From: Candidatus Ferrigenium bremense
GTDB lineage: Bacteria; Pseudomonadota; Gammaproteobacteria; Burkholderiales; Gallionellaceae
Reading direction: 5' to 3'
NCBI GenBank assembly: GCA_019449635.1
Contig: JAGRPI010000018.1
Coordinates: forward strand, 1-64,000
DNA length: 64,000 bases
This document shows, piece by piece, positions 1 through 64,000 of the stretch (the stretch's first letter is position 1; each line of letters starts with the position of its first letter). The translations under genes and the position numbers were made by a program. The notes beneath the pieces were generated by a model. The model was not told the DNA's origin and made no database searches. It was given only the letters and a program-made list of their open reading frames with translations.

Positions 1-160
1 ACACCTCGCCTTCCGAATATTGCTCTTTCATGACTGAATAAATCGTATTCCCTGCAGCTTTTGGAACATGCAGAAACAGTACGACCGGCGGTTTATCTAC
101 AGCATTGTCGTTGAGTTGTAGCCGGTTCGTTGTATCAGTATCTTCGGTAGGCAGGTACAT
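1..160 (-). CDS. Sulfotransferase family protein, N-terminal part (runs off the window)
   Basis: Only about the first 53 residues are inside the window. They read as a short polar leader followed by VVLFLHVPKAAGNTIYSVM. Strand-then-PKxxGxT is the 5'-phosphosulfate-binding loop of PAPS-dependent sulfotransferases (the family 2 / carbohydrate sulfotransferase group, where it is usually FxHIPKTAGT). By family knowledge it would move sulfate from PAPS to a sugar hydroxyl. I chose ATG at 160; a GTG two codons upstream is also possible, and neither has a clear Shine-Dalgarno. It follows the acetolactate-synthase-like gene by 37 nt in the same direction, so it is probably the last visible gene of that transcript. 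The acceptor cannot be told from this fragment, but the setting suggests the surface polysaccharide. Confidence 0.75.
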   Translation of the reverse strand, partial: MYLPTEDTDTTNRLQLNDNAVDKPPVVLFLHVPKAAGNTIYSVMKEQYSEGEV

Positions 161-197
161 AGTCACATTGTTTTGTTTCTTTTAAGGTAAGCAATTC

Positions 198-1988
198 TCA
201 GCGGGAACCATGCAGAGAAGCCGGCAGCGGTTGCACGATCATATTTTCCATGAACTCGTCCCTGGGCAGGAGAGGTTCGCTGTCTTCAATTGGATAACCG
301 AATTTGACCTGCGGAACTACGCGGTGTGACGATGGGATATTTACGTCACACAGGATCGGGCCATTCTCGCACAGAACCTCGTTCACCATCCGCAGCACGT
401 CTTCGTTATGTTTTAACTGGGTGGCCTTGATCCCATATGCTTTTGCCACATGCTGGAAATCGGGCATGCTGACCCCCCCCTCAGGCGATGAGCCGATGTA
501 GCTTGAATCCAGCCACTGATCCTGCGTTTGACGAATCATGCTATAGCCATCATTGTTGATAACGAAAATCCGGATATTGAGCTTGTAGTGAGCCAAGGTT
601 GCAAGCTCCTGGATATTCATTTGCAGCGCACCATCCCCTGTGATGCAGATCACACGCCGGGCGGGCTCGGCCAGTGCCGCTCCGATGCTTGCCGGGAGGG
701 CGTAGCCCATCGGCGTGTTATTGAATGCATGAAGGAAGCGCTGCGATTCCCGAAACGAGAAACCCTGCATCGCCCAAGCTAGGGCACAACCGGTGTCGCT
801 GACGATGATGTCTCCGGGTTGTGCGAATCGAGAAAGCGCCTCCATGAAAACATAAGGGTTGACCGCGTGCTCCTCGCGGTACTGCGGCTGGATAGCGGGA
901 TACTTATCCTGCCAGGCCGCTATTCTGTTTTGCCATGGATGGGTATCCGACAGTTCGACCCCGTCGAGTCTGGCGCATAGCTCACGGAGAAACTCCGCTG
1001 CGTCTATGCAGAATGGAAAATCGATATTGACGCCATGCGATTTGAATTTGCGCAACTCTGCAGGGTCGATATCGACTACAATTTTGCATGCCTGCCTTGC
1101 AAAGCTTGTAGGGGGGCTGCCCGTCTCGTGCGTATCCAGCCTGCTTCCAATTGCAAGCACGAGGTCTGCGTTCTGCACTGCGAAATTGCCGCATCGTGAC
1201 CCATGCGTCCCAAAAGTGCCAGCCAACTGTGGATAATCGTGGGGAAACATATCTACCATGGCCCACGTTGGAAGAACGGGGAAATTGAGCAGACGTAGCG
1301 CTTCCAGCAGTTCTTTCTCGGCATGTGCAAGACGCACCCCCCAGCCCACGATCACTACTGGCCGTTGTGCGCGTTGTATGGCGTCGATGCACCGTTCAAA
1401 ATTGTTTGTCCAGTCAAGTGTGCCCGCCGAAGGCGTTGGCGGACAAAAAGGGTCCAGGCTTTCGGGGTCGATCTGCTTCCTCTGCAGATCATCCGGTATA
1501 TCGACGAGAACCGGGCCTGGGCGGTCGCAACGTGCCAGGTAGACGGCTTTTTCAAGCTCTTTGCGGATGGTTTGCGGATCGGAGATCTTTACGGCATATT
1601 TTGTTATCGGGCCGCACATGTCCACTATATCCGTTTCCTGAAAGCCAAGTTGCCGGATACCCATATCTCCCTTGGACCGGAATGTGGCAACCTGCCCCGT
1701 AATGTATATTGCCGGCACGGAATCGTAGTAGGCACAACATATCCCGGTGATCAGGTTTGTCGCGCCCGGGCCGCTAGTTGCGACTGCTGCACCTAACTTG
1801 CCTGTTACTCTCGAATAGGCATCGGCCGCCATAGCCGCCGCCTGCTCATGATGGGTGAATATAATGCGCATATCCGGCCGGCCAGCGATGGCGTGAATGA
1901 GATGCAGTGATGCGCCGCCAGTAATCCCGAACACATGCCGAAGACCTTGGCTCGCCAAAAACTCAGCAACGTATTCCGCAAGTTTCAT
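198..1988 (-). CDS. TPP-dependent acetolactate-synthase-like enzyme (YerE-type candidate)
   Basis: 596 residues with the three-domain layout of the acetohydroxyacid synthase / pyruvate decarboxylase superfamily. The N-terminal pyrimidine-binding domain carries the TPP-activating glutamate (E48 in THHEQA) and TSGPGATN (71-78). A central domain follows. The C-terminal pyrophosphate domain has GDG at 451-453 and NND at 478-480, the metal/TPP motif. No regulatory small subunit (ilvH) or ilvC lies next to it, which argues against branched-chain amino-acid synthesis. In Yersinia, the related enzyme YerE uses pyruvate to add a two-carbon branch to a CDP-4-keto sugar; given this polysaccharide cluster, a similar role is my preferred inference. 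Its start overlaps the stop of the 67-residue gene upstream by 4 nt (ATGA), so the two are translationally coupled. Alternatives: a carboligase or decarboxylase of another 2-oxo acid. Confidence 0.8.
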   Translation of the reverse strand: MKLAEYVAEFLASQGLRHVFGITGGASLHLIHAIAGRPDMRIIFTHHEQAAAMAADAYSRVTGKLGAAVATSGPGATNLITGICCAYYDSVPAIYITGQVATFRSKGDMGIRQLGFQETDIVDMCGPITKYAVKISDPQTIRKELEKAVYLARCDRPGPVLVDIPDDLQRKQIDPESLDPFCPPTPSAGTLDWTNNFERCIDAIQRAQRPVVIVGWGVRLAHAEKELLEALRLLNFPVLPTWAMVDMFPHDYPQLAGTFGTHGSRCGNFAVQNADLVLAIGSRLDTHETGSPPTSFARQACKIVVDIDPAELRKFKSHGVNIDFPFCIDAAEFLRELCARLDGVELSDTHPWQNRIAAWQDKYPAIQPQYREEHAVNPYVFMEALSRFAQPGDIIVSDTGCALAWAMQGFSFRESQRFLHAFNNTPMGYALPASIGAALAEPARRVICITGDGALQMNIQELATLAHYKLNIRIFVINNDGYSMIRQTQDQWLDSSYIGSSPEGGVSMPDFQHVAKAYGIKATQLKHNEDVLRMVNEVLCENGPILCDVNIPSSHRVVPQVKFGYPIEDSEPLLPRDEFMENMIVQPLPASLHGSR

Positions 1989-2188
1989 AGAGCGACTGAA
2001 AATATCGAATGTGCGGGTAATTGCACTTGAGCGCTGCCCTTGGTATCAGAACAAGTCCAAGACATCGCCCTCTTTATACTGATGAGCGGCTTACCGTCAC
2101 GGGAAATGTTGGGAATGTCGTCCAGTTTCGGTACACACCGCCAATCAAAGTGGCGCACGAACAAGTTGGCAGAAATATGATTTTTCAT
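1985..2188 (-). CDS. Small translationally coupled protein of unknown function (67 aa)
   Basis: This frame starts with an ATG that overlaps the SDR stop as ATGA, and its own TGA overlaps the ATG of the TPP enzyme in the same way. A frame that fits exactly between two neighbours with a 4-nt overlap at each end is unlikely to be chance, and the same coupling is used throughout this cluster. The product begins MKNHISANLFVR and is mostly polar with no clear membrane segment. The part around KLDDIPNISRDGKPL loosely recalls the first strand of FdtA/WxcM-type cupin sugar isomerases, but at 67 residues it is far too short for a complete cupin. I do not recognise a family with confidence. It could be a small accessory protein or the remains of a longer gene. 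Confidence 0.45.
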   Translation of the reverse strand: MKNHISANLFVRHFDWRCVPKLDDIPNISRDGKPLISIKRAMSWTCSDTKGSAQVQLPAHSIFSVAL

Positions 2189-3012
2189 GGCTTCCACTCA
2201 TTGCGATAACGCCGCAACTTGTACATATCCTTGTCGCGGCATAATTTGTCTGTGAGTGCCTGGGTTTCCCAGGGATCATTAGGAATACTGAAGTTGCGGC
2301 CTCCAATAACGGTTCTGGGCTGTGCATCCAGCCAATCAAGGCCTGCAAGGATACGCTCCATTGGGACGAAGTTATTACCGCGCAACCTTTCGACGGTATT
2401 ATGGTAACCGTCTCCTGCCGCAGCCCCTGCTGAGAGCATCTCTTGATGAATACGCGTCTTAACCCAACCCGGCCCTATGATGACGCTCCGAATATCGGGT
2501 ATTTCGCTGTCCAAAAGTTCGCACATTTTTGTCAATGCGATTTTTGAAACGGTGTAAGCAGATAGGTTTTTCGGTGCGGAGTTTGATCCGCTACCGGCAC
2601 AAAACGCAACTAGCGCGCCATGGGGCGAATGCTTTATTCGCGATGGAAGCAACTTATGAAGGATCCTCATTTGATTGAGGAAGTTGATATGGATAGATTG
2701 ATCCCAAAGATCAAAATCACAGCTATCGAACGACTGTATCGGAGTCATTGTCCCGGGAAGCAAAACAAGCGCATCCCAACATTGAATGTTTGCAAGGATC
2801 TGTCGCGCGGCATTGTCAACAGAACCCTTTTGCGTAAAGTCACATTCAACAAGAAAGGCGCCAGCGGCCTCAAGTTCTCTTACTTGCTCAGAGCGGGCGC
2901 GATATGTACCAACAACCTTGTCTCCGCGGGATAGCCAGTAATTGGCCACTGCATGGCCTATATCACTAGAGGCTGCAATGACAATTTTTGATGCAATTAA
3001 ATCCGTCGCCAT
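2185..3012 (-). CDS. Short-chain dehydrogenase/reductase (SDR)
   Basis: 275 residues, normal for a classical SDR. The N-terminal Rossmann motif is altered: ASSDIGHAVANYW takes the place of TGxxxGIG. The catalytic pair is present as YTVSK (YxxxK), preceded by a serine-rich strand (CAGSGSNS). It probably reduces a keto group, or oxidises a hydroxyl, on a sugar or small alcohol intermediate with NAD(P). It is the first gene of a coupled set with the 67-residue protein and the acetolactate-synthase-like enzyme. That suggests it acts on the product of the TPP enzyme, as YerF reduces the YerE product in yersiniose synthesis; this is inference. It is transcribed divergently from the zinc alcohol dehydrogenase across 168 nt, where the promoters for both must lie. 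Confidence 0.75.
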   Translation of the reverse strand: MATDLIASKIVIAASSDIGHAVANYWLSRGDKVVGTYRARSEQVRELEAAGAFLVECDFTQKGSVDNAARQILANIQCWDALVLLPGTMTPIQSFDSCDFDLWDQSIHINFLNQMRILHKLLPSRIKHSPHGALVAFCAGSGSNSAPKNLSAYTVSKIALTKMCELLDSEIPDIRSVIIGPGWVKTRIHQEMLSAGAAAGDGYHNTVERLRGNNFVPMERILAGLDWLDAQPRTVIGGRNFSIPNDPWETQALTDKLCRDKDMYKLRRYRNEWKP

Positions 3013-3180
3013 CTTTGCTGGTAGCCTTGCTGATATAATTTTGTGAGTTTATCACTTGCATATATTTAGCGAAACCGCGCAAATTGAATTTCCCCGGCTG
3101 CAGCCTGGCGTTCCATCATGAGCCAATAAGCTGCTGGGCTCCGAACTTGAATCTGCCGATAATTTAAATGAGGTCCCATT

Positions 3181-4221
3181 GTGAAAGCAGCAGTGCTCGT
3201 TAGTCTTAATAAACCCCTGGATATTGCTTTGGATGTAGAACTACCTGTCCTGCGGCGCGGGCAGGTGCTCGTGAAGCTCGCTTACAGCGGCGTATGCCAT
3301 AGTCAAATCATGGAGGCACGCGGGCGACGCGGGGATGACCCATGGCTGCCCCACTTGTTGGGGCACGAAGGCTCCGGCCGAGTGATCCAGATTGGGGAAG
3401 GAGTGACCAAGGTAGCGCCTGGCGATATGGTTATCCTCGGCTGGATTAAAGGGGACGGCATCGAGGCAGGTGGCGCCCAGTATCAGCGTGCGGGCAAAAC
3501 CGTTAATGCCGGTGGCGTCACCACTTTCAATGAATATGCGGTCGTGTCTGAAAATCGTGTCGTCATGCTGCCCGAGGGAGTACCCCTTGATGTGGCAGTG
3601 CTGTTCGGTTGTGCAATCCCCACGGGTGCCGGTATCGTTTTAAATGAACTTCAGCCACGTGAGAATGCAAGCTTTGCGGTATTCGGATTAGGCGGCATTG
3701 GCTTGAGTGCGCTCATGGCAACGCAGCTTTTTACACCAAAAACAGTGATCGCCATTGACATCAACGAAGAGAAGCTCGCACTGGCACGTGACTTTGGTGC
3801 AACCCATACCATCAACTCGCGCAATGAAGATGCTCTCGCAGAAATCCTGCGCATCGTGCCCGGTGGTGTGGATTACAGTGTGGATGCGTCAGGTCATACG
3901 AACGTTATTGAGACAGCATTCAAGGCGGTTCGCCGCAACGGTGGGCTGTGCGTGTTTGCATCCCATCCGGAGCAAGGGGCGCAGATAAAAATTGACCCTT
4001 ACGAACTCATCTGCGGCAAGCAAATACGTGGCAGCTGGGGTGGTGCGGTACGCCCGGACAGGGACATCCCGCGTTTTGCCAAACTATACACGGATGGGAA
4101 GCTGCCATTGCAGCGCCTGATTTCCAAGAGCTACAGCCTTGACCAGATCAATGCGGCGCTTGACGATCTCGAAGGTGGGTACGTTGGCCGCCCCCTGATC
4201 AAAATTGACCCGACAATTTGA
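3181..4221 (+). CDS. Zinc-binding alcohol dehydrogenase (MDR family)
   Basis: 346 residues with the GroES-like fold first and the Rossmann fold second. Catalytic zinc ligands appear to be C39 (SGVCHSQ), H62 with E63 (GHEGSG) and C144 (FGCAIPTGAG). The nucleotide motif is GLGGIG at 169-174, followed by an acidic residue in AIDINEEK, which suggests NAD(H). The four cysteines of the structural-zinc lobe are missing: the region reads GAQYQRAGKTVNAGGV. In spacing it otherwise resembles class III alcohol dehydrogenases. It starts at GTG with GAGG a few bases upstream. It is the only plus-strand gene in the polysaccharide cluster and faces the TIGR04372-like glycosyltransferase gene tail to tail. 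The substrate is unknown; a dehydrogenase acting on an aldehyde or ketone intermediate of the neighbouring TPP enzymes is possible. Confidence 0.85.
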   Translation: MKAAVLVSLNKPLDIALDVELPVLRRGQVLVKLAYSGVCHSQIMEARGRRGDDPWLPHLLGHEGSGRVIQIGEGVTKVAPGDMVILGWIKGDGIEAGGAQYQRAGKTVNAGGVTTFNEYAVVSENRVVMLPEGVPLDVAVLFGCAIPTGAGIVLNELQPRENASFAVFGLGGIGLSALMATQLFTPKTVIAIDINEEKLALARDFGATHTINSRNEDALAEILRIVPGGVDYSVDASGHTNVIETAFKAVRRNGGLCVFASHPEQGAQIKIDPYELICGKQIRGSWGGAVRPDRDIPRFAKLYTDGKLPLQRLISKSYSLDQINAALDDLEGGYVGRPLIKIDPTI

Positions 4222-4230
4222 AGGGCATCA

Positions 4231-5540
4231 ACTGAGGTTCACCTAATTTATCCTTCCAGTAGTTTTTGGTGTCGGCGCAAAAAAAGCGCGCCTGTGCGCC
4301 CTCCGGCGCCATATCCATAATGACCGGGACGCCACAGTTTCCTAAATTTTGCCTGCAACTCTTCATCGATCAAGTCGTAGTGCCATGTTTTGGCTATCAC
4401 CCCATGCATTTCTTGCACGAGTTCGCAGATTTCCTCGGACGAGTTGTCCAGTGGCACAATCCCGGTGAGCCTGTATTGGCTTGAAAGACGAAAGTCTGCC
4501 AGCGGCTGGCTGAATATTGATGGGAAAGAAATGGGGTGATTATCGGGGGGCTGGCTTAGAAGTTTTGGAATGGAAATGTCAATCGGTGAGTACCCCAAGG
4601 TGGATACGGGAATCATGTTAGCCAAGGCGCACGGCACACCGAAAATGCTGGCTAATATCCATAGCCCTGAAGTATTTCCAACGAAGTATCTACACCCCGC
4701 GCACAACAAAACATCCGCCTGCTCAGAACGCATAACATGGTGCGCATAATCCACCACCCCGGGGATTGGCGGCAAAGGTTTCATGGTTGGGTCGCCCATC
4801 CTTATGCACCACCCCCCTCGGCTTACCACGAATTGCATCGCACCAATAAGGCTATCAGCATCCGCATTACGGTGAGAATGGATTGCTTCATCCTGCGGGG
4901 AAAAACCGCCTTCCCGATTATGAAAACAGACATACCAGGCATCTGCCGGCAGCCCCAATTCCATTAGCAGTGCACGCTCACATTTATGATCAGCATCAGT
5001 CAAGGACAGCAGTGGAGGTCGAGTTCCCCATGCAACATTTACTTCATAATAACGGGCATTTTTCCCGAAAGAGAGTATGTAGTCGCTAACATCATGAACC
5101 ATGAATCCCCTCAAAGTGAGAATTCTCAGGAATGAGCAGGCTAATGGATGACTGATCACATGAAAATATGGCTTCCAGTAATTCAGCAAATGTGAGTTGG
5201 CCACCTTATCTTTAGGCGCGAGCACAAACCAATAGCGCCTAGACGGAAGCCGCCCCAATCGGCGTTCTTTCTCGAAACAGTCGAATTCTGCGGTAAGGTG
5301 GCCAATACGGTCGGTAAAAAATGCGACGCGACGGAACCCCAGAAAGTGTCCAAGTGCCGATATTGGGATCAATACGAACCATGCTAGGGTTGTGAAGGTT
5401 TTTTTTGCTATCTTGGATGCGATCCAGGTAAAACCCTTTCCTTTCACACGGCTTGCAAGCAACTCAACTGCACAACGCCATTTATCTAGATTGCGCAAGC
5501 TCATGTATTAACTTGGTGTTATTCAAGGTTGAACCTCAGT
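4231..5540. repeat. 11-bp inverted repeat flanking one glycosyltransferase gene
   Basis: ACTGAGGTTCA at 4231-4241 is repeated as its exact reverse complement TGAACCTCAGT at 5530-5540. The two copies sit just outside the glycosyltransferase gene 4248-5504. The arms match over 11 bases and the match does not extend far. Chance cannot be excluded, but the placement suggests a recombination scar or a small inserted cassette. Confidence 0.35.
4248..5504 (-). CDS. Putative glycosyltransferase, TIGR04372-like
   Basis: 418 residues. A short hydrophobic stretch (about 37-55) is followed by DRIGHLTAEFDCF (65-77), which I associate with the TIGR04372 family of putative glycosyltransferases found in polysaccharide clusters. 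Further on come VCFHNREGG, a GDP-containing turn (RMGDPTMKPL) and VGNTSGLWILASIFGVPCALANM. This last stretch looks like the C-terminal donor-binding region of a GT-B fold: a T/S-G turn followed by a helix and a small hydrophobic strand. Donor and acceptor are unknown. It lies 130 nt downstream of the E1 beta gene, faces the alcohol dehydrogenase, and is flanked by an 11-bp inverted repeat. The family call is from memory of the motif pattern. Confidence 0.65.
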   Translation of the reverse strand: MSLRNLDKWRCAVELLASRVKGKGFTWIASKIAKKTFTTLAWFVLIPISALGHFLGFRRVAFFTDRIGHLTAEFDCFEKERRLGRLPSRRYWFVLAPKDKVANSHLLNYWKPYFHVISHPLACSFLRILTLRGFMVHDVSDYILSFGKNARYYEVNVAWGTRPPLLSLTDADHKCERALLMELGLPADAWYVCFHNREGGFSPQDEAIHSHRNADADSLIGAMQFVVSRGGWCIRMGDPTMKPLPPIPGVVDYAHHVMRSEQADVLLCAGCRYFVGNTSGLWILASIFGVPCALANMIPVSTLGYSPIDISIPKLLSQPPDNHPISFPSIFSQPLADFRLSSQYRLTGIVPLDNSSEEICELVQEMHGVIAKTWHYDLIDEELQAKFRKLWRPGHYGYGAGGRTGALFLRRHQKLLEG

Positions 5541-5634
5541 GAATTTCAGAGCGATTCCTTACTTGCCCAAATGAGCATCTAAGAGTTTTGGGTAAAGCGA
5601 AGTACTGGCCGCCTTTTTGTGCGAATTTCTGCGA

Positions 5635-6690
5635 TCAAAATGGCCCCGTAAACCAATCACCTGGCACATCGTGTGGATGATTACGCTGTGGCATTAACTC
5701 CAGTACGTCGGATTTTGCGCCAACCATCTTGGCTACTTTAGCAGCAACATGCTCGGCTCGAATGTGGTAATTCTCAGTCAATGTTGGGCTCGTAGCTTCT
5801 GGATAATCAGGCATGGCAAGGCGATCCGGCGCTGCCTTGAGCAACCCCCAATATTCGGTACTCATGCGCGCCACGATCTCTCCGGCGACGCTGCCGGTGG
5901 TAAAGCCCGTGTCCAAGGCAAGCAGACGACCGGTTCGCCGGACAGATGCGCGTATGGTGTCCCAATCGATTGGGCGTACCGAACGCAGATCAATGAGATC
6001 GCAGGTAATGCCATGCCCGGCCAAAAAATCACATGCCCGCAGCGCTTCGATAGTCATGTAGGACATCGCTGTGATCGTGATATCAGCCCCCTCACGTAAG
6101 GTACGCGCCTTGCCAATCGGCACCCGGTAATCACCCGCTGGAACTTCACCCTTCAAGTTGTGCAGCCATCGATGTTCAAGGTAAATCACTGGGTTGCCAT
6201 CATAGATAGAAGACAGCAGCAGCCCCTTGGCATCATCCGCCATCGCAGGCATGACCACTTTGAGACCTGGTATGTGTGCAAACCACGCCTGTAAATTTTG
6301 CGAGTGGGTTGGACCCTGCCCCCATCCGCGGCCAAGAATCATGCGTACGGTCAGTGGAACTGTGCGGCGTCCTCCAAACATAAAATGCCATTTGGCGGCG
6401 TTGTTTACCAGCTGGTCCATGGACAACAAGGCAAAATCAAGCCGCTGATGGCTCATCACCGGGCGTAACCCATAAAGAGCCGCACCAACGCCGATGCCGG
6501 TCATTGCATTCTCGGACGTGGGCATATCAAAAACGCGTTCTGGTCCAAACTTTTCCTGAAGTCCCAGCGTAGTTCCAAATATCCCCTTGGGGTCGTCGGT
6601 TCCAAGTCCATAACAGATCACCGAGGAATCCTGCTCCATGGCAATCGACAAGGCTTCGTTTATGGCTTGTGCAAAAGTTTTTATAGCCAC
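5635..6690 (-). CDS. 2-oxoacid dehydrogenase E1 component, beta subunit-like
   Basis: 351 residues, the usual size for the E1 beta subunit of pyruvate/acetoin-type dehydrogenases. It starts AIKTFAQAINEALSIAMEQD, continues with FDMPTSENAMTGIGVGAALYGLRPV and RMILGRGWGQGPTHSQ, and has a transketolase C-terminal domain with ITAMSYMTIEAL and LIDLRSVRPIDWDTI. With the alpha subunit it forms an alpha2beta2 TPP enzyme that decarboxylates a 2-oxo acid. No E2 lipoyl acyltransferase or E3 lipoamide dehydrogenase is nearby, so a complete dehydrogenase complex is unlikely here. The pair could instead hand the two-carbon unit to a keto sugar, as proposed for AviB1/AviB2 in avilamycin synthesis; that is inference. 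The start is GTG, 35 nt after the alpha gene. Confidence 0.85.
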   Translation of the reverse strand: MAIKTFAQAINEALSIAMEQDSSVICYGLGTDDPKGIFGTTLGLQEKFGPERVFDMPTSENAMTGIGVGAALYGLRPVMSHQRLDFALLSMDQLVNNAAKWHFMFGGRRTVPLTVRMILGRGWGQGPTHSQNLQAWFAHIPGLKVVMPAMADDAKGLLLSSIYDGNPVIYLEHRWLHNLKGEVPAGDYRVPIGKARTLREGADITITAMSYMTIEALRACDFLAGHGITCDLIDLRSVRPIDWDTIRASVRRTGRLLALDTGFTTGSVAGEIVARMSTEYWGLLKAAPDRLAMPDYPEATSPTLTENYHIRAEHVAAKVAKMVGAKSDVLELMPQRNHPHDVPGDWFTGPF

Positions 6691-6725
6691 TGTAATGGTT
6701 CCATGATTAAAACGATTTGGCGGTA

Positions 6726-7694
6726 TTATTGCGCGTACAGATGAGTAAACGCTTCCTCGGCTAACGGAAAAGGTGCAGCATCCGCGGCCTCGAAGGCGGC
6801 AGCAATTTCCGAACGTATGTTATCTAACATCTGCTCAATATCTGCATGACTAATCATTCCATCGCGAAGCAACGCTGCCTCCAGCCGTGGAATAGGATCC
6901 CTGGCTTTCCATTCCAGAAACTCGGATTCACTACGATATCCAATATCGTTGTCATAATATGGACCGCAATGCTCGCGCCAGCGATAAGTCGCAAATTCGA
7001 GAAACACCGGACCGTTGCCGGCTCGAATCGAAGAAATCGCGTCCGTCACACATGCATAAACCGCTGCAGCATCGTTGCCATCGCAGTGCCGTGCTGTAAT
7101 ACCCATACCCTGGGCCATCCGCCAAATTTCCCGGCCAGCTGGCTGGCGCACGTGCAACGGCGAGTATACGGAATACAGATTGTTCTCACAGACAAAAAGA
7201 ACCGGGAGACTCTTAAGTGCTGCGAAGTTGACTGATTCAGCAAACACCCCAGCCTCAACAACTGCATCACCATGGAATACACAACTGACCTGGTCGGTTC
7301 CTTTCAATTTAATTCCATAGCCAAGCCCGACCCCGACTGGGACTGTTCCACCCACAATGGCAGTACTGCCGACAAAACCGACGCTCTCGTCAACAAGATG
7401 CATTGATCCGCCCTTGCCTCCCGAGCACCCAGTTGCTTTACCATAGATTTCGGCAATCATTTGGGGCAGATTGCCACCTTTGCCGAGATAGTGAGCGTGT
7501 GCACGATGCCCGCTAACCGCGAGATCATCTTTGCGCAACGCCAAACCAACAGCGGCTGCCACCGCTTCCTGACCTATTGAAAGATGGGTCGGGCAGCGTA
7601 TCTTGCCTTCGGGATAGCGGATTGCGATCTCTTCCTCCACAAGGCGGATGCGCAGCATCTGTTGCAGAAGCAAGGTGTCATTAGTTTGGTTCAT
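6726..7694 (-). CDS. 2-oxoacid dehydrogenase E1 component, alpha subunit-like
   Basis: I start this at the ATG that overlaps the methyltransferase stop as ATGA, giving 322 residues; a longer frame exists but would extend into that gene. Family landmarks: HLSIGQEAVAAAVGLAL (37-53), SGHRAHAHYLGKGG (61-74), GKGGSMHL (93-100), FVGSTAIVGGTVPVGVGLG (107-125), then the TPP motif GDA at 142-144 (GDG is usual) ending in ENN at 170-172. This is the catalytic alpha subunit partner of the beta gene that follows. E1-only pairs inside sugar gene clusters are not housekeeping pyruvate dehydrogenase. The upstream run of epimerase, SIS, dehydratase-like and methyltransferase genes points to sugar-nucleotide work. 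Confidence 0.85.
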   Translation of the reverse strand: MNQTNDTLLLQQMLRIRLVEEEIAIRYPEGKIRCPTHLSIGQEAVAAAVGLALRKDDLAVSGHRAHAHYLGKGGNLPQMIAEIYGKATGCSGGKGGSMHLVDESVGFVGSTAIVGGTVPVGVGLGYGIKLKGTDQVSCVFHGDAVVEAGVFAESVNFAALKSLPVLFVCENNLYSVYSPLHVRQPAGREIWRMAQGMGITARHCDGNDAAAVYACVTDAISSIRAGNGPVFLEFATYRWREHCGPYYDNDIGYRSESEFLEWKARDPIPRLEAALLRDGMISHADIEQMLDNIRSEIAAAFEAADAAPFPLAEEAFTHLYAQ

Positions 7695-8350
7695 GGAATA
7701 AACCAGAAGTAATCGCCGGTGTAGCCCACCTCCTTGAAGAAGGCCTTCCATTCATCCACGTGCATGATCGTTCGTGCAGTCAGGTTCCACGCCATCATGC
7801 GCTGTTTTTCTTCGTCGGTATGATAGGCATCGACGGTGATGTATGCCCCCTTGCGCTTCACGCGCTCAATCTCTTTTAATGCTTGCGCCAGCTCATCGCG
7901 TTCCAAGTTATGTATTGTGTTAATCGAAATCACCACATCAAAGGACTGGTCCGGGAAAGGCAACTTTGTTGCGTTGGCAACCTGCACATGGGGCTTCATA
8001 TCCTCAACTGCATTGTCGATGGCGTATTGAGAGACATCAATGCCTTTCACTGCAATACCCGGAATAAGCTGAGTGAAATCGTACATCATAAATCCCTTGG
8101 CGCACCCAACATCGAGTACCGAGCTATTCGGCGTAAGCCCCCAATGCGCCTGGAAAGTGGGGATTACCGGTTGCCAAAATCTGGGGAAATAGTTGAACCC
8201 ACCATAACCGTGGCGCCGGTCGCCATCAAAAAATTCCTTACCAAATTGCCGTGCAATACGACGGTCTTCCTCTGTCTTGGATTGCCCGCGTTCATCTACA
8301 TTACGCTTTGTCTTAGGGTAATTTACGAGTAAATCAATTTCTTGCCCCAT
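7691..8350 (-). CDS. Class I SAM-dependent methyltransferase
   Basis: 219 residues. Motif I is SSVLDVGCAKGFMMYDF, the acidic end of the second strand is KGIDVSQYAID, and motif IV is FDVVISINTIHNLERDE. An unusual N-terminal part (residues 1-70) contains RRHGYGGFNYFPRFWQPVIPTF, which probably forms part of an acceptor-binding cap. SAM-dependent O- or C-methylation of a sugar or a sugar nucleotide is likely, but the target is not readable. The gene follows the dehydratase-like SDR after 15 nt and overlaps E1 alpha by 4 nt, so it is firmly inside this operon. Confidence 0.8.
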   Translation of the reverse strand: MGQEIDLLVNYPKTKRNVDERGQSKTEEDRRIARQFGKEFFDGDRRHGYGGFNYFPRFWQPVIPTFQAHWGLTPNSSVLDVGCAKGFMMYDFTQLIPGIAVKGIDVSQYAIDNAVEDMKPHVQVANATKLPFPDQSFDVVISINTIHNLERDELAQALKEIERVKRKGAYITVDAYHTDEEKQRMMAWNLTARTIMHVDEWKAFFKEVGYTGDYFWFIP

Positions 8351-8365
8351 TGCTGATGCTCCTTT

Positions 8366-9364
8366 TCAAGGTTTATGTATGTAATCAAATGGCTGCTTTT
8401 TCAATTCGTTCAAGTTTGACTCTACCCAGGCAATGCAGTCATCAAGACCAGCATCCAGAGAAATCTGGTCCTGCCAACCGAGTGTCTCGCGAAGTTTTGT
8501 GCTATCGAGCGAATACGTCGCATCTTTTCCAAGCCGCTCGCCGACCACTTCCACATGCGCGTTGAAGTCCACTCCCATCTTGTGACAAATGCGCTCCACC
8601 AATTCACGCACCGTGACAATTTCATTGGTTGAAATATGGTAGGTTTCTCCGAGCGCGCCATCGGTCGCAATTTTCCATGTTGCGCTAGAAACATCCTGCA
8701 TGTGAATGAATGACCGCTGGGAATGGCCGCCGCCGTGAAGCTGCAGCTTACGGCCCAGCTTGATGAACAAAATGGTGCGCGGAATGATCCGGTAAAGCTG
8801 CTGCCCCGGTCCATAGACATTCGCCGCCCTTGTGAACACTACCGGGAAACGATAAGCCTCAAAAAAAGTGCGCAGGCTCATATCGCTTGCGGCTCTTGAA
8901 ACCGCGTAGGGCGTGCTTGGATTAAACGGCGCTGCTTCTTTGATAAAACCTGTGGTGCTGCCATAGACTTCCGGCGTGGTGACATGCACATATTTCTTGA
9001 GGAAATCCCTGTGCCTCAGCTGCTCGTGAAACCTGACGGTCGATACGGCGTTGGTCATGAACCAATGGTCCGGATTCTTCCAGCTTTCGGCGACCATGCT
9101 CTGCGCGGCGAAATTGACCACATAGCCCGGACGCTCCGTATCAATGATTTTCATCAAACGGTCAAGGTCGTAATTCAGATCGCACTGGAAGAACCTGAAT
9201 TGCTCCGCATTGGGCTGCCAGCGGTAGGGAAGAAAGCACTGGTGGGATTCGGGTGAACGGCTGGTACCAACCACATCCTGACCTTGGGACAATAGATAGG
9301 CGATGAAACTTGCACCAGAAAATGAATTACTGCCGATGATAAAAAATTTCTCTTGCGACATCAT
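8366..9364 (-). CDS. NDP-sugar epimerase/dehydratase-like SDR with altered active site
   Basis: 332 residues of the extended SDR family, closest in pattern to dTDP-glucose/GDP-mannose 4,6-dehydratases. The Rossmann turn is GSNSFSGASF. Two catalytic places look unusual. The T-D-E (or T-S-E) dehydratase triad reads T-P-E in VTTPEVYGS. The YxxxK pair reads Y-A-V-S-R, with the lysine replaced by arginine (codon AGA seen directly). The C-terminal substrate part has RTILFIKLGRKLQLHGGG and RSFIHMQD. A loss of 4,6-dehydratase chemistry, or a shift to another reaction, is possible. Shine-Dalgarno AGGAAG lies 6 nt before the first of two ATGs. It sits between the SIS gene and a methyltransferase in the E1-containing operon. 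Confidence 0.75.
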   Translation of the reverse strand: MMSQEKFFIIGSNSFSGASFIAYLLSQGQDVVGTSRSPESHQCFLPYRWQPNAEQFRFFQCDLNYDLDRLMKIIDTERPGYVVNFAAQSMVAESWKNPDHWFMTNAVSTVRFHEQLRHRDFLKKYVHVTTPEVYGSTTGFIKEAAPFNPSTPYAVSRAASDMSLRTFFEAYRFPVVFTRAANVYGPGQQLYRIIPRTILFIKLGRKLQLHGGGHSQRSFIHMQDVSSATWKIATDGALGETYHISTNEIVTVRELVERICHKMGVDFNAHVEVVGERLGKDATYSLDSTKLRETLGWQDQISLDAGLDDCIAWVESNLNELKKQPFDYIHKP

Positions 9365-9373
9365 TAATTCTTC

Positions 9374-9958
9374 CTAAGTCGGTTGATTCTTGTTAAGCCA
9401 CTGCACGATCATATGACCCAGGATGAGCTGCATATCTTCGCTGATCTGCATGTCATCTATCTCAAAGTGAATGGCAACATCGGCAACTTCTTTTGCCTTG
9501 CCCCCTGAATAGCCCAAGATGGCATAGCTTTTGACTCCGCAGGCACGCGCTTGCTCGAGCGCATGAATGATATTCGGTGAATTGCCGCTGCCAGAGAACA
9601 CGATCAACACATCTCCCGCACGCCCTTGAACGGCCAGCTGGGCGGAATAAATGTGTTCATAGCCGACATCATTTGCAAGGCAGGTCATTACAGAAGCATT
9701 GGCAGAGAGCGCGTTCACACGCAACCCTGACCCAAGCTTTTTTGAAACACCGTAGAGGAAATCATTGGCCAAATGCAGAGCATTGCCTGCGCTGCCTCCA
9801 TTGCCGCAGATAAAAACCTGCCGGCCATCTTTCCAGCAAGACCTCAACTCTTTAGCGAGGTCCTCAACCAGTTCCCAATCGCAACCGTTCAAGACACCAC
9901 CTAGCCTCTCGGCATAGCTGGCAAAATGTACCCGAGGCAATCCGGAAGAGGCACTCAT
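9374..9958 (-). CDS. SIS-domain protein, GmhA/DiaA-like
   Basis: 194 residues from the ATG that overlaps the epimerase stop as ATGA. It is a single sugar-isomerase (SIS) domain: VFICGNGGSAGNALHLANDF binds the phosphosugar, followed by VMTCLANDVGYEHIYS and VLIVFSGSGNSPNIIHAL. The pattern matches sedoheptulose-7-phosphate isomerase GmhA. By eye-alignment to E. coli GmhA the two catalytic residues differ: Glu65 aligns with Asp in HLANDF, and His180 aligns with Gln in SEDMQLILGH. So it may bind a phosphosugar without performing the heptose isomerisation, or use another substrate. No heptose kinase, phosphatase or guanylyltransferase is seen in the window. The role is left open. Confidence 0.75.
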   Translation of the reverse strand: MSASSGLPRVHFASYAERLGGVLNGCDWELVEDLAKELRSCWKDGRQVFICGNGGSAGNALHLANDFLYGVSKKLGSGLRVNALSANASVMTCLANDVGYEHIYSAQLAVQGRAGDVLIVFSGSGNSPNIIHALEQARACGVKSYAILGYSGGKAKEVADVAIHFEIDDMQISEDMQLILGHMIVQWLNKNQPT

Positions 9959-10893
9959 GATGCACTCTTTTGTTGCATCCACTTCAGGTTATACCAACGC
10001 TCTTCGTCCTTGAGTTCGCCACTGCGATATTTTGCGATGATTTCCTGGATCGCATCCTCGACAGTTTTCTTTGGCTGGAAACCCGTTGCCAGAAGCTTGT
10101 CCGAGTTTACGCGGTAAGAACGCGGGTCATTCGATGCGGTAACGACAAGCTCGGCAGGCACATGCCTTACAACCCGCTGTGCAATCTCCATAATGGAAAT
10201 GTTCTCAAAGCCCGCGTTGTAAATGCCAGTGACATCGGGACGATCCAGCAGGAACATATACAGGTCCGTGATGTCATCAATGTGGATATTGGGGCGTGTT
10301 TGATTGCCGCCAAAGATTGTAATTTTCCCCTTGGTAAGCGCTTGCATCGTGAGCATGTTCACCGACACGTCCAGCCTCATACGGGGTGAAAAGCCGCAGA
10401 CGGTTGCAGGGCGTACGATTTGCACTATCATGTCGTTGGCATAACTCAACAACACGCGCTCGCCAACCATCTTGGTCTTGTTGTATTCCGAAATCGGCTT
10501 CAAAACCAGGTCTTCGGTTACTTGCGGCTCATCCTTGACACCATAAACACTTCCAGATGATGCGTAAATGAACCGCTTGACCCCTACGCGCGCCGCTTTA
10601 TCGGCTAACTGCATTGTTGCAAGGGCGCTAACCTCCCATGTCAACTGGGGATCCAAATCGCCACATGGGTCATTGGCCACCGATGAAAGATGGATAATCG
10701 CATCTACACCCGTTAGATCGATAGCATCAATATCCCTTACGTCACCCTGAATGACCGTCAGGTTAGGATGTGGTTTCAAAAAATTACCGAACCACATGAT
10801 ATCAAGGCCAATCACTTCATGACCCTGATTCAATAATTTCGGTACCAGTACCGATCCCTTATAGCCACATGCGCCTGTTACTAACAGTTTCAT
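9955..10893 (-). CDS. NAD-dependent epimerase/dehydratase (extended SDR)
   Basis: 312 residues. Rossmann motif GACGYKGSVLVP (7-18) with an acidic VIGLDIMWFGN; YASSGSVYG supplies the catalytic serine region; YNKTK is the YxxxK pair; a C-terminal segment has GGNQTRPNIHIDDITDLY. The general fold is that of UDP-glucose 4-epimerase/UDP-hexose dehydratases. The exact reaction cannot be told. It is the first gene of the run epimerase-SIS-dehydratase-methyltransferase-E1 alpha-E1 beta, with 4-nt or short gaps throughout. Upstream is a 297-nt gap, so this operon probably has its own promoter there. Confidence 0.8.
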   Translation of the reverse strand: MKLLVTGACGYKGSVLVPKLLNQGHEVIGLDIMWFGNFLKPHPNLTVIQGDVRDIDAIDLTGVDAIIHLSSVANDPCGDLDPQLTWEVSALATMQLADKAARVGVKRFIYASSGSVYGVKDEPQVTEDLVLKPISEYNKTKMVGERVLLSYANDMIVQIVRPATVCGFSPRMRLDVSVNMLTMQALTKGKITIFGGNQTRPNIHIDDITDLYMFLLDRPDVTGIYNAGFENISIMEIAQRVVRHVPAELVVTASNDPRSYRVNSDKLLATGFQPKKTVEDAIQEIIAKYRSGELKDEERWYNLKWMQQKSAS

Positions 10894-11104
10894 CTATTCC
10901 CCCTGAGTTGGTAACTAACTCTAATTAACACTTTTCTCCAAATTTTTCAGGTCTCCGCGACAGTCATAGCTGTTAACGATCTATACCCCCCAGCAGAACT
11001 TGCTCATGCGTCGCAGTGTTGAATGGCAAGCGCAAGTAATTATTATTCGGATATCGTGTGAGCAATCGACGAGCCGCATTGATTCTCTTGCACCTCAAGC
11101 GAGA

Positions 11105-11120
11105 CCATGTTTAAACATGG
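11105..11120. repeat. Perfect 16-bp palindrome
   Basis: CCATGTTTAAACATGG is its own reverse complement over all 16 bases, with no loop. It lies in the gap upstream of the operon that starts at 10893. The form suits a binding site for a dimeric repressor or activator. It does not match parS. Confidence 0.45.
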
Positions 11121-11153
11121 GTGCGATTATACCCAGTGAATCTGTCCGTTCAT

Positions 11154-11171
11154 ATATGCCGGATGGCATAT
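11154..11171. repeat. Hairpin (7-bp stem, 4-nt loop) after an epimerase gene
   Basis: ATATGCC, loop GGAT, GGCATAT. It lies 20-37 nt past the stop of the minus-strand epimerase gene. It could weakly terminate transcription, but no T-run follows it on the minus strand. Confidence 0.35.
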
Positions 11172-11190
11172 TGACTTATCGTGGGTTATT

Positions 11191-12096
11191 TTATTCTGGA
11201 ATCGGCAAATCCATTTTGCCGGGTCGGAACGGCCTTGGTGCATAGCCGAGGTCGCGCATCGCATCCGTATGATCAAAAACCAGGTCGGTATTCATTCTTT
11301 CCGCCATTGCCGCCGACCAGCTGCGGAATCTTGGCCATATGCGCATGCACGCGATGGCCAAACGGAAAATAAAGAGCGGAACAATGATGAACCGTTCAGG
11401 TTTATCCATCGCCCTGAATACCCTTGCAATCATCTCGCGGTAGGTCAGCCTCTCCGCACCGGAAAGATCATAGGCATGATGGCCCGCTGGTGTGCTTTGT
11501 AATGCCGCAATGCAGGCGGCCGCCACGTCTTCGACATGCACCGGCTGGCGCAATCCTTGCGCCGCGCTAAACAACGGAAAGAATCCGAAACGTGCAATGA
11601 ACCGCGCGATCTCGCAGATATTGCGGTCTCGGCCCAAGCCGTAAATCAGGGTCGGGCGAAGGATCACCCATTCGATCCTATTCGCTTCGGCCCATGCGAT
11701 AAAACGCTGCTCACCATTGCGCAGCTTGTCTGCCGTGCTTTGTTCGGCCAGGTCGGAGGAAGTTTTTTTGGTGAAGACACTGGTGGAACTGAGTGCCACG
11801 ACACGCCTGGCCCGGTGCGCAATCAGCATCGGAAAGTAATCCGGCAATACCCAGATCGGAGCCAGGCTGACCCAGTGGGTTATCTCCCCATTGCCAGCCA
11901 AGAAGGTCGCATGATCGCAATCGCTTTTTTCGAACTGCCGAAAAACAACGCGGGCGTCTTCCTCAACGGGCTGACCGGCAATCCGGGCTTGTCTTGAAAG
12001 GGCTTCCACATGCCAGCCTGCATCCGCCAACCGCGGCAACAAGCTTTTCCCCACCATGCTGGTTGCGCCCAGCACTCCCACGGTTGGTTTAACCAC
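11191..12096 (-). CDS. NAD-dependent epimerase/dehydratase family protein
   Basis: 301 residues. The Rossmann turn GATSMVGKSLLPRL (10-23) is clear, as are the strand VVALSSTSVFTK and WVILRPTLIYGLGRD. The usual YxxxK is not evident; the aligned place reads LRNGEQRFIAWAE, so catalysis may be altered. This resembles the atypical SDRs that often sit next to the epimerase plus GT2 genes in betaproteobacterial EPS clusters. A hydrophobic stretch near the end (IIVPLFIFRLAIACM) may touch the membrane. It starts at GTG and overlaps the end of the fusion gene by 8 nt. The substrate is unknown. Confidence 0.7.
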   Translation of the reverse strand: MVKPTVGVLGATSMVGKSLLPRLADAGWHVEALSRQARIAGQPVEEDARVVFRQFEKSDCDHATFLAGNGEITHWVSLAPIWVLPDYFPMLIAHRARRVVALSSTSVFTKKTSSDLAEQSTADKLRNGEQRFIAWAEANRIEWVILRPTLIYGLGRDRNICEIARFIARFGFFPLFSAAQGLRQPVHVEDVAAACIAALQSTPAGHHAYDLSGAERLTYREMIARVFRAMDKPERFIIVPLFIFRLAIACMRIWPRFRSWSAAMAERMNTDLVFDHTDAMRDLGYAPRPFRPGKMDLPIPE

Positions 12097-13978
12097 GGCG
12101 CAGCCCCAGCTTGCGCAGCGAGCGATCCATCAGGTGGTAGATTGTGATGGCAATAAAGCGTATCCATACGCCCGCTATCACCAGGCCCATCAGCACGCCG
12201 GGATATTGATGCCGGAAAAACTTGCGGTAAAAGCGGATCATGCCCTTGTGTTTGTTCCACTCGACGAAAACCGGCCTGGCTCTGCTGCAATGTCCCTTGT
12301 GATGGATCATGCGCGCTTCCGGCACGAAGAGAATCTTCCAGCCTTCTTGGCGAAATCTCATGCACCAGTCCAGATCCTCGCAGTGCATGAAGTAACCTTC
12401 ATCCAGCAGTCCGATCTCTTCCAGCGCATCGTGCCTGACCAGCATGCATGCGCCGGATATGGCTTCCACCTCGATGGGACGGTCGGGCAATGGCTGCTTG
12501 TGCAGCACAAAATCGGAAAACAGCCTGGGATAGCGATTGCTTAGCTTGCTGAATCCGAATGCCCTGACGAAAGAGCGCCACGGTGTCGGGACGGCGCGCC
12601 GCCCGCCAACTTGCTCGGTGCCATCCGGATTGGTGAGCAATCCACCGGCCATGCTCACATCAGGCGCGCTATTCACCGCCTGAACCAGGATCGAGATCGC
12701 ATCGGGCTCAAGGATGCAATCGGGATTGAGGAAAAGCACATGGTTGCCATCCGCGGCTTGTGCGCCCAGATTGCAGGCCACCGCGAAACCTAGATTGCGT
12801 TCATTACAGATTATCCGTACCGCCGGGAAATTTCTTCGCAATGCAGCAATGCTGTTGTCGGTAGAGGCATTGTCCACCACGATGATTTGCCCGACCTGCC
12901 GCTGCGCGGACGCAATGCACTCCAGCAATATCTCTCCGGCGTTGTAATTCACGATCACCACGGAGACATTGCAATCCGCAGGGTCATTTGCCGGCCGCTT
13001 ATTCAGGTAAGGAATGCCGGAGGAACGGTGCTGCGCCCTGTACCAGCGTGCCGTTTCCCGCAGCCCCTCCTGCAGGGTAAACCTCGGCTTCCAGCCCAGT
13101 TCCTTGCGAATGAGATCGTCATCCACGCGCAGCGAACCCACTATGCGCTCGACCGATTCGAGCTTGCCCGACATCCTCCCCAAACCGCGCAACAACCCTA
13201 CCGGCAGGGGTAATAGCTTGGCGGGCCGTTCCAGGCTTATGGCCATCTGCCGCACCAGGTCTGGAATTGAAATGTCTTCGCCATCGCGCACCAGATAGGT
13301 CTTTCCGGCAGCGGCAGGATGGCTCGCGCAAAGGATCAGGGCACCCACCAAATTGCCCAGGTAGATCAGGCTGCGTTTGTTGCGCACGCTCGCAAACGGC
13401 AGGGGGATACCCTTGTCCACCGCCTTCAGCAGCCTGATGAAATTCCCCTTCACGCCGGGGCCGTATACCAGAGGCGGGCGCACGATCACGACCTCCAGGC
13501 CGGATTCCTGCGCGACACGCTGCAACACCTGTTCGGCGCGCCATTTCGAGGTGGCATAGGCATCCTGCGGGTTGGGGTCGTCGGATTCGGTGAAGGGCTG
13601 CATTTCGCTGGTCCGCTCCCCGTTCACCTTGATCGAGCTGACATAGACGAGCCGCTTCACCCCGGCAGCGGCCGCCTGATAGGCCAGATTGGCCGTGCCT
13701 TGCATATTGACCTTGAGGAATTCCGCCAGCGGATCGGCGGCCACATCTTTCATCACATGCACCCGTGCGGCGAGGTGGATCACCACATCCACATCACGCA
13801 GCGCATCCGACCAATTGATTTCGCCGTCGATGGCGCCGACCACCGCCACTTCTATACGAGATGGCAATTGACAAGGCGAGCGCACGGCTGCTCTGACCTG
13901 CCATCCTTGGTGAAGCATTTCTTCACACAGAGGCTGGCCGATAAAGCCGCCAGCTCCGGTAACCAGCACTCGGCTCAA
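12089..13978 (-). CDS. Fusion protein: NAD-dependent sugar epimerase + GT2 glycosyltransferase
   Basis: 629 residues in one frame. Residues 1 to about 320 form an extended SDR: GAGGFIG at 8-14, YVSSIKVNG (112-120), YATSK at 141-145, and RPPLVYGPGVKGNF. After a short linker a GT2 domain begins at about 337: VSVVIVNYNAGE, VVDNASTD (367-374), LNPDC (417-421) as the metal-binding DxD-like site, and HCEDLDW (532-538) as the probable catalytic acid. The GT2 half looks like rhamnosyltransferase-type (WbbL-like) enzymes and ends with a hydrophobic helix (594-615). The fusion suggests that a sugar nucleotide is epimerised or reduced and then transferred by the same polypeptide. The first codon is TTG overlapping the preceding stop (TTGA); a GTG three codons later is an alternative. 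Confidence 0.85.
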   Translation of the reverse strand: MSRVLVTGAGGFIGQPLCEEMLHQGWQVRAAVRSPCQLPSRIEVAVVGAIDGEINWSDALRDVDVVIHLAARVHVMKDVAADPLAEFLKVNMQGTANLAYQAAAAGVKRLVYVSSIKVNGERTSEMQPFTESDDPNPQDAYATSKWRAEQVLQRVAQESGLEVVIVRPPLVYGPGVKGNFIRLLKAVDKGIPLPFASVRNKRSLIYLGNLVGALILCASHPAAAGKTYLVRDGEDISIPDLVRQMAISLERPAKLLPLPVGLLRGLGRMSGKLESVERIVGSLRVDDDLIRKELGWKPRFTLQEGLRETARWYRAQHRSSGIPYLNKRPANDPADCNVSVVIVNYNAGEILLECIASAQRQVGQIIVVDNASTDNSIAALRRNFPAVRIICNERNLGFAVACNLGAQAADGNHVLFLNPDCILEPDAISILVQAVNSAPDVSMAGGLLTNPDGTEQVGGRRAVPTPWRSFVRAFGFSKLSNRYPRLFSDFVLHKQPLPDRPIEVEAISGACMLVRHDALEEIGLLDEGYFMHCEDLDWCMRFRQEGWKILFVPEARMIHHKGHCSRARPVFVEWNKHKGMIRFYRKFFRHQYPGVLMGLVIAGVWIRFIAITIYHLMDRSLRKLGLRRG

Positions 13979-15099
13979 GATAATACCTCGCGGTAAAGTG
14001 CCAGAACTTGAGCAACGATTCTTTCCTGAGAAAATTCACCCAACACACGCTCGCGCCCGCGCTGCCCCATCTGTTGCCGCAACCCCGTGTCGGAAAGTAA
14101 TTTTGCCAATGCCTCCGCCAAGGCTGTTGCATTACGCGCCTCTACCAGAAGGCCATTGTCTCCATCACGGACGATTTCCCTGCAGCCTGGCACGTTGGTT
14201 GTCACAATGGGGCGCCCGCAGGATGCCGCCTCCAGCAAAGCCTTTGGCAGACCCTCACGGTACGACGGCAAACAGACAATATGAGATTGCGCAAAGACCT
14301 GGGGCATATCTTCGTGCCTGCCCCACCATTCCACTGCACCTTCTTTATGCCAGGTTGTTAGCTGCTGCACCGATACGCTCGCGGGATTCTGTGCATCGGG
14401 ATCACCCACCAGGGCAAATCTTGCATTCACCCCACGTTTTTTGAGCTGAGCTGCCGCTTCGACAAATTCTCCCACGCCTTTATCCCAAAGCATACGTGCT
14501 GGCAGCACCACCAAGGGGATGCTGCCAGGCTCTGGCGAGGGTGCGTATAGCTGCGTATCCACGCCAGCACCACGGACCAGATGAATGCGCCGGGCGGCAA
14601 CTCCGAGGTCGGCGATTATCGCCTGGTCGTCTTTATTTTCTACAATGACCGATGTCCTGCGCAACAGTACACCAAGCACTTTTTGAACTACGATCCGCAG
14701 TATTTTTGCACGCAAATTATTGGAAACGAACAGCCACCCCATTCCGGCCACCCAATTTACCGTGTGCGGAACCCGCATCAAATGCGCGATCAGCGATCCA
14801 TACAGTATGGGCTTCATAGCGACGTGATGAACAATATCCGGTTGCTCTTTGCGGTAAATTTGCATGAGCCGCAAAAGAGCTTCGAACTCACGAAAAATAT
14901 TTGATCCGCGTCGTGAAATCTCGAACGGGATCACCCTTATGCCACGCTGCAGGATTTTCTCAAGGTGCTTACCGGTCCGTGTGACCACAACCACATCGAA
15001 GCCAGTTTTCTTAGCGCCTTCTACCAGAGGCAACCAGTGTGAACAGACGAACCAATCCTCGGTGACAAAAAATAGCATTTTGGTGCGGCTAGTATTCAT
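13975..15099 (-). CDS. Glycosyltransferase family 4
   Basis: 374 residues from the ATG inside the last codons of galE; a longer frame runs further into galE and is unlikely. Two Rossmann halves of a GT-B fold are visible: N-terminal KMLFFVTEDWFVCSHWLPL and DIVHHVAMKPILYG, then C-terminal PLVVLPARMLWDKGVGEFVEA, FALVGDPDAQNPASV and the donor site SYREGLPKALLEAASCGRP, which contains the E-x7-E pattern of GT4. It is close in pattern to PglA-like / WbpY-like N-acetylhexosaminyl or galactosyl transferases acting on undecaprenyl-linked sugars at the inner membrane face. Donor and linkage are unknown. AGAGG lies only 2 nt before the ATG, so translation may rely on coupling to galE. Confidence 0.85.
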   Translation of the reverse strand: MNTSRTKMLFFVTEDWFVCSHWLPLVEGAKKTGFDVVVVTRTGKHLEKILQRGIRVIPFEISRRGSNIFREFEALLRLMQIYRKEQPDIVHHVAMKPILYGSLIAHLMRVPHTVNWVAGMGWLFVSNNLRAKILRIVVQKVLGVLLRRTSVIVENKDDQAIIADLGVAARRIHLVRGAGVDTQLYAPSPEPGSIPLVVLPARMLWDKGVGEFVEAAAQLKKRGVNARFALVGDPDAQNPASVSVQQLTTWHKEGAVEWWGRHEDMPQVFAQSHIVCLPSYREGLPKALLEAASCGRPIVTTNVPGCREIVRDGDNGLLVEARNATALAEALAKLLSDTGLRQQMGQRGRERVLGEFSQERIVAQVLALYREVLS

Positions 15100-16102
15100 A
15101 ACCTCTAGGATTTTTTGACTGCCAATTCCACGCATCCCTGCACATTTCCGCAATACCGCGCTGCGCTTTCCAGCCTAATTCACGTTCAGCACGCGACGGG
15201 TCGGCATAACACTGGGCAATGTCGCCCGGCCTGCGGTCCACGATGCGATAAGGCACGCGCTGCCCGCTGGCCGCTTCGAAGGCACGCACAACCTCCAGTA
15301 CGCTTTCCCCCACGCCGGTTCCCAAATTAAAGGTATGCACACCCTTGTGCCGCTGCAGCCAATCAAGCGCCGCAATATGCCCGCAGGCAAGATCTACCAC
15401 ATGGATGTAATCACGAACGCCCGTTCCGTCCGGAGTGGCGTAGTCGCCACCAAAAATATGCAGCTCGGTGCGCCGCCCAACCGCAACCTGGCTTATGTAT
15501 GGCATCAGGTTATTTGGGGTGCCTGAGGGGTCCTCTCCAATTAATCCACTTTCGTGCGCCCCCACAGGATTGAAATAGCGCAGCAAAGCGATATGCCATG
15601 CATCATTTGCACGTATCAAGTCGCGCAAAATCTCTTCGACCATTATTTTGGAACGCCCATATGGATTCGTAGCCGAAAGGGGGAAGTCTTCACGAATGGG
15701 TACGCTGTCCGGATTTCCGTAAACCGTGGCAGAGGAACTGAACACGAGCGAGCGCACTTCAGTCTTTTGCATGGCGCAGAATAGCGCCAGGCTTCCCGCC
15801 ACATTATTGGTGTAGTATTGCAATGGTTGAGCTACGGATTCTCCCACTGCCTTTAATCCTGCAAAGTGAATCACGGATTCGATGCCATTCATCGAGAGAA
15901 TATCCGCCACCTGATCGCTGTTGCAAACATCGCCCCTGTAAAGAATCGGGCGACGCCCGCAAATACGTTCGATGCGATCAAAAACGACTGGCTTGCTATT
16001 TGAAAAATTGTCGAGGACGACCACGTCATGGCCCGCCACCAGCAATTCCAGGCAAGTATGTGAGCCGATATAGCCCGCCCCACCTGTCACCAATATTTTC
16101 AT
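15089..16102 (-). CDS. galE: UDP-glucose 4-epimerase
   Basis: 337 residues, the standard length (E. coli GalE is 338). GGAGYIGSHTCLELL is the NAD-binding motif; VIHFAGLKAVGESV, FSSSATVYGNP and NPYGRSK (YxxxK) are typical GalE active-site segments; the C-terminal part has FGGDYATPDGTGVRDYIHV, a GalE hallmark. It interconverts UDP-glucose and UDP-galactose (perhaps also the N-acetyl forms) and so supplies galactose donors to the glycosyltransferases in this cluster. It is separated from the GT2 gene upstream by 40 nt and overlaps the GT4 gene by 11 nt. Confidence 0.95.
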   Translation of the reverse strand: MKILVTGGAGYIGSHTCLELLVAGHDVVVLDNFSNSKPVVFDRIERICGRRPILYRGDVCNSDQVADILSMNGIESVIHFAGLKAVGESVAQPLQYYTNNVAGSLALFCAMQKTEVRSLVFSSSATVYGNPDSVPIREDFPLSATNPYGRSKIMVEEILRDLIRANDAWHIALLRYFNPVGAHESGLIGEDPSGTPNNLMPYISQVAVGRRTELHIFGGDYATPDGTGVRDYIHVVDLACGHIAALDWLQRHKGVHTFNLGTGVGESVLEVVRAFEAASGQRVPYRIVDRRPGDIAQCYADPSRAERELGWKAQRGIAEMCRDAWNWQSKNPRGYEY

Positions 16103-16142
16103 ACTCCCTCCGCACCCTTATTGGCGCAAGATACAGACATAC

Positions 16143-17165
16143 TCACCTTAGCCGATACAGGAACCGGTAGATGCCGCTATTCGGTTCAGCCGCCATGAGC
16201 AGCAGAAACAACAACACCATTTTCTGGAATGGTCGAATGCGGAAGCCGCGCATCTCCCGCATTACTTTCATCAGGCCGAGCCCGCCACACCGTGTGAAGA
16301 AAATAAACGCATTCGTTGAAACAACCCCTTCCGAATCGCCAAACCGCGAGATTATTCCATGCATGAACGCAACTGCCCGGTAAAACCCCGCTTCATCAAT
16401 GGCAAGTTGCTTGTCGGCAATCAGCAGATAGGCCGGATCATTCGCCAGATCCCCCCCCAGAAACGATGAAGAATAATCCCGGAATATCTGAACCATATTT
16501 TCACGCTGCTGTTTCTGCCTGATGGCCGTTACCTGCCCAGGATGGATGCGATACCGCAATACCACACCCGGATAGTTTGTCATCTTTGCGCCAAATCCAG
16601 CCAATCTTGTCCAAAGCTCATAATCCTCTACATAGTGCGCACTCCCGCTATATGGATTAGCCTTCGCAAGGCTCGCACGCAGCATAACGGCAGGATGAGC
16701 GAACGCCGAACCGAAAAGCAACTTGATCCTGATGGCGTCACCGGAGCCATAATACCGCCAAACCCGGTGTAACCATGTGCCGGTTAATTTCACCCATCCG
16801 CCGCAGACATCGGTGCCTGTCTGTTGCAGCCACGCCAGCTGTTTTTCAAAACGATCCGGTAAAGATATATCGTCCGCATCCATGCGCGCAATCCATTCGC
16901 CGCGCGCACTGGCGATCCCCTCGTTCAAGGACGCTATAAGCCCCCGGTTCTCTCTGTTTATCAGGCGAATACGGCTGTCACGCTGCGCATACTCTTCAAG
17001 AATTGCGGAGCTGCCGTCCGTAGAGCCGTCGTTGATGATGATAAATTCAAAATTCCTGAAAGTCTGGCCGAGGATGGATTCGATGGCCTTGGCAAGGAAC
17101 TGCTTACCGTTATAAACCGACATGACCACTGAAATAACGGGCAACCCTGCCGCATTCCCGCTCAT
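16143..17165 (-). CDS. Glycosyltransferase family 2
   Basis: 340 residues. A GT-A domain opens with PVISVVMSVYNGKQFLAKAI and carries FIIINDGSTDGS and the metal-binding RMDADDISLPDRF. HPAVMLR and an EDYELWTRL segment (catalytic ED) follow. The C-terminus ends in a hydrophobic stretch (MVLLFLLLMAA) that may anchor the enzyme to the inner membrane. It probably adds one sugar of the repeat unit on the cytoplasmic side. It starts with an ATG overlapping the stop of the fucosyltransferase as ATGA, so the two are co-translated. Confidence 0.88.
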   Translation of the reverse strand: MSGNAAGLPVISVVMSVYNGKQFLAKAIESILGQTFRNFEFIIINDGSTDGSSAILEEYAQRDSRIRLINRENRGLIASLNEGIASARGEWIARMDADDISLPDRFEKQLAWLQQTGTDVCGGWVKLTGTWLHRVWRYYGSGDAIRIKLLFGSAFAHPAVMLRASLAKANPYSGSAHYVEDYELWTRLAGFGAKMTNYPGVVLRYRIHPGQVTAIRQKQQRENMVQIFRDYSSSFLGGDLANDPAYLLIADKQLAIDEAGFYRAVAFMHGIISRFGDSEGVVSTNAFIFFTRCGGLGLMKVMREMRGFRIRPFQKMVLLFLLLMAAEPNSGIYRFLYRLR

Positions 17166-18040
17166 AGAATCACCCAGGCCGCCGGGAACAGATCAGCAAC
17201 ATTGGTATCGTTGGCAAACCATCTCCTGGGGGCAACAACGATTTTGTCAGGATTCGGATTCAGCCACGCGCCCCACCAGCTAAATGAACTGTTGGCAATA
17301 ATGTGGTGCCTGCACAGGCTCATCAATCTCATGTCGTTGTAGCTTTCTGCGCCTTTATTGTGGTCAATATATTGATGCGGCATGTCCATTTTCAAATTGC
17401 CTTTCACCCATGCCATATTGTCCGAGAAGATGAAAAAATAAGGGCGCTCAACCCGATCTGAAATATGCCGAATAGCATCCCGGTAATAATCAAGCGAGCA
17501 CACCCCATGTGTGGCATGGGTTTTGGAGTTGCTCACATAATCGCCACGCCGCACGTGCAGGCTCACCGCATTCACTTGGGCAATTTGCCCGACAAGCTCG
17601 GAATTCCTGTTTGTCAGTGGCGGCTTGAAAGCAAAATCGGCACGTATCTCGGCGGCATGCGTTTGAAAATACTTCTCGGATTGCCAGTAACCGAACAGAT
17701 AACAATCTTGCGGTGCATAGCTTATTTCCGGCCAGTGATGAAAGTGAGGCTCCACCACAAAACGAGGGCTGCGCAAAAATCGTAGCTCAGGGCGCGCAAC
17801 AATACGGCGAACGCGCTTCGACGACTGCCAACCCAGCACGGCATAAACATCTTCAGGCTCAGCCAAATCCACGCGACAGGAAAATACCCGGGAGAGCTCG
17901 AAACCCTGGTGGAGTCCATACCCCGCAAAATCGCTCACATCGAGGCGTAACTGCACACCTCGATCAAGCGACAGGGCACGGCCAGCGGCATACTGGAACA
18001 TCTGGTTGCCTAGGCCACCGATAACTCGAGAAATGATCAC
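17162..18040 (-). CDS. GT11 alpha-1,2-fucosyltransferase-like
   Basis: 292 residues. The start IISRVIGGLGNQMFQYAAGRAL is the classic GT11 opening, HVRRGDYVS at 162-170 is the GDP-fucose-binding HxRRxD motif, and ANSSFSWWGAWLN is the conserved C-terminal motif. It should transfer L-fucose from GDP-L-fucose to position 2 of an acceptor sugar. The gmd and fcl genes about 10 kb away in the same cluster make GDP-L-fucose, which fits. The start is GTG; no ATG is available nearby. Immediately upstream lies a decayed IS630 transposase fragment. Confidence 0.9.
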   Translation of the reverse strand: MIISRVIGGLGNQMFQYAAGRALSLDRGVQLRLDVSDFAGYGLHQGFELSRVFSCRVDLAEPEDVYAVLGWQSSKRVRRIVARPELRFLRSPRFVVEPHFHHWPEISYAPQDCYLFGYWQSEKYFQTHAAEIRADFAFKPPLTNRNSELVGQIAQVNAVSLHVRRGDYVSNSKTHATHGVCSLDYYRDAIRHISDRVERPYFFIFSDNMAWVKGNLKMDMPHQYIDHNKGAESYNDMRLMSLCRHHIIANSSFSWWGAWLNPNPDKIVVAPRRWFANDTNVADLFPAAWVIL

Positions 18041-18057
18041 CTTTAATCCATATCCCG

Positions 18058-18213
18058 CTACTTGTTGACCGGGCCAGTAAAAATACCAAGCGGCATAGCT
18101 GATTGACGTGTCCTTGAAACAGACGTGACCCGTTTCGGATTCTTCTCAAGCCATGCTTTGACCGGCTTGCTGTGATGCATCCGCAAATTGTCCAGTATCA
18201 AAGAATTCATATT
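18058..18213 (-). pseudogene. IS630-family transposase remnant
   Basis: The translated piece LILDNLRMHHSKPVKAWLEK is the well-known DDE-domain segment of IS630/Tc1-type transposases (second aspartate, then HHSK..V..WL). The usual continuation (FLPPYSPxLNPxE) is gone; the frame instead runs into unrelated residues and stops. Nothing recognisable of the N-terminal half remains, because the methyltransferase stop lies at 18228. So this is a short internal remnant, showing past insertion and deletion between the methyltransferase and the fucosyltransferase. Confidence 0.75.
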
Positions 18214-18227
18214 GTTGGAACACCCGA

Positions 18228-19073
18228 TCAAGAGCTGACTTGCAGCTCTTCCAAGCGTGCGGCCTGAAGATAAATAACGTTGTGATACGCTTGCTGCCAA
18301 ACCTCTTTCTCGATCCTGAACCCATTGCATTCAATCAATTCTCCCAACGTCTCCCTCGTGGGATGAAACATATGGTGATCGTGCCTAACAAGCTCTACTG
18401 CATGGCGCAGTGCCGGTGATTTTGAAGCCATACGTTTTACTATCCCTTTTAGGCCAGCCAAGCCCTTTTTGTATGACCCCTCCAAACTTATGCCTACAAC
18501 CAATCTCCCATCTCTCCGAAGCACCCTGAATGCCTCCATCAGCGCCAGCTTTGGATTGGCGAAATGGTCAAGGCATGAGCGCATATGCACAAAATCGAAA
18601 CTCGCATCTGCAAAAGGCAAAAATTCTGCAAAACCGCGAATTCTCGGTACATCTTGGCAAATTGAGTAATGCGCATTGATATGCTCATATTCCCTCAACC
18701 TGCTCCAATTCATATCGATGGGATCAATCGATATATAGCGATCAGGATCCAGCCCTGCTTGTTTAACAACAAATCCATACGCCCCACCAACGTCCAAAAC
18801 GTCACCGCACATTTTTATTTCGGCATACACATCAGCAGTTTCTTTATCCAAATCCGATAATTTTTCGGGTTGGTTAACCATTTCCAGCCAGCGCTTTTCG
18901 AACGACTCATACTCGGACTGCCCCACGCTCCAATCTTTCGAGAATTCAAGCCCAACTCTGAAATCGTTCCCGCTATACCTAAACCCACATGGTGCAGACA
19001 GGAGGTCATCGTTTAACGACAAAGGTGCTTTGCTGACCGGGCACACCAATCTCTTGCGAAGAAACTCTTTCAT
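18228..19073 (-). CDS. Class I SAM-dependent methyltransferase with Trm112-like N-terminus
   Basis: 281 residues. The first 45 residues (RKRLVCPVSKAPLSL, then SAPCGFRYSGNDFRVGL) resemble the Trm112-like small domain often placed before polysaccharide methyltransferases. A Rossmann methyltransferase follows: DVLDVGGAYGFVVKQ (motif I), ISIDPIDMNW, and FDFVHMRSCLDHFANPKLALMEAFRVLRRDGRLVV as the Methyltransf_11 core. It may methylate a sugar of the repeat unit or act as a chain-end modifier. It stands 50 nt after the GT2 gene upstream. Next to it, on the downstream side, is the IS630 remnant; its C-terminus seems intact. Confidence 0.8.
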   Translation of the reverse strand: MKEFLRKRLVCPVSKAPLSLNDDLLSAPCGFRYSGNDFRVGLEFSKDWSVGQSEYESFEKRWLEMVNQPEKLSDLDKETADVYAEIKMCGDVLDVGGAYGFVVKQAGLDPDRYISIDPIDMNWSRLREYEHINAHYSICQDVPRIRGFAEFLPFADASFDFVHMRSCLDHFANPKLALMEAFRVLRRDGRLVVGISLEGSYKKGLAGLKGIVKRMASKSPALRHAVELVRHDHHMFHPTRETLGELIECNGFRIEKEVWQQAYHNVIYLQAARLEELQVSS

Positions 19074-19123
19074 TTCCTAAATATCCTCTTCGTTTACGTT
19101 CAATTCTCTAACTATGGATGTGT

Positions 19124-19996
19124 TTAAAACCCAAAAAGATTCAACCTGGCTTTTAGAGCCATGCTCTTCAAATAGAACGCATAACCCAAAATAAATTTGA
19201 CCGGCAGACAAATCAGGAACAAGCAATTTTCAACAACTTTACCTTGTCGAAAATATCCCCAAGTAAAACCAATATCCAACGGCATCAATAAATATGACCA
19301 CCGACGCAAGGCGGTACCCAAACTATCCCCTGATCTGCTCCCCTCGCTTGTGGCGTGCACACGCTTATAGAGAACCGTATTAGGCACTGAAATTATTTCC
19401 GTCTTCAACAAAAGATCAAAAACAATATGAAAATCTACATGATACGCAGCCAATTCAATGTCTCTAAGAACACTTCTTCTGAACAGTGAATAGATCGGGT
19501 TAGCTTTACCATAGCGCTCAAACTCGATGAAATATTTGATTCTGCGCCTTAGTGAGCCCCCCCTAAACTTAAAAGTTCTTCCATTTGCAGGGTGCCGTAG
19601 CAGTTGTGAAACCTCATCTATATGCATCAGTCTCCCGAATGCCGCTCCAACTCCAGAATTTTCCAGTGCGCTCTTTAAACTCTCTACCCAATCCCTATCC
19701 CATTTGTCATCGCATGCAGCCCACATAAAATATTCGCCACACGCCTCATTCAGAACAAACTGAAAGTTTGGTAATGCGCCAAGGTTTTTCTGTTGTCGTA
19801 TATAACGAATACGCTGATCTTGCTCCGCATAATTTCGGCAAATCGATTCTGTAGCATCCGTCGAAGCATTGTCCGAGATGATCAATTCAAAATCCGCAAA
19901 GGACTGCCCAAGCAATGAATCCAAGGCATCCCGAATATATTTCTCGCCGTTGTAGACGGGCATGCCAATACTGACCACTGGCCTACTTCGATCCAT
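19124..19996 (-). CDS. Glycosyltransferase family 2
   Basis: 290 residues when started at the ATG preceded by GGAAG at 6 nt; this start lies 14 nt inside the end of the upstream paralog. Opening PVVSIGMPVYNGEKYIRDAL, then LIISDNASTDATE and MWAACDDKWDRDW as the DxD-type site. The N-terminal 110 residues closely match the next gene upstream (IGMPVYNGE, IISDNAS, NLGA, NFQFVL, FMWAA shared), so the two arose by tandem duplication and then diverged in the C-terminal acceptor-binding half. The product probably adds one residue of the repeat unit on the cytoplasmic side. Confidence 0.85.
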   Translation of the reverse strand: MDRSRPVVSIGMPVYNGEKYIRDALDSLLGQSFADFELIISDNASTDATESICRNYAEQDQRIRYIRQQKNLGALPNFQFVLNEACGEYFMWAACDDKWDRDWVESLKSALENSGVGAAFGRLMHIDEVSQLLRHPANGRTFKFRGGSLRRRIKYFIEFERYGKANPIYSLFRRSVLRDIELAAYHVDFHIVFDLLLKTEIISVPNTVLYKRVHATSEGSRSGDSLGTALRRWSYLLMPLDIGFTWGYFRQGKVVENCLFLICLPVKFILGYAFYLKSMALKARLNLFGF

Positions 19997-20894
19997 TGTT
20001 TCTTCCCTGTCTGCCAAACCCATTTTCAATTGAGCATATTCGATAGCATTTCTCATGTGTGTATGGGCGATAACGATCAAAAATCGCCCGGATCTCGTCA
20101 ATATATTCAGGGAATAATGCAGTGAGCCTGTTTAGTGCAGCCTCTTTCGCCGATTCAAATTCTTTCGAGCGATCTTTATAAACCCAGGCAAAAAGCATGC
20201 TTAATGCGCCCGGCCAAAGCATGGGGTATCTTTTCCTGAACAATGCACCGTTTAACACCTTGCCGCACCCCATTCCCAATATCACCGCACCCAGCGCCCC
20301 ATCATTGCCGATGTCTTGCAGCTTGAGCGCAGCCCTGAGAAATTCCGTTCTGAACAGGGAGTAAACGATGTTGCATTTGTGCGAATCATGGTGAAGTGCC
20401 AGGAATTGCAGCACCCGCTGTTTCCGGTCCGTCGACTCGATGAATCCAAAAATCTCCTCATCAAATTTCTTTCCGATATTCAGCTTGATGCTTCTGACTG
20501 AAAAAGCCGGAAAAACAAAATCTATATTCCCATCTCCCAGCAGGGCCGTGGCATTCGTCAAGTAATTTTTCGCCCATTCATCGTCGTATGCCGCCCACAT
20601 AAAAAGGCCGGCCCGGGCGTGATCCAATACAAACTGAAAATTGGCGGCTGCGCCAAGATTTTCTTTTTGCCGAAAATAAATAATTCGTGCGTCGCGTTGT
20701 GCATATTCCCGGCAAATTGCTTCTGTCCGGTCGCTTGAAGCATTATCCGAAATAATCAATTCAAAATCAGCAAAGGTCTGACGCAAGAGCGCATCTAGGG
20801 CGTCACGGATATATTCTTCGCCGTTGTAAACCGGCATGCCGATGCTGACCAGAACGCGGTCGACCTGCTGCCCCTGATCCCTATACCAGCCCAC
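19983..20894 (-). CDS. Glycosyltransferase family 2 (paralog of the next gene)
   Basis: 303 residues. It opens with VLVSIGMPVYNGEEYIRDAL, then FELIISDNASSDRTEAICREYA, YFRQKENLGAAANFQFVLDHA and the metal site MWAAYDDEWAKN. It starts at GTG inside the last codons of the flippase gene (14-nt overlap), so translation is coupled to wzx. The C-terminal half (KQRVLQFLALHHDSHKCNIVYSLF) differs from its downstream paralog, consistent with a different acceptor or donor. The sugar specificity is not readable. Confidence 0.85.
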   Translation of the reverse strand: MGWYRDQGQQVDRVLVSIGMPVYNGEEYIRDALDALLRQTFADFELIISDNASSDRTEAICREYAQRDARIIYFRQKENLGAAANFQFVLDHARAGLFMWAAYDDEWAKNYLTNATALLGDGNIDFVFPAFSVRSIKLNIGKKFDEEIFGFIESTDRKQRVLQFLALHHDSHKCNIVYSLFRTEFLRAALKLQDIGNDGALGAVILGMGCGKVLNGALFRKRYPMLWPGALSMLFAWVYKDRSKEFESAKEAALNRLTALFPEYIDEIRAIFDRYRPYTHEKCYRICSIENGFGRQGRNNGSK

Positions 20895-22389
20895 TGTCCT
20901 GCCCTTTAATCCATTTCAGAGTTCGCGCACGCAATAGCGGAGCGGCCATGGTCGATGCACCAAGGGCAGCGGTGCCCGTTGCAAACAACCAGACAGCTTC
21001 GGACATTCTGCTCAACGCCAGCGGATGTACCATCCAGGACGCCGCTACTATGCCCGCTGCGCTTATGAACGGGAATAAAATGTCATGCAGATACCAACGC
21101 CACTTTTCTTCTGTCAGCAGCCGCCGATGCATAAAATGGATAGCGATCAATACATAGCCCGCGTTCAGCGCCGCCCATACTGAAGCAGCGCCAACAGCAC
21201 CATAACGCGGCGTTATAAAAAAAATGGCCGGTACAAGCAACATGACCGCAACCACATTCATCCACACAGCAAAGCTCGTCCAACCATGAGCGAGTTGAAG
21301 CATATAAGGCGGGTTCATTAGCGCATTGAACATCCAGCCTATTGCCAACAGCGCAACCAGGGGTGCCGCCTCATGCGCAAGTGCTGCATTTCCTGCCCAG
21401 ACTACCAGCAGATTCTCCCCGAAGAACATCAGCACCAGAGCTGCGGGTACCACCAAAACAGCAACCAGCTGCGCTGCTTGGTGGTACGCGCTGGTCAGGG
21501 CCGCAGCTTCGCCTCGGGTAGCCAATTCGGTAAAACGCGGAGAAAAGGATTGTGCGATAGGCACAACCAATAAATACAGCACCCCGCACACCGACGCCGC
21601 CAGCGTGTAGTAGCCAAATGCCTCCAGGGACAACAAGCTTGATAGCAGCACCTTGTCCGTCTGCATGAGCAGTAAGGACAAGAAAGTGATTGCCATCATC
21701 CCTCTCGCGAATTGCCAGACTCCTTTAATCGCGTCACGAGAGAAACTTGGTGCGCGCTCAGATGGAGGAAGGTGTCGTTGTACCACGCCTGCCAGAACCA
21801 CAATGACGACTATCGAAATGGCCCCTTGCCACAAAAAAAAGGCTTCTATGGTGGGCGATATCCATGCCAGCACACCCAGCACTCCAACCCCGCGCAACGT
21901 GGCTAACGACGCATTTACCACGTTGAATAACACTTGCCTTTGCAAGCCCAATATCGCCCCTCGGTAAAGGCTTTCAATAAAACGAAATGCGACTACAAAA
22001 CCCATGACCGAGATCGCCTGGGCAACCTCTTCAACGGGCAGTTTTTGCGCCTGCAACCAGTGTGCGGCGAGCCATGAAGCTGAAAGCCAAATCACGATTC
22101 CGATTAACAGGGCTGTCGCAAAACAAATCACTTCCAGGCTACGCAGCAGATCGCGTATGGATTGGGCGGTATGTGCACCGGCCGTGTAACGAGCCATTTC
22201 CCTGCTCAGGGTCGGGGTCATACCCATGTCCAACATGGTAAGCCATGCCTGCAGGATGGCAAACACGCCAATCAATCCATATGCCTCCATGCCCATGTAT
22301 TCGATATACAAGGGCACAAAGGCAATGCCCATTAAGGCTGTCCAGCCCTGCCCCAGGTAATTGGCGAGGACGTTTTTCTTTAGCGACAT
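20881..22389 (-). CDS. wzx: Wzx-type polysaccharide flippase
   Basis: 502 residues, strongly hydrophobic, with about 12-14 membrane helices by eye (for example LIGVFAILQAWLTMLDMG, ATALLIGIVIWLSASWLA, FVVAFRFIESLYRGAILG). N-terminal KKNVLANYLGQGWTALMGIAFVPLYIEYMG followed by MGMTPTLSREMARY is the usual start of the MATE-fold oligosaccharide flippase family. It moves undecaprenyl-diphosphate-linked repeat units across the inner membrane. This implies a Wzy-dependent pathway, although no Wzy polymerase is seen in this window. It sits 23 nt after the CmcI-type gene and overlaps the GT2 gene that follows. Confidence 0.88.
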   Translation of the reverse strand: MSLKKNVLANYLGQGWTALMGIAFVPLYIEYMGMEAYGLIGVFAILQAWLTMLDMGMTPTLSREMARYTAGAHTAQSIRDLLRSLEVICFATALLIGIVIWLSASWLAAHWLQAQKLPVEEVAQAISVMGFVVAFRFIESLYRGAILGLQRQVLFNVVNASLATLRGVGVLGVLAWISPTIEAFFLWQGAISIVVIVVLAGVVQRHLPPSERAPSFSRDAIKGVWQFARGMMAITFLSLLLMQTDKVLLSSLLSLEAFGYYTLAASVCGVLYLLVVPIAQSFSPRFTELATRGEAAALTSAYHQAAQLVAVLVVPAALVLMFFGENLLVVWAGNAALAHEAAPLVALLAIGWMFNALMNPPYMLQLAHGWTSFAVWMNVVAVMLLVPAIFFITPRYGAVGAASVWAALNAGYVLIAIHFMHRRLLTEEKWRWYLHDILFPFISAAGIVAASWMVHPLALSRMSEAVWLFATGTAALGASTMAAPLLRARTLKWIKGQDSGLV

Positions 22390-22412
22390 TCAGGTTATGC
22401 GCAGCAATGGGG

Positions 22413-23147
22413 TTAGCGGGTCCGCTTCAAATAACCCTCCGGCGCAACGGTAATGAGCAATTTCTGGTGTATGCTTTTATCGATTTCGAAGTTTGAATTG
22501 GCCTTCAGGTATTCCCAAACAGCGGTCTTGGGATTATCCCCCAGCCCCCAGGATCGATCTGGATAGGCACCTTCGCCCATGTCCTCGATGAGGGTGTCGA
22601 ATACCACGCAATAGCTGCCGACGCTCGTCAATTGGGCATAGGCTTCCAGCTCTGCAAGCACGTGTTCATGCGTGTGATTCGAATCCAGACAAACAAGAAT
22701 TCGCTTTTTACCTCTGGCCTTTTCGACCACTCGCGCCACGATTTCGGGTGCGATACTCGAACCCTGAATCATGCTGATGCGCTTGTACATCGGATGTTCC
22801 TCGATAGCCTTGCGATTGTGCGGGCGGATATCGATGTCTATTCCGATTACTTCGCCTTCATTCCCCGTGCATGTAGCGATCAGCTCGAGTATCGAGGCAT
22901 AAAATATCAGCGAACCGCCGTGCGCAATGCCTGTTTCAATAATCAGATCCGGCTTCACTTCCCATAGCAGCTCCTGCATGGCAACCATATCCTGCGGATA
23001 TTGGATAATAGGCCGGCCTAACCAGGAAAAATTGTATGAATATTTCGGCCCAACGGAGGCCTTCATAAAGGCATGGGCACTGGTTTTCAATTCATCGTTT
23101 TGGGCGATTGCATCAATTCTTTCCTGCACTTCTTTTTGAAAGCTCAT
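22413..23147 (-). CDS. CmcI/RhmT-family SAM-dependent sugar O-methyltransferase candidate
   Basis: 244 residues, the usual length for the cephalosporin hydroxylase (CmcI) family, whose members in polysaccharide clusters are SAM-dependent methyltransferases such as rhamnosyl O-methyltransferase. Landmarks: YNFSWLGRPIIQYPQDMVAMQELLW, LIIETGIAHGGSLIFYAS (SAM loop), VIGIDIDIRPHNRKAIEEHP, MIQGSS and ILVCLDSNHTHEHVLAEL with the metal-binding DSNHTH. The C-terminal WEYLKANSNFEID is also typical. It probably O-methylates a deoxysugar. Gaps of 79 nt upstream and 23 nt downstream keep it in the operon. Confidence 0.8.
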   Translation of the reverse strand: MSFQKEVQERIDAIAQNDELKTSAHAFMKASVGPKYSYNFSWLGRPIIQYPQDMVAMQELLWEVKPDLIIETGIAHGGSLIFYASILELIATCTGNEGEVIGIDIDIRPHNRKAIEEHPMYKRISMIQGSSIAPEIVARVVEKARGKKRILVCLDSNHTHEHVLAELEAYAQLTSVGSYCVVFDTLIEDMGEGAYPDRSWGLGDNPKTAVWEYLKANSNFEIDKSIHQKLLITVAPEGYLKRTR

Positions 23148-23226
23148 AGTTGTTCTACCTGTAGTTAAAAATAGTCATAGGACTGCGGTTCATCGTTGCC
23201 GCTTGAACCGCAGCAATTCGTCAAGG

Positions 23227-24069
23227 CTACAAAATGGAATCCAAGTACCGTCGATCGCCCCAAAAAGCCATCGGCTCATAATCCGGGTAGGGGTAAAAAC
23301 CAAGATTCAGGTCTATGTCCCAGCCGTTGTCGTGTAGCCACTGCTCCACCAGCCTGCGCACCGATACCGGTTTCCCCGAGCAGATATTGATAATTCCGGT
23401 GTCGCGCTGCGACATTGCCAGTCGCACAGTCTGACGAGCGATTTCGGTTATATGCAGGTAGTCGCGCAATTGCTCGCCGCCCGACATGTTGAACACCTTG
23501 TCGCCGCGCAATACCGCTTCCTTCAGTTTCGGATAAAGTGAGGTGGCAGCCTGGCCCTCGCCATGCATATAAAAAAGTCTTGCCCAGGCAAGATTGAATG
23601 GTCGATTCGATTTCAGATATTGCAGCTGCTGGCGCAGCGCGTTTTTGGCATAGCCATAAGGATTGTTCGGTTGCGGCAGCATCTCCTCCGAAAGTGCGCC
23701 GGACTGCATGCCATATTCAAAGCAAGTACCGGTTACCAGCATTGAGGATAATCCATCCTCTACCAGAGACTTAAGAAACTGATATTGCCTCGGGAGTTCG
23801 GTCTCGAAATGGTGCAGAGATTTGTAATTGGGCAGGCCATCCCAAGCCAGATGTATCAAAGCATCCGGCCTGCCTAAATGCTCGAAGCAATTTTGCGGCG
23901 GATTGGAAATATCCATTTCCACCATGCTGACCGTCGCATCAATCCCGTTCAGGCGTGCTGCATCGCGGGTAACGGCAACTATATCGACCTCGTGGGTGCG
24001 CAGTGCGGCAAGGACATGCCTTCCCACGAATCCGCTTGCTCCTGTGACAGCAATTTTCATCCGGTTCAC
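23227..24069 (-). CDS. NAD-dependent epimerase/reductase of the CDP-sugar module
   Basis: 280 residues of extended SDR type: GASGFVGRHVLAAL as nucleotide-binding motif, ALIHLAWDGLPNYKS, GTCFEYG, NPYGYAK (YxxxK) and RDYLHITEIARQ. Comparable proteins reduce the 4-keto group of CDP- or dTDP-4-keto-6-deoxy sugars as the last biosynthetic step. It follows the C-methyltransferase with a 4-nt overlap (GTGA); an ATG three codons on is the alternative start. Its place directly behind cytidylyltransferase, dehydratase, epimerase and C-methyltransferase makes it the likely finishing reductase of that pathway. This is inference from order. Confidence 0.78.
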   Translation of the reverse strand: MNRMKIAVTGASGFVGRHVLAALRTHEVDIVAVTRDAARLNGIDATVSMVEMDISNPPQNCFEHLGRPDALIHLAWDGLPNYKSLHHFETELPRQYQFLKSLVEDGLSSMLVTGTCFEYGMQSGALSEEMLPQPNNPYGYAKNALRQQLQYLKSNRPFNLAWARLFYMHGEGQAATSLYPKLKEAVLRGDKVFNMSGGEQLRDYLHITEIARQTVRLAMSQRDTGIINICSGKPVSVRRLVEQWLHDNGWDIDLNLGFYPYPDYEPMAFWGDRRYLDSIL

Positions 24070-25292
24070 GTTATTTCAATTGAGGGGACTGCCGTTACAA
24101 AACGCCCACCCCACTCGCGAATATAGTCGAGCTGATGGGTCACTTCTGTGCGCAAATTCCACGGCAGGATCAGAATGTAATCTGGCCTGGTTAATTTGAG
24201 TTGAGCCTCGTCAACTATCGGAATGCGGCAACCCGGGAGGAATTTGTCTTGTTTGGCAGGGTTGCGATCCACCACATAAGGCAATAGGTCCGGACGCACG
24301 CCGGCATAGTTCAACAGGGTATTACCTTTGGCCGCCGCTCCGTATCCGACAACACGTTTGCCGTCTCGCTTAGTTTCCAACAAAAAGGTCAGCAAATCAT
24401 TTTTTACCTTGTCCGCCTTGGCCTGGAAATTTGCGTAATAGCCAGAGGTGGCGATGCCCATCGCCATTTCCCTTGCCAGCAACTCGGCCACTCTTGGGCT
24501 AGCTTCGTGCGTGCCCTTGTCGCTGCGCTGTGCATATACGCGCAAACTTCCGCCGTGTGTGGGCAATTCTTCCACATCGAACACTGTCAGTCCGTTCGCT
24601 GCAAAAATGGTTTTGACAGCGGTGAGCGACAAATAGGAATAATGCTCATGGTAGATGGTGTCAAACTGGTTCTGTTCAACAAGATTAAGCAGATGGGGAA
24701 ACTCGAACGTAGCCACGCCCGCCGGTTTGAGCAGCACGGCAAATCCGGCCACGAAATCGTTGATATCCGGCACATGGGCCAGCACATTATTGGCAGCCGT
24801 AAGGTCGGCTTGTTTTCCTTGATCGACAAGCTGTCTTGCCAATTTGACACCGAAGAACTCTTCGACAATCTCTATGCCTTTGGCGCGCGCCGCATTCGCG
24901 GTGCTGGTGGTTGGCTCGATCCCCAAGCAGGGAATGCCGCGCGCCTTGGCGAATTGCAGCAGATAACCGTCATTCGCGGCCACCTCGACGATATGGGAGT
25001 GTGCGCCCAGCGCAAATCGCTGCGCCATATCCGTAACATATTTTTCGGCATGCTTGAGCCATGTCGTCGAGAAAGAGCTGAAGTAGGCGTAGTCGGCCGA
25101 GAATAACTCGTCGGCTCCAGCGTAATCCTCGGTCTGCACTAGCCAGCATTGGGAACAAACCAGCACACGCAGAGGAAAATGCTTTTCCGGCGCATGCATG
25201 GTTTGCTTCGTCAGATAGGCGTTGGACGGCGGCGCCGAACCCAGGTCCACCAAGGGCAATGTTAATTCAGTCTGGCAATGACGGCACTTCAT
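24066..25292 (-). CDS. Sugar C-methyltransferase (TylC3/NovU/TcaB9-like)
   Basis: 408 residues, the family's usual size. The N-terminal zinc ribbon has C3, C6, C46 and C49. The SAM-binding motif is IVEVAANDGYLLQFAK (101-116) with GIEPTTSTANAA after it. The segment IYHEHYSYLSL (212-222) contains the conserved H-E-H that in TcaB9-type enzymes acts on the enolised keto sugar. A C-terminal Rossmann-like domain has VVGYGAAAKGNTLLNY. These enzymes put a methyl branch on C3 of an NDP-4-keto-6-deoxyhexose. Located between an RmlC-like epimerase and a reductase, with 4-nt overlaps on both sides, it should act on the CDP-4-keto sugar made by the two genes upstream. Confidence 0.88.
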   Translation of the reverse strand: MKCRHCQTELTLPLVDLGSAPPSNAYLTKQTMHAPEKHFPLRVLVCSQCWLVQTEDYAGADELFSADYAYFSSFSTTWLKHAEKYVTDMAQRFALGAHSHIVEVAANDGYLLQFAKARGIPCLGIEPTTSTANAARAKGIEIVEEFFGVKLARQLVDQGKQADLTAANNVLAHVPDINDFVAGFAVLLKPAGVATFEFPHLLNLVEQNQFDTIYHEHYSYLSLTAVKTIFAANGLTVFDVEELPTHGGSLRVYAQRSDKGTHEASPRVAELLAREMAMGIATSGYYANFQAKADKVKNDLLTFLLETKRDGKRVVGYGAAAKGNTLLNYAGVRPDLLPYVVDRNPAKQDKFLPGCRIPIVDEAQLKLTRPDYILILPWNLRTEVTHQLDYIREWGGRFVTAVPSIEIT

Positions 25293-25849
25293 ACGGCAAT
25301 CCCCTGAAAATTCTGTTCAATCAACTTGTGGTTGCGATCTCTTTCCGAAATCTCGGTAGTCGCCAGCGGCCAGGCAATGCCGAGCCTCGGGTCTGCAGCA
25401 TTCAGCGCCCCCTCTGATTCCGGATGGTAGGCCGCCGAGTGCAAATAGATCAATTCGCAGTCCTCGGTCATGGTCTGGAAGCCGTGGGCAAATCCTTCAG
25501 GAATGAGCAGGCTTTGGCGGTTCCGCGCGGAGAGTAACACACCATGCCAATGCAAAAAGGTGGGCGAACCGCGGCGCAGGTCGACAGCAACATCGAATAT
25601 TTCGCCGTGCAGGCAACTCACCAGCTTGGTCTCTGCAAAGGGTGGATGCTGGAAGTGCAACCCGCGCACCGCCCCCTTGTTTCTGGTCAGCGTGTGGTTG
25701 ATCTGAGCAATGGGTTTGCTTAGGCCAACTTCGCGAAATTCATCGGCGCAGTAAAAGCGCGACAGAAATCCACGATGGTCTTCAATGACCTTTCGCTGCA
25801 CCAAGGTCAGGCCGGCCAGCGGGGTGGGAATGAAATCGAATCGTGCCAT
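25289..25849 (-). CDS. RmlC-like NDP-4-keto-sugar epimerase
   Basis: 186 residues, cupin fold, the normal size for dTDP-4-dehydrorhamnose 3,5-epimerase. VRGLHFQHPP includes the catalytic histidine (H65), FDVAVDLRRGSPTF and LIPEGFAHGFQTM are standard RmlC segments, and a tyrosine (Y141 in HSAAYHPE) sits where the catalytic Tyr is expected. No rmlA, rmlB or rmlD is seen in the window. The gene is 2 nt downstream of CDP-glucose 4,6-dehydratase, so its substrate is more probably CDP-4-keto-6-deoxyglucose than the dTDP sugar. It would epimerise C3 and/or C5 before or around C-methylation. Confidence 0.83.
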   Translation of the reverse strand: MARFDFIPTPLAGLTLVQRKVIEDHRGFLSRFYCADEFREVGLSKPIAQINHTLTRNKGAVRGLHFQHPPFAETKLVSCLHGEIFDVAVDLRRGSPTFLHWHGVLLSARNRQSLLIPEGFAHGFQTMTEDCELIYLHSAAYHPESEGALNAADPRLGIAWPLATTEISERDRNHKLIEQNFQGIAV

Positions 25850-25851
25850 GC

Positions 25852-26916
25852 CTAATCGACCCCGCCTGCCGCCTGATATTGGGCGATTTGCGACAATGTC
25901 AATGCGTACATATCTTCGCCATTACGCCACGCCCGATGCCATTCCAGCGTCTTTTGTAGAGCAGCCTGCAGCCGCCAACGCGGCTCCCAGTTCAACAGGC
26001 CATGAGCCTTACTGCTATCCAACTTTAAGTAATGCGCCTCATGCGGTTGCGGCGCTTCGTCGCATTGCCATTTCACGTCCTGCTGCATTTCTGCCAAACG
26101 TTCGACAATCCAGCGCACCGAGCGGGCATCTTCATCGCTTGGCCCAAAATTCCATGCCTCGGCAAACTGCCTGCCTGCGGTGTAAAGTCGCTCGGCCAAC
26201 ATCAAATACCCGGACAGCGGTTCCAGCACATGCTGCCAAGGGCGTGTGGATTGTGGAGAGCGAATTTTCAACATCACACCGGCATCCATGGCACGCAAAA
26301 AATCGGGCAGCAAGCGGTCTTCCGCCCAGTCACCGCCGCCGATGACATTGCCTGCACGAGCACTCGCCAGAGCGATGCCCGCCGGCTCCAGAAAGGAACG
26401 ACGATATGCGGCAGTCACCAGCTCTGCGCAACCCTTGCTGCTGGAATAAGGGTCGAACCCGCCCAGCGCCTCATTTTCGCGGTAACCCCACACCCATTCC
26501 CGATTTTCATAGCACTTGTCCGTGGTGACATTCACTACTGCTTTCACACCGGGCGTGGCGCGCGCGGCTTCGAGCAGATGCACCGTGCCCATCACATTGA
26601 CGGCATAGGTTTCCACTGGTTGCGCGTAGGAATAGCGCACCAGAGGTTGAGCAGCTAGATGGAAAATGATTTCCGGTTGCGCCACTTGCATAGCTCGGCG
26701 CAGCCTGTTCGCATCGCGGATATCTGCGATTTCACTGCTCATCATGCCTTTGCCAATTTCGGCTGCGGTAAACAGATTCGTCTTGGTCGGCGGAGTCAGC
26801 GCATAGCCGTGCACTTCGGCCCCCATGGATTGCAGCCACAGCGATAACCAGCCGCCCTTAAAGCCTGTATGCCCGGTTAAAAAGACGCGCTTGCCGCGCC
26901 AGAAGTCGGCGTTCAC
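25852..26916 (-). CDS. rfbG: CDP-glucose 4,6-dehydratase
   Basis: I start this at the GTG overlapping the cytidylyltransferase stop (GTGA), with GGAGG about 8 nt upstream. That gives 354 residues beginning [20 protein letters not shown], the family's usual N-terminus. A longer frame would run 40 nt into rfbF. Landmarks: [14 protein letters not shown] as NAD motif, [10 protein letters not shown] supplying the T-D-K active-site strand, [12 protein letters not shown] with YxxxK, and [20 protein letters not shown], which is characteristic of CDP-glucose dehydratases. It makes CDP-4-keto-6-deoxyglucose, the entry to CDP-linked deoxy and branched sugars. The DNA between the genes is only 2-4 nt, so the module is strictly co-transcribed. 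Confidence 0.93.
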
Positions 26917-27686
26917 TTCCACACCCTCCAAGGGGCTTTTCCGCTTTGCCAAAGATCTTCAAGGTGGTTTTTGTCACGCAGGGTATCCATCGGTTGCCAG
27001 AAGCCGTTATGCTCGTAAGCCTGCAACTCCCCTTGGGCAGCCAGTTTGCTGAGCGGTTCGCCTTCCCATGAGCTGGCGTCATCAGTCACAAGGTCAAGGC
27101 AGCTTGGCGATAGCACGAAGAAGCCGCCATTGATCCAGCCTCCGTCACCCTGTGGCTTCTCGATGAAGCCGCGCACCCTATTCCCATCCATACTCAGCGC
27201 ACCATAACGTCCGGGTGGCTGCACCGCCGTTACGGTGGCGCGCTTCCCATGCTGTCTGTGGAAATTTACCAGTGCACTTATATCGACATTCGCCACACCG
27301 TCCCCATAAGTGAAGCAAAACGCATCTTCGTCCTTCACATAATTGGTGACGCGTTTCAAACGCCCGCCTGTTAGCGTATTTTCACCGGTATCAACCAAGG
27401 TGACACGCCACGGCTCGGCATTGCGTTGATGCACTTCCATTTTGTTATGCTGCATGTCGAAGGTCACGTCCGACATGTGCAGAAAGTAGTTGGCAAAATA
27501 TTCCTTGATGATGTAGCCCTTATAGCCGCAGCAAACGACGAAGTCGTTAATGCCATGCGCTGAATAAATTTTCATGATGTGCCAGAGTATCGGCCTGCCG
27601 CCGATCTCCACCATGGGCTTGGGACGAACTGTCGTTTCTTCGCTGATCCGCGTCCCCAATCCGCCTGCAAGAATGACTGCTTTCAT
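26913..27686 (-). CDS. rfbF: Glucose-1-phosphate cytidylyltransferase
   Basis: 257 residues, identical in length class to Salmonella Rfb[19 protein letters not shown] and [22 protein letters not shown] are the nucleotidyltransferase signatures; [19 protein letters not shown] and [14 protein letters not shown] are specific to the CTP-using enzyme. It forms CDP-glucose from CTP and glucose-1-phosphate, and so commits glucose to the CDP-sugar branch. The ATG overlaps the stop of fcl (ATGA). The presence of this gene decides that the downstream dehydratase, epimerase and C-methyltransferase work on CDP-linked sugars. Confidence 0.95.
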
Positions 27687-28651
27687 ACGACTCCCTTATG
27701 ACGTTCAAGATAATCCGCGTAGGCTAGGGCGATCCCATCGTTCAGGTGGGTGTGCGCTTCCCAGCCCAACGCGTTCAGTTTGCTCACCTCCATCAGCTTT
27801 CGCATCGTGCCTTCCGGTTTGGAGGGATCAAAAACAAGGCTGCCAGCAAAACCGACCACGTCTTTGACTAGTACCGCCAGTTCGCGGATGGTCATGTCTT
27901 CACCGCAACCAACATTCACCAGCGGCGGATAGATGTTATTGAACAGGCTTTGCATTTTTTCTTCCGGCTGCTCCATCAAATAGATGCAGGCATCGGCCAT
28001 ATCGCCACTGTAGAGGAATTCCCGTTTCGGCGCGCCGGTGCCCCACACTACCACCTCCTTATCGCCGCGCAGCTTGGCTTCGTGCATCTTGCGTATCAGC
28101 GCGGGCAGTACATGTGAGTTATTAAGGTCGTAATTATCGCCCGGACCATACAAATTAGTCGGCATGGCAGCGAGGTATTGAGTGCCATACTGGCGGTTGT
28201 ATGACCAGCACATCTCGATGCCTGCAATCTTGGCCAGCGCATAAGGGCGGTTGGTCGGCTCCAGCGGGCCGGTTAGCAGATATTCCTCTTTGATGGGTTG
28301 CGGGCAATCCTTGGGGTAGATGCAGGAGGAGCCAAGAAACAACAGCCGCCTGACGTTGTTGCGCCAGGCTTCGTGGATGACGTTGGTCTGGATAGCCAGA
28401 TTTTGCTGGATGAATTCCGCCGGATAGGTGTTATTGGCATGGATGCCGCCCACTTTGGCTGCGGCCAACAGGACAAACTCGGGGTTTTTCGTGGCAAAGA
28501 AATCGCGCACGGCAGTCTGATCGGTCAAATCCAGCTCGGCATGGGTACGAGTGACAAGGTTATGGTAACCCTTGGCTTGCAGTTGCCGCATCAGGGCGGA
28601 GCCAACCAGCCCACGGTGGCCGGCAACATAAATTTTGCTGTCCTGTTTCAT
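27683..28651 (-). CDS. fcl: GDP-L-fucose synthase
   Basis: 322 residues (E. coli WcaG/Fcl 321). [10 protein letters not shown] binds [41 protein letters not shown] (catalytic serine about 109), and [10 protein letters not shown] with Y137/K141 match the 3,5-epimerase/4-reductase active site. [12 protein letters not shown] is a further signature. It turns GDP-4-keto-6-deoxymannose, the Gmd product, into GDP-L-fucose, the donor for the GT11 fucosyltransferase in this cluster. It follows gmd after 16 nt. Confidence 0.95.
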
Positions 28652-28667
28652 GAAGAGAAGCGGCTGA

Positions 28668-29762
28668 TTATTCGTGATAGTCCATGGCCTTATAGCCGTG
28701 CTTCTTGATCAGCTCATCGCGCTCGGCTCCCTTGAGGTCCTCGCGCACCATTTCGCTTACCAGCTCGTCGAAGCTGATCTTGGGTGTCCAGCCGAGTTTG
28801 TTTTTTGCCTTGCTGGCGTCACCCAGCAGCGTCTCCACTTCGGTAGGGCGGAAGTAGCGCGGATCGACGGCGACGATGCATTTTCCTGCAGCGTCGAAAC
28901 CCTTCTCTTCCACACCCTCGCCGCGCCAGGTGATGGCCATGCCGATCTCCTTGGCTGCCGCATTCACAAAATCGCGCACGCTGTATTGTATACCGGTGGC
29001 GATGACGAAATCTTCCGGCTGGTCTTGCTGCAGCATCAGCCATTGCATCTCGACATAGTCCTTGGCGTGCCCCCAGTCGCGCAGTGCGTTCAGGTTACCC
29101 AGATAAAGGCATTCCTGCAGGCCGAGTTTGATGCGCGCCAGCGCGCGGGTGATCTTGCGCGTGACGAAGGTCTCGCCGCGTATCGGCGATTCGTGGTTGA
29201 ACAAAATGCCGTTGCATGCATAAAGGCCGTATGCTTCGCGATAGTTGACGGTGATCCAGTAGGCGTAAAGCTTGGCAACCGCGTAGGGGCTGCGCGGATA
29301 GAATGGGGTCGTTTCCTTTTGCGGGGTTTCCTGCACCAGGCCATACAGCTCGGAAGTGGAGGCCTGGTAGAAACGGGTCTTCTTCCCCATCCCGAGGATG
29401 CGGATCGCCTCCAGGATGCGCAAGGCACCCAGTGCGTCAGAGTCGGCCGTATATTCCGGCTCTTCGAACGATACGGCTACATGGCTTTGTGCCGCAAGGT
29501 TGTATATCTCGTCCGGCTGCACTTTCTGGATGATATGCGTCAGGCTGGAAGAGTCGGTCATGTCGCCGTGGTGCAGGAAGAAGGGCAAGCCTTTTTCATG
29601 CACATCGTGGAACAGGTGATCGATGCGCGCGGTGTTGAACAAGGAACTGCGGCGCTTGATGCCATGCACCTCATAGCCCTTGCCCAGCAAGAGCTCGGCA
29701 AGGTATGCGCCGTCCTGCCCGGTCACACCGGTAATCAATGCGACTTTTTTAGCTTGGCTCAT
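28668..29762 (-). CDS. gmd: GDP-mannose 4,6-dehydratase
   Basis: 364 residues, standard length. [19 protein letters not shown] is the NADP motif, [20 protein letters not shown] and HYGDM-like [11 protein letters not shown] are Gmd hallmarks, [14 protein letters not shown] carries the catalytic T-S-E triad and [12 protein letters not shown] the YxxxK pair. [19 protein letters not shown] is also diagnostic. It makes GDP-4-keto-6-deoxy-D-mannose for Fcl. Its substrate comes from the manC gene just upstream (23-nt gap). Confidence 0.96.
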
Positions 29763-29785
29763 TTCAATATCCTTTTTTAGCGCAG

Positions 29786-31231
29786 CTATCTGCCGTAGTT
29801 GTCTTCATAACGCTGAATATCATCTTCACCCAGATATTCCCCAACCTGAACCTCGACGATGTGCAATGGTTCAGTGCCCAGATTCTCGAGACGGTGCTTC
29901 GCACCTATCGGAATATAGGTGCTTTGGTTTTTCTGCACCGTTATCACCTCATTGCCGTTGGTGACTGTTGCCGTGCCTGACACCACCACCCAGTGTTCGG
30001 AGCGTTGGTTATGGCTTTGCAGGCTGAGGCGCGCGCCGGGAGCAACTTCGATACGCTTGATTTTGAAACCGTCCTGATCTTCCTCCAGGACGGTGTAGCT
30101 GCCCCACGGTCGATTGACTTTGGCATGACAGACGTGCTCGGTCGCGCCGCGTTGATCGAGCATGTCGACCACTTCGCGCACCCGCTGGGTTTGATCGCTT
30201 TTCGAGATGAGCACGGCATCGGTGGTTTCGATGACGCAAAGGTCTTCCACGCCGATGGCGGCAACCAGCCGTTTCTCGGCACGGATCAGACTGTTATGGC
30301 ATTCCAGCGCGATGACGTTGCCTTGCAGCGTGTTGCCATTTCCGTCTTTTGCGGAAATCTCGTGTACGGCATGCCAACTGCCGACGTCGTTCCAGCCGAT
30401 GTCGCAAGGTATGAGCGAAACGCGATCCGACTTCTCCAGCACGCCGTAGTCGATGGAGATGGAGGGCATGGCGGCAAAATGCTCTTCTACGGCTTGCTGG
30501 AAAGGCATGCCGGCGCGGCTTTCCTCAAGTATGGTTTGCGCTATCTGATGAACCGCGGGAAGGTGCCGCCGTATCTCGGCAAGGATCACCGACGCACGCC
30601 ACACGAACATGCCTGAGTTCCAGTAATAATCGCCTTGTTTCAGGAAGTGCTCGGCGGTGGCGTGATCGGGTTTTTCGGTGAAGCGTTCGACCGTATAGAC
30701 CTCGCTCATGTCACAGGTCCCGCCTGGCGCTTCTTTATCAGCGGCTGGATCGCGATGTACTTTGATGTATCCGAAACCAGTATCCGGGCGGGTGGGCTGG
30801 ATGCCGAAGGTGATGAGCCTGCCGTTTTCCGCCGCTTTGATAGCGATGCTCAAATGGCCACGAAAGCGCGCTGCGTCCTTGATGATATGGTCGGCAGGCA
30901 GCACGACCATGATGGGGTCTGAACCATCCGCCATCAGCTGCGCGGCGGCCAATGCAATTGCCGGTGCGGTGTTGCGCCCGACGGGTTCGAACAGGGTATG
31001 GTAGGGCAGCAGGGCATGGTAGGCCTCGCCCTTGGCGTGTGTTTCTTGCGTAACGATCAGGATGTTCTCCGCCTTGATCGCCGGGGACAGGCGATCGATA
31101 GTGGTCTGCAACAGCGAAGCCTCGCCATCCAGCGACAAGAACTGCTTGGGCAGATGCTGGCGGGAGAGCGGCCACAAGCGGCTGCCGCTGCCGCCGGCAA
31201 GAATAACGGCATGAGCCTGGCGATCACTCAT
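29786..31231 (-). CDS. manC: Mannose-1-phosphate guanylyltransferase / mannose-6-phosphate isomerase
   Basis: 481 residues, the bifunctional type-II PMI-GMP length. The N-terminal nucleotidyltransferase has [19 protein letters not shown] and [22 protein letters not shown] and RFTEKPD follow. The C-terminal cupin isomerase part contains [20 protein letters not shown] and [18 protein letters not shown] with its zinc-binding Q-H-R-E pattern. It converts fructose-6-P to mannose-6-P and mannose-1-P to GDP-mannose (a separate phosphomannomutase is needed and is not seen here). It overlaps the MarR-type regulator by 8 nt, so it is the first enzyme gene behind the regulated promoter. Confidence 0.95.
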
Positions 31232-31571
31232 GGTAGCTTTCCAGCAAGCCTTTTTGCTCTGCCTCGGACTTCAGTTCCTCTATCTCTGCGCGCAGCCGTT
31301 CATATTCCTGCACCTTGTATTTGAGAAAATGCACGGTGATGCGCGTCTTTTCTTCGACGCCTTGTGGAGTAAGCAGATATGCATACCCCAGCTTGTTGTC
31401 GCTGTTACGGAAATTGTTGACCTTCAGGCAACCCTTCTCGATCAATGCATTGAGACAGTAATTGATTTTGCCGAGGCTGACGCCCAGCCGTTTCGCCAGA
31501 TCTCTTTGGGAAAGCCCGGGGTCATTTTCCAGTGTTTTAAGTAAGCCGTAGCTGGTAGTGTCGTCGAACAT
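31224..31571 (-). CDS. MarR-family EPS-associated transcriptional regulator
   Basis: 115 residues. A winged helix-turn-helix fills the first 75 (YGLLKTLENDPGLSQRDLAK, LGVSLGKINYCLNALIEKG, then the wing with GYAYLLTPQGVEEK). A C-terminal coiled helix follows (VHFLKYKVQEYERLRAEI). The pattern fits the MarR-like family found at the head of EPS clusters in betaproteobacteria (TIGR04176, from memory). It is the first gene of the cluster and directly behind a sigma-70 promoter whose spacer is a perfect inverted repeat, so autorepression and control of manC onward are likely. There is no obvious Shine-Dalgarno before its ATG. Confidence 0.85.
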   Translation of the reverse strand: MFDDTTSYGLLKTLENDPGLSQRDLAKRLGVSLGKINYCLNALIEKGCLKVNNFRNSDNKLGYAYLLTPQGVEEKTRITVHFLKYKVQEYERLRAEIEELKSEAEQKGLLESYHE

Positions 31572-31600
31572 GATGTGCGTTCAGCGGATGAACAGCGGGC

Positions 31601-31630
31601 ATTACAACAGCCTTAGCCCAAGGCTGTCAA
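31601..31630 (-). promoter_or_regulatory. Sigma-70 promoter with palindromic operator for the polysaccharide operon
   Basis: On the minus strand: TTGACA (31625-31630), an 18-nt spacer, TGTAAT (31601-31606). The spacer plus the last three bases of the -35 box is an inverted repeat, ACAGCCTT - GGGCT - AAGGCTGT (31607-31627), with no mismatch in its 8-bp arms. The predicted transcript begins about 20-25 nt before the MarR-type gene. An inverted repeat between -35 and -10 is a classic place for a dimeric repressor, and the first gene encodes one. Confidence 0.7.
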
Positions 31631-31743
31631 GGGATAAGGGAACACCGCCCTTTGACGGTGCCTTAGTTGCCAGATATGGGGTACGTCAGATCAATTTGCA
31701 GCCGTTACAGATGCAGAACGTTGGGCGGCCAGCAGACTTGGCA

Positions 31744-31759
31744 TGCCCCCTCGGGGGCA
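31744..31759 (-). terminator. Possible terminator hairpin after atpC
   Basis: A GC-rich inverted repeat TGCCCCC / GGGGGCA with a 2-nt centre lies about 20 nt past the atpC stop. No T-run follows on the minus strand, so the hairpin may stabilise the 3' end rather than terminate on its own. Confidence 0.45.
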
Positions 31760-31779
31760 GCGGTGATTCAGATATGTAG

Positions 31780-32208
31780 TTAGTGCCCCGCTTGCTTGCG
31801 CAACTGCTGGATCGCGCGCAGCTGTGCTACGGCTTCCACCAGTTCGGCCTGAGCCTGGGCGTAGTCGATGTCGGAGGCGCGATTCCTGATCGCATCTTCT
31901 GCTGCCTGCTTCGCCTCCAAGGCACGCGCCTCATCCAGGTCGCCGCCGCGTATCGCGGTGTCGGCCAGGATGGTCACCACGCTGGGCTGAACTTCCAGCA
32001 TGCCGCCTGAAACATAGATCAGTTCTTCCTGCTCCTGGTCAGGGCGCTTGATCCGGACCGAGCCGGGTTTGATGCGTGTCATCAATGCAGTATGGCGCGG
32101 ATAAATGCCCAGCTCACCCATTTCACCGGGTACCACCACCACTTCTGCCAAGCCGGAGAAGATGGATTCTTCCGCGCTAACCACATCAACATGTACCGTC
32201 ATTGCCAT
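31780..32208 (-). CDS. atpC: ATP synthase F1 epsilon subunit
   Basis: 142 residues. The N-terminal beta sandwich is clear ([63 protein letters not shown]), and a C-terminal helical hairpin follows ([16 protein letters not shown]). It belongs to the central stalk, couples rotation to catalysis and restrains ATP hydrolysis. It is the last gene of the atp operon, 11 nt behind atpD. Confidence 0.96.
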
Positions 32209-32219
32209 ACGCTTTCCTC

Positions 32220-33641
<1,422 letters not shown>

Positions 33642-33661
33642 TTAATTCTGTAATCCGCCGA

Positions 33662-34528
33662 TTAGCCGACAGCCGCCGCGCCGCCGACGATTTCTGAAAT
33701 CTCGCGGGTAATGGCCGCTTGGCGCGCCTTGTTGTAAACCAGCTTAAGCTCGCCGATCACGCTCTTCGCGTTATCCGATGCGGCCTTCATCGCCACCATC
33801 CGCGCGCTCTGCTCGGAAGCCATATTTTCCACGACTGCCTGGTAAACCAGCGACTCGATGTAGCGTACCAGCAACTCGTCGATCACCTGCTTGGCATCCG
33901 GCTCGTAGATATAGTCCCAATTGCCCTCGGTGGTTCCCAACTGCTCGCCGCTCAGTGGCAGCAGCTGCTCGATGCGCGGCTCCTGCTTCATGGTATTGAT
34001 GAAGTGGTTATAGCTCAGGTAGATGGCATCGATCTCTCCTGCCGAATAGGCGTCCAGCATGACCTTCACGGCACCGATCAGTTTTTCGATGTGCGGCGTG
34101 TCGCCCAATCCTGTCATATTTGACTTGACCTTGGCACCGACGCGCGACATGAAACTCAGGCCCTTGTTGCCGATCGGGCAAACCGCGATACCCTTGCCCT
34201 CACCTTCCCATGCCTTCATGCGGCTTACCGCGAGACGCAGAATGTTGGTGTTCAAGCCGCCGCACAGGCCCTTGTCGGAAGTGACCACGATCAGGCCGAT
34301 GTTTTTGGTGATTTCGCGTTTGGCCAGGAACGAGTGCTTGTATTCCGGGTTGGCGCGCGACAGGTGCGCCGCGACATTGCGTATCTTTTCGGCATAGGGA
34401 CGCGCGGCGCGCATGCGTTCCTGTGCCTTACGCATCTTGGCTGCGGCGACCATTTCCATGGCGCGCGTGATCTTGCGTGTGTTTTCCACACTCTTGATTT
34501 TCGCACGTATCTCTTTACTGCCAGCCAT
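33662..34528 (-). CDS. atpG: ATP synthase F1 gamma subunit
   Basis: 288 residues. The N-terminal coiled coil [20 protein letters not shown] and the C-terminal helix [44 protein letters not shown] are both family signatures; the central fold contains [13 protein letters not shown]. It forms the rotating shaft inside the alpha3beta3 ring. It lies between atpA (73-nt gap) and atpD (41-nt gap). Confidence 0.97.
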
Positions 34529-34601
34529 TTTCTACCCCGCCTTATAACCAGACACTCGGCAACCGGTTCGGGGTTGCTTAGTGGAATGGCTAGTTGTTTT
34601 A

Positions 34602-36143
34602 TCAATAAACAGCCGTTGCCTTGAATGTCTCAATCGCTGCGGACAATAGTTTCTCATTGTCTGCATTCAGGTCCCTGCTGGACTCGATCGTGTCCATCAG
34701 GGTCTTGTTGCTGGATTTCAGGTAGGCATGCAAGGCCGATTCGAACGCCAGCGCCTTGGCCACTGCCACGTCGTCGAAATAACCCTTGTTGACGGAGAAC
34801 AGCGTGACCGCCATCTCCGCGACCGACAACGGCGCATATTGCAACTGTTTCATCAATTCGGTCACCAGGCGACCGCGCTCCAGCTGCTTGCGGGTCGCTT
34901 CATCCAGGTCCGAAGCGAACTGCGCGAAGGCTGCCAACTCGCGATACTGCGCCAATGCCAGACGCACACCGCCACCGAGCTTCTTGATGACTTTGGTCTG
35001 CGCTGCACCACCGACGCGGGACACCGAGATACCGGCGTTGATCGCGGGACGGATACCGGCGTTGAACAGGTCGGTTTCCAGGAAGATCTGGCCGTCGGTA
35101 ATCGAAATGACGTTGGTCGGCACGAAGGCGGATACGTCGCCCGCCTGCGTCTCGATGATCGGCAACGCGGTCAGCGAACCGGTCTTGCCCTTGACTTCGC
35201 CCTTGGTGAACGCTTCCACATAGTCTGCATTCACGCGTGCCGCGCGTTCCAGCAGGCGAGAGTGCAGATAGAACACGTCGCCGGGGTACGCTTCGCGGCC
35301 TGGCGGGCGGCGCAGCAACAGGGAGATCTGGCGGTACGCCCAGGCTTGCTTGGTCAGGTCGTCATAAACGATCAGCGCGTCCTGTCCGCGATCGCGGAAA
35401 TATTCGCCCATGGTGCAACCGGCATAGGGCGCCAGGAACTGCATCGCGGCAGAATCCGAAGCGGTTGCCGCAACCACGATGGTGTACCCCAGCGCGCCGT
35501 GCTCCTCCAGCTTGCGCACCACGTTGGCGATGGTCGATGCCTTCTGGCCGATCGCCACATACACGCAGGTCATGTTCTGACCCTTCTGGTTGATGATGGC
35601 ATCCACCGCCACGGCCGTCTTGCCGGTTTGACGGTCGCCGATGATCAGTTCGCGTTGGCCGCGGCCGATCGGAACCATGGAATCGATCGACTTCAGACCG
35701 GTCTGCACCGGCTGGTCAACCGACTTGCGCGCGATCACGCCCGGCGCCACCTTTTCGATCTTGTCGGTCATCTTGGCATTGACCGGCCCCTTGCCGTCGA
35801 TCGGCTGGCCCAGCGCGTTCACCACGCGGCCGCACAATTCAGGGCCGACCGGCACTTCCAGAATACGGCCGGTACACTTGACCGTGTCGCCTTCGGTGAT
35901 GTGTTCGTACTCGCCCAGCACCACCGCGCCGACGGAATCGCGCTCCAGATTCAGCGCGAGGCCGAAGGTGTTGCCGGGGAATTCCAGCATTTCACCCTGC
36001 ATGACGTCGGAGAGGCCGTGCACGCGAACGATGCCGTCGGTCACGCTGACCACCGTGCCTTCGGTGCGTGCTTGCGTCAGTGCCTCGAAGTTTTCGATGC
36101 GGCTGCGAATCAAATTGCTAATTTCAGAAGGGTTGAGCTTCAT
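34602..36143 (-). CDS. atpA: ATP synthase F1 alpha subunit
   Basis: 513 residues, same length as E. coli AtpA. P-loop GDRQTGKT at 169-176; [47 protein letters not shown] segment is the conserved interface with the arginine finger region further on ([10 protein letters not shown]). It holds the non-catalytic nucleotide sites of F1. An unusually long reading frame on the opposite strand covers most of this gene, but its composition marks it as an antisense shadow. Confidence 0.98.
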
Positions 36144-36193
36144 CTGGATTTCCTTATCTTGATAAATCTTTTATCAGGCCAGTGCGTTTGCAC

Positions 36194-36727
36194 TCAAGCA
36201 AGCGCGTTTGCCATTTCACCGAGACGGGTGCGCGCAGAGCCGTCGATCACCTTGTCTCCGGCGCGGATCACTATGCCGCCCAGCAGCTCCTTGTTGACTT
36301 TGCAAGTCAGCTTGATATCTCGGCCCATACGCGCTTTCAGCGATCCAACTATCTTTTCCTGCTGCGCCGCAGACAACTCAAACGCGGAATCCACGACCAC
36401 ATTCACGGTCCTTTCCGCTTCTGCGCGCAGAAACTCGAAGATGGCGGCGATTTCCGGCAGTATCAGCAGGCGCTGGTTGTCCACCAGCACCCTGACGAAA
36501 TTGCACTGCTGGGCGTTCGCCTGATTGCCCAGCAAACCCTTCATCAGGCTTTCGACTTGCGCCTTGGCAACCCGCGGATTGGTGGCTACCGCGCGCATCT
36601 CGGGATTACTGACCGCATCGGCAAGAGACAGCAGCATCTCCGACCAGCCTTTCAGGTCCGCCTTCTTTTGCGCCTCTTCAAATGCCGCCTGGGCATAGGG
36701 GCGCGCAGTGGTAATAGCTTCAGACAT
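36194..36727 (-). CDS. atpH: ATP synthase F1 delta subunit
   Basis: 177 residues. It opens ITTARPYAQAAFEEAQKK, has MKGLLGNQANAQQCNFVRVLVDNQRLLILPEIA in the middle and ends KELLGGIVIRAGDKVIDGSARTRLGEMANAL, the typical delta/OSCP C-terminus. It joins F1 to the peripheral b-subunit stalk. It is 5 nt behind atpF and 50 nt before atpA. Confidence 0.96.
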   Translation of the reverse strand: MSEAITTARPYAQAAFEEAQKKADLKGWSEMLLSLADAVSNPEMRAVATNPRVAKAQVESLMKGLLGNQANAQQCNFVRVLVDNQRLLILPEIAAIFEFLRAEAERTVNVVVDSAFELSAAQQEKIVGSLKARMGRDIKLTCKVNKELLGGIVIRAGDKVIDGSARTRLGEMANALA

Positions 36728-36732
36728 GGCGT

Positions 36733-37203
36733 TCAGATTTCCGCGACGAGTTTGTCGAGCAGGTCGTTGTGCGCCTTGGCATCGATCTCGCGACCGAGGA
36801 TCTTGCCTGCGCCGGCCAATGCGATCGCAGACACCTGGGTGCGCAATTGCTCCCTGGCACGGAACACTTCCTGGTCGATCTCGGCCTTGGCGCCGGTGAT
36901 GATACGGTCACCTTCGACCCTGGCCTGCACCTTCGCTTCTTCGACGATCTCACTCGCGCGTTTCTCGCCGCTCGCCACGATATCGCTTGCCTTTTCCTTG
37001 GCTTCGCGCAGGATCTCTGCAGAGCGCTTGGAGGCCAGTTCGAGGTCATGCTTGGCGCGTTCTGCATCAGCCAAACCGTCGGCGATCTGCTTCTTGCGTG
37101 CATCCAACGCAGCCACGATGGGTGTCCAGACGAACTTCATGCAGAACCACACGAACAGCGCGAACATGATGAGCTGGGCGAGGAGAGTTGCATTGATATT
37201 CAT
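36733..37203 (-). CDS. atpF: ATP synthase Fo b subunit
   Basis: 156 residues, the same length as E. coli AtpF. One N-terminal membrane helix (NATLLAQLIMFALFVWFCMKFVW) is followed by a long charged helix (ALDARKKQIADGLADAERAKHDLELASKR, then KASDIVASGEKRASEIVEEAK), which forms the dimeric peripheral stalk. It sits between atpE and atpH in the usual order. Confidence 0.96.
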   Translation of the reverse strand: MNINATLLAQLIMFALFVWFCMKFVWTPIVAALDARKKQIADGLADAERAKHDLELASKRSAEILREAKEKASDIVASGEKRASEIVEEAKVQARVEGDRIITGAKAEIDQEVFRAREQLRTQVSAIALAGAGKILGREIDAKAHNDLLDKLVAEI

Positions 37204-37259
37204 GCAAGCTACCTTTCTTAGTTATGCGTTCTTAGGTTATGCGTTTCGCGTTGCGAGGA

Positions 37260-38818
<1,559 letters not shown>

Positions 38819-38855
38819 CCTCTTTTCCTTGGCCTCCACGGCGCAAAGGGTGGCG

Positions 38856-38884
38856 ATTATAGTGACGCTTTCCGGGGGTGTCAA
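38856..38884 (-). promoter_or_regulatory. Perfect-consensus sigma-70 promoter of the atp operon
   Basis: Minus strand: TTGACA (38879-38884), exactly 17 nt, TATAAT (38856-38861). Both boxes match the E. coli consensus at all positions. Transcription should start around 38849, about 10-30 nt before the possible atpI starts. It lies between parB and atpI and gives the atp genes strong expression independent of parAB. Confidence 0.85.
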
Positions 38885-38921
38885 ACATTGTTGCGGCACC
38901 TCACAGGCATTTTTGCGCAAC

Positions 38922-39782
38922 TTATTTACCCTTTTTGAGCTTGTTCAGGAATTCATCCAGCTGGTCATGGCTCGTATATTCGATGACCAGCTTGCCACCG
39001 CCCTTGTTGCCCGGCTTGATTTCCACATGGGTTCCGAGGCATGCACTCATTTCCTCCTGCAACCGCTGCGTATCGCGGCTCAGGCGGTGAGCTTTCTTCG
39101 GTTTAGCCTTTTCCGGCTCGTGAATGTGCTTCTGTGCCAGTCTTTCCGCTTCGCGCACGGAAAGCCCTTCCAGCACGATCTGGTTGGCCAGCAATATCTG
39201 CTGCGCACCTTCCAGCGACAGCAGGGCGCGCGCATGCCCCATGTCCAGCTTGTTTTCCATCAACATGCCCTGCACGGTCTGCGGCAACTTGAGCAGCCTC
39301 AGCAGGTTACTGGCTGCACTGCGTGAACGGCCCACCGCCTCCGCGGCAAGCTGGTGCGTCATCTTGAATTCGTCGATCAGGCGCTGGATACCGATCGCTT
39401 CTTCCAGCGGGTTCAGGTTCTCGCGCTGGATGTTCTCGATCAGCGCCATCGCCAGCGCCGCATTGTCCGGAACGCTGCGCACCAGCACCGGTACATGTGT
39501 CAGCCCGGCCAGTTGTGCGGCGCGCCAGCGCCTTTCGCCGGCAATGATTTCATAGCTGCTGTCGGCAAGTTGCCGCACCAGAATCGGCTGCATGATCCCC
39601 TGTACCTTGATTGAAGCCGCCAGATCATTCAACGACGCCCCGTCCATATGCGAACGCGGCTGGTATTTGCCCGGCTTGAGCAGCGTGACATTCAAATCGC
39701 GCAGCACCTCGTCTTTTTCGCTTTTGCCGCCGGACAGCAATGCGTCCAGTCCGCGCCCCAATCCCTTGTGCTGCTTTGTCAT
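38922..39782 (-). CDS. parB: Chromosome-partitioning protein ParB
   Basis: 286 residues. N-terminal KGLGRGLDALLSG, then YQPRSHMDGASLNDLAASIKVQGIMQPILVR, the CTP-binding GERRWRAAQLAG box, a helix-turn-helix (HQLAAEAVGRSRSAASNLLRLL) that reads parS, and a C-terminal dimerisation domain (KLVIEYTSHDQLDEFLNKLK). It spreads from parS near the origin and works with ParA in chromosome segregation. Two parS sites are found in this window. It is 11 nt behind parA. Confidence 0.97.
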   Translation of the reverse strand: MTKQHKGLGRGLDALLSGGKSEKDEVLRDLNVTLLKPGKYQPRSHMDGASLNDLAASIKVQGIMQPILVRQLADSSYEIIAGERRWRAAQLAGLTHVPVLVRSVPDNAALAMALIENIQRENLNPLEEAIGIQRLIDEFKMTHQLAAEAVGRSRSAASNLLRLLKLPQTVQGMLMENKLDMGHARALLSLEGAQQILLANQIVLEGLSVREAERLAQKHIHEPEKAKPKKAHRLSRDTQRLQEEMSACLGTHVEIKPGNKGGGKLVIEYTSHDQLDEFLNKLKKGK

Positions 39783-39793
39783 AATCGCTTCCT

Positions 39794-40576
39794 TTATGCG
39801 GTTGCAGCAGATTGCGCTGCGTTATTCAATAACTCTCCGGCCAGAGCCAGATAGGCCTGAGTTCCCTTGGATAATTTGTCGTGATACAGCACCGGTACGC
39901 CATAACTGGGTGCCTCCGCCAGTCGCACATTGCGCGGAATCACGGTGCGATAAACCTTGCTGCCGAAGTGCTCCTGTAATTGATCCGAAACTTGTTGCGC
40001 CAGCATGTTGCGCGGATCGAACATGGTGCGCAGCAGCCCTTCGATTTCCAGCTCCGGGTTCAGGTTGGCGCGCACTTTGCGGATGGTATTCACCAGGTCG
40101 CTCAACCCCTCCAATGCATAGTATTCGCATTGCATCGGAATCATCACCGACCTGGCCGCGCACAAGCCGTTCAAGGTCAGCAGATTCAGTGCAGGCGGGC
40201 AATCGATCAGCACATAGTCATATTCCACTGCAACACCATGCAAGGCATCGCGCAAACGCGCTTCACGATGCGGCAGATCGACCAGCTCGATTTCCGCGCC
40301 GGCCAGCTCCCGGTTGGCGGGCAGCAGATCATATTTTCCGGCTTCCGAGCGCATCCGTGCCTCGGCTATCGTCTTGCTGCCCAGCAGCACATCGTAAACA
40401 CTGGCCTGCACATCGCGTTTGTCGATGCCGCTGCCCATGGTGGCATTGCCCTGCGGATCGAGGTCAATCAGCAACACGCGTTGCTGGGCTGCCGCGAGGC
40501 TGGCAGCCAGATTCACGGTGGTGGTGGTTTTCCCCACCCCGCCTTTCTGATTGGTTATGGCTAGTATTTTCGTCAT
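39794..40576 (-). CDS. parA: Chromosome-partitioning ATPase ParA (Soj)
   Basis: 260 residues. The deviant Walker A KGGVGKTTTTVNLAASLA begins at residue 11, VLLIDLDPQGNATMGSGID and YVLIDCPPALNLLTLNGLCAA are the A' and B motifs. It is the ATPase that moves ParB-parS complexes. The ATG overlaps the stop of rsmG by 4 nt, placing it in the mnmG-rsmG-parA-parB transcript. Confidence 0.97.
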   Translation of the reverse strand: MTKILAITNQKGGVGKTTTTVNLAASLAAAQQRVLLIDLDPQGNATMGSGIDKRDVQASVYDVLLGSKTIAEARMRSEAGKYDLLPANRELAGAEIELVDLPHREARLRDALHGVAVEYDYVLIDCPPALNLLTLNGLCAARSVMIPMQCEYYALEGLSDLVNTIRKVRANLNPELEIEGLLRTMFDPRNMLAQQVSDQLQEHFGSKVYRTVIPRNVRLAEAPSYGVPVLYHDKLSKGTQAYLALAGELLNNAAQSAATA

Positions 40577-41229
40577 GTTGCTCCGCTCCCTTTTTCGTGG
40601 TGCTTAGTCATTTGGCATGTCGCAATAACCAGGCTGCGCGCGGCGCGCAAACCCGGCACCTGCAACGGTATCACGCGCTCTACCCGGCATCCATCCGGCA
40701 CGCCCGCCAATTCCTGCTGCGGCGCACCTTTCATCGCCGCCCAACGCCCGTGCGGCGCCGCGAGGTGGCGGGTACTGCGCAAAAATTCGCCTAATTCGCT
40801 GAACGCCCGCGAGATGATTCCGTCAAACCGCTCCACCGGCTGCCACTCTTCCACGCGCGCGCAGTGAACACTCACATTATGCAAGCCCAGCTCGATTATC
40901 GCCTGTTGCACGAAACCGGTTTTCTTGCTGTTGCTGTCCAGCAAGGCGAACTGCCAATCCGGCTGCGCGACCGCCAACACCAGCCCCGGCAAGCCTGCGC
41001 CGCAACCCACATCCAGCCACCGCCCCGCCCACAGATGCGGCATTACCGCAAGGCTGTCGAGCAAGTGATGGCTCACCATCTGCTGCGGATCGCGAATCGC
41101 CGTCAGGTTATAAACCTTGTTCCACTTGTGCAGCAACGCCAGATAATCCAGCAACTTGCGCTGCGTGTCCGCATTTAGCGTAACCCCCAATTGTGAGATG
41201 CCGCGCTGTAATTCTTCGGCCAAACTCAT
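40573..41229 (-). CDS. rsmG: 16S rRNA m7G527 methyltransferase RsmG (GidB)
   Basis: 218 residues when started at ATG 8 nt past the mnmG stop (SLAEELQRGISQLG); the longer frame begins inside mnmG. WLDVGCGAGLPGLVLAVAQP is the SAM motif, LLDSNSKKTGFVQQAIIELGL and ISRAFSELGEFL are RsmG-specific. It methylates N7 of G527 in 16S rRNA, using SAM. KWNKVYNLTAIRDPQQM near the N-terminus is the usual RsmG start. Confidence 0.95.
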   Translation of the reverse strand: MSLAEELQRGISQLGVTLNADTQRKLLDYLALLHKWNKVYNLTAIRDPQQMVSHHLLDSLAVMPHLWAGRWLDVGCGAGLPGLVLAVAQPDWQFALLDSNSKKTGFVQQAIIELGLHNVSVHCARVEEWQPVERFDGIISRAFSELGEFLRSTRHLAAPHGRWAAMKGAPQQELAGVPDGCRVERVIPLQVPGLRAARSLVIATCQMTKHHEKGSGAT

Positions 41230-41236
41230 GCCATGC

Positions 41237-43141
41237 TCATGCGCGTTTTTTGGCCTGCTGCGCAGCATCGCGAAAACCGCGCTTGATATGCACCAGCAAC
41301 AGGGAAATCGCCGCCGGGGTCATCCCGGAAATACGCGCCGCCTGCCCGACGGTTTCAGGTTTGTGCTGATTGAGCTTTTGCTGCACTTCGATGGACAGGC
41401 CGCGCACCTCGCGATAATCGAGGCCTTCCGGCAAACCCAGCATTTCATATTGTTCGTTGCGCCCGATCTCGTCGCGTTGCCGCTCGATATAGCCGTGGTA
41501 TTTCGCTTGGGTTTCCACCTGCTCGGCGACCTTTTCATCGTCCACCCCGGGTCCCGCACCGGGCAGAGTCAGCAGGAGGGCATAATTCACGTCCGGGCGG
41601 CGCAACAATTCATGCATCGAGTATTCGCGTTCAATCGGCTTGCCCAATACGCGTATTGCGTCCTCCGCAGGCAGGTTGCGCGGATTCACCCAGGTGTTGC
41701 GCAACCGTTCCTGCTCGCGTGCGATGGACTCGCGCTTCTGCTCGAACGTCTGCCAGCGCGTATCGTCCACGATGCCCAGCTTGCGCCCGATCTCGGTCAG
41801 CCGCAGATCCGCGTTGTCCTCGCGCAGTTGCAAACGGTATTCCGCGCGACTGGTAAACATACGATACGGCTCGGAAACGCCGCGCGTGATCAAGTCGTCC
41901 ACCAGCACGCCAAGATAGGCCTCGTCGCGGCGCGGACACCAGGCTTCCTGTCCGGCAGCCAGCCGCGCCGCATTCAGCCCGGCCAGCAGGCCTTGCGCAG
42001 CGGCCTCTTCATAACCGGTCGTGCCGTTGATCTGCCCGGCGAAGAACAGCCCTTGGATCGCCTTGGTTTCCAGCGAGCTTTTCAAGCCGCGCGGGTCGAA
42101 ATAGTCATATTCGATCGCATAGCCGGGGCGCAGAATATGCGCGTTTGCCAGCCCTTTGATGGAGCGCACCAAGGCCAGTTGCACATCGAAGGGCAGGCTG
42201 GTGGAAATGCCGTTGGGATATACCTCGTGTGTGGTCAACCCTTCCGGTTCGAGGAAAATCTGATGCGATGCCTTGTCGGCAAAGCGCGTGATCTTGTCCT
42301 CGATGGACGGGCAATAGCGCGGCCCGACCCCCTCGATCACCCCGGTAAACAACGGCGAGCGATCCAACCCGCCGCGGATGATGTCGTGGGTGCGCTGGTT
42401 GGTCTCGGTGATCCAGCACGGCAACTGCTGCGGATGCTGCACGGCATTTCCCATGAACGAAAACACCGGCACCGGATCGTCGCCCGGCTGCTCCTGCATC
42501 ACCGAATAATCGATGCTCCGCCCGTCGATGCGCGGCGGCGTGCCGGTTTTCAGCCGCCCCACCGGCAGGTTCAATTCGCGCAGCCGGCGCGCCAGGCTGA
42601 TGGAGGGCGGGTCGCCGGCACGACCCGCCGGATAATTGGCCTGCCCGACATGGATCAACCCGGACAGGAAGGTACCCGTCGTCAGCACCACGGTCTTCGC
42701 GCTGAAGCGCAAACCCAGTTGCGTGACTACGCCGCCCACCCGGGCTTGCTCGACCAGCAAGTCGTCTACCGCCTGCTGGAACAGCCACAGGCTGGGCTGA
42801 TTCTCCAGCCTTGCTCGGATGGCCTGCTTGTATAGCAAGCGGTCAGCCTGCGCGCGCGTTGCGCGCACCGCGGGCCCCTTGCTGGAATTCAGGATGCGGA
42901 ACTGGATGCCGCTCTCGTCGGTTGCCGCCGCCATCGCGCCGCCCAGCGCATCCACCTCCTTGACCAGATGCCCCTTGCCGATCCCGCCGATCGAGGGATT
43001 GCAGGACATCTGCCCGAGCGTTTCGATGTTGTGGCTGAGCAGCAAGGTCTTGCAGCCCGCGCGCGCGCTGGCCAAAGCGGCCTCCGTGCCGGCATGGCCG
43101 CCGCCTACCACGATCACATCGAACATATCGGGAAAATTCAT
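41237..43141 (-). CDS. mnmG: tRNA uridine 5-carboxymethylaminomethyl modification enzyme MnmG (GidA)
   Basis: 634 residues from the ATG of [21 protein letters not shown]; a longer frame begins 36 nt upstream but overlaps the promoter. FAD-binding [10 protein letters not shown], then [63 protein letters not shown] and a C-terminal helical domain ending in [17 protein letters not shown] are standard. With MnmE it installs the cmnm5 group at the wobble uridine of tRNAs. It leads the transcript mnmG-rsmG-parA-parB. A parS site and a promoter lie between it and mnmE. Confidence 0.97.
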
Positions 43142-43168
43142 ATGGCAACTGTTTAGAAAAGGACGCGC

Positions 43169-43197
43169 ATCATACAACAGCGCATCGGTAATCCCAA
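43169..43197 (-). promoter_or_regulatory. Candidate promoter for mnmG-rsmG-parAB
   Basis: Minus strand: TTGGGA (43192-43197), 17 nt, TATGAT (43169-43174), about 28 nt before the mnmG ATG. The -10 has 5 of 6 and the -35 has 4 of 6 consensus bases. A parS palindrome lies directly upstream, so ParB bound there could affect this promoter. Confidence 0.5.
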
Positions 43198-43203
43198 ACG
43201 CAT

Positions 43204-43219
43204 TGTTTCACGTGAAACA
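43204..43219. promoter_or_regulatory. parS: parS site (perfect consensus)
   Basis: TGTTTCACGTGAAACA, a perfect 16-bp palindrome identical to the known ParB-binding consensus. It lies between mnmG and mnmE, about 4 kb from the dnaA-side origin region and 3 kb from parAB. Confidence 0.95.
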
Positions 43220-43220
43220 G

Positions 43221-44576
43221 TTATTTTCCGATGCAGAAGCGGCTGAATATCTCGCCGAGCAGGTCATCCGGGGTGAACTCACCGGTAATCTCGTTCAGCG
43301 CGCGTTGCGCCAGGCGTAATTCCTCGGCAAACAACTCCGCGCTGGCCGGTACCGTTTGTGCCTGGGCCAGATGGACTTGCGCTAGCGTCAAGGCGCGCAC
43401 GTGCCGTTCCCGCGCCATGAAGGCCCCGCTTTCCTGGTCGCGCCAGCCCACCGCCTCCAGCAGCTTGCCGCGCAGTTCCTCTATCCCCGCGCCCGTTTTG
43501 GCGGATATCCCAACAATCGTGGTGCCAGCCAACGGCGTACTGGCGGATTCGACAGCCCTCTCGCCCAGCAGGTCGGTCTTATTGAATACCAGCAGCCGCG
43601 GGATGTCCGCCGGCAATCCGGCCAGGATCGCCTCGTCCTGCGCCGTCGGTCCTTGGCTCGCATCCAGCAGCAGCAGGATCAAATCGGCGCGGTGCAAAGT
43701 CTGGTGGGCGCGCGCGATACCCATGCTCTCCACCGCATCCTCGGATTCACGCAACCCCGCCGTATCCATGATATGCAAGGGCACCCCGCGGATCTGGATC
43801 GCCTGACGGATCACATCGCGGGTGGTGCCGGGAATATCGCTGACCAGAGCCACCTCCTCCCCGGCCAGGCAGTTCAACAGGCTGGACTTGCCGACGTTCG
43901 GCTGCCCGGCAATGACCACATGCGCACCCTCTCGCAGCAAGCTGCCTTGTTTTGCGGTGTCCAGCGTATGCTGCAAGCGCGACCGTACACTGTTCAGCAA
44001 GGCGCCGCGTCGCTCCATATCGACGGCATCCACCTCCTCTTCCGGAAAGTCCAGCATCGCCTCCACCAGCATGCGCAGGTGGATCAACTCGTCGACCATG
44101 CCATGGATAGCGGCAGAAAATTCACCACGCAGGGAGCGCATCGCGCTACGCGCTGCCTCGGCGGTATTGGCGTCGATCAGATCGGCGACGCTTTCCGCCT
44201 GTGCCAGGTCAAGCTTATTGTTCAGAAAGGCACGGCGCGTGAATTCGCCGGGCTGCGCCAGCCGCGCCCCCAAATCGAGACAGCGCCGCAGCACCAGTTG
44301 CAGTACGGCGGGACCGCCGTGCCCTTGCAGCTCGAGCACGTCCTCGCCGGTATAGGAATGGGGGGCGGGAAAAAACAAGGCGACACCCTGATCCAGGGTG
44401 TCGCCGTTTTCATCCAGAAAATTGCCGCAAGTAGCATGCCGCGCAATGGGCAATTTGCCCAGGATTCCGCGTGCCAGAGTTTCGCTGTGCCGCCCGGATA
44501 TTCTTACCACCCCGATTCCACCCCGCCCTTGTGCAGTAGCTATGGCAGCGATGGTATCAGCGTTTGGCTGCGGCAC
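43221..44576 (-). CDS. mnmE: tRNA modification GTPase MnmE (TrmE)
   Basis: 451 residues. N-terminal [21 protein letters not shown] binds the folate cofactor; the G domain has [13 protein letters not shown] (G1), [16 protein letters not shown] and NKTD; the protein ends in RFCIGK, the conserved C-x-G-K catalytic tail. It works with MnmG at the wobble uridine. It starts at GTG, overlapping yidC by 20 nt, with GGAG upstream. The rpmH-rnpA-yidD-yidC-mnmE order is common to many bacteria. Confidence 0.97.
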
Positions 44577-46230
44577 CCTTGCTCTCCTCCTCGGCAGCTT
44601 TAGTGATGTACCACTGCTGTCCGATGGAAAGAATGTTATTCACAATGGAGTACAGCACCAGTCCGGCGGGGAAAAAGAAGAAAATTATGCTGAAAGCGAT
44701 CGGCATGATCTGCATAATCCTGGCCTGCATGGGATCTGCCGGCTTCGGATTGAGGCGCGTCTGGATAATCATGCTAGCGCCCATGATCAACGGCAGGATG
44801 TAATACGGATCCGCCGCCGACAAGTCGGTTATCCAACCGAAGAATGGCGCGTAACGCATCTCGACGCTCGCCAAGATAGCCCAATACAAGGCGATAAAGA
44901 CCGGAATTTGCACCACCACCGGTAAACATCCGCCCAGCGGATTGATTTTCTCGGTTTTGTACAGCTCCATCATGGCGCGGCTCAGCTTTTCCCGGTCGCT
45001 GCCGCATTGCTGTTTTATCTTTTCCATCTTGGGCGCCACCACACGCATCTTGGCCATGGAGCGGTAGCTTGCTGCAGACAGCGGGAAAAACACCAGCTTG
45101 ATCAGGACGGTCAGCAGAATGATGGCAATACCCCAGTTGTGCGTCCAGTCGTTAAACAACGCCATGACCCAGAACAGCGGAGCGGAAAGGACTGTCAGCC
45201 AACCGTAATCTACCGTCAATCCCAAGCCGGGGGCGATTTTATCCAGATCGGACTGTGCCGGGCCCGCATAAAGCGCAGTGCCCACGAGCACCTTCTGGCC
45301 GGGATTAACGACCTGCTCCGGCAAGATCACCCCCACCGAATATGAGTCGCCGTCCAGTTTGCGGGTAAAATATTCGCGATTGGTTTTTTCCTTGGGCAAC
45401 CATGCTGCAACAAAGTAATGCTGCAGCATCCCGATCCAGCCGTTATCGGCTTGCTTGGGGTAATCCGTCTTGCCTTTTTCTATTTCCTTAAATTCCGCCT
45501 TTTGGAATTTTTCCTTGTCGGTATAGACCGCAGCACCAACATAGGTAGGCAAAAACATCGAACTGCCTGCCAGCGCAGCGCTATCACGAACCAATTGATA
45601 GTAACTGCTTGCCGCTACTGCCTGTTGCCCGGCGTTTTCCAATTCATAGGCGACATCGACCAGATAGCTCCCTTTGTGGAAGGTGATCACCTTGGTCACT
45701 TTTAGTGCGGCTTCGCCTTCGGCTTTCAGCCGAACCTGCACCTGTTCGGCGTTCCCGGGAAGCACATACTGGTCCTGCTCCGAAACAAACGGACTATTGT
45801 GGTTGGGCTGCCCCGCTCCGAGCAGGCCGCTTTGCGCGACATAATTGTGAGTACCCGCACCGCGATTAAAAAGCACCAGCGGTTTGTTTCTATCCAGCCC
45901 GTCAGGGTGCTTCAACAGCGCCAGACGGCTGATATCTCCACCGATGGTGCTAATTTCAGCCTCAAGAATATCGGTCTTGACGTATATTGTCTTTCCGGTG
46001 GCTTGCCGGGCAGGTCGTGGAGCAACGGCGGCCTGTGTCGACTCAACCGGGGGAAATCCGGCCAGGGATGATGCTGCAGAAGGTATTGCCTGAGGTTTCG
46101 GCAGCGCTTCGTTTGTTGCCGCGCTTTGCTGAACATACTGCTCGGGATGCTGATGGCGTTGCCAGCCGTCCCAAACCAATCCCAGCGAAAACACAAAAAT
46201 TAAAAACAAAAAAAGTCTTTGTAAATCCAT
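44557..46230 (-). CDS. yidC: Membrane protein insertase YidC
   Basis: 557 residues. N-terminal membrane helix ([20 protein letters not shown]), then a large periplasmic beta domain typical of gram-negative YidC, then the 60KD insertase core with five helices: [31 protein letters not shown] (with the conserved positively charged groove arginine) and [27 protein letters not shown]. The tail is basic ([14 protein letters not shown]) and may contact ribosomes. It inserts membrane proteins including Fo subunits a and c, whose genes are nearby. Confidence 0.97.
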
Positions 46231-46245
46231 GATCAGGCCTGAAGG

Positions 46246-46455
46246 TTAGGGAGCGGGATCGTATCCGCCGGGATGCCAGGGATTGCAGCGCAGCAACCGT
46301 TTAATACCGAGCCACCCCCCCTTCATGACACCGTGCTTCGCCAGGGCTTCGCAGGTGTAGTGGGAGCAGGTTGGGGTAAATCTGCAGGTTGGCGGCCCAA
46401 GCGGGCTGATCAGGTATTGATAGCCATGTATCAGCTTGATCACAATTCTGCGCAT
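46246..46455 (-). CDS. yidD: Membrane protein insertion efficiency factor YidD
   Basis: 69 residues with the invariant cysteine pattern of the family: [19 protein letters not shown], then [26 protein letters not shown]. The N-terminal part ([15 protein letters not shown]) is amphipathic and attaches to the inner membrane. It assists YidC. It overlaps the rnpA end by 16 nt and precedes yidC by 15 nt. Confidence 0.95.
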
Positions 46456-46832
46456 CTGTTTTTTACCCGGTTAAACAGCATTTTCAAATTGCCTGCTTGC
46501 GTACCGCTCTCTTGAGGGTCGGCGCGCCTTACCATCACAACCAGATCCAGCTTGCACTGTTTAATGCCGTGTTGGCGGAACGCCTCCCTGATGATTCTTT
46601 TTACGTGGTTTCGATCTGCCGCGCCGGATAGCGTTTTTTTGCCCACAATTATTCCAAGCCTGGCATTTTTTTTGCCGTTGCGCGCAAAAAAAATTTTGAA
46701 GTACCTATCGGATATGTTTTCGGCACGAACAACATGGTCAAAACCGTTTTCGCGCAACAATCGGTGCGCAGCGGTAAATTTGGCCGAGAGACTAAACGGC
46801 GAGTCTTGCACGGCCCTTGGCGCGGCGTGCAT
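46440..46832 (-). CDS. rnpA: Ribonuclease P protein component
   Basis: 130 residues. [22 protein letters not shown] and [31 protein letters not shown] carry the RNR-type basic signature (here [11 protein letters not shown]). It binds the catalytic RNA of RNase P in tRNA 5' processing. The start is uncertain: ATG (46832) gives an unusual 41-nt overlap with rpmH, and GTG at 46809-46811, with AAGG close by, would cut the overlap to about 20 nt. Either way rpmH and rnpA overlap, which is rarer than a spacer. Confidence 0.93.
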
Positions 46833-46926
46833 TAATAACAGCGCGGCCTCCGCGTGTCTTCATGCGCACCAAAAAGCCATGGGTACGTTTTCTTTTGGTT
46901 ACAGATGGTTGATATGTGCGTTTCAT
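46792..46926 (-). CDS. rpmH: 50S ribosomal protein L34
   Basis: 44 residues, read directly: starts [18 protein letters not shown] and ends [11 protein letters not shown], which is L34 in full. Because it is so short it is easily missed. Its own sigma-70 promoter lies 33 nt upstream, and dnaA starts divergently 157 nt away, the classic rpmH-dnaA arrangement at bacterial origins. Its 3' end overlaps the start of rnpA. Confidence 0.97.
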
Positions 46927-46958
46927 GTTGTTTTCCTAGGTGAGCCGTAAAACGCGCT

Positions 46959-46987
46959 ATTACAAAGCCTTGGAGCGCAAGTGTCAA
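46959..46987 (-). promoter_or_regulatory. Sigma-70 promoter of rpmH
   Basis: Minus strand: TTGACA (46982-46987), exactly 17 nt, TGTAAT (46959-46964). -35 perfect, -10 five of six. It would drive rpmH-rnpA-yidD-yidC-mnmE. Confidence 0.8.
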
Positions 46988-47007
46988 GCATATTTTACTT
47001 CTTTGCC

Positions 47008-47016
47008 TGTGGATAA
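47008..47016 (-). promoter_or_regulatory. DnaA box upstream of dnaA
   Basis: TTATCCACA on the minus strand (TGTGGATAA as printed), the exact strong DnaA-box consensus. It lies in the rpmH-dnaA gap. A TAGAAT (47033-47038) could be the -10 of the dnaA promoter, in which case this box covers the -35 and would give autorepression. Confidence 0.8.
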
Positions 47017-47082
47017 GTTTTAGCTTGCACTGTAGAATGCTGCAACTTTTACTAAGCAGGGCTATTCCTTTTCGACGCAACC

Positions 47083-48441
47083 ATGCAGGATATTTCTTTT
47101 TGGGATTCATGCCTCCGCTCGTTCGAAAAGAGCCTGCCGCCGCAACAATACAACTCGTGGATAAAACCGTTGCTTCTCCGGAGCGAAAATGGGTCGCTGG
47201 TGCTGACCGCACCAAACAGCTTTACCCTGAAGGTTGTCCAGGAGCGATTTTTACCCGAGATCAGCCGGCAAGCGGGCCTGGCCTACTCTCTGATTCCGCC
47301 GTTCGAATTCCGTGTTCTTGAAACAGAGCCTCCTGCCAAACGGCGCGAAACGGCATCCCAAAAAACCTCTGCCCAGCCGGTTCACGACAACAAACCGAAA
47401 ATCGAGGCCACGTTTCGCAATTATGGGAAACTCAACCCCAACCTGACCTTCGATAATTTTGTAATCGGCAAAGCCAACCAACTGGCCTTTGCCGCCGCTA
47501 CGCAGGTCGCCGAATTACCGGGCGCCTCATACAATCCGCTGTTTATTTATGGCGGGGTGGGGCTGGGCAAAACCCATTTAACCCAAGCGATAGGCAATCA
47601 GATCAAGGTTAACAACCCCAATGCAAAAATTTGCTATATGCACGCCGAGCGATACGTTTCCGACGTAGTGCGTGCTTACCAGACCAATAAATTTGAAGAA
47701 TTCAAACAATACTACCATTCTCTCGATATCCTGCTGATCGACGATATCCAATTTTTCGCCGGCAAAACAAAAACCCAGGAAGAATTTTTTTACGCCTTCA
47801 ACACGCTCATCGATTCGCACAAACAAGTCATCATGACCAGCGATACCTTCCCCAAGGAAATTGCCGGGCTAGATAGCCGCCTGGTTTCGCGTTTTGGCTG
47901 GGGACTTACTGTCGCCATCGAGCCGCCGGAACTGGAAATGCGCGTTGCCATCCTGTTGAAAAAAGCCAGCCTGGGCGGCTATGTGCTCGATGAGGCGGTT
48001 GCCTTTTTTATTGCCAAACATGTCAACTCAAACATTCGCGAACTTGAAGGCGCCTTGAAACGCGTCGAAGCGTATGTCAAATTTCACCGCCGTGCCATTT
48101 CCGTTGAAACGGCAAAAGAAGCTCTGAAAGACATCTTGATTGCGCAAAGCCGGCAAATTTCCATCGACAACATACAAAAAACGGTTGCCGACTATTACCA
48201 TATCAAGATGGCTGATCTGCTTTCGAAAAAAAGAACGCGAAATCTGACCCGTCCACGGCAGACAGCCATGTCCCTTGCCCGTGAGCTGACCACGATGAGT
48301 CTGCCTGAAATTGGTAACGCTTTTGGCGGGAAAGATCACTCGACCGTCATTCATGCCTGCAAGATGATGGGGAATCTCAGGGCATCGGACACTACGATCG
48401 ATGCCGATTACAAAATCCTGTTACAAACCTTGCGCGGGTAA
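47083..48441 (+). CDS. dnaA: Chromosomal replication initiator DnaA
   Basis: 452 residues with all four domains. Domain I: FWDSCLRSFEKSLPPQQYNSWI. A linker follows, then domain III AAA+ with GGVGLGKT at 157-164, ILLIDDIQFFAGK (Walker B) and DSRLVSRFGWGL. Domain IV contains the DNA-binding signature GGKDHSTVIHACKM. It binds the TTATCCACA boxes on both sides of its own gene and opens the origin. Coding orientation in the window switches at this gene. There is no strong Shine-Dalgarno before the ATG. Confidence 0.98.
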   Translation: MQDISFWDSCLRSFEKSLPPQQYNSWIKPLLLRSENGSLVLTAPNSFTLKVVQERFLPEISRQAGLAYSLIPPFEFRVLETEPPAKRRETASQKTSAQPVHDNKPKIEATFRNYGKLNPNLTFDNFVIGKANQLAFAAATQVAELPGASYNPLFIYGGVGLGKTHLTQAIGNQIKVNNPNAKICYMHAERYVSDVVRAYQTNKFEEFKQYYHSLDILLIDDIQFFAGKTKTQEEFFYAFNTLIDSHKQVIMTSDTFPKEIAGLDSRLVSRFGWGLTVAIEPPELEMRVAILLKKASLGGYVLDEAVAFFIAKHVNSNIRELEGALKRVEAYVKFHRRAISVETAKEALKDILIAQSRQISIDNIQKTVADYYHIKMADLLSKKRTRNLTRPRQTAMSLARELTTMSLPEIGNAFGGKDHSTVIHACKMMGNLRASDTTIDADYKILLQTLRG

Positions 48442-48641
48442 ATAGCGTGAGTTTTATGTGTATAGAATGTTAATAATTCATGTTTTTATGCAAGGTGTAT
48501 AAGTTATCCACATTACCGTTGCAACCTATCAACAGCAATTCTCTGTGCTTTACTGTTTCGTATTTAAATGTATTAAAAAGGTTTTTTGGGTTGTTAACAT
48601 AATTTTGAATGGTCTATTAGTTCTTATTAAAGGTTTATATT
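48442..48641. other. oriC: Candidate oriC / DnaA-box region between dnaA and dnaN
   Basis: 200 nt, markedly AT-rich, no gene. It contains one exact DnaA box (TTATCCACA, 48504-48512). Directly before it, in inverted orientation, lies a two-mismatch box (GGTGTATAA, 48494-48502), and a third near-box is TGTGTATAG (48457-48465). The AT-rich runs on both sides (TTAATAATTC near 48470; ATTTAAATGTATTAAAAAGG near 48570) could be the unwinding element. Together with the single box upstream of dnaA this may be a two-part origin. Function inferred from composition and context. Confidence 0.6.
48504..48512 (+). promoter_or_regulatory. DnaA box between dnaA and dnaN
   Basis: TTATCCACA, exact consensus on the plus strand, paired head-to-head with a weaker box one base upstream. 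Confidence 0.85.
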
Positions 48642-49748
48642 ATGTTTATTGAAAAGATAGATAAAGAAATCATACTCAAACCACTGCAGGTAGTTATTGG
48701 CATCGTAGAACGAAAACAAACTTTGCCGATCCTGTCGAATGTCCTTATTGAAAATCAGGACGGCAAGATGCGTTTTACGACGACGGACCTGGAAATACAA
48801 ATTACTACGACTATCGATACCGGCGCGCCTGGTGGACAAAACGCAGCTTTTACCGTTGGCGGAAAAAAACTTCAAGAAATATTAAGGGTTCTTCCCGAGC
48901 AAAGCAAAATCACCATTGACATCAAGGAAAGCAAGGTTCAGATTAAGACCAATAAAAGCCGCTTCAGTCTGCAAACTTTGCCTGCCCTGGATTTCCCCAA
49001 GTTAAGCAATCAACTGGAAAACGCAAAAAAAATCGTACTGCCGCAAAAGGAATTGAAAAATTTGCTGCTTTCCATTCAGTACGCAATGGCGCAACAAGAT
49101 GTGCGTTATTACCTTAACGGTGTTTTACTGATTGTTGATGGCAACAAACTCAAAGCAGTGGCTACCGACGGGCATCGACTTGCCTATAACGCCAGCGTTA
49201 TTGAAGGGCGTCATGAAAAGCAGGAAATCATCCTGCCGCGCAAAGCTGTCACGGAATTATCCAAACTGTTGGCGGATAACGATGAAGGCGTCGAGCTGGA
49301 GTTCTCTCAACAGCAAGTTAAGGCTACCTTTTCTGGCATCACCCTGATAACAAAAGTAATTGAAGGGAAATTTCCAGATTATGAACGCGTCATACCGAAA
49401 TACGACAATCATCTCCAGATGGAGCGGGTCTTGATCCAGCAAGCTTTGCAGCGCGCCGCAATATTGTCCAATGAAAAATTCAGAGGCGTGCGTTTTGTGC
49501 TGACCGAGAAAAATCTCAGCATTATTAGCAGCAATAGCGAACAGGAAGAGGCTCAGGAAGAAATCGAAACCGAGTATCACGGCGAAGCCTTGGATATCGG
49601 TTTCAACGTCAATTACCTGATGGATGGGCTGAACAATATCAGCAGCAGCACGGCCACCTTCTCATTTGGCGACCCCAACAGCAGTATTCTGATGACCACA
49701 CCAGACAATCAGGAATTCCGCTATGTCGTCATGCCGATGCGCATTTAG
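48642..49748 (+). CDS. dnaN: DNA polymerase III beta subunit (sliding clamp)
   Basis: 368 residues (E. coli 366), three similar clamp domains. Landmarks: VIGIVERKQTLPILSNVLIE, KLKAVATDGHRLAYN, FPDYERVIPKYDNH and the C-terminal VVMPMRI that ends DnaN proteins. It encircles DNA and tethers polymerase III. An AAAGG precedes the ATG by 9 nt. The N-terminus FIEKIDKEIILKPLQVV is normal. Confidence 0.98.
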   Translation: MFIEKIDKEIILKPLQVVIGIVERKQTLPILSNVLIENQDGKMRFTTTDLEIQITTTIDTGAPGGQNAAFTVGGKKLQEILRVLPEQSKITIDIKESKVQIKTNKSRFSLQTLPALDFPKLSNQLENAKKIVLPQKELKNLLLSIQYAMAQQDVRYYLNGVLLIVDGNKLKAVATDGHRLAYNASVIEGRHEKQEIILPRKAVTELSKLLADNDEGVELEFSQQQVKATFSGITLITKVIEGKFPDYERVIPKYDNHLQMERVLIQQALQRAAILSNEKFRGVRFVLTEKNLSIISSNSEQEEAQEEIETEYHGEALDIGFNVNYLMDGLNNISSSTATFSFGDPNSSILMTTPDNQEFRYVVMPMRI

Positions 49749-49759
49749 GGGTACTCAAC

Positions 49760-49775
49760 TGTTCCACGTGAAACA
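49760..49775. promoter_or_regulatory. parS: Second parS site, between dnaN and gyrB
   Basis: TGTTCCACGTGAAACA. It differs from the perfect palindrome only at position 5, which is variable in the consensus TGTTNCACGTGAAACA. With the site near mnmG it brackets the origin region. Confidence 0.88.
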
Positions 49776-49795
49776 TACCAAATATCAGGAAATAA

Positions 49796-52177
<2,382 letters not shown>

Positions 52178-52186
52178 AAGGTGCGG

Positions 52187-52219
52187 CGGATGTCCTGACA
52201 ATTCCGTCAGGGACATCCG
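52187..52219 (+). terminator. Hairpin after gyrB
   Basis: CGGATGTCCTGAC pairs with GTCAGGGACATCCG (one bulged G) around a 6-nt loop, 10 nt past the gyrB stop. The stem is long and stable, but the T-run behind it is weak (CCTTTTCG). Confidence 0.65.
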
Positions 52220-52276
52220 GCAATAGCCACCCTTTTCGTATTAGAAAACACTTTGAATTTGAACTAAATATAGATT

Positions 52277-53452
52277 ATGTCCACACCGGTAACATTTTTC
52301 CCCCATCATTCCAGAAAAATAACAGAACCCGCACCCGATACATCGCCCATCGTGGGCAACCGCGTGGAATTGCAACTGCTCACCACCCTGACGTGCAACC
52401 TGAAATGCACCTACTGCTCGCTCGGCGTGGGCGACATGGTCGGTTCGCAGGGAGAGGTCTCCTACACCACCGAGGCGCTGGATGCCTTCATCAAGAAGCA
52501 TCTTTCCGAGCATGAGGTTTATGTCACTTTCTACGGCGGCGAACCGACCCTGAATCTCGATTTCATCAAGGAGATCATGGCGCGCTACCCCACCTTCCGC
52601 TTCCAGCTCCAGACCAACGGCACGCTGCTGGATGGCCTGCCGGACAGCGTCCTGACCAACCTCTCCAACATCCTGCTTTCCATCGACGGCGGCGAGGCGA
52701 TCACCGACGGTTTCCGCGGGCGCGGCGTGTACCGGCAGGTGGTCAAGAACACCCGGGCGGTGCGCGACCGGATGGCGGGCACCTTCACGGCGCGCGTAAC
52801 CTGGAGCAGCGAAGAGACCTCCTTCGAGGAACTGGACGAGCTGGCGGACACCTTCGATTATGTGTATTTTCAGTTCGTCGCCGGAGAAGGTACCTATACC
52901 CCCGCCGCGATGGAGAAGAAAAAAGCGGTGATCACACAGCTGGTAGACAAGTTCTTTTCCAGCGACAAGTTGTACCCCATGATCCCGATCATGGGGATCG
53001 TGCGCAACAAGGTGCTGCCCTCACGGGCCACCGAGCTCTATCACGGCAAGACCCAATGCCGGGTGTCCACGCATATCCTCAATGTGATGCCGGACGGCAA
53101 GATTTTCCCCTGCCCCGATATGATGTACGTACCCGAAATGCTGCAAGGCGACGTGAACGCGAACTGGCTCAAGCCCAGCCCGCTGCAGCCGCACCCCGAC
53201 ATGCCGTGCGACCAGTGCGAAGCGCAGCCGTGGTGCCGGGGCAACTGTCTGAAGAATCTCTATCTTGCTTACGTGAAAGGCGACCAGAAATACCGCGATA
53301 ACGTCGTCGATCCGATCTGCGACCTGGTCAGGTTCCTCGGAAGGGAAATAGACCGCCACGACCCGATTGCCTGGTACGCGAAAGCCCCGCTGGACGTGCG
53401 CAAGACCCTGCGCGACTGTGAGGTCTACGAATATGTGGAAATCATGCCCTGA
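52277..53452 (+). CDS. Radical SAM/SPASM-domain protein
   Basis: 391 residues. The radical SAM cluster motif is CNLKCTYC (C40, C44, C47), followed by FYGGEPTLN (85-93), LQTNGTLL (111-118) and LSIDGG. The C-terminal part holds seven further cysteines at 261, 279, 311, 314, 320, 324 and 348, arranged as a SPASM domain that binds one or two auxiliary Fe-S clusters. Such enzymes modify peptides or proteins (sulfatase-maturase and RiPP-maturase type). I see no sulfatase and no clear small precursor peptide next to it. It is followed after 65 nt by the cytochrome c'-like gene. The target is unknown. Confidence 0.85.
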   Translation: MSTPVTFFPHHSRKITEPAPDTSPIVGNRVELQLLTTLTCNLKCTYCSLGVGDMVGSQGEVSYTTEALDAFIKKHLSEHEVYVTFYGGEPTLNLDFIKEIMARYPTFRFQLQTNGTLLDGLPDSVLTNLSNILLSIDGGEAITDGFRGRGVYRQVVKNTRAVRDRMAGTFTARVTWSSEETSFEELDELADTFDYVYFQFVAGEGTYTPAAMEKKKAVITQLVDKFFSSDKLYPMIPIMGIVRNKVLPSRATELYHGKTQCRVSTHILNVMPDGKIFPCPDMMYVPEMLQGDVNANWLKPSPLQPHPDMPCDQCEAQPWCRGNCLKNLYLAYVKGDQKYRDNVVDPICDLVRFLGREIDRHDPIAWYAKAPLDVRKTLRDCEVYEYVEIMP

Positions 53453-53517
53453 CGCGATGACAATGCGTAGCAACGCCGCGATTCACCCGCAAAACGGAGT
53501 TATGGAGGTTACCTAAG

Positions 53518-53982
53518 ATGAAATCGAACAAACTCGCCATAGTCGCCCTGCTGCTCTGGGTTATCACGATTGCCGTATTTGCCTGGTTCTTCATACGCGG
53601 GAATACCGCTGCGGGAACCGACGGGAGAAGCGCAATCGTATTGCAGCCCGGCGAGCGCGATTTCGTCATGGCCGAAATGCGCGGGCTGCTGGCCGCGACG
53701 CAGGAGATCATGGAGGGCGCGAGCCAGAATGATACACAGCGCATCGTCAAGGCGGCTCGCAGCGCGGGCATGGCGGGCACTGCGGACGTCAACCCGGCGC
53801 TGATGATCAAGCTGCCGATCGAGTTCAAGAAACTGGCCATGGGCATGCACGGCGACATGGATGAAATCGCCAAGGCCGGCGAAGGCGGCAAACCGGTGCC
53901 GGAACTGCTGAAAATGACTTCCAGTGCGTTGGTGAAATGCGTGGCTTGCCATAAGGCGTGGCAGATCAAGGCAGGAAATTAG
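53518..53982 (+). CDS. Membrane-anchored cytochrome c'-like protein
   Basis: 154 residues. An N-terminal hydrophobic helix (LAIVALLLWVITIAVFAWFF, 6-25) without an obvious cleavage site probably anchors it with the rest in the periplasm. The remainder is helical (RDFVMAEMRGLLAATQEIMEG; LMIKLPIEFKKLAMGMHGDMDEIAK) and ends with one heme-c site CVACH at 141-145. A C-terminal CxxCH after a four-helix body resembles cytochrome c' / c556. The role could be electron transfer or gas binding. It is preceded by GGAGG and may form an operon with the radical SAM gene. Confidence 0.8.
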   Translation: MKSNKLAIVALLLWVITIAVFAWFFIRGNTAAGTDGRSAIVLQPGERDFVMAEMRGLLAATQEIMEGASQNDTQRIVKAARSAGMAGTADVNPALMIKLPIEFKKLAMGMHGDMDEIAKAGEGGKPVPELLKMTSSALVKCVACHKAWQIKAGN

Positions 53983-53994
53983 AGCGTAAATCGT

Positions 53995-54567
53995 ATGGAA
54001 TACATATCGCTGTTCCGAATGCCAACCCCGATGAAGATTACCGGGCGTTCTTCAAGCATCACGAATGCATTTACCAATTCCATAATTCCCGTGGTGCCGC
54101 CAAACACCGAAGAAGTCAAACAGGCCTTGAAAATTCTCGGGATGACTCCTGAAACATTTCAGTGTGCATACTGCGGCGGCGTTGCATCCGAATGGGATCA
54201 CCTGCGCCCGCTCGTCAAAGACAAAAAACCAACTGGCTATATCTCAGAAATCCACAACCTCGTGCCATCCTGCGGTAAGTGCAATCAATCAAAGGGCAAC
54301 AAAGATTGGAAGGTTTGGATGATGGGTACCGCTGCGTTGTCACCGACCGCTCGTGGCATCCAAGACATCGCTGAAAGAATCAAGCGGTTGGAAGCTTACG
54401 AAAATTGGTGTATGCCCACCAAGATGGATTTTGAGGCGGTAGCGGGTAAAGAAGTTTGGTCACAGCATTGGCAAAATTGGGAGCGAGTGCAGTCTCTCAT
54501 GCGCGAGTCGCAAGAACTTGCCGCGAAAATTAATCTTAAGGTAGCAAGTGCGTACAAAGCACTTTAA
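53995..54567 (+). CDS. HNH endonuclease
   Basis: 190 residues. A classic HNH module: C57-AYC60, EWDHLRPL (D68, H69), IHNLVPSC (N88, C93), KCNQSKGNKDW (C96). The cysteines bind a structural zinc and the histidines/asparagine the catalytic metal. The rest of the protein (about 120-190) is helical and unrelated to a domain I know. Base composition is visibly lower in GC than that of its neighbours, which suggests acquisition. There is no intron, methyltransferase or phage gene beside it. It could be a solitary nuclease or defence remnant. No clear Shine-Dalgarno; ATGs at 54019 and 54031 are alternatives. Confidence 0.8.
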   Translation: MEYISLFRMPTPMKITGRSSSITNAFTNSIIPVVPPNTEEVKQALKILGMTPETFQCAYCGGVASEWDHLRPLVKDKKPTGYISEIHNLVPSCGKCNQSKGNKDWKVWMMGTAALSPTARGIQDIAERIKRLEAYENWCMPTKMDFEAVAGKEVWSQHWQNWERVQSLMRESQELAAKINLKVASAYKAL

Positions 54568-54590
54568 TACTGTGCTTCAGCAAATCGCCC

Positions 54591-54606
54591 AAAAGCGGCC
54601 TTTTTG
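54591..54606. terminator. Possible two-way terminator between HNH gene and topA
   Basis: AAAAG / CTTTT with the loop CGGC, followed by a further T on the plus strand, lies in the 58-nt gap between converging genes. Short stem, so weak. Confidence 0.4.
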
Positions 54607-54625
54607 TCATTCGTTGAGCTGAACG

Positions 54626-57286
54626 TTAGGCTTTTTTCTTGGTAGCTCTCTTCGCGGCAGGCTTGGCTACCTTGGCGGTAGCGACCTTCTTTGTGGCTGG
54701 CTTAGCCACCTTCTCAGCAGCGACCTTTTTAGTAGCAGGTTTAGCCGCCTTCGGTTCGGCCTTGGCCTTGGGTGCTGCTTTCGCCTTGGACGTCTTGGTT
54801 GCCGTCTTGGCTTTAGCGGCCGGTTTTTTCGCTCCCTTGGTCTTCCCTACCCCGCCCTTCGCCGCCTTGGCGGCGATCAGTTCTAGTGCTTCTTCCAGCG
54901 TGATCTCGTCCGGCGACACGCCCTTGGGCAGCGTGGCGTTGACCTTGCCGTGGCGGGCGTAGGGGCCGTAGCGGCCGCTGCAGATTTCCACGCTGGCCTT
55001 GTCGTCCGGGTGGTCGCCGAGGGTGCGCAATACCGTGTTGCCGTCCCTCGCCTGCGCCAGCAGTTCCACGGCGCGATCCAGCCCGATGTCAAAGATGCTG
55101 TCGCTGCGCGGGATGGACTTGAACTTGCCGTCGTGGCCGATATAGGGGCCGAAGCGTCCGATGTTGACGATGACTTTCTTGCCGGTTTCGGGGTGCGCGC
55201 CGAGCTCGCGCGGCAATGCCAGCAGCTTCAGTGCACCGGCCAGATCGGCCTGTTCCAGCGGCATTTCTTTCGGCCATGACACGCGCTTGGGCTTAATCTT
55301 TTCGCCTTTGACCGCTTCGCCCAGTTGCACGTAGTGGCCGTACGGGCCGCGCAGCAGCAACACGGGCTGGTTGGCCTCGGGATGCACGCCCAGCTCCACT
55401 CTTGCCGAGGCATCGTCCTGCGATTCGCCGCTCAGGCTGCGTTTGTATTTGCACTCCGGGTAGTTGGTGCAGCTGATGAAGCTGCCGTATTTGCTGAGTT
55501 TTTTGGCGAGCGGCTTGCCGCACTCCGGACAGGCCTCGTCGATCAATTCCACCGGGCGGTCGATGCTGGCTTTTTCCTTGATGAGGATGGAAAAACCCTT
55601 CCAGAATTCATCCATCACGCCGATCCAGTCGCGCTTGCCTGCGGAAACTTCGTCCAGCTCGTCTTCGAGGTGGGCGGTGAAATCGTAGTCCACATAGCGG
55701 GTGAAATGGTCGGTGAGGAAACGCGTGACGACGCGCCCGACATCGGTCGGGACGAAGCGTTTCTTGTCGAGAACGGCGTATTCCCTCGCTTGCAGCGTCG
55801 AGATGATGGTCGCGTAAGTGGACGGGCGGCCGATGCCGTATTCTTCCAGTGTCTTTACCAGGCTGGCTTCGGAAAAGCGCGGCGGCGGCTGGGTGAAGTG
55901 CTGTTCGCCATACAGCTTGTCGATAGGGATTACATCACCCTCGGCCAGTGGCGGCAGCTTGCCGCCCTCTTCTTCCTCGGCATCGTCCACGTCTTCCATG
56001 TACACGCCGATGAAGCCGGGGAACACCAGGGTCTGGCCGGAAGCGCGGAACAGCGTTGTGTCGCCGCCGAGGCGGATGTCCAGGCTGACCGTGTCGAAAC
56101 GCGCCGGAGCCATCTGGCACGCCAGGGTGCGCTTCCAGATCATCTCGTAGAGGCGCGCCTGGTCGGCGCTCAGGTGGTCGCGCAGGCTGTCCGGCGTGCG
56201 CAGGATCGAGGTCGGGCGGATTGCTTCGTGGGATTCCTGCGCGTTCTTGGTCTTGCTCTTGTAAGTTGGCTGTGTCGAAGGCAGATATTCCGACGAGAAA
56301 TTATCCTTGATGTAATCGCGGATTTCCTGCACCGCCTCCTTCGCTAGGGACACCGAGTCGGTACGCATGTAGGAAATCAGGCCGACGGTCTGGCCGCCGA
56401 TGTCCACGCCTTCATATAGCGATTGCGCGGTGCGCATGGTGCGCTCGGCGGACATGCCAAGCTTGCGTACAGCCTCCTGTTGCAATGTGGAGGTGGTGAA
56501 CGGTGCGGCGGCATAGCGCTGCTTGGCCTTCTTCTCGACGCGTACCACCTTGGGCGGCAGCTTGGCATCGTTCAGTTTGGCGTGAATCGCGTCGTATTCG
56601 GTCTGGCTGCCGATACTGAGCTGCTCGAGTTTCTTGCCTTGGTATTGGAACAATTTGGCTGTGAACGGTTGGTGATCCTTGTGGCTATCCAGATGCACCG
56701 TCCAGTATTCCTGGCTCTTGAACGCATCGATCTCCAGTTCACGCTCGACGATCAGCCGCAATGCCGGACTTTGCACGCGGCCGGCAGATAAACCCGGGCG
56801 GATCTTGCGCCACAGCAGCGGCGACAGATTGAAGCCGACCAGATAGTCCAGTGCGCGCCGCGCCTGCTGCGCATTCACCAGCGGTAGCGAGATTTCGCGA
56901 GGGTGAGCGACCGCTTCGCGCACCGCCGACTGGGTGATTTCGTAGAACACCACGCGCTGCATCTTCTTTCCTTTGAGTGCGCGCTTACCTTTCAGCAATT
57001 CGGCGATATGCCAGGCGATCGCTTCCCCTTCGCGGTCCGGGTCGGGCGCCAGCAGGATATTGTCGGCCAGCGCGGCGGCTTTCGTAATCGCGTCGACATG
57101 TTTGCTGTTGCGCGCGATGGTCTCGTACTGCATCGCGAAATCATTCTCGGTATCGACCGCACCGGTCTTGGGCACCAGGTCGCGCACATGCCCGTACGAG
57201 GCGAGCACTTCGAAATCCTTGCCGAGGTATTTTTTGAGGGTCTTGGCCTTGGCAGGGGACTCGACGATCAGGAGGTTGGTTGCCAT
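54626..57286 (-). CDS. topA: DNA topoisomerase I
   Basis: 886 residues. The Toprim domain is at the N-terminus (LLIVESPAKAKTLKKYLG; APDPDREGEAIAWHI). The catalytic tyrosine is Y306 in LISYMRTDS. One four-cysteine zinc finger is visible at C586/C589/C606/C612 (CPECGK, CTNYPECKYKR), then TopoI repeat domains (GRFGPYIGHDGKFKSIP; GRYGPYARHGKVNATLPKG). The last 65 or so residues are an Ala/Lys/Pro-rich tail with recurring KPATKKVA units. It relaxes negative supercoils. It is the last gene of the run LysM-dprA-smg-topA. Confidence 0.97.
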   Translation of the reverse strand: MATNLLIVESPAKAKTLKKYLGKDFEVLASYGHVRDLVPKTGAVDTENDFAMQYETIARNSKHVDAITKAAALADNILLAPDPDREGEAIAWHIAELLKGKRALKGKKMQRVVFYEITQSAVREAVAHPREISLPLVNAQQARRALDYLVGFNLSPLLWRKIRPGLSAGRVQSPALRLIVERELEIDAFKSQEYWTVHLDSHKDHQPFTAKLFQYQGKKLEQLSIGSQTEYDAIHAKLNDAKLPPKVVRVEKKAKQRYAAAPFTTSTLQQEAVRKLGMSAERTMRTAQSLYEGVDIGGQTVGLISYMRTDSVSLAKEAVQEIRDYIKDNFSSEYLPSTQPTYKSKTKNAQESHEAIRPTSILRTPDSLRDHLSADQARLYEMIWKRTLACQMAPARFDTVSLDIRLGGDTTLFRASGQTLVFPGFIGVYMEDVDDAEEEEGGKLPPLAEGDVIPIDKLYGEQHFTQPPPRFSEASLVKTLEEYGIGRPSTYATIISTLQAREYAVLDKKRFVPTDVGRVVTRFLTDHFTRYVDYDFTAHLEDELDEVSAGKRDWIGVMDEFWKGFSILIKEKASIDRPVELIDEACPECGKPLAKKLSKYGSFISCTNYPECKYKRSLSGESQDDASARVELGVHPEANQPVLLLRGPYGHYVQLGEAVKGEKIKPKRVSWPKEMPLEQADLAGALKLLALPRELGAHPETGKKVIVNIGRFGPYIGHDGKFKSIPRSDSIFDIGLDRAVELLAQARDGNTVLRTLGDHPDDKASVEICSGRYGPYARHGKVNATLPKGVSPDEITLEEALELIAAKAAKGGVGKTKGAKKPAAKAKTATKTSKAKAAPKAKAEPKAAKPATKKVAAEKVAKPATKKVATAKVAKPAAKRATKKKA

Positions 57287-57295
57287 GCGTGCGGG

Positions 57296-57751
57296 TTAAT
57301 GTAGTTGTGCCGAATTTAACGGGGTGAGCAACTCTTCGATCAACAGCGGGTCGAGATTCTGGTGGCGATTCCACAATACCATCAGCATGATCAGTTTGAG
57401 CTTATCCAGCCCGAGATTCTCCTGTTGCAGCGCGACGGCGCGGTCGATGATCATTTCGCGTTCGACGACAGAGATCATATGCTGCTGCTCGGCGAACAGC
57501 AAAAATTGGCGCGCCGCGAAGCCGATGCGCTGCAACTCGAGGCTGGCAAAATGGCGCAGTCCGGCATGCTCGAGGCTGGCCGGATAATTTTCCGGGTTCT
57601 GCTGCTGCAGCGCGGACAGCCAGGTCAGCGCTTCGCTGATCTCTTCGCCTTCGAAGCCGGCGGCGGAGAGTTTACGCGACAGTTTGTCCGGCTCCGGGTA
57701 GCTGCCGGCATCGAAATAACTTTCGAACAGGTACATCAGGATTTCAAACAT
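57296..57751 (-). CDS. smg: Smg family protein (DUF494)
   Basis: 151 residues, the full length of the family. FEILMYLFESYF at the start and LDKLKLIMLMVLWNRHQNLDPLLIEELL at the end are typical. Its function is not known; it is regularly found beside dprA and topA in beta- and gammaproteobacteria, as here (21-nt and 9-nt gaps). Confidence 0.92.
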   Translation of the reverse strand: MFEILMYLFESYFDAGSYPEPDKLSRKLSAAGFEGEEISEALTWLSALQQQNPENYPASLEHAGLRHFASLELQRIGFAARQFLLFAEQQHMISVVEREMIIDRAVALQQENLGLDKLKLIMLMVLWNRHQNLDPLLIEELLTPLNSAQLH

Positions 57752-57772
57752 GATTTACGCGAATAGTTTATT

Positions 57773-58864
57773 TTAATGAATGCGTTGGTACTGGCCGCCG
57801 GGTAGCGCGCTGATGCGCCCCTCCAGCTCGAGCGTTAACAGCATGGCGGATAGCTGGCTTACCGTCAAGCCGCAGCGCGCGCCAAGCGTATCCAGATCGA
57901 CCGGATCGAAGCCGATTTGTTCCAGCAGCGTGGAGTCTGCGCATTGCTGTGTGGCTTGGCTGCCGGCGGGAGTCGCGGGCAGTCCGCCCAGTTCCTCGAG
58001 GATATCCTGCGCGGTCTCGACCAGTTTTGCGCCCTGCTTGAGCAGCGCGTGGCAACCCTTGCTTTGTGGCGCGTGTATCGAGCCGGGGATGGCGAACACG
58101 TCCCTGCCCTGCTCCAGCGCCAGCCGCGCGGTGATCAGCGATCCGCTTTGCAGCGATGCTTCCACCACCAGGCAGCCGACGCTCATGCCGCTGATGATGC
58201 GGTTGCGGCGTGGGAAGTTGGCGGCCAGCGGCGGTGTGCCGAGCGGGAATTCCGAGACCAGCGCGCCCTGGCTGGCAAGTGCGTGAGCGAGGTCAAGGTT
58301 CGCGGCGGGATAGACTTTGTCCAGTCCGGTACCAACCACGCCGATGCTGCTGCCGCAATTGTTCCCTTGGCAGCGCAATGCGCCGCGATGCGCGGCGGCA
58401 TCGATACCGTGCGCCATGCCGCTGATGATGCACAGCCCGGCATCGCTCAGCGATTTGGCGAATGCCTCGGCGTTGGCTATGCCCTGCGGCGTGGCATTGC
58501 GGCTGCCGACCACGGCCAATGCGGGATAATTGAGCAGGTCGAGCCGCCCCTTCACATACAGCAACAGCGGCGGATCGGGAATGTTCAGCAGGGACTGTGG
58601 GTAATCGCTGTCGGCGAGAGTGACGATGCAGTTGTTGTTTTCTTCCAGCCAGGCCAGCACCGGTGCGAGGGCATCATCAGCGATACCCTTGCCGATCTCG
58701 GCAGCGGTATCCGGCTTGACGATGGACTTGAGCGAACCGGCGGAGGCGGCGAAAACAGCCTCCGGCGAACCGAATTCCTTCAACAGGCGGCGTGCGCTTT
58801 CGCCGCCCAGGCCGCGTGTCAGGCTGAGCGCCAGCCACGCCTTGAGTGAAGCATCGGGAGCCAC
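57773..58864 (-). CDS. dprA: DNA-processing protein DprA
   Basis: 363 residues. An N-terminal helical domain (LKAWLALSLTRGLGGESARRLL) precedes the Rossmann core: PALAVVGSRNATPQGIANA, ISGMAHGIDAAAHRGAL, GVVGTGLDKVYPAANLDL, SEFPLGTPPLAANFPRRNRIISGM, VVEASLQSGSLITARLALEQGRDVFAIPG. The C-terminus is a small winged-helix domain (VDLDTLGARCGLTVSQLSAML). It loads RecA on incoming single-stranded DNA in transformation. Starts at GTG. Confidence 0.96.
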   Translation of the reverse strand: MAPDASLKAWLALSLTRGLGGESARRLLKEFGSPEAVFAASAGSLKSIVKPDTAAEIGKGIADDALAPVLAWLEENNNCIVTLADSDYPQSLLNIPDPPLLLYVKGRLDLLNYPALAVVGSRNATPQGIANAEAFAKSLSDAGLCIISGMAHGIDAAAHRGALRCQGNNCGSSIGVVGTGLDKVYPAANLDLAHALASQGALVSEFPLGTPPLAANFPRRNRIISGMSVGCLVVEASLQSGSLITARLALEQGRDVFAIPGSIHAPQSKGCHALLKQGAKLVETAQDILEELGGLPATPAGSQATQQCADSTLLEQIGFDPVDLDTLGARCGLTVSQLSAMLLTLELEGRISALPGGQYQRIH

Positions 58865-58888
58865 GTGCGCTGCGTTCTGCGGAGATCT

Positions 58889-59935
58889 TTAGGGAGTCTG
58901 TGCGCGATCCAGCAATTCCACCGGCAGGCGGGTTTGCATCACCAGCGCGTACGATACCTTGTCGAACACGCGGAACACGAACACCAAGCCATAACGGTCA
59001 TCCGGCAGGGTGAATTTTTCGTCTTCATTTTTCACGTTCTCGCCCTTGCGGTACAGCGCAAGGACATGGCCGCTTTCCAAGCCATCGCGTTTGCCCTTGC
59101 TCAGGGTGATGACGGTATTTTGCCCGGCCTGCGAAACACCGCCGTACACCGAGATGACGCGCGCGGAAATGTTGCCGCCGGGTGCGCGCGGCAGGTAGGT
59201 GTTGACGGCGGCAGTGCCGGAAGGAGCGACCAAGCGGTCGCCCTTATGGATTTCCAGTTCGGATCGGGTGATTGCGATGGTGCTGACATCCGCAAAAGCG
59301 GTTACTTCTGCGTCGCCCAGATAGATTGCTTCGATGCCCAGCACTTCTTCGGTATCGGGGTCGGTAAACGTCTTGCCCGAGCGATAAATCTGCCACTTGC
59401 TACCTTTGTCGCGGGTCAGACCCTTTGCGAAGCCGATATCGTGAGAACTGAGAATCACGCGGCCTTCGCGCGCACCGATCAGCGTCGGCGCATCCTTAAA
59501 TGCATCTTCTTCGATGGCCAGTGGCTGGCTTAAAAATGGTGCGATGGCGCTGGCGGGAATGCTTGAGACGGCATCTTGCGTGCTATGCCCTTCGCGTGCT
59601 TTGGGCGAAAGCTTGACGACATTGCCCGCGGTGCCGGTTCCCTGGCCTTCACCGGCTTGGCCGATGCGCAAGGTGCCCGTGGTGCGATCCAGGATGATGA
59701 TGTCGCCCGGGTAAATCCAGTGCGGATCCTTGATGGTGTCCTTGTTCATGCCCCAGATATACGGCCATTTCCATGGGTCTTTGAAGAATTTGCCGGAGAT
59801 GTCCCACAGCGTATCGCCTTTGACGACTACGTGACGGTCGGGCGCATCGCTGCGTAGCTCCGGACGGGTATCGGGCTGGGCGGCAAAGGCCAAAGCGGGC
59901 AACAGAAAGCAAATCAGAGATATAATCTTGCGCAT
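58889..59935 (-). CDS. LysM-domain protein, exported
   Basis: 348 residues from the ATG preceded by GGAG (a TTG seven codons upstream is less likely). Signal peptide [17 protein letters not shown], cut near AQPD. Then a LysM domain, [29 protein letters not shown], that should bind peptidoglycan, with [11 protein letters not shown] closing it. The following about 280 residues are beta-rich and of unknown function (family seen between dprA and def in betaproteobacteria). It is transcribed divergently from def across 102 nt. Confidence 0.88.
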
Positions 59936-60037
59936 GGAAAACTCCGGCAGAATCAATATAAAAGGTACGCAATGTTGTTGCGTTGCGTTAAATTCTGCAT
60001 CCAGTCATATAAATTAGCAAGCATTTATGGAGCGCAT

Positions 60038-60541
60038 ATGGCAATCCTGAAAATTTTGCAGTACCCCGATGAGAGGCTGCACAAGGTCGCCAGGAAGGTT
60101 GAGCGGGTCGATGATGCCACCCGCAGGTTGATACGAGACATGGCGGAAACCATGTATGCCGCGCCCGGGGTCGGCTTGGCGGCGACGCAAGTGGATGTGC
60201 ATGAACAGATCATCGTGGTGGACGTTTCCGAGGAGCATAACCAGTTGAAGGCATTCATCAATCCGGAAATCATCGCCATTGCCGGCGAAGAGGAAAGCGA
60301 GGAAGGCTGCTTGTCGGTGCCCGGGATTTATGAAAAGGTGCGCCGCGCGGAAAAAGTGTCGGTGCGCGCGCTCAATGAAAAGGGAGAGCCTTTCACGCTG
60401 GAGGCGGAAGGGTTTTTGGCGGTCTGCATCCAGCACGAGATGGATCACCTGCGAGGCAAAGTGTTCGTCGAATACCTGTCGCAACTCAAGCAAATCAGGA
60501 TTCGCGCCAAACTGAAGAAGCGCCTGCGCGAAACCATGTAA
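60038..60541 (+). CDS. def: Peptide deformylase
   Basis: 167 residues from the ATG with GGAG 6 nt before it; the frame is open 66 nt further upstream but without support. Metal-binding and catalytic motifs are complete: GVGLAATQ at 44-51, EGCLSVP at 89-95 (C91) and QHEMDH at 132-137. It removes the formyl group from nascent proteins. It is followed by a palindromic element and then fmt, its usual partner. Confidence 0.97.
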
Positions 60542-60682
60542 AAAACCTCCGCACAACTGCTGCGCTTGCAGATGCGGCGTTAAAAAATGTCTCAAAATCC
60601 TCATGTACTGAATGTACACTCCGGCTTTCCGCCATTTTCTGCCTTGCATCTGATGCGCTCGCGACGTTGTGCGGAGGTTTTT
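60541..60682. repeat. Long imperfect palindromic intergenic element between def and fmt
   Basis: The outer arms AAAAACCTCCGCACAAC (60541-60557) and GTTGTGCGGAGGTTTTT (60666-60682) are perfect 17-bp reverse complements. The exact centre is a small hairpin TGTAC-TGAAT-GTACA (60604-60618). Between these, further segments pair in register by eye (for example GCAGATGC with GCATCTG, and AAAATG with CATTTT). The whole 142-bp unit can fold into one long stem. It looks like a dispersed MITE/REP-like element that also could act as a bidirectional terminator, since the right arm ends in a T-run. Confidence 0.7.
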
Positions 60683-60699
60683 GCAGGATCAACTTTATT

Positions 60700-61629
60700 A
60701 TGAAAATCATCTTTGCCGGTACGCCGCACTTCGCGGCCAGAGCGCTGGCCGCGCTACTCAAGGAGCACCAAGTCGTTGCCGTGCTGACCCAGCCGGACCG
60801 TCCTGCCGGACGGGGTATGCAGCTTGCCGCCAGTCCGGTGAAGCAGCTCGCCCTGCAACACGGTTTGCCGGTATTGCAGCCTGCCACCTTGAAGACCGAA
60901 GAGGCGCAACGCCCGCTTGCCGCGCTGGAGGCCGACGTGATGGTGGTGGCCGCTTACGGGCTGATCTTGCCGAAGGCTGTACTGCAACTGCCGCGTTACG
61001 GGTGCCTGAACATTCATGCTTCATTGCTGCCGCGCTGGCGCGGGGCGGCGCCGATACCGCGCGCAATTCTGGCGGGCGACAGCGAAACCGGTATCACCAT
61101 CATGCAGATGGATGAGGGGCTGGATACCGGCGACATGCTGTTGCGCCGGGCTTGCCAGATCGCGCCGAACGACACGGCGCAGACCTTGCACGACAAGCTG
61201 GCCGGGATAGGCGCAGACTGCATCCTCGAAGCGTTACGCCTGCTGCAGAAAGGCCGTCTGGAACCTTCCAAACAGGATGGTGCGGCGACGACTTATGCCG
61301 CCAAGCTGCTCAAGAGCGAGGCGCAAATCGACTGGCGGCAGGATGCGCAGCAGATCGAACGCGCGGTGCGCGCCTTCAACCCCTTTCCGGTATGCCATGC
61401 CAGCCTCGAGAGCGTGGCGCTAAAGATCTGGCAGGCTGCGCTGCAGGAAGGCGCGCAAGGCGAGCCGGGCGAGGTCCTGGCGGTGGACAAGCGTGGCATC
61501 ACGGTGGCCTGCGGCAAGGATGCGCTGCGGCTGGAAGTCATGCAGCGTCCCGGTGGCAAGGCGCAACCGGCCGCACAGTTCCTGCAGGCCGTGCCGGTCA
61601 AGCCTGGCGATAATTTTGCGATGAGCTAA
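60700..61629 (+). CDS. fmt: Methionyl-tRNA formyltransferase
   Basis: 309 residues from the ATG beginning KIIFAGTPHFAARALAAL; earlier codons in frame lie in the palindromic element. The formyltransferase domain has LNIHASLLPRWRGAAPIPRAI (N104, H106) and MQMDEGLDTGDML (D142). A C-terminal OB-fold follows (KRGITVACGKDALRLEVMQ). It formylates initiator Met-tRNA using 10-formyl-THF. The stop is directly followed by the rsmB ATG. Confidence 0.97.
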   Translation: MKIIFAGTPHFAARALAALLKEHQVVAVLTQPDRPAGRGMQLAASPVKQLALQHGLPVLQPATLKTEEAQRPLAALEADVMVVAAYGLILPKAVLQLPRYGCLNIHASLLPRWRGAAPIPRAILAGDSETGITIMQMDEGLDTGDMLLRRACQIAPNDTAQTLHDKLAGIGADCILEALRLLQKGRLEPSKQDGAATTYAAKLLKSEAQIDWRQDAQQIERAVRAFNPFPVCHASLESVALKIWQAALQEGAQGEPGEVLAVDKRGITVACGKDALRLEVMQRPGGKAQPAAQFLQAVPVKPGDNFAMS

Positions 61630-62916
61630 ATGCACAACATACAACTTGCCGCAGGCCAAATCGTTCAACAGGTGCTGGCGGACGGGCGCAACCTCAATCA
61701 GGTGCTGGATGAGTCACTGCGCAAAAAAACGGTATGGACTCCGGCGCAGCGTGCCGCCTTGCAGGATTTAAGCTATGGCACATTGCGCTTCTATGGCCAA
61801 TTGCGCGCGCTGTTAGGTTTGTTGCTGCATAAACCGTTGTCAGACCAGCGTATCCATTACGTGTTGCTGGTGGCGCTGTACCAACTGCAGCACGGCAAAA
61901 CCGTGCAGCATGCGGTTGTCGATCATGCGGTGCGCTCCGCTCAAATGCTGAATGTGAAAGCGAGCGGTTTGGTGAACGCGATCTTGCGCAATTTCCTGCG
62001 CAGCCGGGACGCATTGCTGGAACAGGCGGCACGGGATGCGGAAGGGCGCTACAGTTACCCGCAGTGGTGGATCGATGAGCTGCAAGCGCAGTATGACGAG
62101 CGCAGCACCGCGATTCTCGAGGCGGGCAATCTGCATCCGCCGATGACCTTGCGCGTCAACCGGCGGCGCGGCACGGTGGCGGATTATCTGGCGCAGTTGA
62201 CGCAAAATAAGTTGTCCGCCCGCTTGATCGAGGATGATTTGATTGGGACTGGCGCGCTGCAACTGGACAAACCGGTGCCGGTGGACAGGCTGCCCGGGTT
62301 CTTCGAGGGGCTGGTCTCGGTGCAGGATGCCGGAGCGCAATATGCCGCGCGCCTGCTGGACGTTCACGACGGGATGCGCGTGCTGGATGCCTGCGCCGCG
62401 CCGGGGGGCAAGGCCGCGCATATCTTGGAATATGCGCAAGTCGATATGGTCGCGGTGGACAAGGACGAAAAGCGTCTGCGGCGCGTCGCGGAGAATCTGC
62501 AGCGCCTGAGGCTGTCCGCGCAACTGGTGCCCGGCGATGCTGCAGCCCCGGAACAATGGTGGGATGGCAGGCCGTTTCAGCGTATTCTCGCCGATGTGCC
62601 CTGCTCGGCTTCCGGCGTGGTGCGCCGCCACCCGGACATCAAGTGGCTGCGCCGCCGCGCGGATATTGCCGGTTTTGCCGCGCAACAGCTCGATATCCTG
62701 CGCGCATTGTGGCGGCTGCTGGCGCAAGATGGTAAATTGCTCTACGCCACCTGCTCGGTTTTCCGCCAGGAAAACGAACAGGTCATCGCGGCGTTTCTGG
62801 CGCAACAGCCGGATGCGCAGCGGTTGGCGATAGCATTGCCGGATAGTGGCAATGGACAAATATTGCCCAATGACCGGCACGACGGATTCTTTTATGCATT
62901 GCTGCAAAAAATTTAG
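61630..62916 (+). CDS. rsmB: 16S rRNA m5C967 methyltransferase RsmB
   Basis: 428 residues. The N-terminal NusB-like helical domain (KTVWTPAQRAALQDLSYGTLR; VDHAVRSAQMLNVKASGLVNAILRNFLR) is followed by the SAM domain: VLDACAAPGGKAAHILEYAQ, the first catalytic-site cysteine in LADVPCSASGVVRRHPDIKW and the second in LLYATCSVFRQEN. It makes m5C967 in 16S rRNA. The order def-fmt-rsmB is conserved widely. Confidence 0.97.
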   Translation: MHNIQLAAGQIVQQVLADGRNLNQVLDESLRKKTVWTPAQRAALQDLSYGTLRFYGQLRALLGLLLHKPLSDQRIHYVLLVALYQLQHGKTVQHAVVDHAVRSAQMLNVKASGLVNAILRNFLRSRDALLEQAARDAEGRYSYPQWWIDELQAQYDERSTAILEAGNLHPPMTLRVNRRRGTVADYLAQLTQNKLSARLIEDDLIGTGALQLDKPVPVDRLPGFFEGLVSVQDAGAQYAARLLDVHDGMRVLDACAAPGGKAAHILEYAQVDMVAVDKDEKRLRRVAENLQRLRLSAQLVPGDAAAPEQWWDGRPFQRILADVPCSASGVVRRHPDIKWLRRRADIAGFAAQQLDILRALWRLLAQDGKLLYATCSVFRQENEQVIAAFLAQQPDAQRLAIALPDSGNGQILPNDRHDGFFYALLQKI

Positions 62917-63517
62917 GTTGCCTGGCGTATTGCAGCGCAGCGTGAGCTTATTGTTGCGCGGCACGCTGCTTGCCTGGCTGTTCGCCGTAACGGTTCATGC
63001 GGAGGGCATTTCCGTCAACAAGGCGGAAGTGCGTCTTGGCGAGGATGGCTACCGGCTTTCCGCCAACTATGACATCAAGCTGACTTTCGTGGCACAGCAG
63101 GCTTTGACGCGCGGTGTGCCGCTGTATTTCGTGAATGAGTTTGTGTTGCAGCGCTCACGCTGGTATTGGCTGGATGAAGAGATTTTCCAGGGTGAACAGA
63201 CCGTCAAGCTTTCCTACAATGTGCTGACGCGCCAGTACCGCATTTCACGCGGCGCACTGTTCCAGAATTTTGCCAGTTTCGAAGATGCGCTGAACATACT
63301 GGCTAGGCAAAGCTCGGCAACCATTCCCGTGGAACTCATGAAAAAGGAAGGCGACTATCTGGCGGCGGTGCGTTTCCGCCTGGATATCGCGCAACTGCCG
63401 CTGCCGCTGCAGGTAAACGCATTGACCGGCAAGGACTGGGTAATCAACTCAGACTGGTATCGCTGGGTAATCCGGCCGGCGGAAATCACCGTACGCGGCG
63501 AAGGCAAGACGGAGTGA
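62894..63517 (+). CDS. DUF4390 domain protein, exported
   Basis: 207 residues from an ATG 23 nt inside rsmB. A hydrophobic segment (SVSLLLRGTLLAWLFAVTVHAEG) is a signal peptide, probably cut after HA. The remaining part is beta-rich: VRLGEDGYRLSANYDIKLTF, RSRWYWLDEEIFQGEQTVKLSYNVLTRQYRIS and INSDWYRWVIRP. It matches the pattern of DUF4390, which lies between rsmB and the NtrY-like kinase in betaproteobacteria. No function is known. A GTG at the start of the hydrophobic segment is an alternative start. Confidence 0.82.
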   Translation: MHCCKKFRLPGVLQRSVSLLLRGTLLAWLFAVTVHAEGISVNKAEVRLGEDGYRLSANYDIKLTFVAQQALTRGVPLYFVNEFVLQRSRWYWLDEEIFQGEQTVKLSYNVLTRQYRISRGALFQNFASFEDALNILARQSSATIPVELMKKEGDYLAAVRFRLDIAQLPLPLQVNALTGKDWVINSDWYRWVIRPAEITVRGEGKTE

Positions 63518-63524
63518 AGGTACG

Positions 63525-64000
63525 GTGAAATACTTTAATTTCATCAGCATCCTCGTTGGCGGGACGCTGCTGTACCTGTTGTCCAGCAGCAGTACCAATA
63601 CCAACGTGTTTTCCATCAATTATTACGTGCTGCTCGGGTTGACCGGCCTGTTCGCGTTGAGCCTGGCGGGATTGGTCGGCTATCAGCTCATGCGCTTGCG
63701 CAGCAAGCTCAGGAACAAGGTTTTTGGCGCCAGGCTCACCTTGCGGCTGGTGGTTTTTTTCACTCTGATCGCCGTTCTGCCCGGCGTGCTGGTCTATGTG
63801 GTATCGGTAAATTTTCTGGGTAAAAGCATCGAGTCGTGGTTCGATGTGCGCGTCGAAAAGGCCCTGGAGGGCGGCCTCAACCTCGGCAGGAGCGGCCTCG
63901 ACAATAGTCTGAAGGAGTTGACCAAGAAGACCCAGTTCATCGCATTGTTGATAGCGGAAAAACAGCCGGAGCAGTATCAGCGCGCACTCGATCAGTTGAT
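63525..64000 (+). CDS. NtrY-like sensor histidine kinase, N-terminal part (runs off the window)
   Basis: Read directly from GTG (GAAGG a few bases upstream), open to the window edge, about 158 residues. It shows three hydrophobic helices (NFISILVGGTLLYLLS; YYVLLGLTGLFALSLAGLVGY; LRLVVFFTLIAVLPGVLVYVVS) and then SVNFLGKSIESWFDVRVEKALEGGLNLGRS, the highly conserved sensor-entry segment of NtrY-type nitrogen/redox sensor kinases. HAMP, PAS and kinase domains would follow outside. Its response regulator (NtrX-like) is expected next. Place after def-fmt-rsmB-DUF4390 supports the call. Confidence 0.88.
   Translation, partial: MKYFNFISILVGGTLLYLLSSSSTNTNVFSINYYVLLGLTGLFALSLAGLVGYQLMRLRSKLRNKVFGARLTLRLVVFFTLIAVLPGVLVYVVSVNFLGKSIESWFDVRVEKALEGGLNLGRSGLDNSLKELTKKTQFIALLIAEKQPEQYQRALDQL

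Follow-up and report, generated by a model that had tools for sequence, protein, structure and literature searches.

An E2-free E1 alpha/beta pair in a polysaccharide gene cluster of Candidatus Ferrigenium bremense as a putative sugar-branching carboligase

Genes around the E1 pair

Contig JAGRPI010000018.1 of Candidatus Ferrigenium bremense (GCA_019449635.1) carries adjacent genes for the alpha and beta subunits of an E1-type ThDP enzyme; the window that we analysed is the stretch from position 1 to 64,000 of this contig (64,000 nucleotides), and the features that concern us are listed in Table 1. Both E1 reading frames are complete and retain their catalytic residues. Upstream of E1 alpha, in the same direction, lie genes for an epimerase/dehydrogenase-like protein (EPI), a SIS isomerase, a dehydratase-like SDR and a methyltransferase, with ATGA overlaps at two junctions, methyltransferase-E1 alpha and EPI-SIS; no E2 or E3 gene was found near the pair. 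A preliminary description of the locus had reported this arrangement of complete, E2/E3-free subunits with ATGA coupling behind the four other genes, and the reading frames and overlaps are confirmed here. Absent from that description were the genes downstream, at 198-5504: a TIGR04372 glycosyltransferase, a Zn alcohol dehydrogenase (Zn-ADH), a further SDR and a second ThDP enzyme. Homologues of these genes recur together with the E1 pair.

Table 1. Features of the window around the E1 pair
Feature	Coordinates	Strand	Remarks
YerE-like ThDP enzyme	198..1988	minus	best solved relative JanthE (8rph)
SDR	2185..3012	minus	accompanies the YerE-like gene in 7/8 SDR loci
Zn alcohol dehydrogenase (Zn-ADH)	3181..4221	plus	candidate branch reductase; in 19/51 clade loci
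TIGR04372-family glycosyltransferase	4248..5504	minus	directly downstream of E1 beta
E1 beta	5635..6690	minus	351 aa, GTG start; GRGWGQGPTHSQ motif, C-terminal tail HDVPGDWFTGPF; family models, AlphaFold model
E1 alpha	6726..7694	minus	322 aa from ATG at 7694; GD...ENN ThDP motif; catalytic His (REHCGP) retained
Class I SAM methyltransferase	7691..8350	minus	ATGA-coupled to E1 alpha; homologues in 30/51 clade loci
dTDP-glucose-4,6-dehydratase-like SDR	8366..9364	minus	subfamily with Arg for the YxxxK lysine
SIS isomerase, GmhA-like	9374..9958	minus	ATGA-coupled to EPI
EPI, NAD sugar epimerase/dehydrogenase-like SDR	9955..10893	minus	best solved relative 6vo6

The dehydratase-like SDR has YxxxR in place of YxxxK, at a position where R, H and K vary among relatives; because arginine replaces the lysine, this protein may not be a redox enzyme. 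Elsewhere in the window, a row of genes at 24066-27686 (CDP-glucose cytidylyltransferase, 4,6-dehydratase, RfbC-like epimerase and a C-methyltransferase-like gene) probably forms a separate pathway to a C-methyl-branched CDP-sugar, and the gene at 1-166 (minus strand), whose N-terminus is sulfotransferase-like (FLHVPKAAGNT), is cut by the contig start.

The E1 pair itself has the alpha/beta fold and the ThDP site of the E1s of pyruvate dehydrogenase (PDH), BCKDH and acetoin dehydrogenase. Among Pfam and NCBIfam models it matches E1_dh (6.5e-60) as well as Transket_pyr and Transketolase_C, and it scores under the curated cut-offs for PDH (282 vs 393.85 bits for TIGR03182; 273.7 vs 321 for NF006667). 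The invariant residues include beta Glu60, beta His129 and alpha His242, which by alignment are presumably the catalytic Glu, the catalytic His and the loop His of PDH. The AlphaFold model of E1 beta has a predicted fold that matches that of PDH E1 beta, with the C-terminal tail as a low-confidence region, and the closest solved folds and sequences to the pair are PDH/BCKDH E1s, not transketolase. Fold, ThDP motif and catalytic residues are thus held in common with PDH E1; the window pair differs in having no E2, in the E1 beta loop (GRGWGQGP vs GxGxxAAA), in its extra tail and in falling into a separate clade.

The host genome (2.4 Mb, 95% complete) was searched for components that could serve such an E1. 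The one other strong E1_dh match is SucA, no other E1 alpha of the alpha/beta type was found in this 95% complete genome, and the only two E2 genes lie on contig C25, beside SucA, and on contig C8, beside AceE. Both E2 genes are thus accounted for by AceE and SucA, and the window pair has neither an E2 in its operon nor a free E2 in the genome.

Phylogeny and gene context of the E1 lineage

An unrooted IQ-TREE phylogeny was computed for 66 taxa from concatenated alpha and beta sequences without the tail columns. The window pair falls into a clade of E1s from glycan clusters (support 100/97), and this clade, together with E1s from antibiotic clusters and four other orphan pairs, is split from all E2-linked E1s with 100/100; the antibiotic-cluster E1s in the tree are actinomycete pairs recognised by gene content. 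The closest relative of the window pair is that of Rhodopseudomonas sp. BR0M22, at 69% across the concatenated alignment. The branching order within the clade disagrees with the phylogeny of the organisms, which suggests that the pair has been transferred horizontally.

Three antibiotic-cluster relatives were compared, and again their cluster types rest on gene content. Two, from a survey of 395 actinomycete genomes plus 343 of one family, belong to deoxysugar clusters: one E1 pair (L182) lies with a polyketide synthase, a glycosyltransferase and RmlA- and RmlB-like genes, the other (L204) with a glycosyltransferase and RmlB- and RmlC-like genes. A third pair, also of the tailed type (L141, 10977-13023), sits in a lankacidin-like cluster on plasmid pSGRIFU1 of Streptomyces griseofuscus. 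Common to these three and to the window clade are the E1 beta loop GRGWGQG[PA]xHSQ, Arg83 and Arg174, an E1 beta end in GP[FY], and GDxxxE and REHxGP in E1 alpha; E2-linked E1s mostly have the loop GxGxxAAAQHSQ, and the tail occurs in none of those tested. Nearly all clade members with a complete gene end in D-x-P...F-x-G-P-[FY], and Pau12, at 345 aa, is similar in length to the tailed E1 betas (PMC4425429).

An E1 beta profile run against bacterial and archaeal genomes gave 80 loci, 51 of which group with the window, from about 12 phyla; the other 29 served as controls. Nucleotide-sugar genes are present at 49/51 clade loci vs 1/29 controls (Fisher p 4e-18), a comparison to be read with the loci partly related and not fully independent, and with controls drawn from the same scan rather than from a random sample of E1s. 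An AceF-like E2 occurs at 0/51 clade loci vs 6/29 controls; lipoyl-like motifs turn up at two of the 51, probably by chance. The preliminary description had raised the question how often its six-gene order recurs; as a set, the two E1 genes and those for EPI, SIS, the methyltransferase and the dehydratase-like SDR are found together at 12/51 loci. That description had also named two outcomes that would speak against its reading, clustering with true PDH or acetoin E1s and a lack of co-occurrence with sugar genes; the tree and the survey gave neither. Within the phylum of the window, about 20 of 398 sampled genomes contain a clade member.

Stand-alone E1 pairs beside nucleotide-sugar genes have precedents among the alphaKADH2 enzymes of antibiotic pathways, namely KbDH, the aldgamycin pair, Pau11/Pau12 and AviB1/AviB2. 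KbDH, of the kibdelomycin pathway, couples pyruvate with ketones in vitro; the role of the aldgamycin enzyme is supported by feeding and knock-out experiments (PMC12247030). The window pair resembles them in standing E2/E3-free among sugar genes and in grouping with antibiotic-cluster E1s as identified by gene content; its clade differs in being a separate lineage (100/97), in occupying surface-glycan and flagellin loci of many phyla and in having heptose-type partners. A 2025 review places E1-type (alphaKADH2) sugar branching mainly in antibiotics and assigns branching in LPS to YerE-like enzymes (PMC12247030), and our search of the open-access literature returned nothing relevant on E1 pairs at loci for O-antigen or flagellin. 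The glycan-linked E1s apparently form a large, undescribed lineage that would extend alphaKADH2 chemistry.

The proposed reaction and its alternatives

The explanation that we consider probable, from gene context and phylogeny, is that the E1 pair is an E2-independent ThDP carboligase that transfers an acetyl unit to a nucleotide sugar bearing a ketone, perhaps one derived from a heptose. The alpha2beta2 enzyme would use pyruvate, or another 2-oxo acid like it, as donor: decarboxylation would leave a two-carbon acyl anion, which would be joined to the keto group of the activated sugar. The product would carry a C-acetyl branch, and Zn-ADH may in turn reduce that branch. Gene context and phylogeny support well the idea of the preliminary description that the pair is a stand-alone carboligase in a sugar pathway; as for its octose-type product, the partner genes point rather to a nucleotide sugar of the heptose type.

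Variation among the clade loci bears on this proposal. EPI occurs at 0/10 loci with a radical-SAM protein vs 32/41 others (p 7e-6), a mutual exclusion that matches what would be expected of two alternative routes to a ketone. The partners of the E1 pair thus vary, ten clade loci having a radical-SAM protein and no EPI, which we count against the carboligase explanation. At L074, L079, L082, L088, L091 and L099, a radical-SAM/SPASM protein is encoded next to the E1 pair instead of EPI.

It is unlikely that the pair is instead a transketolase- or DXS-like synthase that opens the pathway, which would join a two-carbon unit to an aldose or aldose phosphate and so supply an unusual ketose phosphate to the SIS isomerase. 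The SIS, PfkB kinase and nucleotidyltransferase genes that accompany the pair would fit such a synthase, as would the fold that E1 beta shares with transketolase and DXS, but the closest solved structures and sequences are PDH/BCKDH E1s, the relatives in antibiotic clusters stand beside NDP-deoxysugar genes, and some clade loci have a transaldolase besides the E1 pair. The chemistry is a further difficulty: with pyruvate as donor the product would be a 1-deoxyketose, which a GmhA-type isomerase cannot convert to an aldose.

Quite improbable, in our estimate, is an oxidative acyl transfer to some carrier, by which the pair would make an N-acyl or O-acyl substituent with no carbon-carbon bond. 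Lipoyl carriers are the natural acceptors of E1 acyl groups, amide-substituted sugars are common, and DegT aminotransferase pairs are found at several related loci; against this stand the lack of an AceF-like E2 at all 51 clade loci, where the lipoyl-like motifs of two loci are probably fortuitous, and the relatives with the same marks beside deoxysugar genes, such pairs being known to form carbon-carbon bonds (PMC12247030). Very improbable indeed, and ruled out at the sequence level, is a genuine E1 of PDH, branched-chain or acetoin dehydrogenase that would rely on E2 and E3 encoded elsewhere in the genome and lie in the cluster by chance. Although the family models name a PDH E1 (under cut-off), both E2s of the 95% complete genome adjoin their own E1, the tree sets the pair apart from the E2-linked side and the sugar-gene context is kept across about 12 phyla.

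A candidate acceptor sugar and a second carboligase

For the carboligase proposed above, a heptose-derived 4-keto sugar is the acceptor that we favour, with less than even confidence, because the partner genes (EPI, SIS and, at some loci, a transaldolase beside the E1 pair) point there. The best solved relative of EPI is 6vo6 (130 bits; the next reaches 88), which we take for Cj1427, a C4-dehydrogenase that acts on GDP-heptose and depends on alpha-ketoglutarate, and the nearest relatives of SIS are phosphoheptose isomerases. Campylobacter jejuni Cj1427 has been characterised as such a C4-dehydrogenase, and in the GDP-heptose pathway of that organism (GmhA, HddA, HddC, Cj1427) a SIS isomerase, a kinase, a nucleotidyltransferase and the dehydrogenase lead to a 4-keto NDP-heptose (PMC10680097). 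Homologues of all four steps, GmhA-like isomerase, C1 kinase, nucleotidyltransferase and C4-dehydrogenase, are present here, each of them distant; the kinase is of the PfkB type, and the E1, YerE-like and Zn-ADH steps are not described in the C. jejuni pathway. By analogy, and more tentatively than for the E1 step, the NDP-heptose may come from the SIS isomerase, the CTP_transf-PfkB kinase and the nucleotidyltransferase, with the ketone perhaps made by the Cj1427-like dehydrogenase. In this genome the homologues of the kinase (61%) and of the nucleotidyltransferase (50%) are neighbours on contig C8, within a polysaccharide cluster other than that of the E1 pair.

An L-2-hydroxyglutarate-oxidase-like gene lies close to the kinase and nucleotidyltransferase genes on contig C8 (L150, 13979-15190), and one is found near SIS on plasmid pDMC1 of Solidesulfovibrio magneticus (L140). 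The idea that such an oxidase always accompanies the Cj1427-like step was rejected, its occurrence being limited to the C8 cluster and one other locus; bradyrhizose as the product was dropped for want of evidence.

The Rhodopseudomonas relative brings these genes together in one module (L055), in the order SIS, EPI, dehydratase-like, methyltransferase, E1 alpha, E1 beta, Zn-ADH, CTP_transf-PfkB, nucleotidyltransferase, SDR and YerE-like. Flagellin genes flank the module on both sides, and one TPR/GT41 glycosyltransferase is present. Because the module is conserved between flagellin genes with a glycosyltransferase of the GT41 type, the whole set suggests the synthesis of one sugar that would be attached to flagellin; and since the module of the closest relative has this position, O-antigen is not the sole destination of the sugar. 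The Rhodopseudomonas locus offers a compact system for finding it.

The last gene of this module has its counterpart in the second ThDP enzyme of the window, which is nearer to YerE-like enzymes than to acetolactate synthase: among solved structures it scores 391 bits with JanthE vs 292 with the best acetolactate synthase. JanthE, itself YerE-like, transfers acyl units to ketones (PMC12188165). We propose that the E1 pair works in the manner of YerE, ErwE and JanthE, in which a 2-oxo acid and a keto sugar yield a C-branched sugar of a surface glycan. These YerE-like enzymes consist of one chain and fall into the ThDP decarboxylase superfamily; the E1 pair is of another ThDP superfamily. Zn-ADH pairs with the methyltransferase at 18/19 Zn-ADH loci (p 7e-5), and the YerE-like gene with the SDR at 7/9 and 7/8 loci, respectively (p 2e-6), co-occurrences that we read as two ligase-reductase pairs. 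In the genome of the window, the YerE-like enzyme and its SDR would then add and reduce a second acyl branch.

Taken further, these observations raise the possibility, which we offer tentatively, of a widespread and undescribed module in which the E2-free E1 pair branches an NDP-4-keto-heptose to give a C-branched nonose or larger sugar for surface glycans and flagellin, with a second, YerE-like branch in some genomes and hence two unrelated ThDP carboligases acting on one sugar. By this survey, branching of the E1 type may be common among the surface glycans and flagellins of about a dozen phyla, Prochlorococcus and Pelagibacter included, and public annotations such as 'E1 component subunit alpha' and 'transketolase C-terminal domain' in loci of this kind may mask a sugar enzyme. 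Such enzymes can be recognised in a simple way by their tail and loop motifs. At L035, L040, L041, L044, L048, L050 and L052-L054, from related genomes, the alpha and beta subunits are fused into a single protein of about 650-700 aa.
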